Shown: positions 1 to 64,000 of the stretch, one piece after another
How positions within the stretch are numbered: the stretch's first letter is position 1
Layout: every line of letters starts with the position of its first letter
Source of the DNA: Moniliophthora roreri
Lineage: Eukaryota; Basidiomycota; Agaricomycetes; Agaricales; Marasmiaceae
Reading direction: 5' to 3'
Length of the DNA stretch: 64,000 bases
Assembly (NCBI GenBank): GCA_001466705.2
Contig: LATX02000189.1
Span: forward strand, 310,001-374,000
Made by a program: the position numbers and the translations under genes
The notes under the pieces: model-generated
Told to the model about the DNA's origin: nothing
Database searches by the model: none
The model's input: the letters and a program-made list of their open reading frames with translations, nothing else

Positions 1-155
1 GGAAGCTCACTCAATATGTACCGTTACTGAAGCGAAACCGACTAGACACTGTCGAAGCCATCAACAAGCGCTGGAAGTTAGGAAAGGGCTTTAGACGAGA
101 TGAACGAAAACGGACAGCTGGTGATAAAAAGGAAGAGGACGATGGTGATGAGTAG
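1..155 (+). CDS. 3' end of an unidentified gene (partial)
   Basis: From base 3 a frame is open to a TAG at 153-155. It encodes about 50 residues that are strongly basic in the middle (KRWKLGKGFRRDERKR) and end in an acidic tail (KKEEDDGDE). Charged tails of this kind are common in nucleolar or RNA-binding proteins, but I do not recognise the family and give no function. The gene begins outside the window. It is transcribed towards the IMPACT-like gene, so the two 3' ends converge with about 45 bp between the stop codons. Confidence 0.5.
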   Translation, partial: KLTQYVPLLKRNRLDTVEAINKRWKLGKGFRRDERKRTAGDKKEEDDGDE

Positions 156-199
156 TATGTTCTATAGAGCATATCCTATGCTATGATTGATAGGTAGTA

Positions 200-1503
200 T
201 TAACGCTTCCTTCCCCGAGCATTACTTCTCGCCTTTGTATCTCCAGTATCCAAGAATCCACCCAATTCCAACGCGTTCCGGGCTGCTTGATTGATATGTT
301 TAAATCTATCTGGACCTAGATGTATCCCGCCAAAGTAGCGAGTAACAACTACTAGAACGTTGTTTATTTCCTGGATGATCAACATTCAGTGAGCAGTACT
401 CTTAATGATGCTGTGGATTTACGAGTATTTGGAGCAAGTGGGCAAGACGACCTCCCGCAGCAGTCTCCCCATCATCGTCGTTGTCTGTCAAAGATTGAGT
501 AAACAGCAATACGGGATTCAGAGACCGATTCACCTTGGTGCAGGACATTACCGACTTGGCATCTCCAGGCATTTATTATGGGATGTGCTGCGCGTGCAAT
601 TCGCCTATCCGCGGAGAAATGGGACAATATTAAAGGAACCTTTGGGGAATGATAAGAATCTCGTTTCGGGGATAATAACACACGTTTAACACCTGGGAGG
701 GATCAGAAATTGCGCAAGCTCTCCCCACAAAACTGCTCTTTCGGTCTACAATGGGCTCCGCCTCAAAAATTTCAATGCCCTCGGGTAGGTGTGCAGGAGG
801 TTCGAAATTTTGATAATCATTCTCGGACGGAAGTGGATGGTGATTTGAATGTGCGACCTCCTTTTCATCTTCCCGCAAGAGTTCGCCGGCCTTCTCTGCG
901 CTTAGTCGTTCCTCGTACCATTTGATGCAGTGCTCCAAGACGTTCTGAATACCATCAAAGACACAGACAACATCTGGAGTCCATTCCACGCCACTGGAAG
1001 AAATGAAGGACCGTAATATGGCACCAAAAAGGTTTGAATCGACACCAAAGGCACCTATGTACCGAGAGAGCAACTGAAGCTGCGGGGCTGACCCTGATGG
1101 GTAGGAGGGTGGAAGAGACGCCAGAATTTTAATTTTTACGTCTTCGTATGGAGATGGAAAGCTGTTGAATGAAAAGTGAACTGCGCATTCTTTATCGATA
1201 GGACGTACAGCCTTTGTGCTGCGTCTTTCTCACCCTACTTCGACTTCATAACGAATCTTGTCGCCGTGTTGCGGTGTAGGTCGCCATATTCTTATTGCTT
1301 CGTCTCCATAGATAGATTTCAGGACTTTTGAGAAATCAAAGTCACATTACTGGTTCTGCGAGAGCGAATAACATACCTTCGATTTCTGAGCCTAGAGCCT
1401 CCCTTTCGGGACGAGACAGTAAATCCGCAACAAATTTATCAGCTTCTTCAGTCGAGTAGAGCTCGTCGCCTGAGGATGGTGGAGGGGAGAAAGATGGGGA
1501 CAT
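200..1503 (-). CDS. YIH1: IMPACT / Yih1 family protein (RWD domain + UPF0029 domain)
   Basis: Six exons join in frame (1503-1377, 1324-1234, 1161-693, 639-534, 484-423, 370-200) to give about 341 residues. The N-terminal part is an RWD domain (SEIEVLKSIYGDEAIRIW, then LPPSYPSGSAPQLQLLSRY). The C-terminal part is the IMPACT/UPF0029 domain, with DRRIARAAHP, DNDDDGETAAGGRL and VTRYFGGIHLGPDRF. In yeast and mammals this family binds Gcn1 through the RWD domain and limits Gcn2 activation, damping the amino-acid starvation response. The ATG at 1503 is chosen because the RWD domain follows soon after; an in-frame ATG at 1563 would add 20 residues. It is divergent from the Zn2Cys6 gene with 109 bp between start codons. 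Family assignment is firm; the Gcn2 role is inferred from homologues. Confidence 0.9.
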
Positions 1504-1612
1504 CAAATTTTGGGCGCTTCGTCGCCGGACGACAAGTAGTCGGCAACGCGGACTCCGAAACAATCTTTGAAGATGTTAATCATTCAGCTCTTTCTTTCCT
1601 TCTCCACCCACC
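1504..1612. promoter_or_regulatory. Divergent promoter between YIH1-like and Zn2Cys6 genes
   Basis: Only 109 bp separate the two start codons. The stretch just before the Zn2Cys6 ATG is pyrimidine-rich and the start context is CCACCATGA. No TATA box is obvious. Both promoters and both 5' leaders must fit here or overlap the neighbouring gene. Confidence 0.5.
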
Positions 1613-3946
1613 ATGAAACGCGCCAGGGACCCCAGCACATCCACAAGTGCAAGGAGCACCACGAAAAGACCCAAGTCGATCCAGGCATGCCTATCCTGTC
1701 GAAAACACAAAACACGATGCGAAGTCCTTGATGTAGCCTCCAAGGCCATACGGTGTCACCGATGTAAAACGCTGGATATTCAATGTTCGTACGAGGAGAT
1801 GGACAGGGCCGTTCTCATAACAAACACCGTCAAAGCCCAGTGCCAGGCACATGGTCTCTCTATGACTTCAAACGACAAAGGAGTCAACAGGTTTGACGAA
1901 TGGGCCCTTGGCTTAGGCCAGACTGTTTCAGATTCAACTGGAACTGGCGCATCAGGCAGCGGAACTCATACGTCTCCTAGCAGTAGCGGCGCAAATGAAC
2001 CGTCGACTTCGGAGACGTCAGAATCATCCAGGCCAACACACACTTTGCGACCTGGTCCTCACATAATCTGGAATTACCTGTCGGAAGACCAGTTTGGTCC
2101 GCTGGATTGGTCGGCGCCCTTGGAAGCAATGCAAATTCTGACTAAAAACCCGAGCAAATCCTCCAGTTCCACTGAGTCCCTTCCTTCCAGCGCCGGTGAT
2201 TCTCTCGATGGAATACTATCACCAGTCCACAAGGCTAAGCTTCTTCAGATGTAGGAGCATTTACTCTGCCCGCTGTCTTGTCATTGACGCGTTTGAGGAT
2301 AGATTTCACGACAATTATAGCCCTTGGCTCAACTTCAACCTCATACGCAGCGCTCACAACCCACTCCTCGATTTGGTGTGCTGCACCGTTGCTTGTCGGC
2401 ACATTGAACGATACGAGAGAAGCTTCATAGAGAAAAGGCTGCACGCGTTGACACAGGACAGTAGCGCCAAGCTTATCTTTCAGTCTCGACGTGCCGAGTC
2501 ATTAGAAGCAACGCAGTGCCTCCTCATCCTTTCCCTGTGGGCACCTGTTTCTGGAGTGTCAGAGGAGCACAGAGACGGGAAACTCTTGATAGCTTCCGCA
2601 GTTAGCATGGCTATGAATCTACGCCTAAACGAAGCACCCCAAAAAGTTTTGGCTATGCGTAAAGCGCGACAGGAGGGAGAAGACATAGATGAGCAGAGCT
2701 TGGCTGATTGGTTGAACAAGAGCAGATTGGCAAGTTCCATATCCTAAAAATGGTCAACATTCTAATCTACAGTTCACAGTGGATTGCAATCTCGAGTGCT
2801 GAAAGACTGTGAGCAACAACACCGGAAGTTGGGTTCAATGGCTGAAACATCTCCAGGTTGTGCATAGGTAGCGGTCGGGAGGCATTGTCCAAGCGCGACC
2901 CCGATTACCTGTCACTCTTCCCGATTCGCGAAGAAATACCAACGGATGAAATACGCGGGAGAGACGTTCGGTTGAGGATGCTTGCCGACCTATACGATGT
3001 CACCGAAAAAGCGTTCTCGATCAAATTTACTTCACACACCGAAAACGATGTGAATACCTGGTACCATGAAACAGAGCATGCGCGAAGTGAGTTTTCACGT
3101 ATCGGAAGGCTTATTCTACCACTTGGAGGTGAGTTGGCTCATCTTCATATACTCTTAAACCGACCTGACCGAATGTAGTGGTGGCACAAACGGACAAGTT
3201 CTATTTTCGAATCGTCAACACCATTGCCAAGTCCTGTCGGCTTTTGGTGCGTTTAAATGCCTCATGAGCCACCGATCCAAATGACCGAGTTCAACCAGGT
3301 ACTATACCATGCCACTGTCATTGTGCGCATATATTTTCACACGAATCCCAACATTCAGGACGCAATCTACTGGTTCCGCGCAGTCCGGCCTTATAATAAC
3401 AACGTTCTGCTAACCTGGGGAAAGGAAAGTCTGCATTTGGCTGAAGCGGTTCTCGTGGATCTCCTCGAGCTGGATATTCATCAGCTTGGGACCGCTCCGG
3501 ATCATTTCTTTCTCATGATCTCTTTCGCAGCCAGCTTCCTCGTTGGGGTCAAATTTATGATGTATCAAGGGATTGGCCATATGCTCCCTGGATCCTCCGA
3601 TACTCTACTCACGATGTGCATTGCCCATCTCCATCGTGCAGCATACACCTCTGATCATTCGGCAAGCTTGTGTGCCAATGTCATCAGTGAGCTTGTCGAT
3701 CTATGGAAAGATAAAGAGGCTGTTACGAAGCAGCAAAAGGTCTTGCCCGTGCCGGCTACATATGACCGTTTACCTGGACCTAAACCGGGTTCGTTCAAGG
3801 CGTATCTTGACTCGACGCCGAATACGACGGCCCCGTTACCTGTGGATCCTACTATATCGCCTAGTATGGACTGGAGCTGGCTAAATGATCCTTTCTGGAA
3901 CGATGTTCTTAACCCCAATGCTTCTTACATGCATCGACCCCATTAG
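1613..3946 (+). CDS. Zn(II)2Cys6 fungal transcription factor
   Basis: Six exons (1613-2250, 2303-2729, 2780-2808, 2857-3128, 3179-3246, 3299-3946) join in frame to 693 residues. Near residues 26-60 lies the binuclear zinc cluster: CLSCRKHKTRC, a longer-than-usual linker, then CHRCKTLDIQC. This is the DNA-binding domain of the Gal4 class. A Ser/Thr-rich low-complexity stretch follows. The middle (FHDNYSPWLNFNLIRS, LLDLVCCTVACRHIERY and onward) resembles the fungal transcription-factor homology region. The C-terminus ends with a Trp/Pro-rich segment (SMDWSWLNDPFWNDVL) that could be an activation motif. The second intron appears to use a GC donor (position 2730). The target pathway cannot be told from the sequence. 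Confidence 0.85.
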
Positions 3947-4180
3947 TTTTTTTATTATTCTAGTTTCTGCATGCTTTGATACGGATAATACTACGTTATG
4001 TAGACCTGTAATTGTATGGTTTCGCTAGCTGTATGTATAATGAGCTGGATGGCTCGCGCTTCCTGCGTTACAAGGCGCCAATATTGGCGCCCATGACTTG
4101 GCCATGAACCACCACGACGGTTAGCCTACTTCTGCATTCCGCTCCCACAACGACAAGTCGAAATCGATAATACTGTGGAT

Positions 4181-5582
4181 ATGCCATCTCCAGCACTTCC
4201 CAACGTGAGGGTTGTAGTTCGCCTTTCAGAGAATCGACCGGAGACGCCACTTCCGGATCCCCCAAAGGTATGCGACATTCTGGTAGCATCTTGACTATTC
4301 GATAACAGGTTTCTCAGATAGAATGGAATCAGGAGAAAGCTGACATTTTGTGGAAAGTTATTGAACGCTCGAGGACAAAGGACAGTGGGGGAACTGATTG
4401 TGAGTGCCTTTGACTCAACATCTTCTATGTATTGATATAAACGACTCGCAGGGAAAGGCCTAGCTGCTCATCTAGAAGTTCCTCTTCCCTATTTGCTCTA
4501 CAGAGCACATGCCAGATTTCAAGAGGACCTTCGCGGGCTTCAGGACATTTCTGTCTCAAGTCCGTCATCGACACAGCCTCCAACTAGTGCACTGGAAGAA
4601 TTCCCTCTCCATAACGACCAACTGAGCAACATACATGGAAAGAACAGGCTTTCGGGAAGCATAAGACTGTCCTCATCTTCTGCACGAACCAGTACGCCTC
4701 TCGGGATACGGGCGAGACTCAACTCACTCGGTCACAACTCGCATTCACACAACACCCCTCGTCCAAAGAAAGCAACATCTTCTTCCACTCTTACGCTTCA
4801 GCAGCCTCAACGACCTGCATCGCATTTTCGGCCGAGAACTCCGACATCGTCCGAAGGAGAGACTGATTCGGATGATGAAGAGATGTTGAAGGAAGAGGAA
4901 GCAGAGAGGCACGCGGAAGAGCAGGAGGCGTTGGAGAAGAAGTTGAAGGATTTGCAGAGAATGATGACGAATGAGGCGTTAGGTCTGGTTAGCTCGAATC
5001 GTAACAAACGAAAATCTGTAGACCGAGGACGGATGTTTTCGCCCAAGTCTAGTTATCGGCAAGACGGATTGTCCAGCGCCAGTGCCAGTCATAGTGTCTC
5101 GAGTGCCAGTTCTCCACAAGGCTCAATACCAGAGATTCCAAGTCCACCGCCAGATTCCCAGCCTCATTCACCGATAGGAAGACACATGTCGCCAGGCAAA
5201 TCATCCAGCCCACCTGCGCTCTCGCCTAGAAGTGCTCTAAGTCAATCTCATCGACGGTACGGTCACCTAATGGGACGAAGTTCCAGTGAGCAAGACAGTG
5301 TGAATGGATCTGAAGCTTCAAGCTTCAGCGATATCAGCGGTGTGTATCATCTTGACTCATCCTCATAGTATATTGATTAAACGTTATCTCTGCAGACGCC
5401 AGTCTTTCAGGCTCCGCACTCGAGAGTGCACTGTTATCGAACATTCGCGGTGGTGGCTCCAGATTGTGAGTCACCAAAGCAGACTTTGGCCGTCATCGAT
5501 GCACTCATATCGGTCCTTTTTGCTTAGCTCTGCCTTTACACGGAGTAGATTTGCAGGTGGTCGAAGTGGTATACCCCTCTGA
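4181..5582 (+). CDS. ATG29: Autophagy protein Atg29 homologue
   Basis: Five exons (4181-4267, 4309-4399, 4452-5339, 5396-5465, 5528-5582) give 396 residues. The first 80 residues match the ATG29 N-terminal domain: VRLSENRPETPLPDPP, EWNQEKADILWKVIERS, DWKGLAAHLEVPLPYLLYRA. Atg29 works with Atg17 and Atg31 in the scaffold that starts autophagosome formation. The rest is a long Ser/Pro-rich disordered region with one acidic heptad-like coil around EEMLKEEEAERHAEEQEAL. The protein ends in a short conserved-looking tail (FTRSRFAGGRSGIPL). The long disordered tail is an expected feature of filamentous-fungal Atg29. The start is the first ATG in frame with the domain. Confidence 0.85.
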
Positions 5583-6071
5583 GCGGTTGTTTTCAACTAG
5601 TCTGTAACCTTATGTGGAATCATTGCTGTCAATCTAGTAGAAAGTTGTAATCCTATTACACCCGGCCTCAATCTCCTGATCCCAGAGGTTCAAATTTAAG
5701 CACAACTATGTTATGTAGTTTAAAGTAAAATACATGTTTCGGGTGATATGCCAGGATGATACAACGTAAATGTGTATTTGATACTTATGTGACAGATAGT
5801 GCGGAAGGAATGAGGAATGGCAAGAAGTTCCAAAGAAGGCGCTGAAAATTACAAGCTACCGTACCCCATCGCATGGTCAATCGGGAGTAGGCTCGCAAAA
5901 AGGTATGGCTGAGTCTTTCCTGTAAGCTAGATTAAAGTGCGCACCAATAGTTTCTGAAAAAGGGTACTGTAAACCGATCGATTCGCAGGGGATTCGGAGT
6001 CTCGCGGAGGTTTTCAGCCAAGATTAGAGAGAGCCACAAGACCAGTGGTCCAAGACTCTTCACTCTAGTTC
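5583..6071. other. Convergent 3' region between ATG29 and PAP1
   Basis: About 490 bp between two stop codons of convergent genes. It presumably holds the two 3' UTRs. I see no conserved reading frame, RNA gene or repeat in it. Confidence 0.5.
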
Positions 6072-8761
<2,690 letters not shown>

Positions 8762-9948
8762 AGTTTTCGACCACAGTTGCTCAAGGTTCCTGACTTCCTG
8801 AAGGGAAATAGTACGCGGCGCGATGCGTTGTGGTGACGGATGAGGAAAAAGGGCAGTGACAAAAGCGAAATGTGCGCCAAAAGAGTGGCCCGAGTAATCA
8901 TGTGACACTTAATGGGAACTGCCGGGAGACGGGCCAAACAAGCCTCGACCATGTACCTACGATCAGACGACCGCAACGGTACTAAGAATTCACTCTGCCT
9001 ACTCCATTTGCTGGGGACTCCTTTGTTGATAATAGATGCTTATGAGTGCTGGGACTTGTACTCCTGTTGCATCTTCTCGGGGCTTTGATTGCGGCACCTC
9101 AGTGGTGTATGCCTCTGACTCTGCATATTTGGCTTCGAGCTTGGGATCCAACCTGCTAGAGGAGGGCCCTCCTGCCGCGCAGGGTGGCGTAGTATCTCAT
9201 ATTGACCCCGAGGAGACGGGGGTTCCTGACGAAACATATAAGCCCTCATGGGATCTGTCCCTCCTTCACGCTCACCGTGTCTGTATGCTAACTGGTTGCT
9301 CTTCCCTTACCTACTGTCACTATGTCTCGCTGGTTTTTTGCGGATTTTTCTTGCCACCTCTCAATTCTTTTGTTGAGTCTGCAATATATCGCTTGTGACG
9401 AAATCACTACTGAACTATTACAGGTTTGGGGCCAAGCACTCGGAGCAAATGCAAAGAATCGCGATTGAGGACAAAGGACAAGCCAGTGCTGTGACTTTCA
9501 GGCAAAGTACAAATTAATGTTGAACGTTGAACTTGTGTCAGCTTCGCCATCATCAATTCCCCTTCCTGGATCTTCCTTTGAACTCCTGTCGATTCAACCC
9601 CAATAAGTATTTGCTGAGACACGAAGGGTGATTGATTCCTTTGAACGGAAATACCAAGAATCTTCGACATGTGGGGACAATCAATGAAGAAATTGACACC
9701 TTTCTTATATACTGAACGAAGACATCACAAGTGATGATGGTGCGTGTTGGTGTCTTCTAATATATAGCCACATGCAGATGGTGTTATAAGTTGCTCTAGC
9801 TAGATATGATCATAGTATGCGATGGGATAGTCCATGCAGTAGTATACAGTGTTGAATCCTTGGCGCGAATCGTAGATGCAGAATAGTGGTGTAGAGTGTC
9901 TATAGTGTGCGCCACAATGCACTATGCCATGCGAACGCAAAGCTCCTT
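8762..9948. other. Intergenic region, PAP1 5' side / beta-helix gene 3' side
   Basis: About 1.2 kb. A 120-codon open frame on the plus strand (9036-9398) shows no recognisable domain and no intron-linked neighbours, so I do not call it. A TATA-like ATATA lies around 9700. The 3' UTR of the beta-helix gene and the PAP1 promoter are the expected content. Confidence 0.4.
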
Positions 9949-11623
9949 CTAGAATCCCTCCTTCATGACCGGCGAATTCAGCGGAGAGCTCGCCAAGACT
10001 TCGAAGTATTGTCGTTCTTCTACGCGTTTCCGAAGCCACTTGCGAATGGCCCAGAATGCGACAGCGACGAGGAGAAACAGGCCAAAAACACCTGCCACGA
10101 TGCCCATACAGGTACAGGGATTAGTTCTGACCATTTGCAAGAGCGAATCCGGACGGAAGGTAGGCGCTTCAGCCGACAAGATAGGCCAATAGTTCCCTCG
10201 TTTAGGTGGGACGACACAGATAAGTAGGTCACCATCAGAAACAGGTTCAAACTCGGGCTGAACAGTAGTGTGGGAAGTGATATCATAGTCAATGACAAAA
10301 GGTCCCGGGGAAGGAATGGTGTCGACATGGGGGCAGTCGGGGCCACGCTCGGAGAAAAACGACGTATTTCCAAAAAGCACGTTATCTTGAATGGTGAAGT
10401 TGAAGGCAGACGTGACGGCGATACCATAGCCAAAACCACCTGACAGTCGGTTCCCCTCGACGATACCCGACGAGCTAACATTACTTCCATACTTGTCTCC
10501 AAACCATACCCGAGGGCCAATAGCGATTCCAACCCTGGAGCTACTTCAGGACTGGAATCGGACAGAACATTGCTGATAACCTACTTGATGAAGACGTGAT
10601 CCGAGTTCTCACCTCTCGCCTTGTCAGAAGACCGCTGCTCGCCATTGGCATACGCGCCTAAGATGGTGTTGTTTCGAACAACAGTCCCTGTGTAGTCACC
10701 GTGGTATGGAGAGTAGTCAACCAAATTAATGCCTCCGAGTTGCGTGTACTGCAGTTGATCGGTGAGCCTGAGAGAGTATAGATGACAATAATGACACCGA
10801 CATTGCCTACTGATATGGTGTTGTTGTAGATTTGCGATCCAGGTGCACCAAAGACCACAATTCCACCGTCCGTGGCGCCTTTGATGGTGTTGTTGCGTAC
10901 AATGCTATTCGCGCAGCTCAGACTGATGCCATCTGCCCAGTTCGAACGCTGGTCGGTTCCACAAGGTCCTATTTCGTTGTTCTGAACAGTAGCATTGTTA
11001 CAGGTGAGTGGGCCCTCCGCGATGTGCAAGCAAGACCATCCTCGTGGGTCGTACGATTTGACGTATTCGATGAGCTGGTCCGAGTTGGGCCCACCCATCT
11101 CGATGTTGGCGCCGCCTTGAGCTACTGGAGCACCGAAACGATTCCCTTCGATCTATAAGCGGAAGAAGAATGTGCCTGAGCAATGATGTGGGCAGGCGAG
11201 TAAAGCAGCTCATACCTGAACGTTACGCAGCTTGATACCATCACATGTTTGGCAGTTACCTTCAACAGCTGCCGAATGGCCATTGCCATTCACAACGGGG
11301 CCAGAAACTACAATAGTCGCTCTTGCCGCGTCAGTGGGGTAGCCGATAGTACTGATCTCTTGGTATGGATGAGCGAAACGAATGGGTGCTTGGATGGGAT
11401 AACGCATGTTCTGGCAGAGCCTGAGGACATAACCATCTCCGGACGAATGAAGAAGATTGTTGAGGCGATCTGTCAGAGTGTTTTCGGGTTCGGCAGGTAT
11501 GCAACCATGGTCAACCTCAATATTTCTGTAGAAAGAAGTGAAACACGATTCCTGCCGATGACACGGGCTGACTCACCTCGCCTTTGCAGGGTAATCCAGT
11601 AGTACATGTTCGTGGCTCGGCAT
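9949..11623 (-). CDS. Right-handed beta-helix (pectin-lyase-like) protein with C-terminal membrane anchor
   Basis: Five exons (11623-11577, 11525-11216, 11152-10811, 10748-10585, 10534-9949) join in frame to 482 residues. The body is made of repeated short strands with asparagine ladders: NNATVQNNEIGPCG, NSIVRNNTIKGATDGGIV, GSQIYNNTIS, TVVRNNTILGAYANGEQ, NFTIQDNVLFGNTSF. This is the signature of parallel beta-helix folds. Many NxT/NxS sites point to an extracellular face. Near the C-terminus is one membrane segment (MGIVAGVFGLFLLVAVAFW) followed by basic residues and a short tail, so it looks like a type I membrane protein. The fold is shared with carbohydrate lyases and hydrolases, but I see no certain catalytic motif. 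The 5' end is uncertain: the predicted start lacks a signal peptide, so a further upstream exon is possible. The intron at 10579-10584 was fixed by reading frame. Confidence 0.7.
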
Positions 11624-12011
11624 GATAGTATCGTTAGGTTAGATGTCGAAAATAAATGAGAATGTGGAAATCAGACGTGGAGCTCAAAATCGCCAGAACT
11701 TGATGTGTCTTCGGCAATCTGCCACAGATAATTAGTAACTATGGCACGAAGGCCAGAAGAAAACGCGTTTACCGAGCAACGAGATCAAGAGTAGTCGTGG
11801 TTGAAGAAGAGGATTAATGAGCGTCTTGATTCCGACGCCGCCGTTTATACCTTTCCCAGGACGCACGGACCGCAACGCATTCTGCCAGATATCCCGTGTA
11901 AATAAAGGATCCAACCACTCGTATTAGGAACTACACATTCGGAATGTGGCGTATCACTGTGTATTAACATAACCATACACATACTTGCTATCGAGCTGAA
12001 GCAAAAAAAAA
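11624..12011. other. Upstream region of beta-helix gene / 3' region of IST3
   Basis: About 390 bp. It contains the TATA box listed separately. Any missing 5' exon or signal peptide of the beta-helix gene would be here; I could not find a convincing one. Confidence 0.4.
11844..11849 (-). promoter_or_regulatory. TATA box of the beta-helix gene
   Basis: TATAAA on the minus strand (GGTATAAACGG), about 220 bp before the chosen start codon. The distance leaves room for a leader or a missed first exon. Confidence 0.4.
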
Positions 12012-13140
12012 TCAGTCCCTTGATCTAAATCTTTCTACTCTGCGATCTTCTCTATTGCCACCTGAGTAACGTCCATACCTGTTGTCATCATCAGACGGTA
12101 ATCGCCCACGAGAGCGTTCGTTGGGTCGCCTTGGTGGCGACCTACTACGGGAACGATACTCTCTTCTAGTAGGAGGCGATCTACTACGGGAATAGTGCTT
12201 CCTTCTTGGAGGTGACCTGTTGGGTGACCTGCTGCGTGAGCGGTCGTCTCTTCGCGACGAACTTAGCCGCACACCATCTCTTCCTCCAAGAGACGCCAAA
12301 AGAGCTTCCACTCCCTTCACACCCTCGGATTTCTTTTTCTCCTTCTTCGCCTTCTTCTCCCGTTTCCTTTCTTTCCTGGCCCGCCGTTCCTCTGGTGTTT
12401 TGTCTTTGTGCTTCCCTTTTGACTTCGACTTCTTAGCGTTCTTCAGAGCCTTCTCCTCCCTGTATTTTTCAATGAGGTAGTCCCGCATAGGGTCTTCTGG
12501 GTCAATTTCTGGGCCCGAGGATGCTGATGAGTCGTCCAAGGCATCACCATCATCTGCTTGGGATTCAGCAAAATATTCAAGATGATTTCGATGATTGCAT
12601 ACCCATGATCATCTCGGGACGTGCATTGAAAGTCTCTTCCTCGGCCTCGACCCACTCTCCATCCTCCCCTTTAGTCCGTGGCTGTCGGTAGTTCTTGACA
12701 TGGTCGACCCGCAACGTCCTTTCCAGGACCTTGGCTCCGTTGAGGTTGTCGACAGCCAGAATGGTCGAACGCTGGTCTTCATACATCAGAAACGCGAAAC
12801 CTTTTGGCTTCCCTGTTTCCTTGTCGCGCGGCATGTTGATGTCCATGATTTCTCCATATCTACGTAAAGCTCATGGTCAATGAATTTAGGAATGGGTAGA
12901 AAGAGACACATAACTCACTGAGAAAAAATTGTTATAATGTCTCCTTCGGTCAGCTCAAAGTTGAGTCCTCCAACGAATATCCGGGCTGAATCCTTGTATT
13001 CGTCATGCCACGACGCAGTTCCTCCAAGTTTGAGCTCCGCCTCATTAATTCTGTTGATTTCTTTCACGACACTACAAGATATACCCAATATTAATGAGTT
13101 ATGAATGCGTAACGCAAAGGAGCAGGACAACTCACTTCAT
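12012..13140 (-). CDS. IST3: RES-complex RNA-binding protein IST3 / RBMX2 (RRM + RS tail)
   Basis: Four exons (13140-13136, 13071-12919, 12859-12603, 12556-12012) give 319 residues. The first exon is only five bases (ATGAA). The start [15 protein letters not shown] and the segment [20 protein letters not shown] are typical of Ist3/Snu17/RBMX2. The RRM has RNP2 (IFVGGL) and RNP1 (KGFAFLMYE). The family is part of the RES complex that helps the first step of pre-mRNA splicing and nuclear retention. After the RRM comes a Lys/Glu-rich charged stretch and an Arg-Ser tail ([23 protein letters not shown]), longer than in yeast and more like animal RBMX2. It shares a 97-bp promoter with eIF3d. Confidence 0.9.
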
Positions 13141-13237
13141 GGATGATGGTGTTCAAAGAACGTGGAAATTTTTCTCACGATTTTGGCTGCCGATAATTTT
13201 TTTCTCTGAACCTTCGCTGTGTACTCAGCTGTTCAAA
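13141..13237. promoter_or_regulatory. 97-bp divergent promoter between IST3 and eIF3d
   Basis: Start codons of the two genes are at 13140 (minus) and 13238 (plus). Nothing else lies between them. The segment contains T-rich runs and no clear TATA. The eIF3d start has the context AAAATGC. Confidence 0.55.
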
Positions 13238-15316
13238 ATGCCTTCCTTTTCTTTACCTCCCATTCGCGACAGCCCTGATGGAGGATGGGGTCCATCTTCC
13301 TCAAATCTCCCAGATCAATCTAGGTTCAAGGACATCCCATATGCACCCTACTCGAAATCCGATAAACTTGGTCGATTTGCTGACTGGAATGAATCAACTC
13401 CCGAAGGGCGTCAGGCTGCTGTGGGTCTCCCCACAACTCAGGGTACTCGTGTAGGTCCAGGTGGTAGGAGAAGAGAGGGTGCCCAGACGTTTGGAAGTGG
13501 CACTGCTAGTGCTTTCGCTTATTTCCATGTGGAGGACGAGTCGTCGTTTTCTCTTGTGGATAACAAAGCTGCTCCTGCTAGGAAGACCGGTGCTTTCACT
13601 CGTGGAAGAGGAGGTGCTAGAGGCGGCGCTACTACCTACACTACACGAGGAGGTGCCCAACGTGGGCGTGGTGGATTCACCCCAGGGCGAGCCAATGCTC
13701 AACGAGGAGCTAGAAGAGGCTGGAGGGATTGGGACAAGGTAAGCTCATTGCGATCCGATCCTGATCTTCTGTGTTTATGTTTTGTGAAGGGCACCCGTAC
13801 GCGTGAATCTTCTGTTGTCATCTCTCCACAATGGTCTATGCTTGAAGAAATTGAATTCCATCGCCTGGCTAAATTGCGTCTGGAAGTGGACGAACCAGAG
13901 GATCTGTCAGTACCCTTGATGATCATGTTTCATTTGCTTACCTCTTTTTTAGTGATACCTATGGAAAATTGTACCCATACGATAAGACATACGATCGTGT
14001 AACCACGAAAACGGAGCGGCCACTGGTACCTCAAGATCGTATCAAATACAACACCACGACGTCTGATGATCCAGTCATTCAGCAGGTATGTCAGCACCCT
14101 TTTCTGGAGGACGAATCTAATTCTCTTGCGAATAGCTTGCAAGTAAAAATACTGCTACTGTATACACTACCGACGGTATTCTTAGTGTGCTTATGTGCGC
14201 TCCGAGATCCGTTTATCCTTGGGATATTGTTATCGTTCGCGAAGGCAATAACCTATACTTCGATAAGCGAGACGGAGGTCCATTCGACACCGTCACGGTA
14301 AACGAAAATGCCTCAGATCCTCCACAAGATCCACCTCCACCAAACCCAAACAATCCGAATGAAAAGGTACCAGAAGGACCTTCTATCAACTCCGCGACAT
14401 CATTATCCCTTGAAGCCACCTACATCAACCAAAACTTTGGGTTTCAGACCGTCACGGAGAACCCTCCTCCATCATCTGTTGATTTCGCGCATCCTAATCC
14501 GTTCTATGGACCGGATGAAACAGATCCCCTCGCATCGTGCGGCTACCGATACCGCGTCTTTGATTTGGGTATTACCGAAGATGAAGATATTAAAATCTGT
14601 GTTAGGACAGAGGTCGACGCCTACATGCCTGGCTCTGGAAACCCACGTGAGGGCCAAGGCCTGGTAACTATCCGTGCTTTGAATGAGTTTGATCCCAGAG
14701 CTCAGGGTGCTGGAGGAGCGCCAGATTGGAGGACTAAACTTGACGCTCAACGTGGCGCCGTTGTTGCTACGGAGATGAAGAACAACAGCTGCAAACTTGC
14801 CAAATGGGCGGTTCAGAGTATCCTAGCTGGCGCGGACTTGATGAAGATTGGGTACGTGATATGTCACTTTTACAGATTTTCGTTTCTTTTTTCATCAATC
14901 TTACGATTTATGTACCAGTTACATCTCTCGCGCCAATCCTCGCGACAACACACGTCATGTCATTCTGAGCACTGCGTCCATGCGCCCCACGGACTTTGCA
15001 GCTCAGTTGAACGTATCCTTGACTAATGGATGGGGTATTGTCAGGACTGTCACCGACATGTGTATGAAGATGCCGGAAGGCAAATACGTTTTAGTCAAGG
15101 ATCCAAACAAGGTACGCAGAAATCGTTATTCGCCTTCCATCCATCATTGTCGCCATCGACTTTCTCTGCCATGTCAAATGTATACGCTCGAGCTGGAGCT
15201 GACTTTCTCTATATTAGCCGGTGATCCGTCTGTATGCTATTCCAGCTGGTACATTTACGGAGCAAGATGAAGAAGGGGATGGTTTTGAGGAGGAACATGC
15301 CGACTCCACCGCATGA
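13238..15316 (+). CDS. Translation initiation factor eIF3 subunit d
   Basis: Six exons (13238-13738, 13790-13905, 13953-14085, 14136-14851, 14919-15111, 15218-15316) give 585 residues, close to the usual eIF3d length. Recognisable segments are the N-terminus [18 protein letters not shown], the Arg/Gly-rich linker ([20 protein letters not shown]), and the folded cap-binding core with [62 protein letters not shown] and [20 protein letters not shown]. The C-terminus is acidic ([18 protein letters not shown]). eIF3d is the cap-binding subunit of eIF3 and takes part in mRNA-selective translation initiation. Confidence 0.95.
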
Positions 15317-15414
15317 AAGGTGCCACATAGGTGATCAACTGTATTCTGGTACTGGATATGAATGTATTGTGTACCTGTACAAGCTAATGCCGCTTTCTAC
15401 AGTGATGAACCCTG

Positions 15415-16728
15415 TCATCTTTGCGAACTGAGTAACGTCTCCACAGCACTCTCGGCATTTGCACTATGAATGAGTTCAATTGAATGGTTGTGAATACGAG
15501 AGTACAGAAGAGCGGACCTTCGTTGTAATGCCCCAATCACGGCTTCTCGTGGAATATCAGGAAACATGGTCGTCAATTGTGTTATCTCGGCTTCCGTAGG
15601 AACTCTGAGACCGGGGGAAGTGCCATCTCCTCTGCCCGTCAGCCCTTGAACCCATTCCCGCACAACTGATGCCCCTGACCCCGTAGTTGACCGTGCCGCT
15701 GCTCGTAATCGAGGAGTAGTACTACTGGGTACCGATCGTGCGGTTGTGACCACTTCATCGGGTTGGGGTGCTTCATTTACGCTCACCCTACGCTGAGGAA
15801 ATGCGAGATTGCTCCGACGGGGAGGGCGCGTCGCCCCGACGAGAGGCAGAATGAAACGTTTACAAAGACGGCTGATAGATGGAGCTATGCGATAGCTTTT
15901 CAATGGGATGATATCTGAACGGTAGATTTGGCCTGCGACGATGCCGATTAATGCGGTAGCAGCCGAACCTGGTAGACGGCCAAATGCCAGCTAGAGGAGT
16001 CGTCGGTTACCCAGAGTTGAAGCTTTGGAGTCTAAAGCCGCACCTGAACTGCAAGTATATATGTAAAGCTTTTGTTACTAAGTGGAACTCCAAAGATACG
16101 GAAATCGTAGACAGAGGGTATAATCCGGGAATACTGATACAGCAGACTGAAAAATAGCGCAGAAGGACCAGCTGGGATGTGCGTAATCCCTAAGTTACGG
16201 CACAAAACAAGGACCACTAATTCAAGCAAAGCAGTCAGAATGGTGGAGATTAGGACGAATGACTGCACAAATGGATTAGCACAGATCAACAACATACAAA
16301 ATGGAGAACACTCACCGCGAACTTCAATGTCCCAAAGTGTCTCTCAACAACGACTCCAACATTAAAGAGTACCAATTCTGCCAAAAGCAAGTCTCCAGAG
16401 CTGGAAAACGCCAGATTGTGTGTGATGAACCGCCAGTACTGCAATAACAGTGAGAAACGACGAGAGAGCGGTAGATTCTTTCATGCCTGATAGTGTCGCG
16501 AGATGTGAGGGAAGACCTAAAAATGTTCAATCAGAGTTGCAAGAGTGGAGTTGGTACAGTGGACCAACTTACCTGAAGATGAAAATAATGCTTGACATCG
16601 AATAGCCCGACTGCGATGGAAGACAAGGCTAAACCAGCCGCAAGCCCTTTAGGATGAAGTTGAGCTTTCATTAAGAACCTACACCTCAGAGTCTCACCTT
16701 TCGAAAACGGAGCATTCTCGAAAGACAT
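15415..16728 (-). CDS. UBAC2 / DSC2-like membrane protein (rhomboid-like + CUE/UBA)
   Basis: The coding sequence starts MSFENAPFSKG (ATG 16728) and runs through several short exons. An early segment reads GLALSSIAVGLFDVKHYFHL, followed by FPHISRHYQ and, after what looks like a GC-AG intron, YWRFITHNLAF and LLLAELVLFNVGVVVERHFG. This is the rhomboid-pseudoprotease pattern of UBAC2/Dsc2. Further membrane segments follow (SFVLISTILTALLELVVLVL, GPSALFFSLLYQYSR). The C-terminus carries a CUE-type ubiquitin-binding domain (TTMFPDIPREAVIGALQRS, then ESAVETLLSSQ) after removal of a last intron. Dsc2 belongs to the Golgi/ER Dsc ubiquitin ligase that cleaves SREBP in fission yeast; UBAC2 acts in ER-associated degradation. 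Which role applies here is not decided by the sequence. Confidence 0.85.
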
Positions 16729-17728
16729 GTAGATGTCAATGAGAGGGAGGTAAAGCTGACAGCATGCTTACGCGGGGCGAGCGCGCTTGTTCGGTGAATC
16801 CCACCGGCCATTCCTCCTCCTCCACCATGCCTTAACCATTTCAAGTCTCGCTCACTGTTCAGCTCGTCTGATACGAGCTACTCCCCTGGGTGCTTAAGAC
16901 ATCTATCAGTCTGTCGGAATAGATGTGTGTCTACAGCTGCCCCATTGTTCAACGTGCAGCCAGTGTACATAGACGGCACCTTGGATTGAGCTGCACGAGT
17001 ACCGCAAAAGGACCTTTTCAGATCTCTTACATTCAATGGATATATGCCTGTGTTTAGCGCTATCGAAAGATTGCCATTCCATAAAATAGAGCGTCTGGGA
17101 TCTCGCCCACTAGGTGCGCCATGTCTTTGAAATTGATAGAATCCCTGTGTTATTCCCCCAATCGTCTTTTCAGGACATATGTGATGTCACAAGACACAGA
17201 ACAGACTACTAGTCAAGAGGACAACTTCATCAACGAATGATGACAATGTATAGTCAGTTGAAACATGGGAGTTTCGCCGCAAAGTTCATCTACATATCTG
17301 ATGGTTACAGTTCCATTACGGTTTGGACTAGAACCCTCAATATTTGAGCTCAGGACCAATCAGCCAGTTGGGTCGATGGGAACACTTGTAGATGTGTGAT
17401 CTCGTCGTGCAGAGAGCATAGAGACGGATAGCTAAAAAAACTTTAACGAAATTGCTCCCGGTATTTCGATTGATACGGTCGAACTCCCTCATAGCATGGG
17501 CCTATGTCATATCACCAAGTAAAAAGACTATACAAAAAAATGGCACAAATACAAATCTGTTTCTACAAAGGCTTTGTGGGTTAGATGTAGGATGCAAGAA
17601 TACAGAGGGCATGACGAACACAGTTCGCGATAAATAGTACATAAAGACCTGACGAGGGAAAGTACAACTTCGATGAGAAATCCCATAAAACTGTGCAGCA
17701 TTATCGTCCCATCCGCTCGTTCTAGATG
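16729..17728. other. Intergenic, 1 kb, no supported gene
   Basis: Lies upstream of the UBAC2/DSC2-like gene and downstream of the first GATA gene. Short open frames have no domain or codon pattern I trust. No RNA gene or clear repeat was found. Confidence 0.4.
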
Positions 17729-18574
17729 TCACAAGTTGAGCTGCACCTTTGCATCCCACTGCTCGACGTGGAAACTCCCGGCTGTGCTGTAGACTGAGTC
17801 GCTTTTCTTGACCTTTAACGTTGGCCTTCCATCTGATTTTGACCCTTTGCGGCTCTTTTTTCCGGGCCGCAAGTGGTTAAAATGGTTGGGGCGAGGAACC
17901 TGATGTGTTTTTGCGTAGATACCACATTTGTTACACACAATTTTACCCGGACTGAGTGTGTATCTGCGCCATGATGGAGGCTCTGTCGTACGGCAGTTAA
18001 AACACATGCGACGCAAAAATGGTCCCTCCTTCACTGCAGCGTCATCTGTGTACCGGACAGGTAGCGACTCCAGGTGTGGAAGGGATAGATTTGGTGGTAG
18101 CGGAGGTGAGAGATAGGGAAGCGAAGGATAATATTGCGAGTGTTGCGATGGCGTATGGTGCTGCAGATCGTTTGGGTGAGGGTGACAACCGTATGATGGT
18201 TGTTGGTAATGGGGTGATTCTTGCGGAAGAGCGGGCAGAGAGTCATTGGAATTGTCCTCCCTTTCGAGATTTGAATTTTGAGATGTATGTTCAAAAGAGA
18301 AGAACATATTGCACAGGGTCGGGCGGGGCTCTGCAATAGGATAGTCTCGACGTTCATCAGGGTGTGTGGAAAATCCAGTCAAATTCCTCTGAGCACCCTG
18401 CCAGCCACCCTGAACTGGTTGCTCATGGAGCGACCATTGTCCTCGCATTAATGCTGAAGTGCCGTCGTCGCCCTGCTTCTCCGGAGTAAATCTCGAAAGT
18501 TCTGGACTGCGTACTGCATGCACCGGAGGCTGACTTGATTGTGAGTTTGATTTCGAGAAGACGAGGTGCTCCAT
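17729..18574 (-). CDS. GATA-type zinc finger transcription factor (shorter paralogue)
   Basis: A single open frame of 281 residues. A Pro/Ser/His-rich N-terminal half leads to TDDAAVKEGPFLRR and then one GATA finger, CFNCRTTEPPSW...CNKCG, of the form C-x2-C-x19-C-x2-C. The loop is 19 residues, longer than the usual 17-18. A basic tail follows (RPGKKSRKGSKSDG). GATA factors bind HGATAR sites and control nitrogen use, light response, iron or development in fungi; the target is unknown here. The finger and its flanks are nearly the same as in the gene at 28.7 kb, so they are paralogues. This copy lacks the polyglutamine and His-rich regions and the second exon of that gene. Confidence 0.85.
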   Translation of the reverse strand: MEHLVFSKSNSQSSQPPVHAVRSPELSRFTPEKQGDDGTSALMRGQWSLHEQPVQGGWQGAQRNLTGFSTHPDERRDYPIAEPRPTLCNMFFSFEHTSQNSNLEREDNSNDSLPALPQESPHYQQPSYGCHPHPNDLQHHTPSQHSQYYPSLPYLSPPLPPNLSLPHLESLPVRYTDDAAVKEGPFLRRMCFNCRTTEPPSWRRYTLSPGKIVCNKCGIYAKTHQVPRPNHFNHLRPGKKSRKGSKSDGRPTLKVKKSDSVYSTAGSFHVEQWDAKVQLNL

Positions 18575-20675
18575 GGGACTTCTGAGTTGGATGGGATTGT
18601 TAGAGGTATGAGTCTGAAGTCAAGACCTTTATGAATAAAGTTGCATTTTTCTTATTTCCAATTCCGTCTCGTCGTCGAAACAGCGAGCATCCAGAAACGA
18701 TGAGCGAAACCAGAGCTTTGATACCTTTGGCTTTTTAGGCAAATGGTTTCCGCCGGATTGTGGTATAAATGACAAGATCGAATTCGTTGCTGACTTGATA
18801 TTGAATCAGGAATCAATATAGGGTCTGGTCAACATCCTAGCACTAGTATACAGCGGGACGGGAGCAGAAGGAGTTGCAGCCTATCGAAATGAATGTGGGG
18901 ATACAAATGACATTCAGTGTGAAGGCGGCGTGAAGATCTGGTTTCTACCGACCTGAGTCTCCATCGTAGGGTATATTTTCATAATTTTCCCAGCTTCAAC
19001 TTCTAAGCACCTGGCGGCAGTAAATCTCCTTGTCACAGAAGAGCAGCCGCAAAGAGCGGGAGATCTAATGACAGTCACGTCCTACGTTGAACGCCTCTTG
19101 CTATTCTGGATGCACACTTGATGATTACCAGTCAAACCAAGGCCCATATCACTGTGAGAAAAATCCATAAATAAGATAATCATCAATAGACCGATTCCGC
19201 GGCACTTCTGCGAAGGGAGCATGTGTTCCTTCTCGGCACATGATGTACCTGTTACTCGGTGAAGGGGTCTTGACTTGAAACGATAGGGACTGCGTCTCTG
19301 TAAGGTTCCATACGTCAGATGTTTAAAGGATACGGATAATGAATAAACCACCTGCGTTTGGGGAGCCCATAAAATTTATGCGGAGACGCCTTGTCCCGCT
19401 CTGACCCCGATCCAGTTCAGACACGAACGGGAGCATCAAGATGACCGAAGATCTACGTTTGTTGTTGAACAGAGCGGTGCCGTCTGGGATTTCTGCCTGG
19501 ATTCTGCCGTGACAGACAGTGGAAACTTCCGAGTAAACATCTACAATGCCATCAAAGCCAACAGTAGCCAAGAGTAAAGTCACCAGCAGCTAATCTGGAA
19601 ACCACAGTTTGGACCGCGATATGTTGTCCGAAAATGCCTACGGGCACTGAAAGCGAACTACTCATTGGCCAATCACCAGTCGTCCGAGTAATTCGTACTG
19701 GTACGCTTCTGCATCGAATCATCCTATCTGAGAATACGTGAGCACCTATGCTCACTCTAATCAAAGCCTAAGTATACTGGACCTAGGCCGGCACCGCCCA
19801 CAGGACCTTTGACATGCACCGCAAGAAACCATCCGACGACAGCTCCTATTCACAATGAAGAACCCCAGAATCACTGACAGCTCAACTCAGTGACGAGTAC
19901 TTGGCGCCTTGAACTGCGGGCATATGGTGCGGCGCGTTCCGCCGTACAAGCCCATCCTGACGACATCCATTTCGGCGGTAAGGTTTCCACGGTGTGCCAA
20001 CACTTGACTTGAAGGCTATGCGTCAGAATCGACGAGGAAAATAGAGGGCAATGAAGACAACAACAGGTAATCATCTGGGATCCGAAGACGCTCGGATTCG
20101 CGCTGTTGTGGTACGGCGCCCTGTGGGCGTCAGCGCCCTGAAGTATGAAGATGTAGGAACAGTGTTATCGAGGAGGAACGCAGAAGCGCGACGCTGAGGA
20201 TGGGAAACGATGGGCGCAATGCTTCTTTGTTGTATTCGCCGCTTGAGGGGACAGAATTGATCAGGAGATAGACTTCCTCTTCGCTGGATCTAGCCAAGAA
20301 TGGACATGTCAGAAGAGCAGCATCACTGGAGATGATGACGGGAGTACGTACTGGGTGAGATCCAGACCTGTCATACATACTCATTTTTCGGCGTTCCTCC
20401 TCCCATGTCCGCGATTAGATGTAAATTAGGAGTGCCAGCTAGACATGGATACCACCGTTAACGCTACCCTCAAAGCAGGCTATTGGACTCCCAGCTCCAT
20501 TCTCTTGCCGGTATGACATCAAGAGTTTGTCCGTTGCGACTCAACTCTGAAACTCGAGATGCATCCGTGCAGAAAAACTACCGAAGCAAAAGGGGGGATA
20601 GGGCACATGAACCAAATCAATGCAGGAATTCACCCAAAGACATCTCCATATGAACACCTCAACAACAAACCAAGC

Positions 20676-20737
20676 TAATTGTGCGGTTAGCGTCTGAGCT
20701 TAGACACCGGTCACACGCTCAAATAACCGCACAATTA
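20676..20737. repeat. Perfect 14-bp inverted repeat with 34-bp spacer
   Basis: TAATTGTGCGGTTA at 20,676-20,689 is repeated in reverse complement at 20,724-20,737. Just inside the arms, GCGT and ACGC can also pair with a small offset. It could form a hairpin, be a paired protein-binding site, or be a remnant of a small transposon. Confidence 0.7.
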
Positions 20738-22900
20738 CCCTATCGCTAATAGTTTAACCAGAGTGTCTTCAGTTGGTTAAGGCCTCCACAGGAAATTTTC
20801 CACAAACACACACACAGCGAGTGGCAAGATCCACAGTCGAGCAGCAAATAGTCCTTGCCCCAGGATCCATTCAGTCTGTCTATAAACTGTTGACATGCCC
20901 GATGCCAGCCAACTTCTGACCGAGCCCAATACGCAATCGTGGCCCTCTTCAGATATGCAGAACGTCAACGTCCATGAATGGTGATCATGGGAGATGACGG
21001 CAAGGTTTGTCCGTTATCTCGAAGTCCTAGGCAGGAGCTGCGAAAAGACCGCCATCGGAGGTAAAATCGAAAGCGGGAAAAGACCCAAGGGACATTCGAT
21101 ATTACCATAAGGCGCCGAAGTAAACTCTTTGTCCTTTCAGAAACATTCAGGTCGAGGGACAGGGACGCATGGTACGCGTATCATGAACGCTGAAAGCTGA
21201 ATATACGTCTTCAGCGCTGTCACCTCAGAACAGACGAAGGAGGACTCATGGCAGCTCACCTTCACACGGACATAGAGGCACCGAGCTCCCGGGCCTTTGT
21301 GCTCCTCCGTTGGCCGATTCCGAGTCCTTATCGCAATAGACCCCTTTGTCGTGGTGCTGGTCGGCCGATGTTCCCTTCCATCCCAATATCCATAACCATG
21401 TGCGTCCGACCTCGACACCCCGAGTAAAGCCACCCTGACTCCGATAGTTATACCAAGTTTCACCACCGATAACCGTTTTAACCTTTAATTCCGACGTCGA
21501 CTCTCTGGATTACCCACTCTACAATTGTAGAATGAACCGGGTAAGTTTTCAGCGGGCGTAAAGACCACTTATGAGCGCTCTGGATTCCAACGGCGGCCTA
21601 CAGCTAGGTCATTTTGACAAGGGCTAACGTCACCCATGAAGAGACACGAGGCTCCATACGAAAATAGTGCTGTGATTATGGTCTTGTCATCCAAGGTTTA
21701 GACGGTTCATGAATGAGGAAGGCAGTGCTTTACATTGCGGGTGGATGGGACATGTGGTTTCAGCGTCTCGTCGTGGACCCTTGGTTCGTTATCGAAGCTG
21801 TATGAGAAAGGAAAGTATAAGAACAAATGAATGTGAATTCTGAGAAGACATGTTACAGCAACGCACCTCGAACCTATTCCCGAGTCACGGAGGCAATGAA
21901 TTCCAGGCCTCGAGGCTTGGATTGAGACAGTACGAGCTGGCGAAGTTAATGTCGGCTGTTGCAGGCATGACTTTGATTCTTGATCCTAGAATCTATTCTA
22001 GATATTAACACGATGCAGATTGTCGAGGAAATCGTTACAGGACTTGTGGACACGAGGAGATTTCGTCGCGGTCGTGGGTACCAATCTGTGGGCGCTTGTA
22101 GACGCAGTCGTTCCCACGCAGCACAACTGTCACTGAGGTTACTCAATATTCTCTCTGGAATTCCCTACAGAATCCTTCCATTCTCCGCTTCTCGTTACAC
22201 TTTACAGCACAATAAAGACAGGAATAAAAACGGCTTAGTTGTTGTTTGGAGTATTTCTGGAAGTTTATTATGCACTCAATGGGCAGTCCATTGTAACGCA
22301 CGTGGACTGTACTTGGTTCAACCGCGCACTTGTGCATGGCTGAATACTCTACCGTCCTGCAGGATCATTCTGCCAACCTTCCAGGATCCTTCCTTCTTCA
22401 AATTGACGGGTCCCAAATATTCAAAGTTGGGGATTTTCCTTGTGGGCTCACCGACTTGCAAAAGCGGCCTCTCTTCACGCCGCGGCGTTTCAGGGCGAAC
22501 CAACGCGCCGAACCAAAAGCCGCCGGAAAAATCGTCCTGAAAAGGAAAGGTCGGAAAATGTAGATTTGAAAAAAAAAAAAAAAAGGGGGATCGGGCGGTA
22601 AACTTGCCGAACCGGAACGCGTGCTATCGGGTGCTATCAGTGTACTATCGGAGGATGGGAGCATTTGAGCTCAGTGACACACAATGGAATCTTCTCCCTC
22701 ACTAGGATGTACGGCGCCTCTTGGAAACGAGAGAGAGAGAGAGAGAGATTTGTATTGTATAGATCGGTCGCGTTTGAATCTAACGAGTTATTAGACATAC
22801 ATGAGAACCCGCTGAAAACGACATCTGCACTCGATCCCCTCGAGTATTTTCAGACTGAGGTCATTTTGTGGAGAAGTTTGGCCGTTGATGATGTAAAAAT

Positions 22901-22935
22901 GGGAAACGGGAAACGGGAAACAGGAAACGGGAAAC
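22901..22935 (+). repeat. Minisatellite, GGGAAAC x5
   Basis: Five consecutive 7-bp units GGGAAAC, with one base different in the fourth (AGGAAAC). Confidence 0.85.
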
Positions 22936-23440
22936 GCGGAGTCTGGCAAGCCCAAACCCCCCAAATGACCCTGACCCTGGCTACGTAGAGTAGGCCGGTT
23001 CCAATGGTAATCATGAATAACCCACGGGTTCGTCCGAAAACTGTAGAGGGACACGTACTCGGTGTCAAATATTGAAGCTCAGAACACCTCCATTGAACGA
23101 TATAGACGGTACACGGCCGAGTCTCCCAGTCTATCCTCTAGTTGACGTCCCTGAGAAGTGGTAGCTGAAGCGTGAAGAGACCAGTTTGGGCAAGACGTGT
23201 ATTGCAGAGTCATGGGCATCCTGAATGGTGACCGGTGACTAGAGTCGTAAGATACGCGTTCGACGGACCGAGTATGGTACGCGTCGACAGCTAGTACGTA
23301 TTATCCTCAAAATAGAGCCCAGACACTCTCCAAGCCTTGAGACGCGGCGGGACGATGAGCACGGAGATGAACTAAACGTCTGTCGATGTAGCACTGTGTC
23401 CCAGTGTAGGTCCCAACGTCCTTGAATGCCAACCATCCAC

Positions 23441-24240
23441 CATCGTCACCCAGATGCCGAGTTTTCTGTCGGATATCATATAGTCACAAGGGAGGGGACG
23501 GCGCGTGCGGGGACACTGATGAATACCGTGACGGAGATTAGCATCGGCATTGACCTTGATGTAGCTAGCACTTACTACTGACAAGGGTCGGGGGAAAAAG
23601 CTGTGTCGCTGTCATGAAGTCGAGCATGGAGGAGCAGGAATCTTGGCTTTCAGTCATGACAGCCTGCTTGTACCTCCTGCGTAAATGAAATAGACGCCGT
23701 GGGGTTCCTGGTCAAAATTTTGTGCCAGTCCTCTGTCGTATTCTTCGTCGTCACCAGATGCCGAGCTTCCGGGGAAAAAGATTAATTTTTGACGGAGATT
23801 ACACAGCGTTGTAGTTGACGTTGATGAATCCTCGGGTAAGTGGAGGAGAGTGGCAAGGGATCGGTGGATCATGCTATGTCATTGTCAGCTAAAGTTTGAA
23901 GCTACAAGTCGGAATGATCAGATTCACCTAGTAAAGCTCTGGCAGCACGCCTGCCAAGTCCTACTTGCGCTGAACACGGAAATGAAATTGACGACTTGTG
24001 TAGAGCGCTGGTCGAGCTCCTCGAGTAATTCGGGGTGCCCGAGTAAAGGTGTACTAGTCCGAGTCCCATCCATCGTCGTCACCAGATGCCGACTTTTTCA
24101 ATCAAGTCGGATATCACAAGGCGGGGGGCGGGGAAACCATTATAACACGGAGATTGTGCACAATGGTGAAGGGCGAAAAGGGCAAGGTAATTGATGAAGA
24201 TAAAATCGGAGATTGCGTCGGTGTTGATTCTTGAAGGGTC
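23441..24240. repeat. Three diverged copies of a roughly 300-bp spaced repeat
   Basis: A core close to CGTCACCAGATGCCGA occurs at 23,441-23,461 (with one extra C), 23,746-23,765 and 24,071-24,092. Around it the copies share further pieces in the same order: GTCGGATATCA after the first and third, ACGGAGATT in all three, and a related GATGAA...GGAGATTG/A...GTCGG(C/T)...TTGA..TTGA stretch after the first and third. The spacing is about 305 and 325 bp. They look like an old tandem duplication. Function unknown. Confidence 0.6.
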
Positions 24241-27200
24241 GGATGTTGGAGGCGGGGAATTGACGTTCAAGATGTTTGTGGAGAGCCAAGTCGGGCACTC
24301 TCCTTGTTTCCTACTTCAGAGTTAACGTTAGGAATGTTTCTTGGAAAATCGAGAACATGAATTATTCACCTTGACAATGGATTCCGAACCCGCGACCGAA
24401 ATGCCCAGCGTAACTACCACTTCTCCGTGCAAAGAAAAAAAAAAAGAGAGATTTTGTTTTTCTGCGGTCGGATCCTCCTTGAATACCTAGTAACATACCA
24501 ACAAATTGTGGGTTTAGATGACTGAAAAAGAGGTCAAGCGGGAACGCTTGGCCCGTACCAAGAGATTGGATTTTTTTCAGCACCCTGATCCGCATTTCAT
24601 ACCGACAGAAAGAAATGGATAGAGGTATACAGATGGCTTAAAACCTTGAGCCGGGCTGTTAGTGGTCACGATGGTCAAGGTTTGATGACACGAGGAACTG
24701 AGGCGGAGAACTTTTTTTTTTCTCGCGCTTGGACCCCTACTTGCCTTCATCATCGTATTTCCATCATCATCACCATCTTTGATTCTTCTCTTCATGCATC
24801 CTACACCCTCTCTCACCGCTAATCATTCTAATTCCCGGAAAGACGGAGGTTCAACCTCCTCTACATTCGGCGCTGGTTCTTCCGATTCCTTTTCTTGATC
24901 CTCCGACCTCTTCTTCGTCGGAAGACGCGAATCTTCATTCCTGGACCCTGGACTAGTACCCTCGCCGTGTTCGTCTTCTTTTTTTTATATTTATTTACTA
25001 CTACTCACTCGCAAGTTTTACTTCCGACGTTGACCCCCCAGAAACCCTTATCGCGGCAGCGCGCATCCGAATAGTAAACTTTGTCGAGTCGAGTCGAGTC
25101 GAGCGAATAAACACCGACCGCAGCCTGAGGAATCAAAATACATGTGGACATGAAACGCCTTTTTTGCATCTTCATCTTCTCAGGCCTCAATACTCGTTGC
25201 TCAATCGGTGCCTTGTTGCAGATACAGTTACTTGCGTCATAAGGAAAAGAAGAAGATGGAATAAAGGGAAAGGGACGCCGGTAGGCTTCTCTTGGGAATG
25301 AAGGAATCTGTTGATGATGAGGCAAGGGCAGAGAACGCGTTGGATTGAATAGAACGGTTTCTGAGACTGACTGCCCGCTTGGTCATGACTCGTACCAAGT
25401 ATTTCACCAAGTTGGGTTGACAGTTCTTTTCAACTTCGCGACCCTGCTAAGATTCACGACTCAAGTCCAGTATCTTGGTGAGATTCACCCTATTCGCTCC
25501 CTAAAAGTGATCTAACCTTGTCGAATGTACCTGTCAGAGCGCAGTAAAATCCCATTTTCATCTTCTTCAGCTTGACTTGCATGCATACTTTGTCCCGTTC
25601 CGGTATCCGAGACCATTGACTCAGAACCTACCTCTCAGAGTCGTTCAAGGTGTCCTTCGTTCAATGAACGCATTCTTGTCTCACATACACTGATGCTTTC
25701 CCAATTCTGGTTGAAGTCTCGAGTTGGAAGTGTAACTTTATTTTGGTTTCAAACGACCCTGCAAATATTCAACCTTCAAAACGTTAAAGGACGATTGACA
25801 TTTATCTCGGTGTACAACCGGTCTCTCAGCTCGATGCCTATGTAAAGAGACGATGACTCGACAAGTACGTATTCCTTTGCTGCCATCGCTACCGATACTC
25901 TGGGAATCGTACCGAGACATTCTAGCTATGTCTTCTCGCACTCGCTATTCCAGCCTGGAATGATATTGTCTACCCTGCACGAAACGTTTTGACTCTATCA
26001 TCGCCACTCCACAGTCCATCACTATTATGAGATCAAGTCGCCGAGAGGTAATCTATCCTAAACTCACAACTCGCTGTCAAGACTCATCCTTCGAACACTC
26101 TTATCTCTTCAATCGTCGACGTTTTTCGGAAATTTGGGTGGCGTATTTGAAAAAAGAAAAAAAAAAGGCAGGCATTAACCAAGAGCATTGGACAGTGATG
26201 ACTCTCTCAGGCTCAGGCTCTACACACCCGCGATTTCTCGGAAATTGTATGGCGTTTTGAATCCGACATACAAGTAATATGGCCTCTTTCGATTCAAATG
26301 TTCTCTCTCACACACACGGAATTTGAAAACAGACCGCTTTTTTTTTTTTGTGGTGGCGTTTACGGGTCAGTTGCAAGGCAATTGCTACGTTGTCCAAGTC
26401 CCCGAGCCCGAGTCCTTTGTTTTTCTTTTTGGTTCATCAACCAAGTACCTTCACCCTCACAGGCTTCCGGAAACCCAAACACACGTTTAAAGGTAGTGGC
26501 GTTTGCGTGTCGCAGTTTTTCTTTTTCTTTTTTTTTTTTTTTCTTTTCTTTCTTTCGTCAACCGCAAATGTACACGTATCCACGTTCCTATTAGAAGCCG
26601 GACACCGTCGGTATGTGGCGTGGCGTAGCCCTGTCTTTAGTCTGGAACAGCCGAACAAGTCGTTGGTATGCCATTTGAATCTGAATCTTTCCCCGCTTTT
26701 TCCAAGCTCGATTCAAGTGTCCTTTTTTAGTGTGGCGTTTTTTTTTTCTACAGGGTACGTGTGTGTGTATATGTTTTTCAGGTTCTTTGGTCCTCGAATC
26801 AGATGATTTTTATTTTGATCGTTCCGAATATGCAAGCATGCAGCAGCAGCAGCAGCAGCAACGGGGCTTCCGAATTTGAATGATACCTTGGCAACAGATT
26901 GAATATTTGTTCATCCTGTCTGGTCAGTAAGTATATCTTGAGAATCCATGTGTGTTCATTCTGTGTCCGAGTCGGATGCCTTGACGAGGTACCGCGGAGT
27001 GCAATCTCTTTGTCTGTGTGTGTGTGTGCATCCATCCTGTCAATGGTCTTGCACACGAGGTGTATTTCGTACTCTGCGTAACCAACGCCACTAATATAAA
27101 GTCCCTTCCTCCTCCTCCTCGAGCTCGACGTATGAAGAAAATTCTATTCAGCGCCACCGCTAAACATTAAATACTTGTACTCGAACTATAAGCCCTTGGG

Positions 27201-27598
27201 ATCCCTCGGTCCCTCGTCCCTTGTCGTACACCGCCACTGCGGTTGACGAGAGAGAGAGAGAGAGAGAGATAGGGGTAAAAAAAAAGTAGCATGCGTCTTC
27301 TTCTTTCATTAAGGATGAGGGCAACGGATCACTGGAAGAAAAGAAAAACCTGAACCAAGAAACGTTACACAGCCAAGGCCGGGAATTTGAGAGCACATGT
27401 ACCACAATATGCATGTGGACGCGTCAGACTGAGAGTTGACCTGTCCTCTTTGTTAGATGTTGAGTATTTGATGGACCCTGCAAAGAAGAAACCAAGAGAG
27501 AAATGGATATGGACAATGGGTATACGGAACGCACCAATGCAAATCCTCACTCTCTATACATTTGGCATGTGAACGACAAATAGTTGGGATCTTCTATG

Positions 27599-27632
<34 letters not shown>

Positions 27633-28448
27633 AAGCAAGTGGGTCAAAGCAACGTTACTGTACCGCCCCACTTGTTCTTCTTCACCTTCTTCCCGCCATA
27701 TGCTTCGATTTCCAAGTACGCCGCTGCCGCCGTAAACGGCATGAGCCACGTTTGACGGCCAGCGGGACCTGTGCAAGCGCTTGTTGTTGTTTCCTTGTTT
27801 CGTATGTGTATGCCAACGCGCCAAAAATTAGTTGACGTTGAGGGAAAGCACCGCCGAAAAAGGCCGGGAGCAAGCAATAGCAATTGACTGTAGAACCGCT
27901 AATTAATCTACTACCCGTCAAGAGAGAGAGACTGCAGGTTTTTCATTTCACCTTGTAAAGAAGTAGGAATTCCAGAAAAGTCAAAGAGGGAAGAATGCCT
28001 GCCGAAGAAGGGGATTCCGAGTGCGAGACCAAGTTGCGATTTGGATGGAGACAGGCGGGCCCTCTGTGAGCACACGGTAGTGAAATAATTGTACCTAAGT
28101 CGAAGGGGGCGAGGGGGTGGGTGAGGGGGGTGGGTGAGGGTACGCCGTACGAGGGGATTTCTCATGTTACGTACAATGGGTGTAAAAGTACCGGGTACGG
28201 ATAAAATGGGTGGGAGGGGATGGATGGATGGATGTACAGAGAGAGTGTGAGACTTTGATAGACACGTTTTCCAATGAAGAGAGAGGAATGAGGTATGGGC
28301 TCAGAGAGAGACAATGGAATTATGGAGCATGTGCCTTTTCGGAAAAGACCGAGTGTATTATCTGGCGGTGCAATGGTACGAAACCCGACGGAACCAAAAG
28401 AATGGAATTGAATAGAGTTGGGATCTGAGATTTGGACTGGCAGACTGG

Positions 28449-28554
28449 TTTGGCTCGGAGTGACTGGGGTCCATGGAGTGGCTGGTTGGGCTTTGCTGGG
28501 GTTTGGCTCGGAGTGACTGGGGTCCATGGAGTGGCTGGTTGGGCTTTGCTGGGC
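28449..28554 (+). repeat. 53-bp tandem duplication upstream of the second GATA gene
   Basis: TTTGGCTCGGAGTGACTGGG begins at 28,449 and again at 28,502. The two 53-bp units differ only at the last base. They lie about 190-290 bp before the GATA start codon, so they could duplicate a promoter element. Confidence 0.9.
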
Positions 28555-28742
28555 TTTGCTGGTTTGTTTGCTGATCAGGGTCGCGTAATCTGGTCGTCCA
28601 AATGGGAAAGTCTAGTTTTGCGATTCTTGATACATAAACAGCTCAATATGCGATACTCGTTGGATCCTTCAGAGTCCACATCCAGCAGAGTCCACTCAGT
28701 CTCCGTAATACTCATACTCCTACTGCTCCTCCTCCACTCACA

Positions 28743-29230
28743 ATGGAATTCTACGACGACTCGGTCGCCCCTCGTACTCCTTCCCCATACACCTCTTCTT
28801 CCCACTCCTCTCCTCAGATCCAGTACAAACCTCCTCTTCACCAAGTCCCAGCTCTCTTTGAGCACGACGATAACGGTATCTCTCCAGAGCATATCATTGC
28901 TCCAGACCACAATCTTCAATATCGTCAACCTTCCCTTCTCTCAGAGTTGTACGACGAGCCACAATCTCAACAACATCACCATCCTCACCATCACTCTCAC
29001 CACTCCCACCAGGAAGAAGATTGGCAGCGTCCAGATACCTATCACATGGTTAGACGCGCCACCTTCCCATACGTACGCGGTGACTATCACGCACAACCAC
29101 AACAACAACAGTATACCGACGTCCCCTTGACAAGCGAACCAGAGTCCGCTATTGTAAAAACAGAGGACAGTCACAATGGCTTTGTCCTTCCTCCTCCTCC
29201 ATCCGACGACTATTATTACCAACAACAACC

Positions 29231-29285
<55 letters not shown>

Positions 29286-30433
29286 CCTTCCCCTTACAAC
29301 TACCCACAAGTCCACCCCCAACACCAATACATTCACCATTCCCCTCATATCCCCTCTCATCACCTCCCTTCCCATACTCCCTACCACCATCACACCCTCT
29401 CCCCCCATCTCTCTCCCTTACCCCACCCTCATCCCCATCCCTCTCTTCCCGTTCAACATACAGACGATGCCGCCTCAAAAGAAACACAATTCTTACGAAG
29501 AAGGTGTTTCAACTGCCATACTACGGAACCACCCTCATGGCGTCGTTCCACTCTCAACCCAGGCAAAATCGTCTGCAACAAGTGCGGTCTCTACGAACGC
29601 ACCCACCTACGTCCTCGTCCTCTTCGTTTCGACGAGCTCCGTGCAGGCAACAAGGGCCGTAAAGGCTCCAAATCTTCTTCAGAGGGTCACGAGGTCGGCG
29701 GCGTCAAGAAAAAAGAGACGAGCGGCTACGGCGCCCCACTCTCAAACGGCTTGTCAAACGGTGGCATGGGACGAAGGAGTTCAGTCAGCTCGAGTAGCTC
29801 AACAGGTGGTGCCGCTTTGAGCGATTGGGATGATAATGGTGGGTCGTCGCGTTCTTCTGTTGCGTCGTCCCCTTCTCCCACTACCCCCCCAAGTTCATTG
29901 AGTCCCGGTGTGGGCATTTTATCATGATTTACACACACACACACACACACACACTTTTTTTTTCTTGCTATCACTGCTGTTGTTGTTGTTTCATGATACC
30001 CCATGCTATTCGTCTTTATTCCCCCCCCCCGGCCCGTTTTTCATTATTTATCTATTTACCCGGTGTAAAAACAAGTGTAACTAATAGAACGCTTTCTCTC
30101 TCTCTCTCTCTCTCTGTCTGTCTCTGCAATTCGTGTGATACAGTCTCAACCGCAGCTTCAACTCCTCCAACAACATCCTTCAACTCACCAGCAGCAACCT
30201 ATTCGCCTCTTCCCCCAATGCCTTCACCTTCACCTTCATCATCTCTCGCTTTGGGTCCATCTCCGAATATGCAAAATATAAGATTACCCAATGCACCACT
30301 AAACGATATACCCGAAACTCCGGAGAGGTTACCTGGTAGGAATAAGAGTTATACCATCTCGAGTTCAACGCCCGCAACCCAATTTGAGTATACGTATCCT
30401 CAAATTCCGAGGGGTGGTAGTGAAGAATGTTGA
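28743..30433 (+). CDS. GATA-type zinc finger transcription factor (longer paralogue)
   Basis: Exon 1 is 28,743-29,907 and exon 2 is 30,144-30,433, giving 484 residues. The N-terminal half has a His-rich run and 18 consecutive glutamines (CAA codons, 29,232-29,285). The GATA finger is CFNCHTTEPPSW...CNKCGLYERTH, with a 19-residue loop, preceded by TDDAASKETQFLRR and followed by RPLRFDELRAGNKGRKGSKS. The C-terminus is Ser/Pro-rich. If the intron is not spliced, the protein stops early (after SPGVGILS), so splicing would add 94 residues. The longer form is favoured by the continuing Ser/Thr/Pro-rich frame and good splice signals. Related basidiomycete GATA factors act in nitrogen control and fruiting; this is a family-level inference only. 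Confidence 0.87.
29908..30143 (+). repeat. Microsatellite-filled intron of the second GATA gene
   Basis: This 236-nt intron is several times longer than others in the window. It consists largely of simple repeats: (CA)n near 29,930-29,954, a T run, TGTTGTTGTTGTT, a run of ten C, and (CT)n near 30,096-30,116, ending in GATACAG. Confidence 0.75.
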
Positions 30434-30651
30434 GACGCGCGGGCCGCGGCGCAGGCTCGTCTCGTCTTTTTTCCTGGATTTCATCATCTTTTTTTCTTGG
30501 TATTTATTCCAAGCTATACCTATTTATCTATCGATACCTCAACAAAAAGGAATGTATATTATATTATCTATGGAATTTCACCGTCGGGTCTTGAAAGTCG
30601 AGGGGAGGGGGAAGAGTCTTTGTTACTTGCGAGACTCGGTGTCTCTTTCAC

Positions 30652-30653
<2 letters not shown>

Positions 30654-30693
<40 letters not shown>
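30654..30693 (+). repeat. Homopolymer of 40 C
   Basis: An uninterrupted run of 40 cytosines about 220 bp after the stop codon of the second GATA gene. Such a run can form i-motif or G-quadruplex structures, and its length in an assembly is often inexact. Confidence 0.9.
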
Positions 30694-30694
<1 letters not shown>

Positions 30695-33600
30695 AGGGGC
30701 GCCAACAAGCAATGCAAATCCGATCGCGAACTCCTCGCACAGTCTCACTCTTTGACTCGATTTCCAAAACGCTTTTTTTTTTGCCCCCTCCACCCCCTCA
30801 AACCAATGCCAATGCCACCTTGACAATAACGTTACTCCAACGGCTTTGCGGCATACTACTTGGGATACAGAAACGCATACGAACCCAAAATATGGAACGC
30901 GCCCTTATTGGCTTTTGATGACCTCTTGACTGGTTGATGAGATGCAGAGTGAGACGGTATCGCACCTCATCATTATCCTCATCATCATCATCATCATCAT
31001 CAATGCGTTTCAAGTCGACATTTACTTTTGGGGGCTACGTGTGTGCACGGCGTCCTTTTCTTTCTCTGGAAATTGGACTTTTTTTTTTTTTTTTATCTGT
31101 CCAGAACCTAGGGCGCCCCAGGGCAAGGTTAATCATGGCGTTAATCTCGTCATGGTTTCAGATTTGGGGGGGGTTGGAGCCAAGTTTCGAGCTGACGGTG
31201 GTTTTTGGCCATGAGACGATGGAAGCTGTTCAAGTTCGTCAATCATGCTTCCGAGTCCTACGAACGTTCATTGGGATATCTTTGTCTCCAGAGCAAAAAC
31301 GAACGAACAATGACTCAAGACAGCGGTGGTATCCATCTGCAACCGTCGACGCGCTAGGTAAGGAAGGGGGGGGGGCTGTACATACTCGACCGTGAATACG
31401 AAATTTCGAAATTTCTCTGATTTCCTCAACTCATTGCGCATGCGCGACTCTTTTTTTCTTTCCTCGTTATTTGACGTGCACTGCGTTCCCTTTCATGGAT
31501 ACCAAGTTGCCTTGTGGATATCCATATCTATATCCATAATCCCTCTGTTCACCGTGACGTGCACTGCCTAGTCCAGTGTTCGTCTGTCGTACCAACTGCT
31601 TACCGATTGACGGCGTCTCTCTCTCTCTCTCTGTGGCAGCGATACCGTGATTTGGACTTTTTTTTATTTTTATTTTTTATTTTCAGAATCCAGTGCGTCT
31701 GTGACCTCAACTTTTGAGAACTCTCTCTAGTTTAGAATTCATCCGTTCTTCGTGTCATATACATCTTTAACCCGTGGTAGGATTTCAACCTGCTATCTAC
31801 TATCGTTGATTCGTCGGCTCCCAGCTAAACGTCCAAGGCTGTACGAGTCAAGTAGAGCTCTGGGCTTCCTATTGATGTGATTTCGATTCTCAACGTTCAT
31901 TTGTCAGTCTTTCATTTGGCTTATAGATTGCTTTTGGGATTCTTACTTCTTTTTCGGCAATGTGTGCGTGTGTGTGTGTCTCTCTCTCTCTGGCACTGCT
32001 ACTTCTACTTGATGTGATCTCAAGTCAAGAAGCGAGTTATCATACTCGCTAGGTAACTTTCTTCTCTCCTGATCGCCGTCGGCGAGAGTTTTGATGCGGA
32101 TACGGAGAATTTCGATGATATATTGTCACCGCCCCCCGCGGGGCGTCTTTGGTGGTCTTTGGGCTATGAATAAGAGCTTCTCATTGATGTGATATGTACT
32201 GTATATTGGAGTCTCTGGCTCATCTACTACCTATTGGCAGTGTATCACTGTACGACACGGTCCGGTGCGTGATTCCTCATGGTCATTTTGTACCTGCTGA
32301 TCCAAAGGAATGCTCTCTCTCCCCTGCCCCTAGTACATTGCTCGCAACAAACGCAAAAAGCGCCATGTGTTATGGAAATTGGTTCTCATCGCGATATATT
32401 TTAATTACCGGGGTGTCAAGATGAAACGGGGTGAAGAACGCTCGGAGTGGGAAGAACGTAGACGTAGACGTGGACGTAGAGATGAATGATGTCTCCGTTT
32501 CACCGTACTCGTTACTTGCTCCTCCAAAGTTCCGAAAGACGTACATGATGATTCTTGTACGTAGTACTCCCCGAGTCCATTACATATGATGGATATCCCG
32601 ATTTACAGTGTACACACACACAGAGTTTTTTGACTGGTACACGGAAACTTGGATTCATATCTCGTCCCTACTCCGACCCCGAGTCCAAGGCACCGTGCAA
32701 AGTCGGTATTCCTTGTACTATACAAGGCATCATCTCGATTTTCTTTTTCTTCACACCAAACCACACTACCTTGGATACTGGATCAGAAATCAAGATGGAT
32801 ACCATCTCGTCCGATACTAGGTTCCCGTCTACCCCTAGCTTTGGCTGGCTGGGGTGATCCTAAAAAACGTGAGTTTCATTATGGGCCCACGCGTGGCGAT
32901 CGTAGATCAGTAACAAGAAATTGGTGGCTGGTTGGTTCGGTATGGGAGTACATGTCTGTGCAGTGACTGCGAAATGATCGTTTTTTTCCTTTTGCCGATG
33001 GGCAATCGTCCCCGCTGCTTTGACATGGGGAAAAAAAAAAAGGGTCTCATTAGAAGCCGATAATGATGTGGATCATCGGCTTGTTTGCGCTCACTACTCA
33101 CTACCAATAACTTGCCTTGATCAAGGCTATGGCACTGGACACTGGCTTCGCTGATAACAGTCACCACCCCCCCCCCCCCAAAAAAAAAAGCTCTGATTAC
33201 AAGTCTACCCCGCAAGTGAGTGATCCGGCCAAGTTCAATGTTCATTAAGAAACACTGCAATCGGTAAACTAGACCTTTGAAGAGGTAAGACGTAGAGTAC
33301 GAACACTCAACCTTTTGGCAAACCGGATCGACCGACTTGATCGTCTTCGCAAGCAACAGCAATGGCACTTGGAAACTTGGAGATGCGTTAGTCCTCCCGA
33401 CACTTGCGTAGCGTATGAACGCCACAAGAACAAGGTCCGAGATCCTCTCTTTTTGTCGTTGGATCTCTCTGTGTCTGTTCTGAGGTTAGAATCGAATGCG
33501 TATGAGGATAAACACTCACTGGGAGCCGCAACTCAACTAGATCGTTTGAGAAACGCCATCCCGCGAAGGCACTGCAGTCGCTGATAGCACTTTCTCAATT

Positions 33601-36600
33601 CCTGCATAATGAATTGAGTATGTATGTATTGTTTCGGCCACCCGTCGGCGGCTGATACGCCGCCGATAACACACCCTTCCGTGCACAAGTGAAAGAGGGA
33701 TAGTAAGCCGAGACGGACTTAGCGTGTACAATAGAGTAACGGCGCGCTGGCTGGTCCGGGCACGCTAACAAGAAGGTCAGAATCAATCCAATAGATGTGT
33801 ATCTAGTATTGATTTTTGCAGCTCGTGTCACCGGCGAATGTGCCTTTTGAGAGAAAGGTCTTCGTCATCGTCGTCGTCAGAAGCGCCCTAACGGCACAGC
33901 TTTTGTACTCTGCTCGATCATGATCATGACCAAAGTTCCTAGCTAACGGGGACCCTGAATGCTCTTCTCTTTCGATCGAGGCTGCAGCGGAAGATGTGTA
34001 CCGAAGGCATACGAGGAATGATTCAGACTTTATTGAGGTGTGGTGGGAAGCCGCCCTTACGATAAAATTTGGATAATGCGCCTCGTGCACTTCCACATGA
34101 CGACGCCTTGAGGAATGATGAGCGCTTTGTTGAGAGAGTATGGATTGCGGGAATCACGCGTTACGATATGAGGACCTACTCGCGTTTGTTTGAAGTTCAG
34201 GAGGTACCAGGTGAGGAGACTCCAACTCGGGGAAATGATACTCGCTTGATACAAACAGCGCCGCAGAGTGCTGTACGGAGGAAATGAGGTATTACAGCCT
34301 CTACTAGTATTTCACAAGTTCTATACAGAAGCCACAGTCAGTCAAACAATTAGCGCTTGAGAGGAATGATTAGAAGTGTTTTACAGCTAGTATAGCCCCA
34401 GATGTCAGCTTTCCAACTACGCAGTAGTGTTAGTGCTTTCACTGCCTCTTAGTACCGCTGGAGCCGAAATCCTAAGGATTATGAACATTAGTAGCCTGGC
34501 TAGTCACTCTTTCTCGCAGTCGTCCTTCTGATGAGAAATATGAACGTGACTCGAACTGACTCGGGTTGACTTGAGATGGGGTATATCGTTAATGACACAG
34601 GAGACTGCGAGCCTAGCTTTAGGGATTAGTTCCGAGTGTATACGGAGAATTACAGAGAGGGTATTGACCGTACGTTTCAAAAACACCCGTTCTAGTCCAC
34701 CAGGACCTCCTTTTCCCCCATCGTCTTTCGCCACGTCGGCAGTGCCAACGTATACAAACACTTTACTCGATGGGAGTTTTGCCCCATCCATAGTACTGGT
34801 ACAAATCTACCCAGGCTCGGGAGGTGTTCGAGGTTTGTCCGAGATATGACATTGACGCGGCGATTATGATAAAGGTATGGGGAATCTAGATTCTCATGAT
34901 ACCATATGCCGCGTGGGTTGCCGAGTCTGAAGGGGCACTCATAATTCAACTTCAAGTCAGAGACGGCGGAGTCGACGTATCCCTAGGCGTTCGCCGCCCC
35001 GTTGAAAGACCGTCTCCGCGGTCTTGAGAACCCGGCACTTGACGAATATCCAATTTGTAAAAAGAGTCAGGCTCCCAAGACGTTAACGCGCTTACATGTG
35101 CCGAGACCATACGAGGAATTTCATAGGGTCCAGAAATGAGCTAGACCGGAAATGGATCATTGTTCTCATCCTAGAAAGGTGCGAAGGACAGGAGGAAATG
35201 AAGCCTTATAACTAGCATGTGAAAAAGCAGGAGTTGGGATCCACGTCCAAACATTCAGACATAGCAAAGTTCACCGCAGTACTACGTGCCAGAATACGAG
35301 AAACGAGCCACCTCAGCGGGATAACCACTTGGCACGCTTGCCGAATGGGTTTTGCAGCCGCTTTGCGATTGGTCTCCGCCTCTGAGTCATCGATGATATC
35401 GAGAAAGCGAAAGTCGCGTACCTGAACTCAGAGTCGTCCGGCACCTTCGCTCGCGGATTTCAGCAGTCGAGACTCGTCGTAATTTGTACCCTTGACAAGG
35501 GTATTGAGTTCCTCCCGTAACAAGGCATGGATGTTTCCTTTATTTCGAGTGATAAATTGTAAGACAACGTCGTCAAGTATTGACGACGAATCATCACTGT
35601 TCACCCGGTCGAGCAACCAAACATTTGATTTTCCAACCCATTTGATGCCGAGGCATTAAGCGCCAAGTCGGAAATGTTCAAAGACGCTAGATTCTTGTGC
35701 TTGCAAAAAGCCAGGAGCGAGGAGTGAGTGGAAAATTTTCTCCGAGAAGGCGACAGTAAAGTTGGAAGAAGAAAAACGTACCGCGGCACACGTGGATGCG
35801 GAACGGGTGCTTCGGTTCATCTCTGGTTCAAATAAACCGCCGGCACCAAAATGGCACCAAAATGCCCCCAGGTTCAACCTTCAGCCCTCAACTGTAGAAA
35901 TATGAAATATGTACAACGTGGAACAAGCCGGAAATGAGCGCTATGTCCGGAGGACGGAGGTTAGTTTGTCGCAGCTGGGAGAACGCATGCATAAATGGTT
36001 GTTGGAGATACGAATAGGGCAGCGCGGTTATTCATGGGTATGATTAATCACGGCTGCATTCTGAGCGTTCTTTAGATGAAAGCTTTGGAATGCGAATTTG
36101 AAACTGTTGCGAGACAGAAATTTCTAAAGGTTGGAGGCCAAAGCTGTAGTCTTTCAATCAACATCATTTAGTGATGCATGCATCAAATGATCAAAGATTG
36201 TTGGGTTAATTATACCTACAGTAAATCTCATTCCAGCGTCCCTCGACAGTCCTAGTCCATATGCGATCTTGCGGACGCGCCAAGAGTCACACACAGTCTA
36301 TTGATTCAGCACGAGCCTGAGGATCTTGATTGAGGATTTCCGATAGCCAGGTTGGAAGAGACCTGAAACATACTTTGACTTCGTAGTAAGAAACACAATG
36401 ACCGAAATTATTGAACGGAGATTTAAGGCATAATACAATCTTCACTGCAGTCTACGTCTACGGTGACTCCACATCTCACGGGTGTAGAATGACCTTTCAG
36501 GTTACTTCTGTACCGACCGCCCGGAAGCAAAGTCAAAAATAAACCGTGACCTTCACGTCTTCATCCCGATGACCGGTACTCTAACGTTTCCCTGCTTCTT

Positions 36601-37284
36601 TTAGAGAAGCCTAAACACTGGCGGCGATGTATGAAATTGAGATTGGAGTGGGCGGCAACCCTAAGTACACAAATTTCCTTGTAAGCCGGAGGGTAACGCA
36701 AAAGAATCCGAAAGCCATAGGTCCAGACAGAAAGGAAGGCGTCCATATCTCAATGTTTGATCTCAAGGTGAGAGGCAACAATCATTGAGGAACAAACACA
36801 ACGAAGGGCCGGGTCCATAAGCTGCACTGCTCGTAACTAGCTATTGACGTATTGAGAGAAACCGTTTCGCTCTGGTTCGGCCATGGGTCATTCGGACGGT
36901 CCCTACGTCCAAATCTCTCCCGAATTCGCAGAATGATAGCACAAAGGCTGCAATTCCCAGAGACGAGAACTAGACTTTAGGTTATGCACACCAGATCGGT
37001 AGTGGAAGTACATTGTCTCTAGGACGCGGACCGTAAGATTCCTATGCGTGGCGCTAGAATTTGGGCAAATCAAAACGCAGCTTCTTAGTGGCGAAGCCAG
37101 ATTCGAATGGTAAGTCACTTCACCTTCTTCAGTACAAGTATAGCCAAGGTTTGTAGCAGTCAGGCTGTCCGGTTATCCAGTCATTGTAGACTGTTGTCGA
37201 ATCGGTTCATTTCATCCTGCTGAGCTAGCTCCCAGTGCGCAGTCCAAGTATCTCCATGATGCCTGGTCCTCACTCTCCGATTCC

Positions 37285-37323
37285 GATGCCCGTTCCCGAT
37301 GCCCGTTCCCGATGCCCGTTCCC
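37285..37323 (+). repeat. Minisatellite, GATGCCCGTTCCC x3
   Basis: Three identical 13-bp units in tandem in otherwise unique DNA. Confidence 0.9.
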
Positions 37324-40296
37324 ACTGTAGAAGTTGATTGGATTACTCGGCCTAGACAGTCGGAGTGAGATTCTGAGACTTGAGAGAGGGATAAGGGTAA
37401 TTGCACGGTGTGGTCTAGAGATAGTAAGATCCCTGCAGACTACCTCACATTGATACAGTTGAAACACCCGCGATATCCCAAGTGCTATTAATGTCACCAC
37501 GAAAAACGATAATCTTCTACCGCCACTGAGATGCCGAGCATACAAGAGCAAGCTGGCTTTTAAGCCGCTCTATCCGTCGACTTCTCCTGTTCCGGTTGCA
37601 ACACCCTTAATGAATTCCATAGTAATGCAAGGTTACTGTTCCTTGCCATTGTATATACCCCGTGGAGTTCCTTGAATTGCGTGCCCTGTTACAAGTACTG
37701 ATCGATCAGTACGACAGACACTTTCTGATTAGCTCTACGCCCAGCGTCAGCGGTAGGAGAAATTTGTACATACCTAGCCACCTTCAATAATTCCGTTAAA
37801 AGCGAATGATGGTTTGAGTAATGTTACCCATCCCGCTAATGCACTGCAAAATGCTGTGTTCTATCGACGGTAGTTTTACGGACTTGACGTCGAAGTGTCC
37901 ACCTAATATCCACCGAAGTGATGAGATGACTCTTCTAGACATTGGAGCATTTGACATAGACAAGTGACAACTGGACTGAGGCGATGTCTGGAAAGCGTGA
38001 TGAGTTTAGGTGAACACAGTGAGAAATGACGAAAGGAAGAAGTTTTCATTGGCTCTGACCGCAAGTCCATTTGCCCGACGAGCGTCAATATGAACGAATG
38101 GAACACATGGGACACGTTCGATGCTGGAGTAGAGTTGCTATACCTTGCATGTGGAGGAGGATAGGTGTGCCTCAATAGACTTGATGATACTGGATCCACG
38201 ACTCGAACCTTGATCAAGTTTGAACCAGAATGATTGACGCATCCTTAGTCATCAGCTTCATTGGAGGCGTCAAGCCTTGCAACGAGCTCAAAAAATGAAG
38301 AAAGTAAGCACTTCAGAATTTTACCGGATAAGTGGAACGGAAGCAAATGCAGAATCCGGCACCTGAGTGTCTGGGGTCCCACTACCGTTGGATCTCAGAT
38401 CTCTTGACGCGGGCTGCTCGGTTATTGCCGTTGTACTGGAAAGCACAACTGTGGCACCTTACGTTGAACCGTGACCTGCGGAAATTTCCAGGCGACGCTC
38501 TTGCGCTCTTGCGCATCGCTCTGATGACAATTTGAGGGTTGTTTCAATAGTGGCAATTACTCAGTGTATGTAGCTGCAAGGCTCTAAAACATACTTGCTC
38601 GAATGTCTGTTCTGCGAAAGAAGTATCCCTCACCATCCCAGATACTTCTTTTCCATTTGTACTCGCACGCAGAAATGTAGCGCTCGGAAGCCCCTCCCCG
38701 ATATTAGGTGTCGGTGAACGTTACCTGGAGACATAGTCAATGAAGCCAACTTGCATATATGTATGCAGAGACATGTACCTCGCCCTGTGAGAACACGCAA
38801 GTAGAAAAACTTCGGCGTTATACACTAGCTCTAGGCCCATCACTTTCTGGTGAACGTCTCACGATCGTAAACGATTAACCGCAAAAATGTAGGCGTTCCT
38901 GCCCAAGTCGGCAGGGCCAGTCCTATGTCGCACGCAGGGTATGTCTGCATTGCAGGTGACTCAGGTGACGACCTATGTTCAAACACCTGCAGATGTATGC
39001 AGAGTAATATTCCAAAGTCTAGATGTCAGATCCATCCGACTAGCTGAATTATGATAAACACCTACCTTCTTTGACACAGGGCAAACTTCGATTAAGTTAG
39101 GCAACATGAAATATGCTTCTCATTGAACGAACCACGGTCATTGCTCCTGTCCGAAGGCAATAGAGTCCGCAGACGCGAAGACGGCAGCATCGGAGACTCG
39201 ACAGTTCCAACTTCTTTCTACAATTGGGCAAGAACTCCGTTAAGCTATAGTGTATACTTTTTTTTTTTTTTTTACCAGAGCAGCAAGTACCTTGATATCT
39301 CGTTTCAAACGGTTTGACCGCGTATGCTCCGAGCCTACTCGCCCGATTTGACGTCACTTGTTCCTGCGCCAGCTTCCAGGTCGACTGTTGGAGAGATGGC
39401 CGTATCGACATGGATGGCCCCGGCGGACAGGTTCTCTGCGTCACCATCGTCCTGAGCCGCGGAAAGGACGCTGAGAATTACAAATTACATATGTCAGCAC
39501 ACCAATTTTATTCCTCACCCTACATAGAGTCAGGCAAACTTCACCCATCCTAGATTCCTGTTTCCTATCGAACGCACGCAACAAGTTAGCGATATCATTG
39601 AAACATCATACCATGATTACAGTCTAGAAGAGGGATGACATATTGTTGCGGAGGAAAGGTGAAGTTTTCAGTTCAGGAACCGATATGAGATTCGGAAGCG
39701 CGAGGTGTGGAGCACTGTGGGAAGTAATTTGACCATTATCGTTAAGTCGTATCATACAACAAGAGTACATAACTCACGAGAATCGCAGACACCACAAGAA
39801 CCGTCGGTTCTAGTGACCCTGTATGAACGCAGGTTCAACAAAATAGGTTCTCGCTGCTCTTCCGAACCTACACACTCCGAAGAGAAGCAAAATGACAAAA
39901 ACGGCACGACTCTGCCAAACGCCTGAATAGCGCCAGCATCATTTTCCCAGAGATAAAGAGTCCCGGGATTGAATAAACTGTCGATCTGTTTCTAAGACTT
40001 TCAATCCAGAGTTACTGACGGTGATGCTTCTGGTACAGCCTGAAACGCAAGAGAATAAAGCTTCTATCATGGCTGATAGTATCCAGCTCAATACGCCTCT
40101 GTACATGTCAAGACCTCGGCGCAACTGATCAGGGTCCTGATACGTAGGTCATGAGACCGATTGACCACCTGGAATCCCCTGTTAGTCACTCGTTTCACAG
40201 CTACTTCTCTGGTACTGTCCTGATTGAATATCTGTCATGTCAGCAAGTGACTACAGGGTAGAGTAAGCACCTACAATTAGATACGGAGGCTGACCA

Positions 40297-41370
40297 TCAT
40301 CCACCGGTTGCGCCCCAAAGGCTATTGGATACCATAGCCGGCGCTATCCCGTGTTCAATGTCTTCGCTCTTCGGACGCGTAAGTTGGGGTTCCGAGGACG
40401 AACGGTCATCGTTCTTCATCCAAGAACGAGCGATATACGTAAGTCCCAGTGCAGTGACCCTGGTGCCGATCCATTGCGCAAAGGGCATACCTGGAATCAA
40501 GCGCATGACATCTTTAATATCCCAAAAATCTCGGTGATGGGTGATGCGACCCTGCTCATTGAAGGAGAGCCGCGTGATAGTATGGAGTTGAAAATGGAGA
40601 GGAGATGGCACGGTGAGAGAAGTACCTAGAACGGGCAATACTGGATGGGCTGGATGTGATGGTGACGTAGCAGAGGAAAGTAATGAGTCGGTTGACTGGG
40701 CGAATTGTGCGCTTCGCATGCTGTCGGTATGTATTCCTGGAAGGATGAGGATGTTCAGGGTATGTTCAATGATCGTCTTTCGGTGTCCATCTGGAGGTCC
40801 GAGGCAGAAGTTGAGTGTTTTGCGCTAATGGCAGACGGATATGACTAACCAAAGCCCTCGGTTTCACTAATGTCTCCAATATCAGTCCAAGCTTTCAGAG
40901 CATGGAAGAGTGGTTTGTTGATATATGACGGAAGCTCCAAGCCGAACAAGGTATAGATTACAGCAAGCGGACGAGGTATATCGATGTTGCTGAGCCGTCG
41001 TGATAACCGATATATATCTGAAAGCATTGCACGAGATGTAGTGGTTATAAAGGGATTTTCGTAGCTTGAACGCGATGTCAGAAGTCTCGATGACGGCAAC
41101 AAGACGATTTCGCTTACACTGTCCAAGGATTCAGTAATTTGGAGGATTCAAACAAGTTGGGAACGCACCAGCATTTGGTTCATAGTAACGCTCGATAGCA
41201 TCGTGCGACGATGGTCTTTCTCCATAAACGGACTGGCAGATTTCGAATGAGCTCGTGTGCATGGAAATCATCGAGAGGTTGGGGAAATTAGTGATCGGGG
41301 AATGCTGGTGGTCTTCGAATACATTGGACTGGGTATCTAGAGGCTCTGGAAATGGAATCGACGAGGCCAT
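40297..41370 (-). CDS. NTF2-like-fold (SnoaL/SigF-like) basidiomycete protein
   Basis: Exons 41370-41169, 41118 alone, 41064-40850 and 40790-40297 give 303 residues. The order AIERYYEPNA / YENPFITTTSRAMLSDIYRL is the pattern of NTF2-like proteins (a helix followed by a tyrosine-rich strand). LPVLGTSLTVPSPLHFQLH, RLSFNEQGRITHHRDFWDIK and DVMRLIPGMPFAQW match the last strands and C-terminal helix of that fold as found in many Agaricomycete hypothetical proteins. The ligand or reaction is unknown. The link between the first and third exons keeps frame only if a single T at 41118 is included, as described separately. Start is the first ATG (MASSIPFPEPLDTQ). Confidence 0.72.
41118..41118 (-). other. 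Candidate one-nucleotide exon (T)
   Basis: On the minus strand the sequence reads ...TTGGACAG T GTAAGC... Left of the T is a 50-nt intron (41168-41119, GTGCGT...ACTGAATCCTTGGACAG). Right of it is a 53-nt intron (41117-41065, GTAAGC...TTCTGACATCGCGTTCAAG). Both have good donor, branch-site-like and acceptor sequences. Exon 1 ends with one extra base (G) and the next exon begins with one (C). Only with the T between them is the frame kept, giving codon 68 as G-T-C from three exons. Confidence 0.6.
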
Positions 41371-44300
41371 AGGTACATGTACAAGGAAGGAGCGTGCAAG
41401 GTCCGTGCCGAGCAGGATGTAATGTGGAGAAAACGCACTCTTCTGCTCTACACGTGGTCGGTCTGAACTAAACCACCATCACTAGCCTCTGGCACTACTC
41501 AAGACCTCATACCGGTACTACATCCCTCTGGATCGACAATCAAGAACTCAGTCCCCCACGATTCCGCTGGTCCTTTAAACAAACACTATTCGACCGCCTC
41601 ATTATCCACGGACAACATTCTTGTTCGATTCGCACTTGTTCAATTCCCACTTACCGTTATCTAGGGTCAGCAATGTCCTCAAGGGCCTCCAGGCTCCCAC
41701 TCTTCAGATACCCACCAAATTGTATGTGCGTGTCTTATGCTGCACAGTCCAAATGTTACTCAATCATCATTTCATAGCAGTGCATACTTACCAACCTTAG
41801 GTTCAGGTTCCAAGTTTGCTGACCTAAAGATGATACCGTCGCCCTTATACTCTCTCGCTCTCTACAGCGATGCGCCTCGGCCATCTAAGATTCTAATGGT
41901 GCCTATTAGATTTACCCCATACCAGTCCCTCGATCAAAATTGACGCCCTTGCCAGCCCTGACCGACTTTCTTGGTCTGCAGGATCGCACCAGCATCCATG
42001 TGTACCCGCTCTTTCTTTGTGCCATCTCATTCAAACGTTCTCCGGATATCACATACCATTGGCTAGATGACAGGTTTCTCCCGCCTCTGGGCGTACAAGC
42101 GATGTCATTCAACAAAACCACATGCTTGACCTTCTCACCCAATTCTATTCCGCATGACTTGACAGCGCTATTGATCCTCCATCAGTGGCTGCGTCTCGTC
42201 TCTCCTTCTGGCCGCCTCTAGCTTCGCAACGGCTATGCGGTAGATTTACCCCATCCCGAATACCATCTTCGCCTTGTGGTCGTCGCTGCTACCGCACATT
42301 TGGGTTTTATCGTACCCTAGATGTGCCAGCACATTGCTCGACCCCTGAGATTGCATTGCATCTCTTCGCTCAATTCGAGATCTCAGAGGCGCAGGACTCA
42401 GAGGTGTAACGTTTATTAGGTGCGAAAGTTCTTTGTCTCTGCCGTGTAACCGAATAATTAGGAACTTCCAGGCATCGTAATAGACATGACGATCTTGACT
42501 TGGACTCTGCCTTGCACAATGAAGAAGCTGAGTGTCAAGATACGTGCCTCTTCGGGATTCCGTTACTACGGCCATTGTGAACTGAACCAGGCTCTCAGTT
42601 CACTAGGGTACCTCCCACGACTGACATATGTGGATCTTCAGAGCTGTCGATAGCGAACAAACAACACACGACACTTTGCGACAACGTAGATACAGTGCGG
42701 GGGTTTGGTGGGGCTTCGGTTTGAATTCCGCCCTGCATTAGACTCATCTGGTGTTTCGAGACTTGAATATACTCAAAATATTGTGTAGAGGTCGAGATTC
42801 AGCCTACAGCACATTGACCCCCCGTCTACGAAGCCTGCCAGTCGACCACTCATGACCACCCATCAACACTCTTGTCGTGCGCCGCAGACACTTGAATTTC
42901 AGCTTTCGAGACAAGAAACGAACGATATCGGTTACGTCAGAATCACCATGCCGAAGAGTCATTGTTCCTCCTCGATTTCCGTACTTTTCAAAGTGCACAG
43001 GTAACATGTTCAGCCTCTGGATTTGACGCATGGGTTGGTGCTTCAGAAGTTTGAGACAGGTTCTATTACCATTTTACGAAGCATAGTGAGTTATTGACAA
43101 GTTATTAAGCTCCTCCCTCATTTCTTCAACAGTTTACGTAGATAACAAGGCTGTTATGCGGCCTTTAATCCACAGCAGCATAGCATGGCAATCTATTCCC
43201 GATCCGAAATAAGGGTTATTTCGTGAGATCTCGGAAAATGAGAGGCGCAATTTGCGTGGGTATTGTGGTCCTCGATATGATCCTTCCGGCTTGGGAGTAT
43301 GCAGAATAGGTGTAACACGCGGCCAATTCGCAAATGTGGCGTGTTGCGATGCACTTGGACGTTCAGCGCTGTACTGTGGAAGTAAAGAGAAAACGCTGGA
43401 AAACTACCTCTACTGAAGATGTCATTTGCAGCGGCATGGGCGCTCTGAACGCTCGTTATCGGATTGCGGGCGCTCTCGAACGAGCGGTGAAAGTCCTGTG
43501 ATCATTGGTCGAACAGAGTGGCATTGAGCGTGGTAGGAAGTCGTGTAGTAACTCGTTACTCACGGCACGGGTGAGTATCTTCCTAAATTCTTCAAGGATA
43601 GCGGAACGCTGGAGGTCTGATTTGATCCTTATATCAACACACGGACCGATTCAACACAGGGCATGGTGTAAAGGACATTTGGATGAAAGCCACTCTAGGT
43701 GGACTCCCATGGTCACCGACCCGCACACCATTCTACCCTTCCTTACACGCTTTCATTGTACCATTTCGTACCCCATGTCATCATCGGAAGTTTCGGCAAA
43801 GTGAAGGACCGGCTGACTTACCCCTTCCCCCTCCCAATGCAGAAAGAGCGCAGTCGTATGAGCCAGGTCGAACGCTCTTGGAGATACCCTGAAACACGTT
43901 AGCTGAAAAGAGTACGTCGTTTGCCGCCATCGGAGTTTTGCCAGGGTCAACTGTTGCGATTGTGGATCCTGCCAGATATGTGTTCCTGTGACGAAGTGCT
44001 TCCGGGGCCCCGAACCGACTGACGTTTTTGCGTCGGCTTCAGACCCTGAATTATCGAGGGGATTAAGCGGAATCTGTGACTTCTGTGCTCAAGAAAGTTC
44101 GACTCAATCGGAGAGGGAGATTTGTATTACTGTTATGGGACCCTCAAGGTATATTGGAGTGGCTTGGTCCTATGAGCGAGCTAACGAAGACGAGGATAGA
44201 TTCCGAACAGCATTACTCCTTTGCTATACTCGAACCTACGAAAGGTAATTATGAAAACCGAGGACTGACATAGGTATGCCAAATTTTACAGATAACCCAT

Positions 44301-47300
44301 TCAAGGATTAATATCTGACTCCAACGGTCGTGCTTGGGTCGGGCCTGTTTCTCGTGACATTCAAACTATATTGTTGAACTTTACAGCTTGCTAGTAGCGC
44401 TGCTTAGGCTTGTAGGCATGGTTATCAAAGCTCTTTACGGTCTACCGTGGAAACGGAGGAATGAAGACGGTAGAATGACGGCAATTGGGGAGGAGTTGGA
44501 ATGCACAGTCCTTTTTGTGCATGTTCCCGAAGGAAATGTATAGGGTGCTGTTGCGGACATATTTGCCAACTCCTGGTACTACCTTACTTACAGACGTTTC
44601 TACCTGGAACAACGCAGATACCTTATCATTCGTACATTGGTACGATGACCCTAGAATATGACGTTTTCCTGTATTCGTATGTGTGCTGTTTTGCATGTCA
44701 ACTCCTTTGGTTCGGTGATCAGACCGGCGCGGGGATGTCGCGATGTGGTCCATTTCAATTCTGCGAGTAAACGAGTGTAACTCGTCGTGCAGACAGCAAA
44801 ATGGACATGCTTCAGAAGGTCAAGCTATTACATTGTTTGCTTGACATTATACACCAATTATGGTGGCTATTTCCTTGCTCTCAGCGCTCCTAGCCTCCAC
44901 GTACGACATGACATTGGTTTACCATTCTTTCTCGAGCCTCGTGCTGAAGATCAATAAGGGATTTCACTTCAACTTCAACTTTACGTCCGCTGAATAGGGA
45001 ACCGAAGAACAACACCCTCGTCGCAACCAACGCTACAAATTTGGAATAGGAGTATATACACCTCAAGCGAAATGACTCGAAAAGGGAGAGGCGTTTTCTC
45101 TTCTTGACTCGGACCGTTATGTGTACGAAGTGCCACGTCGTAGAGCAGTAAGGCTGATGGGAGATGAGTTGCGTCGGATACGTGATGCCATGTCACTCTC
45201 ACAGTGTCCTCAGGCTGCCGACCAATATTGCTCATGGTATGTAGCGGCGGAAGGCGGGATGCTTGGCATATCCATGTGGTTCTTTCTGTTTTAATTAGTA
45301 CATGTCTCAATGTAGACTGGTTTCTGTATTACTTACTCGTTATAGGTGACTAGATGTTCATGAATTGAAGGATCCACCGTTCCTCGTTTCCCACATGAAT
45401 TCAGTCCAATGCTGCCAAAGAGGGTATCAGAGGTGTCGCGGGTCCCCGTTCCAATCTTCATGGAAGCTTTCGATTGTCTTTGGGCTGTCGTTGACCTACG
45501 AGTCACGAAACTGAGCTGCCGAGATATGCATCTACCGAACAGAGTTTAGGTTTAGCACATAACGACCTCTATCCCGGTTATACTTCATAGGCAGACAGCA
45601 GAACGGAAACCAGAGTCCAGGTGAGAACTTGTATGGGACAAGAAAACCCCATCAGGAGTTTCCGAGGAGATGCGGGACAATCACTCGAAAGATCGACTCT
45701 CAGTAACAATGCATCGTAATGCCGAATGCAGGTTACTCGATGTTCCACTCATAAAATGGCATCCAAGCGACAGAATCCATTCTAGAAAGTGGAAAGGCAA
45801 TTAGCTATGGGTTCGGAAGTATTTCGGAGGACACTCTGAGCCAGCGTCCCTGCACATCGTATTGCAACACCACAAGCGATGTTCTCAACAGTGCATTAGT
45901 CCGCTCGGCGGTGGGGAATGAGTTCTATGAAGACTCGCCAGCTCACCTTCCAGGGTCACCTCCGTATGCAATAGGCCACTAAGTGCCGGTGAACCACGAT
46001 TGTCTTTGAAGAAAGGTTTGTTTGAATTGACTATACGGCAACATATCTGAGTTGTTACCCTGAACTTCCAATTTTCATCGGTGTTTCTAAAACCCGTGAA
46101 ATAGAGTCGGTTGAATGGTAAGTGTCTGATGAGTGTCCAGATTTTCAGAAAGCACAGCAAAGAGCGGGACAATAGGAGTTGGCAAGATCTGAGAAAAGTA
46201 TGAATACTAGTATCTCTAGCGAGACGAAGACTCACTTGAACCTTAAACTGGCTTGAACATAGTTCAGAGATTGGATGATACTAGATGCACCCCGTACTTG
46301 CACTGGAAGCGTGTAACCAGAGAGCAGCCTTCATGAGTGATAAGAAAGAAGTAACGGAAATTGCCGAAGAGCGGTGAACTGGTTACGGTCTACCGCAGCT
46401 CCGAGTCCTATTCGCACTGACCATCACAACAATCTATGTACTCATGTCACTCGTTGAATTGCGCGAGAAGAACCGCGGAGAGCCATGATATCACTGGCCG
46501 TCTGGACCTTCGCAAATTCAGACACTGAGGCGAATGCGTAGTCGAGTGGTTTTGGAAGAGGAAGAGGAATCAGGTGCGCCAGCTAGTACTCATCTCCAGT
46601 CACCTCAGTCTCATTCCTGTCATCTAAGAATATCCGATCAATTCTGCGACTTTACTCGTTGAACCAATCTCCTCGAATTCTCTCAAAAACCATAGCTATC
46701 CCTGCTTTTCTCCCTGCTTTCTCTCTGTTCACCCTATGTCACGTTCCTGACCTGCCCGCAAAAATCTACAAGATATGATCCCTCAAATCAAGAGACTCAA
46801 ATCAATCTATGCGCCTGATTTTCCGGAGCTTTTAAATGAGATTCAGATTCGCGATGGGAGCATTCATACGTCAGCGGTCAGCTTGCATAGATCTCTCGGT
46901 GCACTGAATCTGATAGTCCTGCATGCTTCCAGAATGTCTCTGTTTGCCAACCTGTTACCCCATGTTTGAGAAGCACGAATTGCGGGACCGGTAACGATTT
47001 TTACATTCGTTCAGATGCGATTCTACAAGACACTACATCAGGCACACCTGAAAATATCTGTCGGTCCTAAGATATGTTACCCCAAGGTGGTAATGATACG
47101 GGTGCCTAACATGAGAAAAGTGTATTGACTAGGAAGGCTGGGGCGAAAGAGCAGATATATACCATGAATATCCCCGTAGTGTCGAAGTCAGCACCTGTTC
47201 AGGTCGGGGTGCATGGTACCGAGCTATCGTTATATGACGGATTTCCGCAATTGTGCAGAAGCCACAGTGTATAGCTGGTGTATAGTATTTAAACAAGTCC

Positions 47301-47689
47301 TATAGAAGGATATCGTCGATGTCCTGTGGATTGAAGCCGTCACGGCGCTTCCAAGTCACTCTTCCTCTACAACACTCTAGAGTCTACAACAACACTCAGT
47401 GGCACTCACTATCATCTCTTCGGGACTCTTGTATCATACCGAACGTGTAGGCCGACTGGAGATAAGGAAACCCATTATTAGTAGCAACCAGTCCCTGACC
47501 AGTCCTCAAGACCTGACAACCGCGAGTTCTCTCTTTCAACTACAAAAGGATCTTATTGTCATTAACCAACCTTTGTTCTTTCTTCTATCACTCAAATAAT
47601 CACTTGTCATCTGCAGTAATCTTTCTCTCATTCCTCATTCTTTGCCTTAAACATCGTTGACTTCCAGTACTCGAATCACCTTTCCAACC
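41371..47689. other. 6.3-kb region without a supported gene
   Basis: Many short overlapping open frames, none with a recognised domain, Kozak-like start and intron partners together. The last few hundred bases before 47,690 are pyrimidine-rich and act presumably as the promoter of the next gene. No RNA gene or strong repeat was noticed. Confidence 0.4.
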
Positions 47690-48883
47690 ATGGCTCCGAC
47701 CACTCGTCCGAATTCGAAGCTCAACACACCGGTGAAAAACAGTACTCCAGCGAAGGATTCGAGCTCCACGGAAGGCGAAAGGACACCTACTCCAAGTCGC
47801 AAAGTACCTCGTTGCTCCAAATGCCAGCGGCCAAGGGCTGGCCACCCACGTTCTGGGTGCCCGTTCACCGATAATAACACCACCGACGATGACACTGCTA
47901 CGCCGGTCACGAATGTCACGGAGACTCTTAGGTCCATGATTATTTCGAAATCTGACGTTCTCGGTGCCAGCGACGACCAAGAGACAGACGCGGATGAGTT
48001 GGATATTGTTCTCGCCGCTCGACCAAAGGCTCGAAGGTCCACTAGCAGACGTTCCCTGACGGGCAGGCCAGCACCAGCGGAGGATTTTGAGATAGAAGAT
48101 ACGAAGGCGGTGATTAGGGAGAGAAGGAGGTCGGAAAGGGCGGCTAGAAAGTCACCCCCCAAGCCTGTCGACTTGGCGTCTTTGGATAGCACCTCGGCAG
48201 AGCTTGTGAGCAAGCTTTTGATTCCTAGGGCGGAAGGCACTGGGGAAGAAGCTGAGAAAGAGGCTGAAGGTCAGCAGAAGCTCGAGAAATCTGTCCATTG
48301 GGAGGATAGAGCTGGGAATGACGGGGAAGGCAGCTCGAATGGGAAGAGGAAGGATAAGAAGCCGCGGATTTCGATGCCATGCTCCTTCCATGATCCTTCT
48401 CCCTACAGTAGCACTGCTTCTTTGCAAACTGAAGGTGCCACCGCCCCAATCGACGATAAAGCTGCTGTGATCGCTTCCATTTCATCTCAAGGATCGGTCA
48501 CCTCTGTCGGCTCCGACCTGACCCCGACAGCCAAACCATTATCCTGCACGATGTCCATGGAAGAACGCCACTCTTTCTTGGAAAAACTGAGACAATTATC
48601 GAATGTTCAGGTATATGTGCTTAACAGCGCTGACGTGAACGACATTCGACCCCCCAAGGGACTTTACACGAGGTTGATTCCTGCAGACGATGCTCATCCC
48701 GAGGAGAATATTCTTATTGTCGGAAAGGATGAGAAGGAGACAGAGAAGCGTTACCAAATGATGAAGAATGAGAGGGAGGCGAGCTTGAGGAAGGATAAGC
48801 GAGGAAGTGGCGGCCTCAAGGCTGCTACTGGAGGTGCATTGGTCGGCGCAGTTGCCGCGTTTGCAGGCCTCGCATACACTTGA
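47690..48883 (+). CDS. Conserved-looking basidiomycete protein with a C-x2-C-x6-H-x4-C motif
   Basis: A single exon of 397 residues; the ATG at 47,690 (ACCATGGCT) is a strong start. After a Ser/Thr/Pro-rich N-terminus comes RCSKCQRPRAGHPRSGCPF, a zinc-knuckle-like motif (C-x2-C-x6-H-x4-C) near residue 45. The centre is charged and disordered (ERRRSERAARKSPPKP). A folded-looking segment near the C-terminus (FLEKLRQLSNVQVYVLNSAD, LYTRLIPADD, ILIVGKDEKETEKRY) is followed by a Gly/Ala hydrophobic end (AATGGALVGAVAAFAGLAYT) that could insert in a membrane. I do not know its function. Confidence 0.75.
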   Translation: MAPTTRPNSKLNTPVKNSTPAKDSSSTEGERTPTPSRKVPRCSKCQRPRAGHPRSGCPFTDNNTTDDDTATPVTNVTETLRSMIISKSDVLGASDDQETDADELDIVLAARPKARRSTSRRSLTGRPAPAEDFEIEDTKAVIRERRRSERAARKSPPKPVDLASLDSTSAELVSKLLIPRAEGTGEEAEKEAEGQQKLEKSVHWEDRAGNDGEGSSNGKRKDKKPRISMPCSFHDPSPYSSTASLQTEGATAPIDDKAAVIASISSQGSVTSVGSDLTPTAKPLSCTMSMEERHSFLEKLRQLSNVQVYVLNSADVNDIRPPKGLYTRLIPADDAHPEENILIVGKDEKETEKRYQMMKNEREASLRKDKRGSGGLKAATGGALVGAVAAFAGLAYT

Positions 48884-49319
48884 GTCTCAACGCTTATTCA
48901 AAGCTTAATGCTCGCATGGATATTCAAACAGGCTGTCTCTGCATTATCATGATACCCTCACCTCTTCTCGGGAACGTCTGGCAACCCGGTGGAGATTACC
49001 GCGTGTTTCGAGGATTCGGGGTCTTGAAACCTCCGCTCCGGCCCTCGTCCAGTCATAATTGTATTGTTTGAAACCTCCTTTCCCTCTTGTCTCCAGTCTC
49101 CAGTCATGGTTTCTTGGACTATCTGTAGCTATGCCTATCGTCTTGATCCATGTACTATAATATTGTAAAAAGCGGAGCAAATGGACTTGTGTTGCAGTGT
49201 GTTTGTTTACAAGGCTATTGGAGTTTGGGTGATGTGATGTAGCGGCTGGATTCCTTTTCTTGCCCATTCTGAACGAGTTCAACGAACCCCCGACCAAGAA
49301 CCGCAGCCATCGTATAGCG
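48884..49319. other. Intergenic, 436 bp
   Basis: Between two tandem plus-strand genes. Nothing recognisable beyond expected 3' and 5' untranslated sequence. Confidence 0.4.
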
Positions 49320-52300
49320 ATGAGCTCTGCTCTCCATCTTTTCCTTTTTTTCCTCCTACTCGTTCACTCCGTTCTTTCTGATCCTGCTACTCTCTCTTTC
49401 AATGATTGTTTCGATACCAGGCGGGGAAATGCATCTCAGAAGCTGACCGTCAACACAATATACGGACAGATCATCCGGGGGGGACAGGAACCTCATCTCA
49501 ACTTGACTGTGATTGGGAGCAGCCCTGCGACGATTCAGGATACTCGTGAAGACGGCGGAGGGAATCTTGGTGCGTGACCCACTCTTCGAGCTGGAGAAGG
49601 TCGGGCTCAAATCACAGCATTGTAGCAACGCTTTTTACGACAACAACGATATTGACCCTGGGTGCATGGTCCAATAGTTCGCGGTTCTGCCAGACCCTTC
49701 GACCTCCGTCACCTCTTGGGGAGGTAAATAACTCCACTCAATTATATTGTCCGATTCCCGCTGGAGACTTCGCCTTTTCATCCACGATTCCATGGGGCGA
49801 TGACCGAGCACTGACTACTCTGAACACTCGGCTCAGTGCGGTAGATCCTTTTAGCAATCAGCTTATTTGCGTGGATGTCGAGACGACCCAGTTGGAGCCC
49901 CATGGTGAAGAACCGTATGGCAGTGCCTTGGCCATATTTTGGGCCACTGTCGCACTCGCAATCGCCTACTGGCTCTTAGTAGGCCTGGCGAGAATCGTTT
50001 CTGCGTGGAATCGTGGACTCACCCGACCAGACAAAGGATTATGGGAACGGGCTCAAAGTGCTGGCTTCATCATTGCAAGTGCTATCAGCGGCGAACGTTT
50101 CGCAGTAACACCAGCTCTACTTCGGTTCTGTACGTTTTTCCTTCGTGTCTGGGTGTAGCTGTCTGCTAATTGATGCCAAGGCACACCTTCAATGAGAGAT
50201 ATCATGTTCCACACCCAATGGTGTGCCGTTCTATCTATGGTTGCTGTTCAATGGCCTGCATTTGTCTGTAAGTTCTCTGGAATCTTCGAAATTCCATTAA
50301 TCTCATGGGCCGCTTCTAGATCCATTATTGACCCAGACAGCGTGGTCTACACTCTCTTACAGTAAGCCTCATATCAGCCCAGAGGCATTAAATGAACTAA
50401 TCTTGGGTGTCAGACGTCACTCTCATACAAGATAATCAGCCCCGTTGGAATCCACTCTCTACCGCGCCTTATAATCCTCCATCCGACTTTGCTGACCAGC
50501 TCTCGGATCCTAATTCACCTCTTTACATCGATCCTACTGCCCCCAACTTATTATTCACCCTTCCTGACAATGCCACGACTGGGATTCCTTCCTTCGCATA
50601 TACCATTGGAGTGCGCCCTCAGGATCTTTTCAGCATTTGCCTTATCCTCTTCCTGGCTCTCGCAGCCGTCACTATCGTGCTCTCCCTCATCATTTGGTTC
50701 ATTGATTATATGGTGTGCCTCATTAGCGGAATGATGAGTGGTAAAGGTCCCACCGCAATGAAACTTTCCGGTACTCGCAGTCCAGGGTTCTCCAGCAGGG
50801 ACATGTTGGACAATATTCCGAACGTAAATCTGGACGAGAACAAGTCTCTCAGTGGACGTGATGTACAAGGTATCATACGGCCACCTTCTCGATTTACTCT
50901 CACGGGTGCAACCACGACTTCCGCTCCAACTACACGTAAGTGGTGGAGAGTCAGGACAGACCTCAGTTCCTTCCATGGCAGTGTCTTGCACGGCAACCTT
51001 GTCCGACTTCTTGTACTCTTCCATCTCCCGATCACCGTGTTTTCCATGTATCAGGTGACATTACCACGGTCAATCGTGTCCGTCACGTCAACTGCGCTCG
51101 CCGGCCTGTCCTTTGCCTTGTTTTCCGTCCTCATCCCCGTCATCCTCGTGGTTCGCGTCCGTTTAACTACCACGAACAAACTGTATGATGAGACACGGAC
51201 GCTTCTGTCCCTTGGACCACTGTATAATCACTACAGACATGGTTCGCAGATGTTTGCCAGCATGTTCTTTGCAACCAATCTCGCTTTTGGGGTGGTTGTA
51301 GGTGCTGGACAGAAGAGTGGAACTGCTCAGGCGATTGTTATTCTCGTAGTAGAAGTGGTATCGGCACTGGTGACGAGTGTCTGGCTTCCCTGGGGTACCG
51401 GAGCTAGTATGGGTCTGATCAGCTTCCTGTTCTGCGTGGCCAGAATTGTCATTGCGGTTCTATTGGTGATCCTCAGCCCAGCAGTAAGTTGTTCTTGACA
51501 AACTTGTTTCGGCCTAAGCTAATATGATTTCTGTCAGATATCGATTGGTTCTGGTCCTGGTGGATGGGTTGCCTACGGCGTCCTCATTATTCTGGCGTTA
51601 GTCTACCTTGCATTGGCCCTCATGCTTGTGATGAAGGTTTTGGAGGCCTTGGTACGGATATTCGGTGGCATTAGCTTCGACAAGAGCCGGCATGTCGTTG
51701 ACAGCGGCTTACTTGGTGCTTGCGGAATGTTGGGATGCTGTGGGTCACGAAGGCACCACCGTCGTCGTCGTGGTGATCATGACAAATCCAAGTACAAAGA
51801 CACCAGTGGTGCACGCTCTACACACTCGGACGTGTCTTCATACGTACCCCCGAGGATGCCGGGTGCCCTCGACAGTGATTCTCGAAAAGGCTCGGTTCAT
51901 TCTGGGCCTCCACCGTCTGTCCTAAAGCCCGAGCATGCTTTGCGACCATATCGAGAGGAGAGCGACGATGAAACGGGATACATAATGGGAGCGTGGCAAC
52001 CATTCCAAAATCAACATTCAGGTTACATACCCGTAAAGGATACGCCACCTCCCAAATCATCAGGATTCTCTCGAGTCGGCGGAGGACGTGCCCACATTGA
52101 TTCTCCCTACGCGATTACTGGTGGTGGTGGTAGTGCCGGTGGTAATCAATCAACTACTACTTTCCCTTCCATGGAGCAGCCCAGTCCCAGTCGGAGAGCG
52201 CCCACAGATCATCAGAGTGTATCGTCACTTCCCAGGTCACCAGTTGTTGATAACGATGAGTCACCTCCACCTTCAGTGTCATCGAATTCAGCAATGAGGA

Positions 52301-52770
52301 GCGGTGCCTTACCACCCGGTGCTATGGCCCCCTTCCATGTCAGAACTAAGTCTCAAACGGCAATAATTGAGAATGCTGGTCCACCGATTGGATTGTACCA
52401 CCGACAGCAGTCTAGTGTTAGTGGCTCCGGTACTCATACCCGACCTACGAGACTGGATTCTGCGCCTCCACCAAGCTCGTATCATCGCAGTTCAGTCGTT
52501 GACGATGACCACTCGTCTGTTGATCAGCCCAAGAAAAAGCCCTGGTATATGTTGCGTCGGCATAGACCTCATACTAGTGAAGGATATAGTTCTCAACCAA
52601 AGGATGAGGAGGCTCCATTAGAACCTTTGGATGTCCCACCACCTTCGACTACAACACCAGGAAAATCCTTCGTTGTCATTCGAAAGCCACCTCAAGGATC
52701 GCCTGCTCGTTCACAGCAAGCAAGCGCATCTGGATCGAATGCAGCTGGTGCACCGACTACATCGTCGTAG
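49320..52770 (+). CDS. TRP/FLC-like multi-span membrane protein
   Basis: Six exons (49320-49569, 49626-50129, 50181-50267, 50320-50361, 50414-51483, 51538-52770) give 1,061 residues. The N-terminus is a signal peptide (ALHLFLFFLLLVHSVLS), followed by a glycosylated extracellular region with NxT/NxS sites, as in the ML-like domain of fungal TRP-like proteins. About nine membrane segments follow, including ALAIFWATVALAIAYWLLVG, LFSICLILFLALAAVTIVLS, ALAGLSFALFSVLIPVILVV and YGVLIILALVYLALALMLVM. The sequence EALVRIFGGISFDKSRHVVD after the last one is typical of the family. The C-terminal 300 residues are a Ser/Pro-rich cytoplasmic tail. Relatives (yeast Flc proteins, fission yeast Pkd2) act in calcium handling, FAD transport and cell-wall integrity. 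Confidence 0.85.
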
Positions 52771-53103
52771 GTGTAAGGTAATGTCTTTTAATTTTCTGGT
52801 AATATCTTCGGGACTTGCTTTCTGTGTACTTTGTCGTTGCATTTTCTTTATCTCGTACGCTCATCATGCATCTATCTTACATTATATCAACCTTCAGAGG
52901 ACTATCGTATTCATTTCGTTGCAATGGTGAATGGTTGTACGCTAGCTAGTTAAGAATACGACACCCTTGCTGTTGTCCATGAGTTGCATTGGTATTGAAA
53001 GTAGTTTTGTACACAGACGACATACGTATGTTAAGAAGCAGTTACAAGTCCTTGTCCATTGAGAAGCACAGGTGGCCTTGTGTAAAAGTCTATAGTTATC
53101 CTT
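52771..53103. other. Convergent 3' region, 333 bp
   Basis: Between the stop codons of the TRP/FLC-like and CNH-like genes. No feature seen beyond likely 3' UTRs. Confidence 0.45.
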
Positions 53104-55708
53104 TCATTCTTCCTCGTCCTCATAATCAACCGTATGGACGCCTCCCAGCCAGAATACACGCCAATCCTCCAGCCCTTTCCTACACCAACAATACAACCCT
53201 TGTTCCCTATCCAACCTGATGGCAAGCTCCTCTGATTCTAGACTGCTGTAACCAGAAGAGTAACTATCAGTGGAATATGAGCGGCTCAAACCAGCATTGA
53301 ATCGCGCGGCTTGCAGTGCGAACTGAGGTCGGTCCCAATGACCACCTATGGCTAAGAAACCAGAATCGCCTCCCGTATCTTCTTCGATATGCAGCACATC
53401 ATCAGCGCGCATCTTTCCTTTTCCCTTGCCACTAAGGAAAGCGAATGAGCGTTCCTGAACTTCCACTCCCATCTCACCAAGTGCGATAAGCTGAAGGTAC
53501 GGTGGTGCGCTACTGTCGTCGGGTGGTTCACAGACGCGAGGTGTAACTGTTGTTGGTGTATTTTTCCATGTTATGATGAGATAAGGTGGGCATGGAGATA
53601 GACCAACGGGCAGTGGTGAAGGAAGTATGTGCGTCCGCTTTCCGCGAGTGATGATCATGATCTTCTTTGTTTGCCCATTAGCTGTTTGGACAGGTAGATC
53701 GAATGTTGAAGGAGGTATCCATTTCCCGAGGTGATTCGGCCCATCAAATGAAGCTGAAATTCGGGATTTACGATGGCTCGTTGGGCTCATGGATTCTCGT
53801 GCATGCATAGAGTGGACAAATAGCTCCAACTCTCCGACTGCTGAATCTACCAGTCTAATCCAGCCTGACTTTTTATCAAAGGTGACGAAAAGGCTGAGCT
53901 GAGGACCATAGGCAGTGCTTAGCGTTGTACTGGATGCAAGAGATGCGCGGGTTTCGCGGACGGTTGAGATGCTCTCTGCTCGCCGATGACGCGAGTCATG
54001 GCGGAATCGAGGACCTGCATCAGATAAGCTCCTTGAGACGTCGGAAACGGCTTGGTGGAAGAATGTAATGCTCCGAGGCGTGAGCGGCGTGTAGAATTCC
54101 TAGGTGTCAATTAGATCATACATAAGCTTATTGTACGGCAAACTCACTTTCACAGGTCGGAATGAGCGTTCACCTTTGGGGGTTTCATACAGAAGTATGT
54201 TGGATTTAGTAGCTATTGCCAGCATTCGACCTCCTCGACTCGCTATACGGCCATCGTGACTCCATAATGCATACGAAATGACAGAAAGACTGCTCAGTCG
54301 TGAACCAGACGCTCCCAAAGGGACGAAATCCATCGCCCATCGTAGTGGCAAATCATCCACTACATCCCAGGAGGCGTCGTCTGAATTTTGCCGAAGCGGT
54401 GAAGGTGAACGACGATGATCATTATTTGAAGAGGATGGCGAAAGCAGTGCTTGGTATGAAGATGACTGTGCGTCCGGCGAATGGTTTGGGTCAATGAGGG
54501 ACTTTAGGCCTCTCGTGATACTACTCTGCGGCCGATGTTTCTTGGTCGGAGTTTGCTGGGCATTCCAGTTAGATGGTCGACGCAGGTCAAGGGGACGTGA
54601 CCCCTAGGAGAAAGAAATACAGTTCTTCATCTTGAAGTACAAAAGTAACGAGGTGGACTAACCTTCTGGGAAATTGTCCATTTTGCTAAGCTCGTCAGAC
54701 TTGTCAGTTTATACATCCGAAGAGTCCGAAGAGATTCGGAATCCTTCCCAGAGGGCGTATCCGGCTCTGGGCCGACTAAAGCCAGAATCACGCCGTGTGG
54801 CGAACCCTCCACTCCCTCCTCGAGCTCTAGGATGTCCATCTGGAAAACACTAATTTGCTATGAGTAACACAAGGACTCGGAGATCTAAGCCGTGACTACC
54901 TTTCTCCTTGCCAAATAGGCAAAGCTTGTGCTTCCTCAGGCCCTTTTATTGAAACGGCACCCGATTCCGTCCATTCTCGAGGAAACATGTCGAGGACGGA
55001 GAGACCATCATCATGTCCAATCAAGAGTATCCTGTCCCCGAGCAGCGGAAGTACACAGCGAATCTGTGATTTTGTGTGAGGTAGAAATCGCGACCCAAAT
55101 GTATGCATTTTTAAATGAGTTGGACGGAGTTTGTTGCTAACTGATGGTAATGGCGCGACCAAGGATTCTTGCTGGTATTGCGATTGCACTGCCAGAGTGC
55201 TTGTGTCTGACAGAGATAGATTACTTGTTTGTATTGTTAGAGAAGCCGGTCCTGGTGTCGCGGGTTCGTTCACTATAACGGGAACGGTTGCACTCGCTGC
55301 ACTCCCGTTGCTTTCTTCGGCTGCATCCTATGCACACAAGTTGTCTCAGCAGAAGGAAGACCAAAAGTGTATTATGACTCACCGCTTCTTCGTTTCCCCA
55401 ACCACGTTCTCGTCTCCGCAGTCGCTCTTCTGGTGTAATATCATTATATCGTTCTGCGGCTCTGTGAGAGGATCCTCAACTTCCAAATGCAATGCGATGG
55501 AAAACCAAGAATGGTGTACCTCTTCTCTATCCATTCCCTCCATCTCCCAAACCTAAAATCTTTCCAGTCAATAAATGCCGGGCAGGATTCAGGTGATTAC
55601 ACGCCTAGAATTTGGACCAGCCTGTGCAGCGAGATCATCATATGTCGGGAGTTCGTCTGCACCAATGCCTAGGTCTCGATCTTGTTCAACATAGTGAGGG
55701 GATGCCAT
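53104..55708 (-). CDS. CNH-like / beta-propeller protein of basidiomycetes
   Basis: Start ATG 55,708 (MASPHYVEQDRDLGIG). Several short exons join: DELPTYDDLAAQAGPNSR, FGRWREWIEKR, AAERYNDITPEERLRRRER, then a longer one with NEPATPGPASLTIQTS. The first intron looks GC-AG (TCTAG|GCGTGT). The middle resembles the start of a CNH (citron homology) domain: QIRCVLPLLGDRILLIGHDDG followed by LSVLDMFP, and later VILALVG, YKLTSLTSLAKW, MLAIATKSNILLYETPKGER and LSLFVTFDKKSGWIRLVD. Such strand-rich repeats fit a beta-propeller. The C-terminus is acidic (VDYEDEEE). Related CNH proteins sit in Rho and Rab signalling, but no kinase or GEF domain is present here. Role unknown. Confidence 0.6.
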
Positions 55709-55910
55709 TTGGACACAGAACGTTAGAGTTACTCGGAAGAAATGATGCTTAAACGACGGTGGAGTCGAGGGCCCAGCCTCTATGGCGACTCACGTGGGTG
55801 AATCCGAGTCGTGAAGGCGATGATCATTGCGGTGCTGCGCGACCGTAACTCTCACCATCCATCCATCCATCCCGCCATAATCCATCTACCCGTGTCAGCC
55901 CGTATCAGCG

Positions 55911-56040
55911 TATATCATCCGTCACAGCCTCTCATTCTAATTCGCCAGAAATCGACCGATCATTCAATATCTGTTCCGCCGCTATGTTCAAACGCGGATC
56001 GCCGGAAACGAGACTCGGTAGCGCTCCCAGCAATTGGACT
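55911..56040 (-). repeat. 130-bp element, copy upstream of the CNH-like gene
   Basis: Read on the minus strand from 56,040 it begins AGTCCAATTGCTGGGAGCGC and ends GGATGATATA. It matches the plus strand at 56,766-56,895 at 127 of 130 positions. It lies about 200 bp upstream of the CNH-like start codon and points the same way as that gene. Confidence 0.93.
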
Positions 56041-56765
56041 ATCCTTCGGGCGGAGACTTGAGACAGCCGCTCAACAGCCGTTGCACTCTGAGCTTGGGCC
56101 TACCCTACTCAACTATGCAGAATCCAAGACTTTCAAGGTTGCCTGACATTGAGCTACTACCGTGGGTGGTTACCAGTGTAATGCTGACGACACGGCTTGC
56201 CAAAACCTTGGTTTCATATTTATTAGCATTTGGAAAGAGGCAAGTTTTACTGATTAACAATCAACAAAGAGCCCGAAGTTGCGTCCAGTCCTCGTTTCCA
56301 CCTCTACCGCTGTTTTCTATAGTATAGTAAACATCCAAAACTGAGAAGGATAGCACTCATTTGTGGCAGATGTATCGTCATTACGATCGTCTTCGAGGGA
56401 AGGTCCCTCGCCTATGAAGGAAGGATCATCTGGGAAGCACTTCCTCTGGACCCCACCTAGGAGTAGGATGGCTGAACACGAGCACCTCATTCCCACTGCT
56501 TTGGCTATTTGCATTGGCGGCTAGGGAGAAGATGAAGGAGTGGCTCGGTCTGGAAGGTTTTCGTATTCGGTGATTTGGAATGAATGCAGGAACACTTCTG
56601 GGAGGTTCTCTCCAGTGATTGAACGGGGAGGAAATGGTTTTGATTGTGGTCTATCTGGTTACAGTGTACGCAAATGGAATTTAGTCCATTGCATTCCATA
56701 TATCGTATGAAATATAAGTATACGTCTTGTCCCTTTCTTCGAAGGACCGTGCACCAGTACTTCGA
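56041..56765. other. Spacer between the two inverted 130-bp elements
   Basis: 725 bp with no convincing gene. I see no target-site duplication outside the arms and no transposase fragment inside. Confidence 0.5.
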
Positions 56766-56895
56766 AGTCCAATTGCTGGGAGCGCTACCGAGTCTCGTTT
56801 CCGGCGATCCGTGTTTGAACATAGCGGCAGAACAGACATTGAATGATCGGTCGATTTCTGGCGAATTAGAATGAGAGGCTGTGACGGATGATATA
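56766..56895 (+). repeat. 130-bp element, copy upstream of the RAI1/DXO-like gene
   Basis: The inverted partner of the element at 55,911-56,040. It ends about 100 bp before the start codon of the RAI1/DXO-like gene and has the same orientation relative to transcription as its partner has to the CNH-like gene. The three differences are all transitions, two of them at CpG sites. Confidence 0.93.
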
Positions 56896-56995
56896 TACTA
56901 CTACCCTGATTGCCTAATGCGGAGATTCAAAGTTTTAGCATTACTCTTGCCAAACCCACCACCGCTGTCAAGCTTTCGATGAACTTTCGTTCTTT

Positions 56996-58504
56996 ATGAT
57001 TAGAAAGTTGCATCGAAATGCCTGTGTCGCAGCTTTCAACTCCACACATCCGATTTTCCTTACCTTGACGCGTCCAAGGCGATTCTCAACTACGTCGACT
57101 TCCCCGATCGACCGCCCTCAAAAACAAAATCCATCCAAGTTTCTCAGCATCGACTCTGCTCCGACTACTCATGCCGAGCTAGGGCCTCCAAAGCAAATTG
57201 CCTGTTACTCCCGCCTCTCTGCGTTCGAGTATTTGTATGATGACAACACGACATTGAGGCGTTTCGTTGAACCTGCTATAGGGTCCGACCTTACTCGAGG
57301 ACAAGCATCGTTCTGGAAACGAAAAAAGGCGGACCTTCTTCAGATTCATCAGACCATGCGCTTGGATACTGTTCTAGAGGCATGTACGCATGCAGGTGTT
57401 CGGGAGGGTTTTTTAAGGGCGGATTTAGTTACGACTAAAAAGGCAATGGTTGGGTATGTTTCCTGTCTTCTCTCTTATTTACCTATCGCTCATTGAATTC
57501 TGTACTCAATAGTCTTTTGCATGGTCTCGGGACTTTCAACGTATCATACTCCAATGGGAAATTATATCTTGAGAAATACACGGGCCGGGTGCGGTAGGAT
57601 ATGTTCCTATACTGATTTCCACTTGAATTTTGACGATCATACGAGTTGGAAGATCAGCACAAGCGGATACCCAGGGTGTGTCAAATTTATCGTTACTGCG
57701 GTCTACAATTACTCATTCTCATCCCGCTATTCTCAGGAAGTACGGGTTCGAAAGGGCCTGTTCGGCGCCTTATCTTCGTTCAGCCAATACACAAGCACCT
57801 CATGGTTTGAACGATTGGTACAGTGTCATATCGCGATCGCTTGGTGGTTTCCATCTGTTAGTGGCTGGAGAAATAGCATGCATCAAGGGTTAGTTCACTT
57901 ACGCCATTGTCTGCTTCTATATGTATCTCACGCAACAACAGTGCCCTATACAGGCCGACCTGATTGTTATCTGGAATTAAGGTGTCGGAAGACTGGTGAT
58001 CCAAATTTAAAGTACGTTCCCTTCTATCCTAATCTGTGTTTTGTTTCTGAATCCAGAATCAGAAAGGACCTGAAAGACTGGTATTTTCATGCGCACGTTA
58101 TGGGCACCCGCGGCGTCTTCGTTGGTTACCGCAGCATGAACAATGTTCTTGAGCGCACCGAACTGGTCCCCACACACCACATCCCCGGTACATTACTTCC
58201 CGAGTGGGATCCCACCGACAGCATTCGCAGAGTCTTCCGTGTGCTGTATGTTCTCAGGGAGTACTGTCAGGAGGTCATAGATCAAAGAGAACTCCGTAAT
58301 GACCGGCGAACGGGCATCACATGGCAGATAGAACTGCGAGGGAAAAGTGTCGGAGGTTTCGAGATTCGAGAACTCACCCAAACGGAAGTAGATTCATTGA
58401 ACGGAAATGAGGCGGAGAACGTAGCAGATATGCCGCGCAGAAAACGTGTTGGAATCATCCCTGCAAAATCTATCAGAGTACTGCAAAAATTTGATATGTT
58501 CTGA
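56996..58504 (+). CDS. RAI1/DXO-family protein, probably inactive, with mitochondrial-type leader
   Basis: Exon 1 (56,996-57,453) begins with a basic, acid-free leader (MIRKLHRNACVAAFN, RPRRFSTTS), as in mitochondrial presequences. Then come family segments: ELGPPKQIACYSRLSAFEYL, RRFVEPAIGSDLTRGQASFW, ATTKKAMVG-like LVTTKKAMVGLLHGLGTFNV and NGKLYLEKYTG. After a poorly defined intron: KYGFERACSAPY, DWYSVISRSLGGFHLLVAGE, IACIK, PYTGRPDCYLELRCRKTGD, WYFHAHVMGTRGVFVGYRS. The family removes abnormal 5' caps or degrades decapped RNA using acidic residues in GxxxE, ExD and ExK motifs. Here ExD reads EIA (D lost), ExK reads ELR (K to R), and the glycine of GxxxE is also replaced. The stop is at 58,502-58,504. 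Splicing between about 57,590 and 57,740 is uncertain. Confidence 0.72.
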
Positions 58505-58573
58505 CTTCATCATGATTGTGATCGAATGGTTCCAGCTGTGCTACACTACATATGAAGAGCACGCTCGTATTGA

Positions 58574-59340
58574 GAACGAGGTGTACCGCCAACTTCATCT
58601 TATGCTCCAAATTCAAAATCCTTCAACACCAGTAAATGGGCCTCTTTACAAGGTCCTCGTCCGCTCCATCTTCTCGACGGCACTACGTCCAGTCCAACTT
58701 CACCCGTTCCCCAGAGTCCAATATCTCCTCGTACAACCAACATTCGCCGACAGTCTTCTATTTCCTACAATACTCCTCCTCTTACGCGTAGCGCTTCTCT
58801 TGGTGCTAAGAGTCATCGCCACAGTTTCCCCGGTGTTTCCCCAGCTTCAAGCAGTGGTACGAGGACACCAATCGGTCAAGCTGCAAAGGAAACCGGCAAG
58901 GGGAACGTTTTGCGCCAGCAGCGCAAGTTTTGACTTTAGCAGAAAAGTACGTTTCGTCGCTTCACCGAGGTATCATTAGACGCTGAACTTGTCAAATCCT
59001 TTTTCGTTAGACACCGTGATCTCCTTCATTTTATTGCTCAGAAAGAGTCCAAGGTGTCTCGAGCTACGTACCCAATTAGAAGCGCATGAAAAGGAACTGG
59101 CTGAATGTAAGCGTGTACTTTTTATCCTTGTCCTTGCTAATTCGTACATCCAGTAAAGAAGAAATGGGAACGTATCGTATCGTATCCCGCGGTTTCCGTA
59201 AAGCCAAATCACTTTCCGCGTCCCCAAACCCTGGCAGTCTTGACTCAAACAACCCGGCCGCCGTTTTAGATGGCATTAAAGGCTTCTTTGGGCTTTCGTC
59301 TTCCGCTCCCGCACCCGAAGACCAGTCATCAGTAAGATAG
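58574..59340 (+). pseudogene. Frameshifted remnant of a Ser/Pro-rich coiled-coil protein gene
   Basis: The 5' part is open in one frame with Ser/Thr/Pro-rich sequence (TNIRRQSSISYNTPPLTRSA, SFPGVSPASSSGTRTPIGQ). At the G4 run 58,900-58,903 coding sense moves to another frame (APAAQVLTLAEKYVSSLHR), as if one base were missing. After two short introns a coiled coil appears (LELRTQLEAHEKELAELKKK, then KWERIV). At 59,171-59,185 a pentanucleotide CGTAT is present three times; removing one unit would restore the continuing frame SRGFRKAKSLSASPNPGSLD to the end. No proper start is visible. The gene seems broken in at least two places. A sequencing error in the G run is possible; the pentamer is less likely to be an error. 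Confidence 0.55.
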
Positions 59341-59420
59341 CAATTTGCCTTTCAGCCTTTTCCAGCCTTTTCAGCCTTTTCAACCTTTCCACAGGTCTAA
59401 GGTTGAAAGGCTGGAAGGTA
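59341..59420. repeat. AGCCTTTTC tandem array with foldback partner
   Basis: TTCAGCCTTTTCCAGCCTTT and similar units repeat four to five times from 59,350 to 59,390. GGTTGAAAGGCTGGAAGG at 59,401-59,418 is complementary to them, so the segment can fold into a hairpin. It marks the border between the gene remnant and repeat DNA. Confidence 0.7.
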
Positions 59421-59654
59421 GTGGCAAAAACACAGGCTCAACCCTTGAGACAGAGACTTACACACATAAGATAGTGAGCTCAAATTTACAGCACACTTGG
59501 GGGGTCAAGTATACACAGACTGTACAGATTTGCCAGCATCTTAGGCAAGGAGACCTAATGGTTCCTTATGGTTTTTGCAATGGATCTATGCTTTTAATGA
59601 GTCTGTGGGCACTTATTCTCTGATTCTACACACCTATGCCTCATTACAAGTCAC

Positions 59655-60170
59655 CTAGAGAGGTTGGACTTTGGTTGGGGAGGCGACAATGGAGTTGACC
59701 TTTTGGTTTGGCGGACCAAGTACGTCACCTCCGGCCTTTTTGACCTTTTTGGGCCTGATCCCCGGTCCAAACAAGGGACGGACCTTCCCAAAAACCGGAC
59801 CTAGTACGTCACCTTCAGCCTTTTGGGCCAAAAGGCCACCTACGGGCCGAACAAGGCCGGAAAAAGGCAATGATGTAATATTACTGATGCAGCCGACACC
59901 CTTTTTTTTTTTTTTGTGGAACACATATGAGCTTTGAACAAGTGGACCAGAACAGTACCCACCAGTGCTACTGCAGGTTTGTCGACACAGTCTGCACTTA
60001 CACCGTTTGTGACCTCTATGGTCTGGATTGACAAGGTGCCAGGCTAGTTTCTCTGCATTACTGACTGTACACACTCTGTGATTAATCTTTAGACAGGTAT
60101 TTAATCTGTTTCTTTTGCTGGAATATAATGTTCTTGTGGCTGTAGATTTGGTATGGTACCAGACCGGCAT
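59655..60170 (-). mobile_element. Transposon-like fragment with a His/Cys motif
   Basis: A 171-codon open frame. Its first half reads RTLYSSKRNRLNTCLKINHR, VCTVSNAEKLAWHLVNPDHR and CKCRLCRQTCSSTGGYC. Patterns of this type (CL-x3-H-x-V-x-TV, then H-x4-CxC-x2-C) occur in reverse-transcriptase-linked elements repeated in basidiomycete genomes; this is from memory and needs a search. The second half is built from two diverged copies of a direct repeat on DNA level: GGACCAAGTACGTCACCTCC at 59,713 and GGACCTAGTACGTCACCTTC near 59,798. A start, ends and enzymatic domains are missing, so it is a fragment. Confidence 0.45.
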
Positions 60171-60638
60171 CTGGTGTACAATATCTTGAGAGAACTCTAG
60201 TCTCTAAAGCTTAAGATTGTGTTTTCTTGACTGTTAACATCCTGTTGAGGTCCTTTGGTATGTCCTGGGTGTTGCCTTTCCATTGTTGAGTAAACTGGTT
60301 AATTCTTAAGTCTAGTGGAATAAACTCATTGGCCTGAACAACATTCAGCACCAGCAGGCAGTCTGTGATGTAAGTCTACCGAGAGTCCCACTAGAGCTGA
60401 GAAATAGACTAAACATCAGCAAATCGAACACCTAATGATCATGGCAGAAAATGACTGAAATAGGTGATCATGGGCAAAATACATTATTACCCATTTTGGT
60501 CTTGATAATGGCAGAAAACAGACCCCGCCTAGTGATTATGGGAGATCATGGGCAGAATGGGTGATCATTCATTTTGCCCATGATTGCCCATTTTCATGAG
60601 AGTCAGCTGGACAGAGAAAATGTATACTGCCACCTGGC

Positions 60639-61011
60639 AGAATCAAACCAGTGACACCAGCATTGCTTTGTAAGCCAATGCAGGAGCTTGGGCCACAACA
60701 TACAGTCATGGCAAAAAGATTTGCAATGCCTTATTAGGAAGGAGTTTCCCATCTGCACTGGGAACATGTTGCAACTCAGATATTTTTGCATAGTTGTTAT
60801 TTCCCTCAATTTTTCCTTCTGTTTCAAAGTTCTACAATATAGCAAAATTGATTTTGTTCAAACAATCCACAAAAGAGACAGTCTTGTTGAGGGTCTTCAC
60901 TGAACCTGTAACATGCCTCTTGCCATATTTGGGAAATTTTGGAGGCTGTGGGAGTGATCTACTCAATAAGGCATTGCAAATCTTTTTGCTGCAACTGTAA
61001 CCACTGTACCA
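60639..61011. repeat. tRNA-like (SINE) sequences and a 25-bp inverted repeat
   Basis: On the minus strand an A-box-like TGGCCCAAGCTCC (60,695-60,683) is followed 34 nt later by a B-box-like GGTTTGATTCT (60,649-60,639), the arrangement of tRNA promoters. A second A-box match, TGGTACAGTGG, lies on the minus strand at 61,011-61,001. GCAAAAAGATTTGCAATGCC at 60,711 (25 bp with its extension) recurs in reverse complement at 60,965-60,989. No intact tRNA cloverleaf can be drawn. This fits degraded tRNA-derived SINEs. Confidence 0.4.
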
Positions 61012-61498
61012 AAGTGCCATATAACATTTTAGTGTACACAGTACAATATATTCCCTCGCCTCCCCAGCTAATTCAGGGAAAACCTGCATCCCCCCGGCCT
61101 TGGCTAGTGTTTTTATCAGTCAGAACATTAACCAATAAGTCCTCTCTACCATATAGACCCCTCTCTTTGTGTTTTAGAAGGCAGAAAAAAATTGGGTCTT
61201 ATGATCATCCATTTTTGCCCATGATCAGTGACCGAAATCATTTCTGCCCATTTTCTCCCATTTTCTTCCATGATCATTGACCAAAATCATTTTCCCTCAT
61301 TTTCTGCTATGCTCATCCATGATCATCAACCAAAATCATTTTTGTCTATTATTGTACATGATATAGACAAAAATAGATTATCATCCATGCTCATTAACTG
61401 CACAATTTGCTGATGAAAGACAATACACAAAGTTTCTGCTAACAAGTTACAGCTAGTGGTGCAACAGTTGGGCAGATGCCTCTGCAACTCAGGCCTGG

Positions 61499-61504
61499 TA
61501 TAAA
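61499..61504 (+). promoter_or_regulatory. TATA box before the CFEM-like remnant
   Basis: TATAAA within GGTATAAAGG, about 65 bp before the putative ATG at 61,564. The spacing is typical for genes of small secreted fungal proteins. Confidence 0.5.
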
Positions 61505-61563
61505 GGCACAAACTCTTCTGATGCTGGGTCTGCATATTCATCCTTCTCTACAAACCAACACAC

Positions 61564-62347
61564 ATGTTAATACTCTCTTGTTTGCTGTCACATTTGGCAT
61601 GTTCCTCACTGTCTTTGCAAGCAAATGTATTGATGACTGTGCAGACACTGCCCTGACATCCTGCAGGTGAGTTGTTTCAGTCTTTCTCCTTCTGTATCAT
61701 GTCTCATGTCACACAGAAACCAGGAAAATTTTTTCCAATGTCTATGCAGTGATTAGGTGTTCAACAACACTGTTCAGAAATGTTTTTCCAGCAGCAAGTG
61801 TGATGCCAAGAATATAAAGAAAGCCAATGATTTCAACAAGAAGAACTGTGTATCTTTGGCAACAAATTCATCTGTGGTGCTAATCAGCCTTCCTAGATGA
61901 TCAACCAGAGGATTACCCCAGCCAGAACTGTGTCAAAGTTTGCTTCACAAATGGCTTCCAAAGACATGCAAGGACTCATGCATTGCCTTTATTTTATTTT
62001 ATTTTTTCCTTTTTTGTATCTTATTATAATGATACAGGAACAACTGGAACTGTCTTTGCAAATCAAAAAACTATAATAAGGATGTCCAGGGCTGTTTCAA
62101 AAGACATGTATGCACCACCAATGCAGTGAATAAGTGGTTGGGTGAAAAGGACACACACTATGGAAAATGTATGCTCCAAATCATTAGAGATTGGTTGGTG
62201 GTAGTAACTGATGACCCTTCAATTCTAGCCAGTAGAAGCAATGGCAAGAAGAAGCCTAAGGAGGGTTGTGCACTGCATTTGAAGCACCATGCACTCTGGT
62301 GGGTTCCCAAAGGCCATGGTGGAATCACTCAAAAATATTTCATTTGA
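61564..62347 (+). pseudogene. Remnant of a secreted protein gene with two CFEM-like domains
   Basis: A hydrophobic leader (LLFAVTFGMFLTVFA) precedes KCIDDCADTALTSC. After an intron (61,667-61,716) the frame continues RNQENFFQCLCSD, a TAG stop (61,754-61,756), VFNNTVQKCFSSSKCDAKN and KKNC. This cysteine order and the QCLCSD core are CFEM-like (fungal extracellular eight-cysteine domain). A second set follows: QNCVKVC, a decayed stretch, an intron ending GATACAG (62,038), then NNWNCLCKSKNYNKDVQGCF and CTTNAVNK, ending at the stop 62,345-62,347. The ATG at 61,564 is one base out of frame with the leader. CFEM proteins act at the cell surface in haem uptake, adhesion or host contact. The stop and frame break argue for a pseudogene. 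Confidence 0.5.
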
Positions 62348-64000
62348 ACTTTTCAATTTACCTGTATAGCACATATACTTTGCCCTCACCTTTTATACCC
62401 TATTCAGAAACTTGTGTTGGCAGACTGGACACATGATGCTGTCATAGAGACACTGGGCTGGCTATTCCTGCTCACTGTTGTCAGCCAGAGGTCCATAGCT
62501 GACAATTTAATTCTTTTTGACCCATTGTTTCCAAGCTACTGACATACACAACCAGCTGATTCTATCAAGCTGCACTTGAAACTCACCAGAGCATGCATCT
62601 AACCTCAAATATACACACAGCTGACCCACTTCATGTTTCTTTCTCAGCTCCTCTTGAATTCATTACAGTCAGTGAAGAAATTAATTACTACAATCCACAA
62701 TATACAATTACCATATGAACAACTCTTGCAGTCCTTCTGCCAAGTGCAGTAACCTTACAACTTGACCAAATGCTAAGTAAACTGGACTTGGACTTTGAGG
62801 TAAAGGCAGGAAAATCTGTCACAAGCTGCATCAGAATGATGAGGATAGCAAGAACAGCAGAGAAATGAATGAATAAGCAATGGTCCAGCCAGTAGCATGT
62901 CAACAAAAACTTGAAAAAGAAAACAAGTTTGAGGTTGAGCCTGGATTGAGCATTACAGTTCAGTAGATCTGGAATGACTTGGTTGCTTGAGGCTTTGATG
63001 TTCCTTGAAACTACTGTATGGACCTTAAATCTTGCCCTTATAACTCAAAAAATATGACCACTTGGAGGTAGGATAGCCTTGAGGGGGAAAAAACTCACTT
63101 AACACTTAAAACCCTTGCAGGCTTAGCTTGACCACCCAGCAAGGTTCTTGGACAAATTGAGCAATACAAAATGCTAGACTTGAGCTTGCAACACCTTTTG
63201 AGCCAGTACCTTGAGCTGATACTGTCCTGCTGTCAAAGAGATTGGAAGTGACACTGAGAAGTGATTTCCAAACAAACAAACAGTGATTATAGTGGTTGAA
63301 GGCAAACCACTTGTTAAAACTTGACAAAGTTCAGTGAGTTATGTCTCTGGAATTCCACATCATTCCAGTCTGGAAATATTTCTGCCTCTCTCATTTTCAC
63401 AGCACAAGATTGTAAATTATGTGACATGGATAGCATGTCATATTTCTGAAATACCTTGAGTTTTCCTTGAATTCTCCTGGCCAGATAATCTGAGGGCACA
63501 AATTATCAGACCAATTTTGAGGATTTAGAGAAAAATTTGGGAATCATCTGGGCTTGTGATATGACTCATTGCCTCTTGCTTCCTGCCACATCACTGCATC
63601 AACAACTTAGCACACAGCTGGCTACTATCTGCTGCTTCATTGACACTATTCCCCAATCTTTTGCTCTTGAATTGTATTTTTACTTCATCAAGATTCAGAA
63701 GTGTGACCTTCATGCAAGATTCTCCTTCAAGACTTAGGTTTGTATTGTGGTCAGGAGACAATGAGCTGAAGGGGTTGTATTGGATACTATTTATTCTGAG
63801 TGAGTTGTGCATCATCTATGGTCTGCCTACAATGCTAATCTTTATGTATCTCATACAGAATCCTACTTCTCTTGTTATCATTTTGTTGCTTTCATCTGAG
63901 ACACTCCTGCACCTGTGCTTTTGAGCTCTTGTCTGCTGCTTGGATTCATGTGGTACATATGATCCTCATTTCTATGTTTTTCTTATAGCTCACATTCCTT

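What the first reader, a model, noticed from the sequence alone, without database searches (positions are those of the whole stretch)
41064..41169. A one-nucleotide exon: one codon assembled from three exons
In the NTF2-like gene, exon 1 ends at 41169 with one base of a codon (G) and the exon at 41064 starts with one base (C) before the conserved YENPF. A direct splice breaks the frame. Between them, ACAG T GTAAGC provides a perfect acceptor and donor around a single T (41118), making two introns of 50 and 53 nt, both with branch-like CTGA(A/C) motifs. The codon GTC is then made from three exons. Exons of one base are very rare and are missed by gene finders. Alternatives would be stepwise (recursive) splicing of a 104-nt intron with a base change, or a sequence error.
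Basis: partly seen in the sequence, partly recalled or inferred. Interest (0 to 1): 0.87.

Follow-up and report, generated by a model that had tools for sequence, protein, structure and literature searches.

The report
One-letter exon shared by mushrooms
In the cacao frosty-pod fungus, one gene very likely contains an exon only one letter long (a single T), and relatives' proteins suggest that many other mushrooms share it, so that most public gene models of this protein are likely wrong at that spot.

Summary
On the minus strand, exon 1 ends at 41169 and exon 3 starts at 41064; joining them directly shifts the frame. Between them lies ACAG-T-GTAAGC (T at 41118), leaving introns of 50 and 53 nt. 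Of 33 in-frame GT/GC-AG solutions, only the one-T exon keeps NA-x-YENP (x = Val). The gene encodes a 303-residue protein of Moniliophthora roreri with a predicted NTF2-like fold. The deposited protein from the same contig has Gly there, which none of the 33 gives.

No M. roreri RNA could be read, so the test is indirect. Among 188 homologs, unnamed contigs that look spliced have Val or Ile (middle base T) in 40 of 41 clean cases; 1 of 121 named gene models does. The same 121 get the next junction right 114 times. Their errors fit a phase-1 donor meeting an AG|N acceptor. Translated introns of relatives carry words compatible with AG-T-GTNAG 44-62 nt before exon 3 in 8 of 36 eligible inserts (0.43 by shuffling). 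The exon therefore appears shared by Agaricales, Boletales and Russulales, though not by most Polyporales seen. One-base exons are known (plant APC11, VPS55; Fusarium CYP621A); this is a new, probably old member.

The parts
41169..41370 (-). Exon 1, from ATG to the first base (G) of the split codon
   Evidence: open frame, 67 residues; phase 1 at its end
41119..41168 (-). Intron 1, 50 nt, GTGCGT...ACAG, branch-like CTGAA
41118..41118 (-). Proposed one-nucleotide exon, T, middle base of the valine codon GTC
   Evidence: only solution of 33 that keeps NA-x-YENP; V or I in 40 of 41 clean transcript-like relatives
41065..41117 (-). Intron 2, 53 nt, GTAAGC...CAAG, branch-like CTGAC
40850..41064 (-). 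Exon 3, starting with the last base (C) of the split codon, then YENPF
   Evidence: YENP conserved in relatives
40791..40849 (-). Ordinary 59-nt intron, used as control junction
   Evidence: contiguous in 114 of 121 named gene models
40297..40790 (-). Last exon, ending in TGA; whole protein 303 residues

Best explanation
The T at 41118 is very likely a real one-nucleotide exon of a gene for a protein with a predicted NTF2-like fold, expected to be joined between exon 1 and exon 3 so that G, T and C from three exons make one valine codon. The spliceosome would remove the 50-nt and 53-nt introns one after the other, each by intron definition, because it could hardly assemble on both sides of one base at the same time. 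Intron 2 (GTAAGC donor, CTGAC motif) would most likely go first, leaving ACAG|TCTACG as a normal acceptor for intron 1; this order is a guess. Skipping the T by removing all 104 nt shifts the frame and stops six residues later, so inclusion would be needed for a full-length protein. Shown here: the sequence, the phases, the frame consequences, V or I in relatives' apparently spliced proteins, and the systematic errors of deposited gene models. Inferred: use of the exon in M. roreri itself, the order of splicing, and descent of the exon from a common ancestor of Agaricales, Boletales and Russulales.
For: (1) Of 33 in-frame GT/GC-AG solutions, one keeps NA-x-YENP: the T exon, giving V. (2) Single residue between YExxA and YENP: on unnamed contigs V 25, I 15, T 1 (41 of 67); in named gene models G 6, S 5, R 2, T 8, V 1, M 1, K 1, Q 1 (25 of 121). 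V and I codons have T in the middle. (3) Control: the ordinary junction downstream is right in 114 of the same 121 named models. (4) Model errors fit a phase-1 donor and an AG|N TAC acceptor: 21 of 22 two-residue inserts start with S or G (= A|GT or G|GT); in models that enter YENP from upstream the last residue is S or R (= AGN) in 39 of 67, 12.1 expected. (5) Translated introns of relatives: words compatible with AG-T-GTNAG or CAG-T-GTAA at 44-62 nt before exon 3 in 8 of 36 eligible inserts, permuted mean 0.43, maximum 4 in 20,000; P0056 reads as 52+1+47 nt, P0089 as 55+1+59 nt. (6) Close pairs: two Suillus genome models with G against V at 94% identity; Marasmius fiardii G against V at 85%; unspliced P0089 against P0041 with I; Schizophyllum P0103 with QCK against P0077 with I; Amanita P0029 with a six-residue insert against P0018 with I.
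Against: No RNA of M. roreri was available and no DNA of relatives could be fetched (searches found none), so the relatives' introns are seen only through translated gene models, and SVS or QCK is compatible with, not proof of, AGTGTNAG. The unnamed contigs are taken to be transcripts because their frames run through both intron positions (39 of 41; P0171 and P0182 read into the second intron), not because a record says so. Relatives are not independent, so the probabilities are guides. Of the 8 signature hits P0033 is doubtful (22 nt from the donor) and P0138 and P0145 are near-duplicates. Thr stands at the junction in 8 named models, among them Polyporales and also Cristinia sonorae, which NCBI files under Agaricales, and in one unnamed contig (P0174); M, K and Q in three more are unexplained. 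The exon is therefore not universal.
Confidence: 0.93

Rival explanations
1. The deposited model is right: a single 103-nt non-canonical intron (TG-AG 41167-41065, or GT-AA 41168-41066) is removed and the codon is GGC, glycine.
For: The deposited protein WG66_006838 has Gly here and is otherwise identical. Five more of the 25 single-residue named models also have G, among them Marasmius fiardii, Jaapia and Suillus.
Against: None of the 33 GT/GC-AG solutions gives Gly. 0 of 41 clean unnamed contigs have G, even where a close relative's gene model has it. It ignores a strong ACAG-T-GTAAGC in the right place.
Confidence: 0.03
2. Assembly error or real one-base deletion: an ordinary phase-1 intron lost one base at its edge, and the gene is wrongly read or broken in this strain.
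For: A one-base change would restore an ordinary junction; nothing here re-sequences the base.
Against: Gene models of many other genera show the same phase conflict, and the rest of the 303-codon frame is intact. The perfect acceptor and donor around the T would be a coincidence (0 of 20,000 shuffles for YAGNGTRAGY with both introns at 40 nt or more).
Confidence: 0.02
3. Stepwise (recursive or stwintron-like) removal of one complex 104-nt intron, the T being only a splicing relay and not kept.
For: Two short introns abut one base; stwintrons are common in some fungi (PMC6616335, passages).
Against: Removing everything shifts the frame and stops six residues later. Clean unnamed relatives keep exactly one residue with T in the middle of its codon in 40 of 41. 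Stepwise order with the T kept is not a rival but part of the best explanation.
Confidence: 0.02

Closest known systems
Arabidopsis APC11 one-nucleotide exon (PMC4674806; abstract, outline and Discussion read)
   Same: A constitutive one-base exon between two introns; successive intron-defined removal is proposed there too; mis-annotated before.
   Different: Plant gene, base A, proven with reporter constructs; unrelated protein.
Plant VPS55 and APC11 one-nucleotide microexons (PMC8831610; passages read)
   Same: One-base exons conserved over an old clade, missing from reference annotations, with conserved GTRAGT donors (VPS55).
   Different: Land plants; verified with RNA-seq and RT-PCR; VPS55 also has alternative forms.
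Fusarium CYP621A one-nucleotide exon (PMC12940212; abstract, Results and Discussion read)
   Same: Fungal; middle base of a codon in a conserved motif; phase-1 boundary that cannot join a phase-2 exon; found from the same kind of frame conflict.
   Different: Ascomycete P450 gene, base G (AGGGT), Fusarium orthologs; supported by SRA reads. Here: Basidiomycota, base T, apparently three orders, no reads checked.
Fungal stwintrons (PMC6616335; passages read)
   Same: Two short introns needing successive splicing in a fungal gene.
   Different: In a stwintron the internal intron splits a splice signal and nothing is kept as exon; here one base would be kept.
Placozoan mitochondrial cox1 single-base exon (PMC5436844; search listing only)
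   Same: A one-base exon.
   Different: Mitochondrial gene; spliceosome not involved (recalled).

Membership tests
Single-nucleotide (one-base) spliceosomal exon | One base bounded by a canonical AG acceptor and a GT donor | tested here: met
   ACAG-T-GTAAGC at 41122-41112
Single-nucleotide (one-base) spliceosomal exon | Both flanking introns of spliceable length with branch-like motifs | tested here: met
   50 and 53 nt, CTGAA and CTGAC; the neighbouring ordinary intron is 59 nt
Single-nucleotide (one-base) spliceosomal exon | Omitting the base breaks the reading frame | tested here: met
   303-codon frame with the T, stop after 73 residues without it
Single-nucleotide (one-base) spliceosomal exon | Mature RNA contains the base | tested here: inconclusive
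   Not read in M. roreri; 40 of 41 clean transcript-like relatives have V or I, both with T in the middle of the codon
Single-nucleotide (one-base) spliceosomal exon | Reporter or RT-PCR proof of splicing | not testable with these tools
   bench work
Stwintron | Whole nested sequence removed, nothing kept as exon | tested here: not met
   Complete removal gives a frameshift and early stop; relatives keep one residue
Non-canonical TG-AG or GT-AA intron (deposited model) | Gly at the junction in spliced relatives | tested here: not met
   0 of 41 clean transcript-like relatives have G
NTF2-like fold (host protein) | NTF2/SnoaL/ketosteroid isomerase fold | tested here: met
Pfam NTF2_SigF (PF24840) | Score above the gathering cut-off of 25 bits | tested here: not met
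   21.6 bits for P0002; 3 of 58 members match at E 0.01 or better

The most novel reading that the evidence does not exclude
A single T has been spliced as an exon of its own since before Agaricales, Boletales and Russulales parted. It is kept as an obligatory quality gate: any failure to remove both introns in turn shifts the frame and destroys the message, so the one-base exon sets how much of this NTF2-like protein a mushroom makes.
Probability: 0.15. Interest if true: 0.85.

Novelty: new member of a known kind. Interest (0 to 1): 0.66.

Why it matters
Few one-nucleotide exons are described in the papers read here (plant APC11 and VPS55, Fusarium CYP621A). One that recurs across three mushroom orders, with the base, its place in the codon and intron lengths near 50 nt apparently kept, would be a natural experiment for how a spliceosome handles an exon too small to bind, with many species and tractable hosts such as Schizophyllum commune. 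It also shows a cheap way to find such exons: a junction where gene models of many species fail in the same phase while spliced sequences agree. If the reading is right, most deposited models of this protein family seen here are wrong at one junction and need correction.

Tried and rejected
Paralog or allele in the same genome: a DNA search of the assembly found only the locus itself. Direct RNA of M. roreri: none held; the 2023 genome paper (PMC10468315; passages and the Gene prediction section read) used RNA-seq, but its M. roreri assemblies of 11 to 21 contigs are not this one of 154. How WG66_006838 was predicted was not found (listing; PMC8567236 passages). A first structure model from 13 sequences was poor (mean pLDDT 59.8) and was replaced by one from 58 of the 188 homologs, chosen by me. 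Sequence search of solved structures gave nothing significant (best E 0.33). Pfam NTF2_SigF stays below its cut-off. Reading the insert of P0030 (Lentinula raphanica, 27 residues) by eye for the AG-T-GT signature gave none; it may be partly spliced. (pattern GTAAGC in the genome) told only the size of the genome, 59.4 Mb in 154 contigs. No tRNA gene in the window. My first assumption that Thr marks Polyporales alone was corrected: Cristinia sonorae is Agaricales in NCBI. Literature: no one-base exon in a basidiomycete nuclear gene was seen in the listings for 'single-nucleotide exon', 'microexon, fungi, intron, Basidiomycota', 'stwintron' or 'microexon' (25 of 735 listed), '1-nt exon', 'one-nucleotide exon', 'microexon, mushroom' (12 of 20 listed) and 'microexon, Agaricomycetes'; only an open-licence library was searched.

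Full report
What the sequence shows. The window lies in contig C91 of a 59.4-Mb assembly of 154 contigs. C91 is 1,556,181 bases long, the length given for the contig that carries the NCBI protein WG66_006838 of Moniliophthora roreri. The gene is on the minus strand. Exon 1 runs from ATG at 41370 to 41169 and ends with one codon base, G. Exon 3 starts at 41064 with one codon base, C, followed by TAC GAA AAT CCC (YENP). Between them lie 104 bases: a 50-nt stretch GTGCGT...ACAG, a single T at 41118, and a 53-nt stretch GTAAGC...CAAG. They carry CTGAA and CTGAC starting 16 and 17 nt before their ends. With the T the frame is open for 303 codons, through an ordinary 59-nt intron at 40849-40791, to TGA at 40299-40297; without it the frame stops after 73 residues, six past NA.

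Is it more than chance? I enumerated splicing solutions with GT or GC donors (from 60 bases before the end of exon 1), AG acceptors and one or two introns of at least 35 nt that put YENP in frame without a stop. There are 33; one keeps NA-x-YENP, and it is the T exon. In 20,000 dinucleotide-preserving shuffles, YAG-N-GTRAGY with both introns at 40 nt or more never appeared, and YAG-N-GTRNGY appeared in 0.08%. Bare AG-N-GT would be weak evidence (5.7%).

What the deposited annotation says. The deposited protein (P0002) has 303 residues and differs from the T-exon product at one residue, number 68: Gly for Val. None of the 33 solutions gives Gly. It corresponds to removing 103 bases with TG-AG or GT-AA ends. 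I infer that this is what an aligner or gene finder may return when the true message has one base more than a 104-base intron allows; how that model was made was not found.

Relatives as a test. Three protein searches (120 of 280, 120 of 321 and 120 of 255 hits listed) gave 188 homologs, P0002-P0189. I divided them into 121 with an organism name (gene models) and 67 from unnamed contigs. In the unnamed set 42 reach from YExxA to YENP: 41 have a single residue between (V 25, I 15, T 1) and one (P0089) a 39-residue insert; 9 lack the upstream anchor and 16 lack YENP. In the named set 91 span it; 25 of these have a single residue (G 6, S 5, R 2, T 8, V 1, M 1, K 1, Q 1), 22 have two and 44 have three or more; 13 lack the anchor and 17 lack YENP. 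Of the 41 clean unnamed proteins, 33 lie on contigs of at most 2,009 bases and 39 also run through the second intron position without a break (38 by pattern, P0094 by eye); P0171 and P0182 read into that second intron. That is why I take them as spliced RNA; no record confirms it.

The control. In the same 121 named models, the next junction, an ordinary intron in M. roreri, is contiguous in 114. So these models are generally good, and the failure is specific to the junction with the proposed one-base exon.

The errors are informative. If exon 1 ends with A or G in phase 1 and exon 3 begins AG|N TAC, a gene finder that cannot use a one-base exon must improvise. Reading through the donor gives AGT (S) or GGT (G): 21 of 22 two-residue inserts start with S or G, and their second residues fit a donor moved to the +5 GT (the +5 reading is my inference). 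Entering YENP through the acceptor gives AGN, S or R: 39 of 67 such proteins, 12.1 expected from composition, binomial P 3e-13 (relatives are not independent). One-base-shifted junctions give AGC, GGC, AGA or AGG, that is S, G or R: 13 of the 25 single-residue named cases.

Intron letters of relatives. Inserts that are translated introns can partly be read back: AGT-GTN-AGY appears as S-V-S and CAG-TGT-AAR as Q-C-K, though these residues have other codons too. Of 42 inserts of 15 residues or more, 36 could hold a second intron; 8 have such a word (SVS, SVR or [QKE]C[KE]) 44-62 nt before exon 3, where shuffled inserts give 0.43 on average and at most 4 in 20,000 runs. Two inserts hold both introns: P0056 of Mycena citricolor (52 + 1 + 47 nt) and P0089 from an unnamed contig (55 + 1 + 59 nt). 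P0089 also retains the second intron, and its relative P0041 is clean with I. P0015 of Lentinula edodes, P0098 (unnamed) and two Russula-like contigs (P0138, P0145, near-duplicates) give a second intron of 53 nt, as in M. roreri; Schizophyllum commune P0103 gives 52 nt, and its relative P0077 is clean with I. P0033 (SVR, 22 nt from the donor) is doubtful. Two Suillus genome models with G face V relatives at 94% identity, Marasmius fiardii G faces V at 85%, and an Amanita model with a six-residue insert faces a clean I at 87%.

Spread. The named taxa place the signature in Agaricales (M. roreri, Mycena, Schizophyllum, Lentinula), Boletales (Suillus) and Russulales (Russula). Jaapia (Jaapiales) has the G form. 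Thr stands in 8 named models: Panus and Trametes are Polyporales, but Cristinia sonorae is Agaricales in NCBI. One unnamed contig 60% identical to the Panus protein also has Thr, so the junction seems ordinary there; Trametopsis (Polyporales) has V. Common descent of the exon is an inference from these patterns.

Mechanism. Sequential intron-defined splicing is the natural reading; the APC11 authors argue the same for their exon and cite a potato case with a 9-nt exon in which the second intron leaves first (PMC4674806, Discussion). Here the second donor (GTAAGC) and second branch motif (CTGAC) look closer to the general fungal consensus (recalled), so intron 2 first is my guess. Nothing in this work tests the order.

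Known kind. One-nucleotide exons are described for plant APC11 and VPS55 (PMC8831610, passages) and for Fusarium CYP621A, reported in 2026 as the second example and the first in a fungal gene (PMC12940212, abstract and two sections); the VPS55 case of 2022 is not counted there. The present case is therefore a new member of a known kind. What is unusual is the apparent spread over three orders and the systematic failure of deposited models. I saw no report of a one-base exon in a basidiomycete nuclear gene (open-licence library only, some listings cut).

Noticed in passing
P0099, P0109, P0116, P0126, P0130, P0173, P0178, P0180 (named) and P0174 (unnamed): Thr at the junction in gene models and one unnamed contig, so the one-base exon is probably absent or replaced in these species (Polyporales among them, but also Cristinia sonorae, Agaricales in NCBI); useful for dating gain or loss.
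   Followed up: partly
P0171 and P0182 (unnamed Russula-like contigs): Joined at the one-base-exon junction (V) but reading into the next intron: perhaps partly spliced RNA, which would mean that the introns around the T leave before the ordinary one.
   Followed up: no
P0002-P0189, the 121 named proteins: Deposited gene models of this family fail at one junction (1 of 121 has V or I there) though the next junction is right in 114 of 121.
   Followed up: yes
P0172 (Ganoderma leucocontextum), P0177 (Amylocystis lapponica), P0181 (Taiwanofungus camphoratus): Single residues M, K and Q at the junction, neither the usual error form nor V or I; not explained.
   Followed up: no
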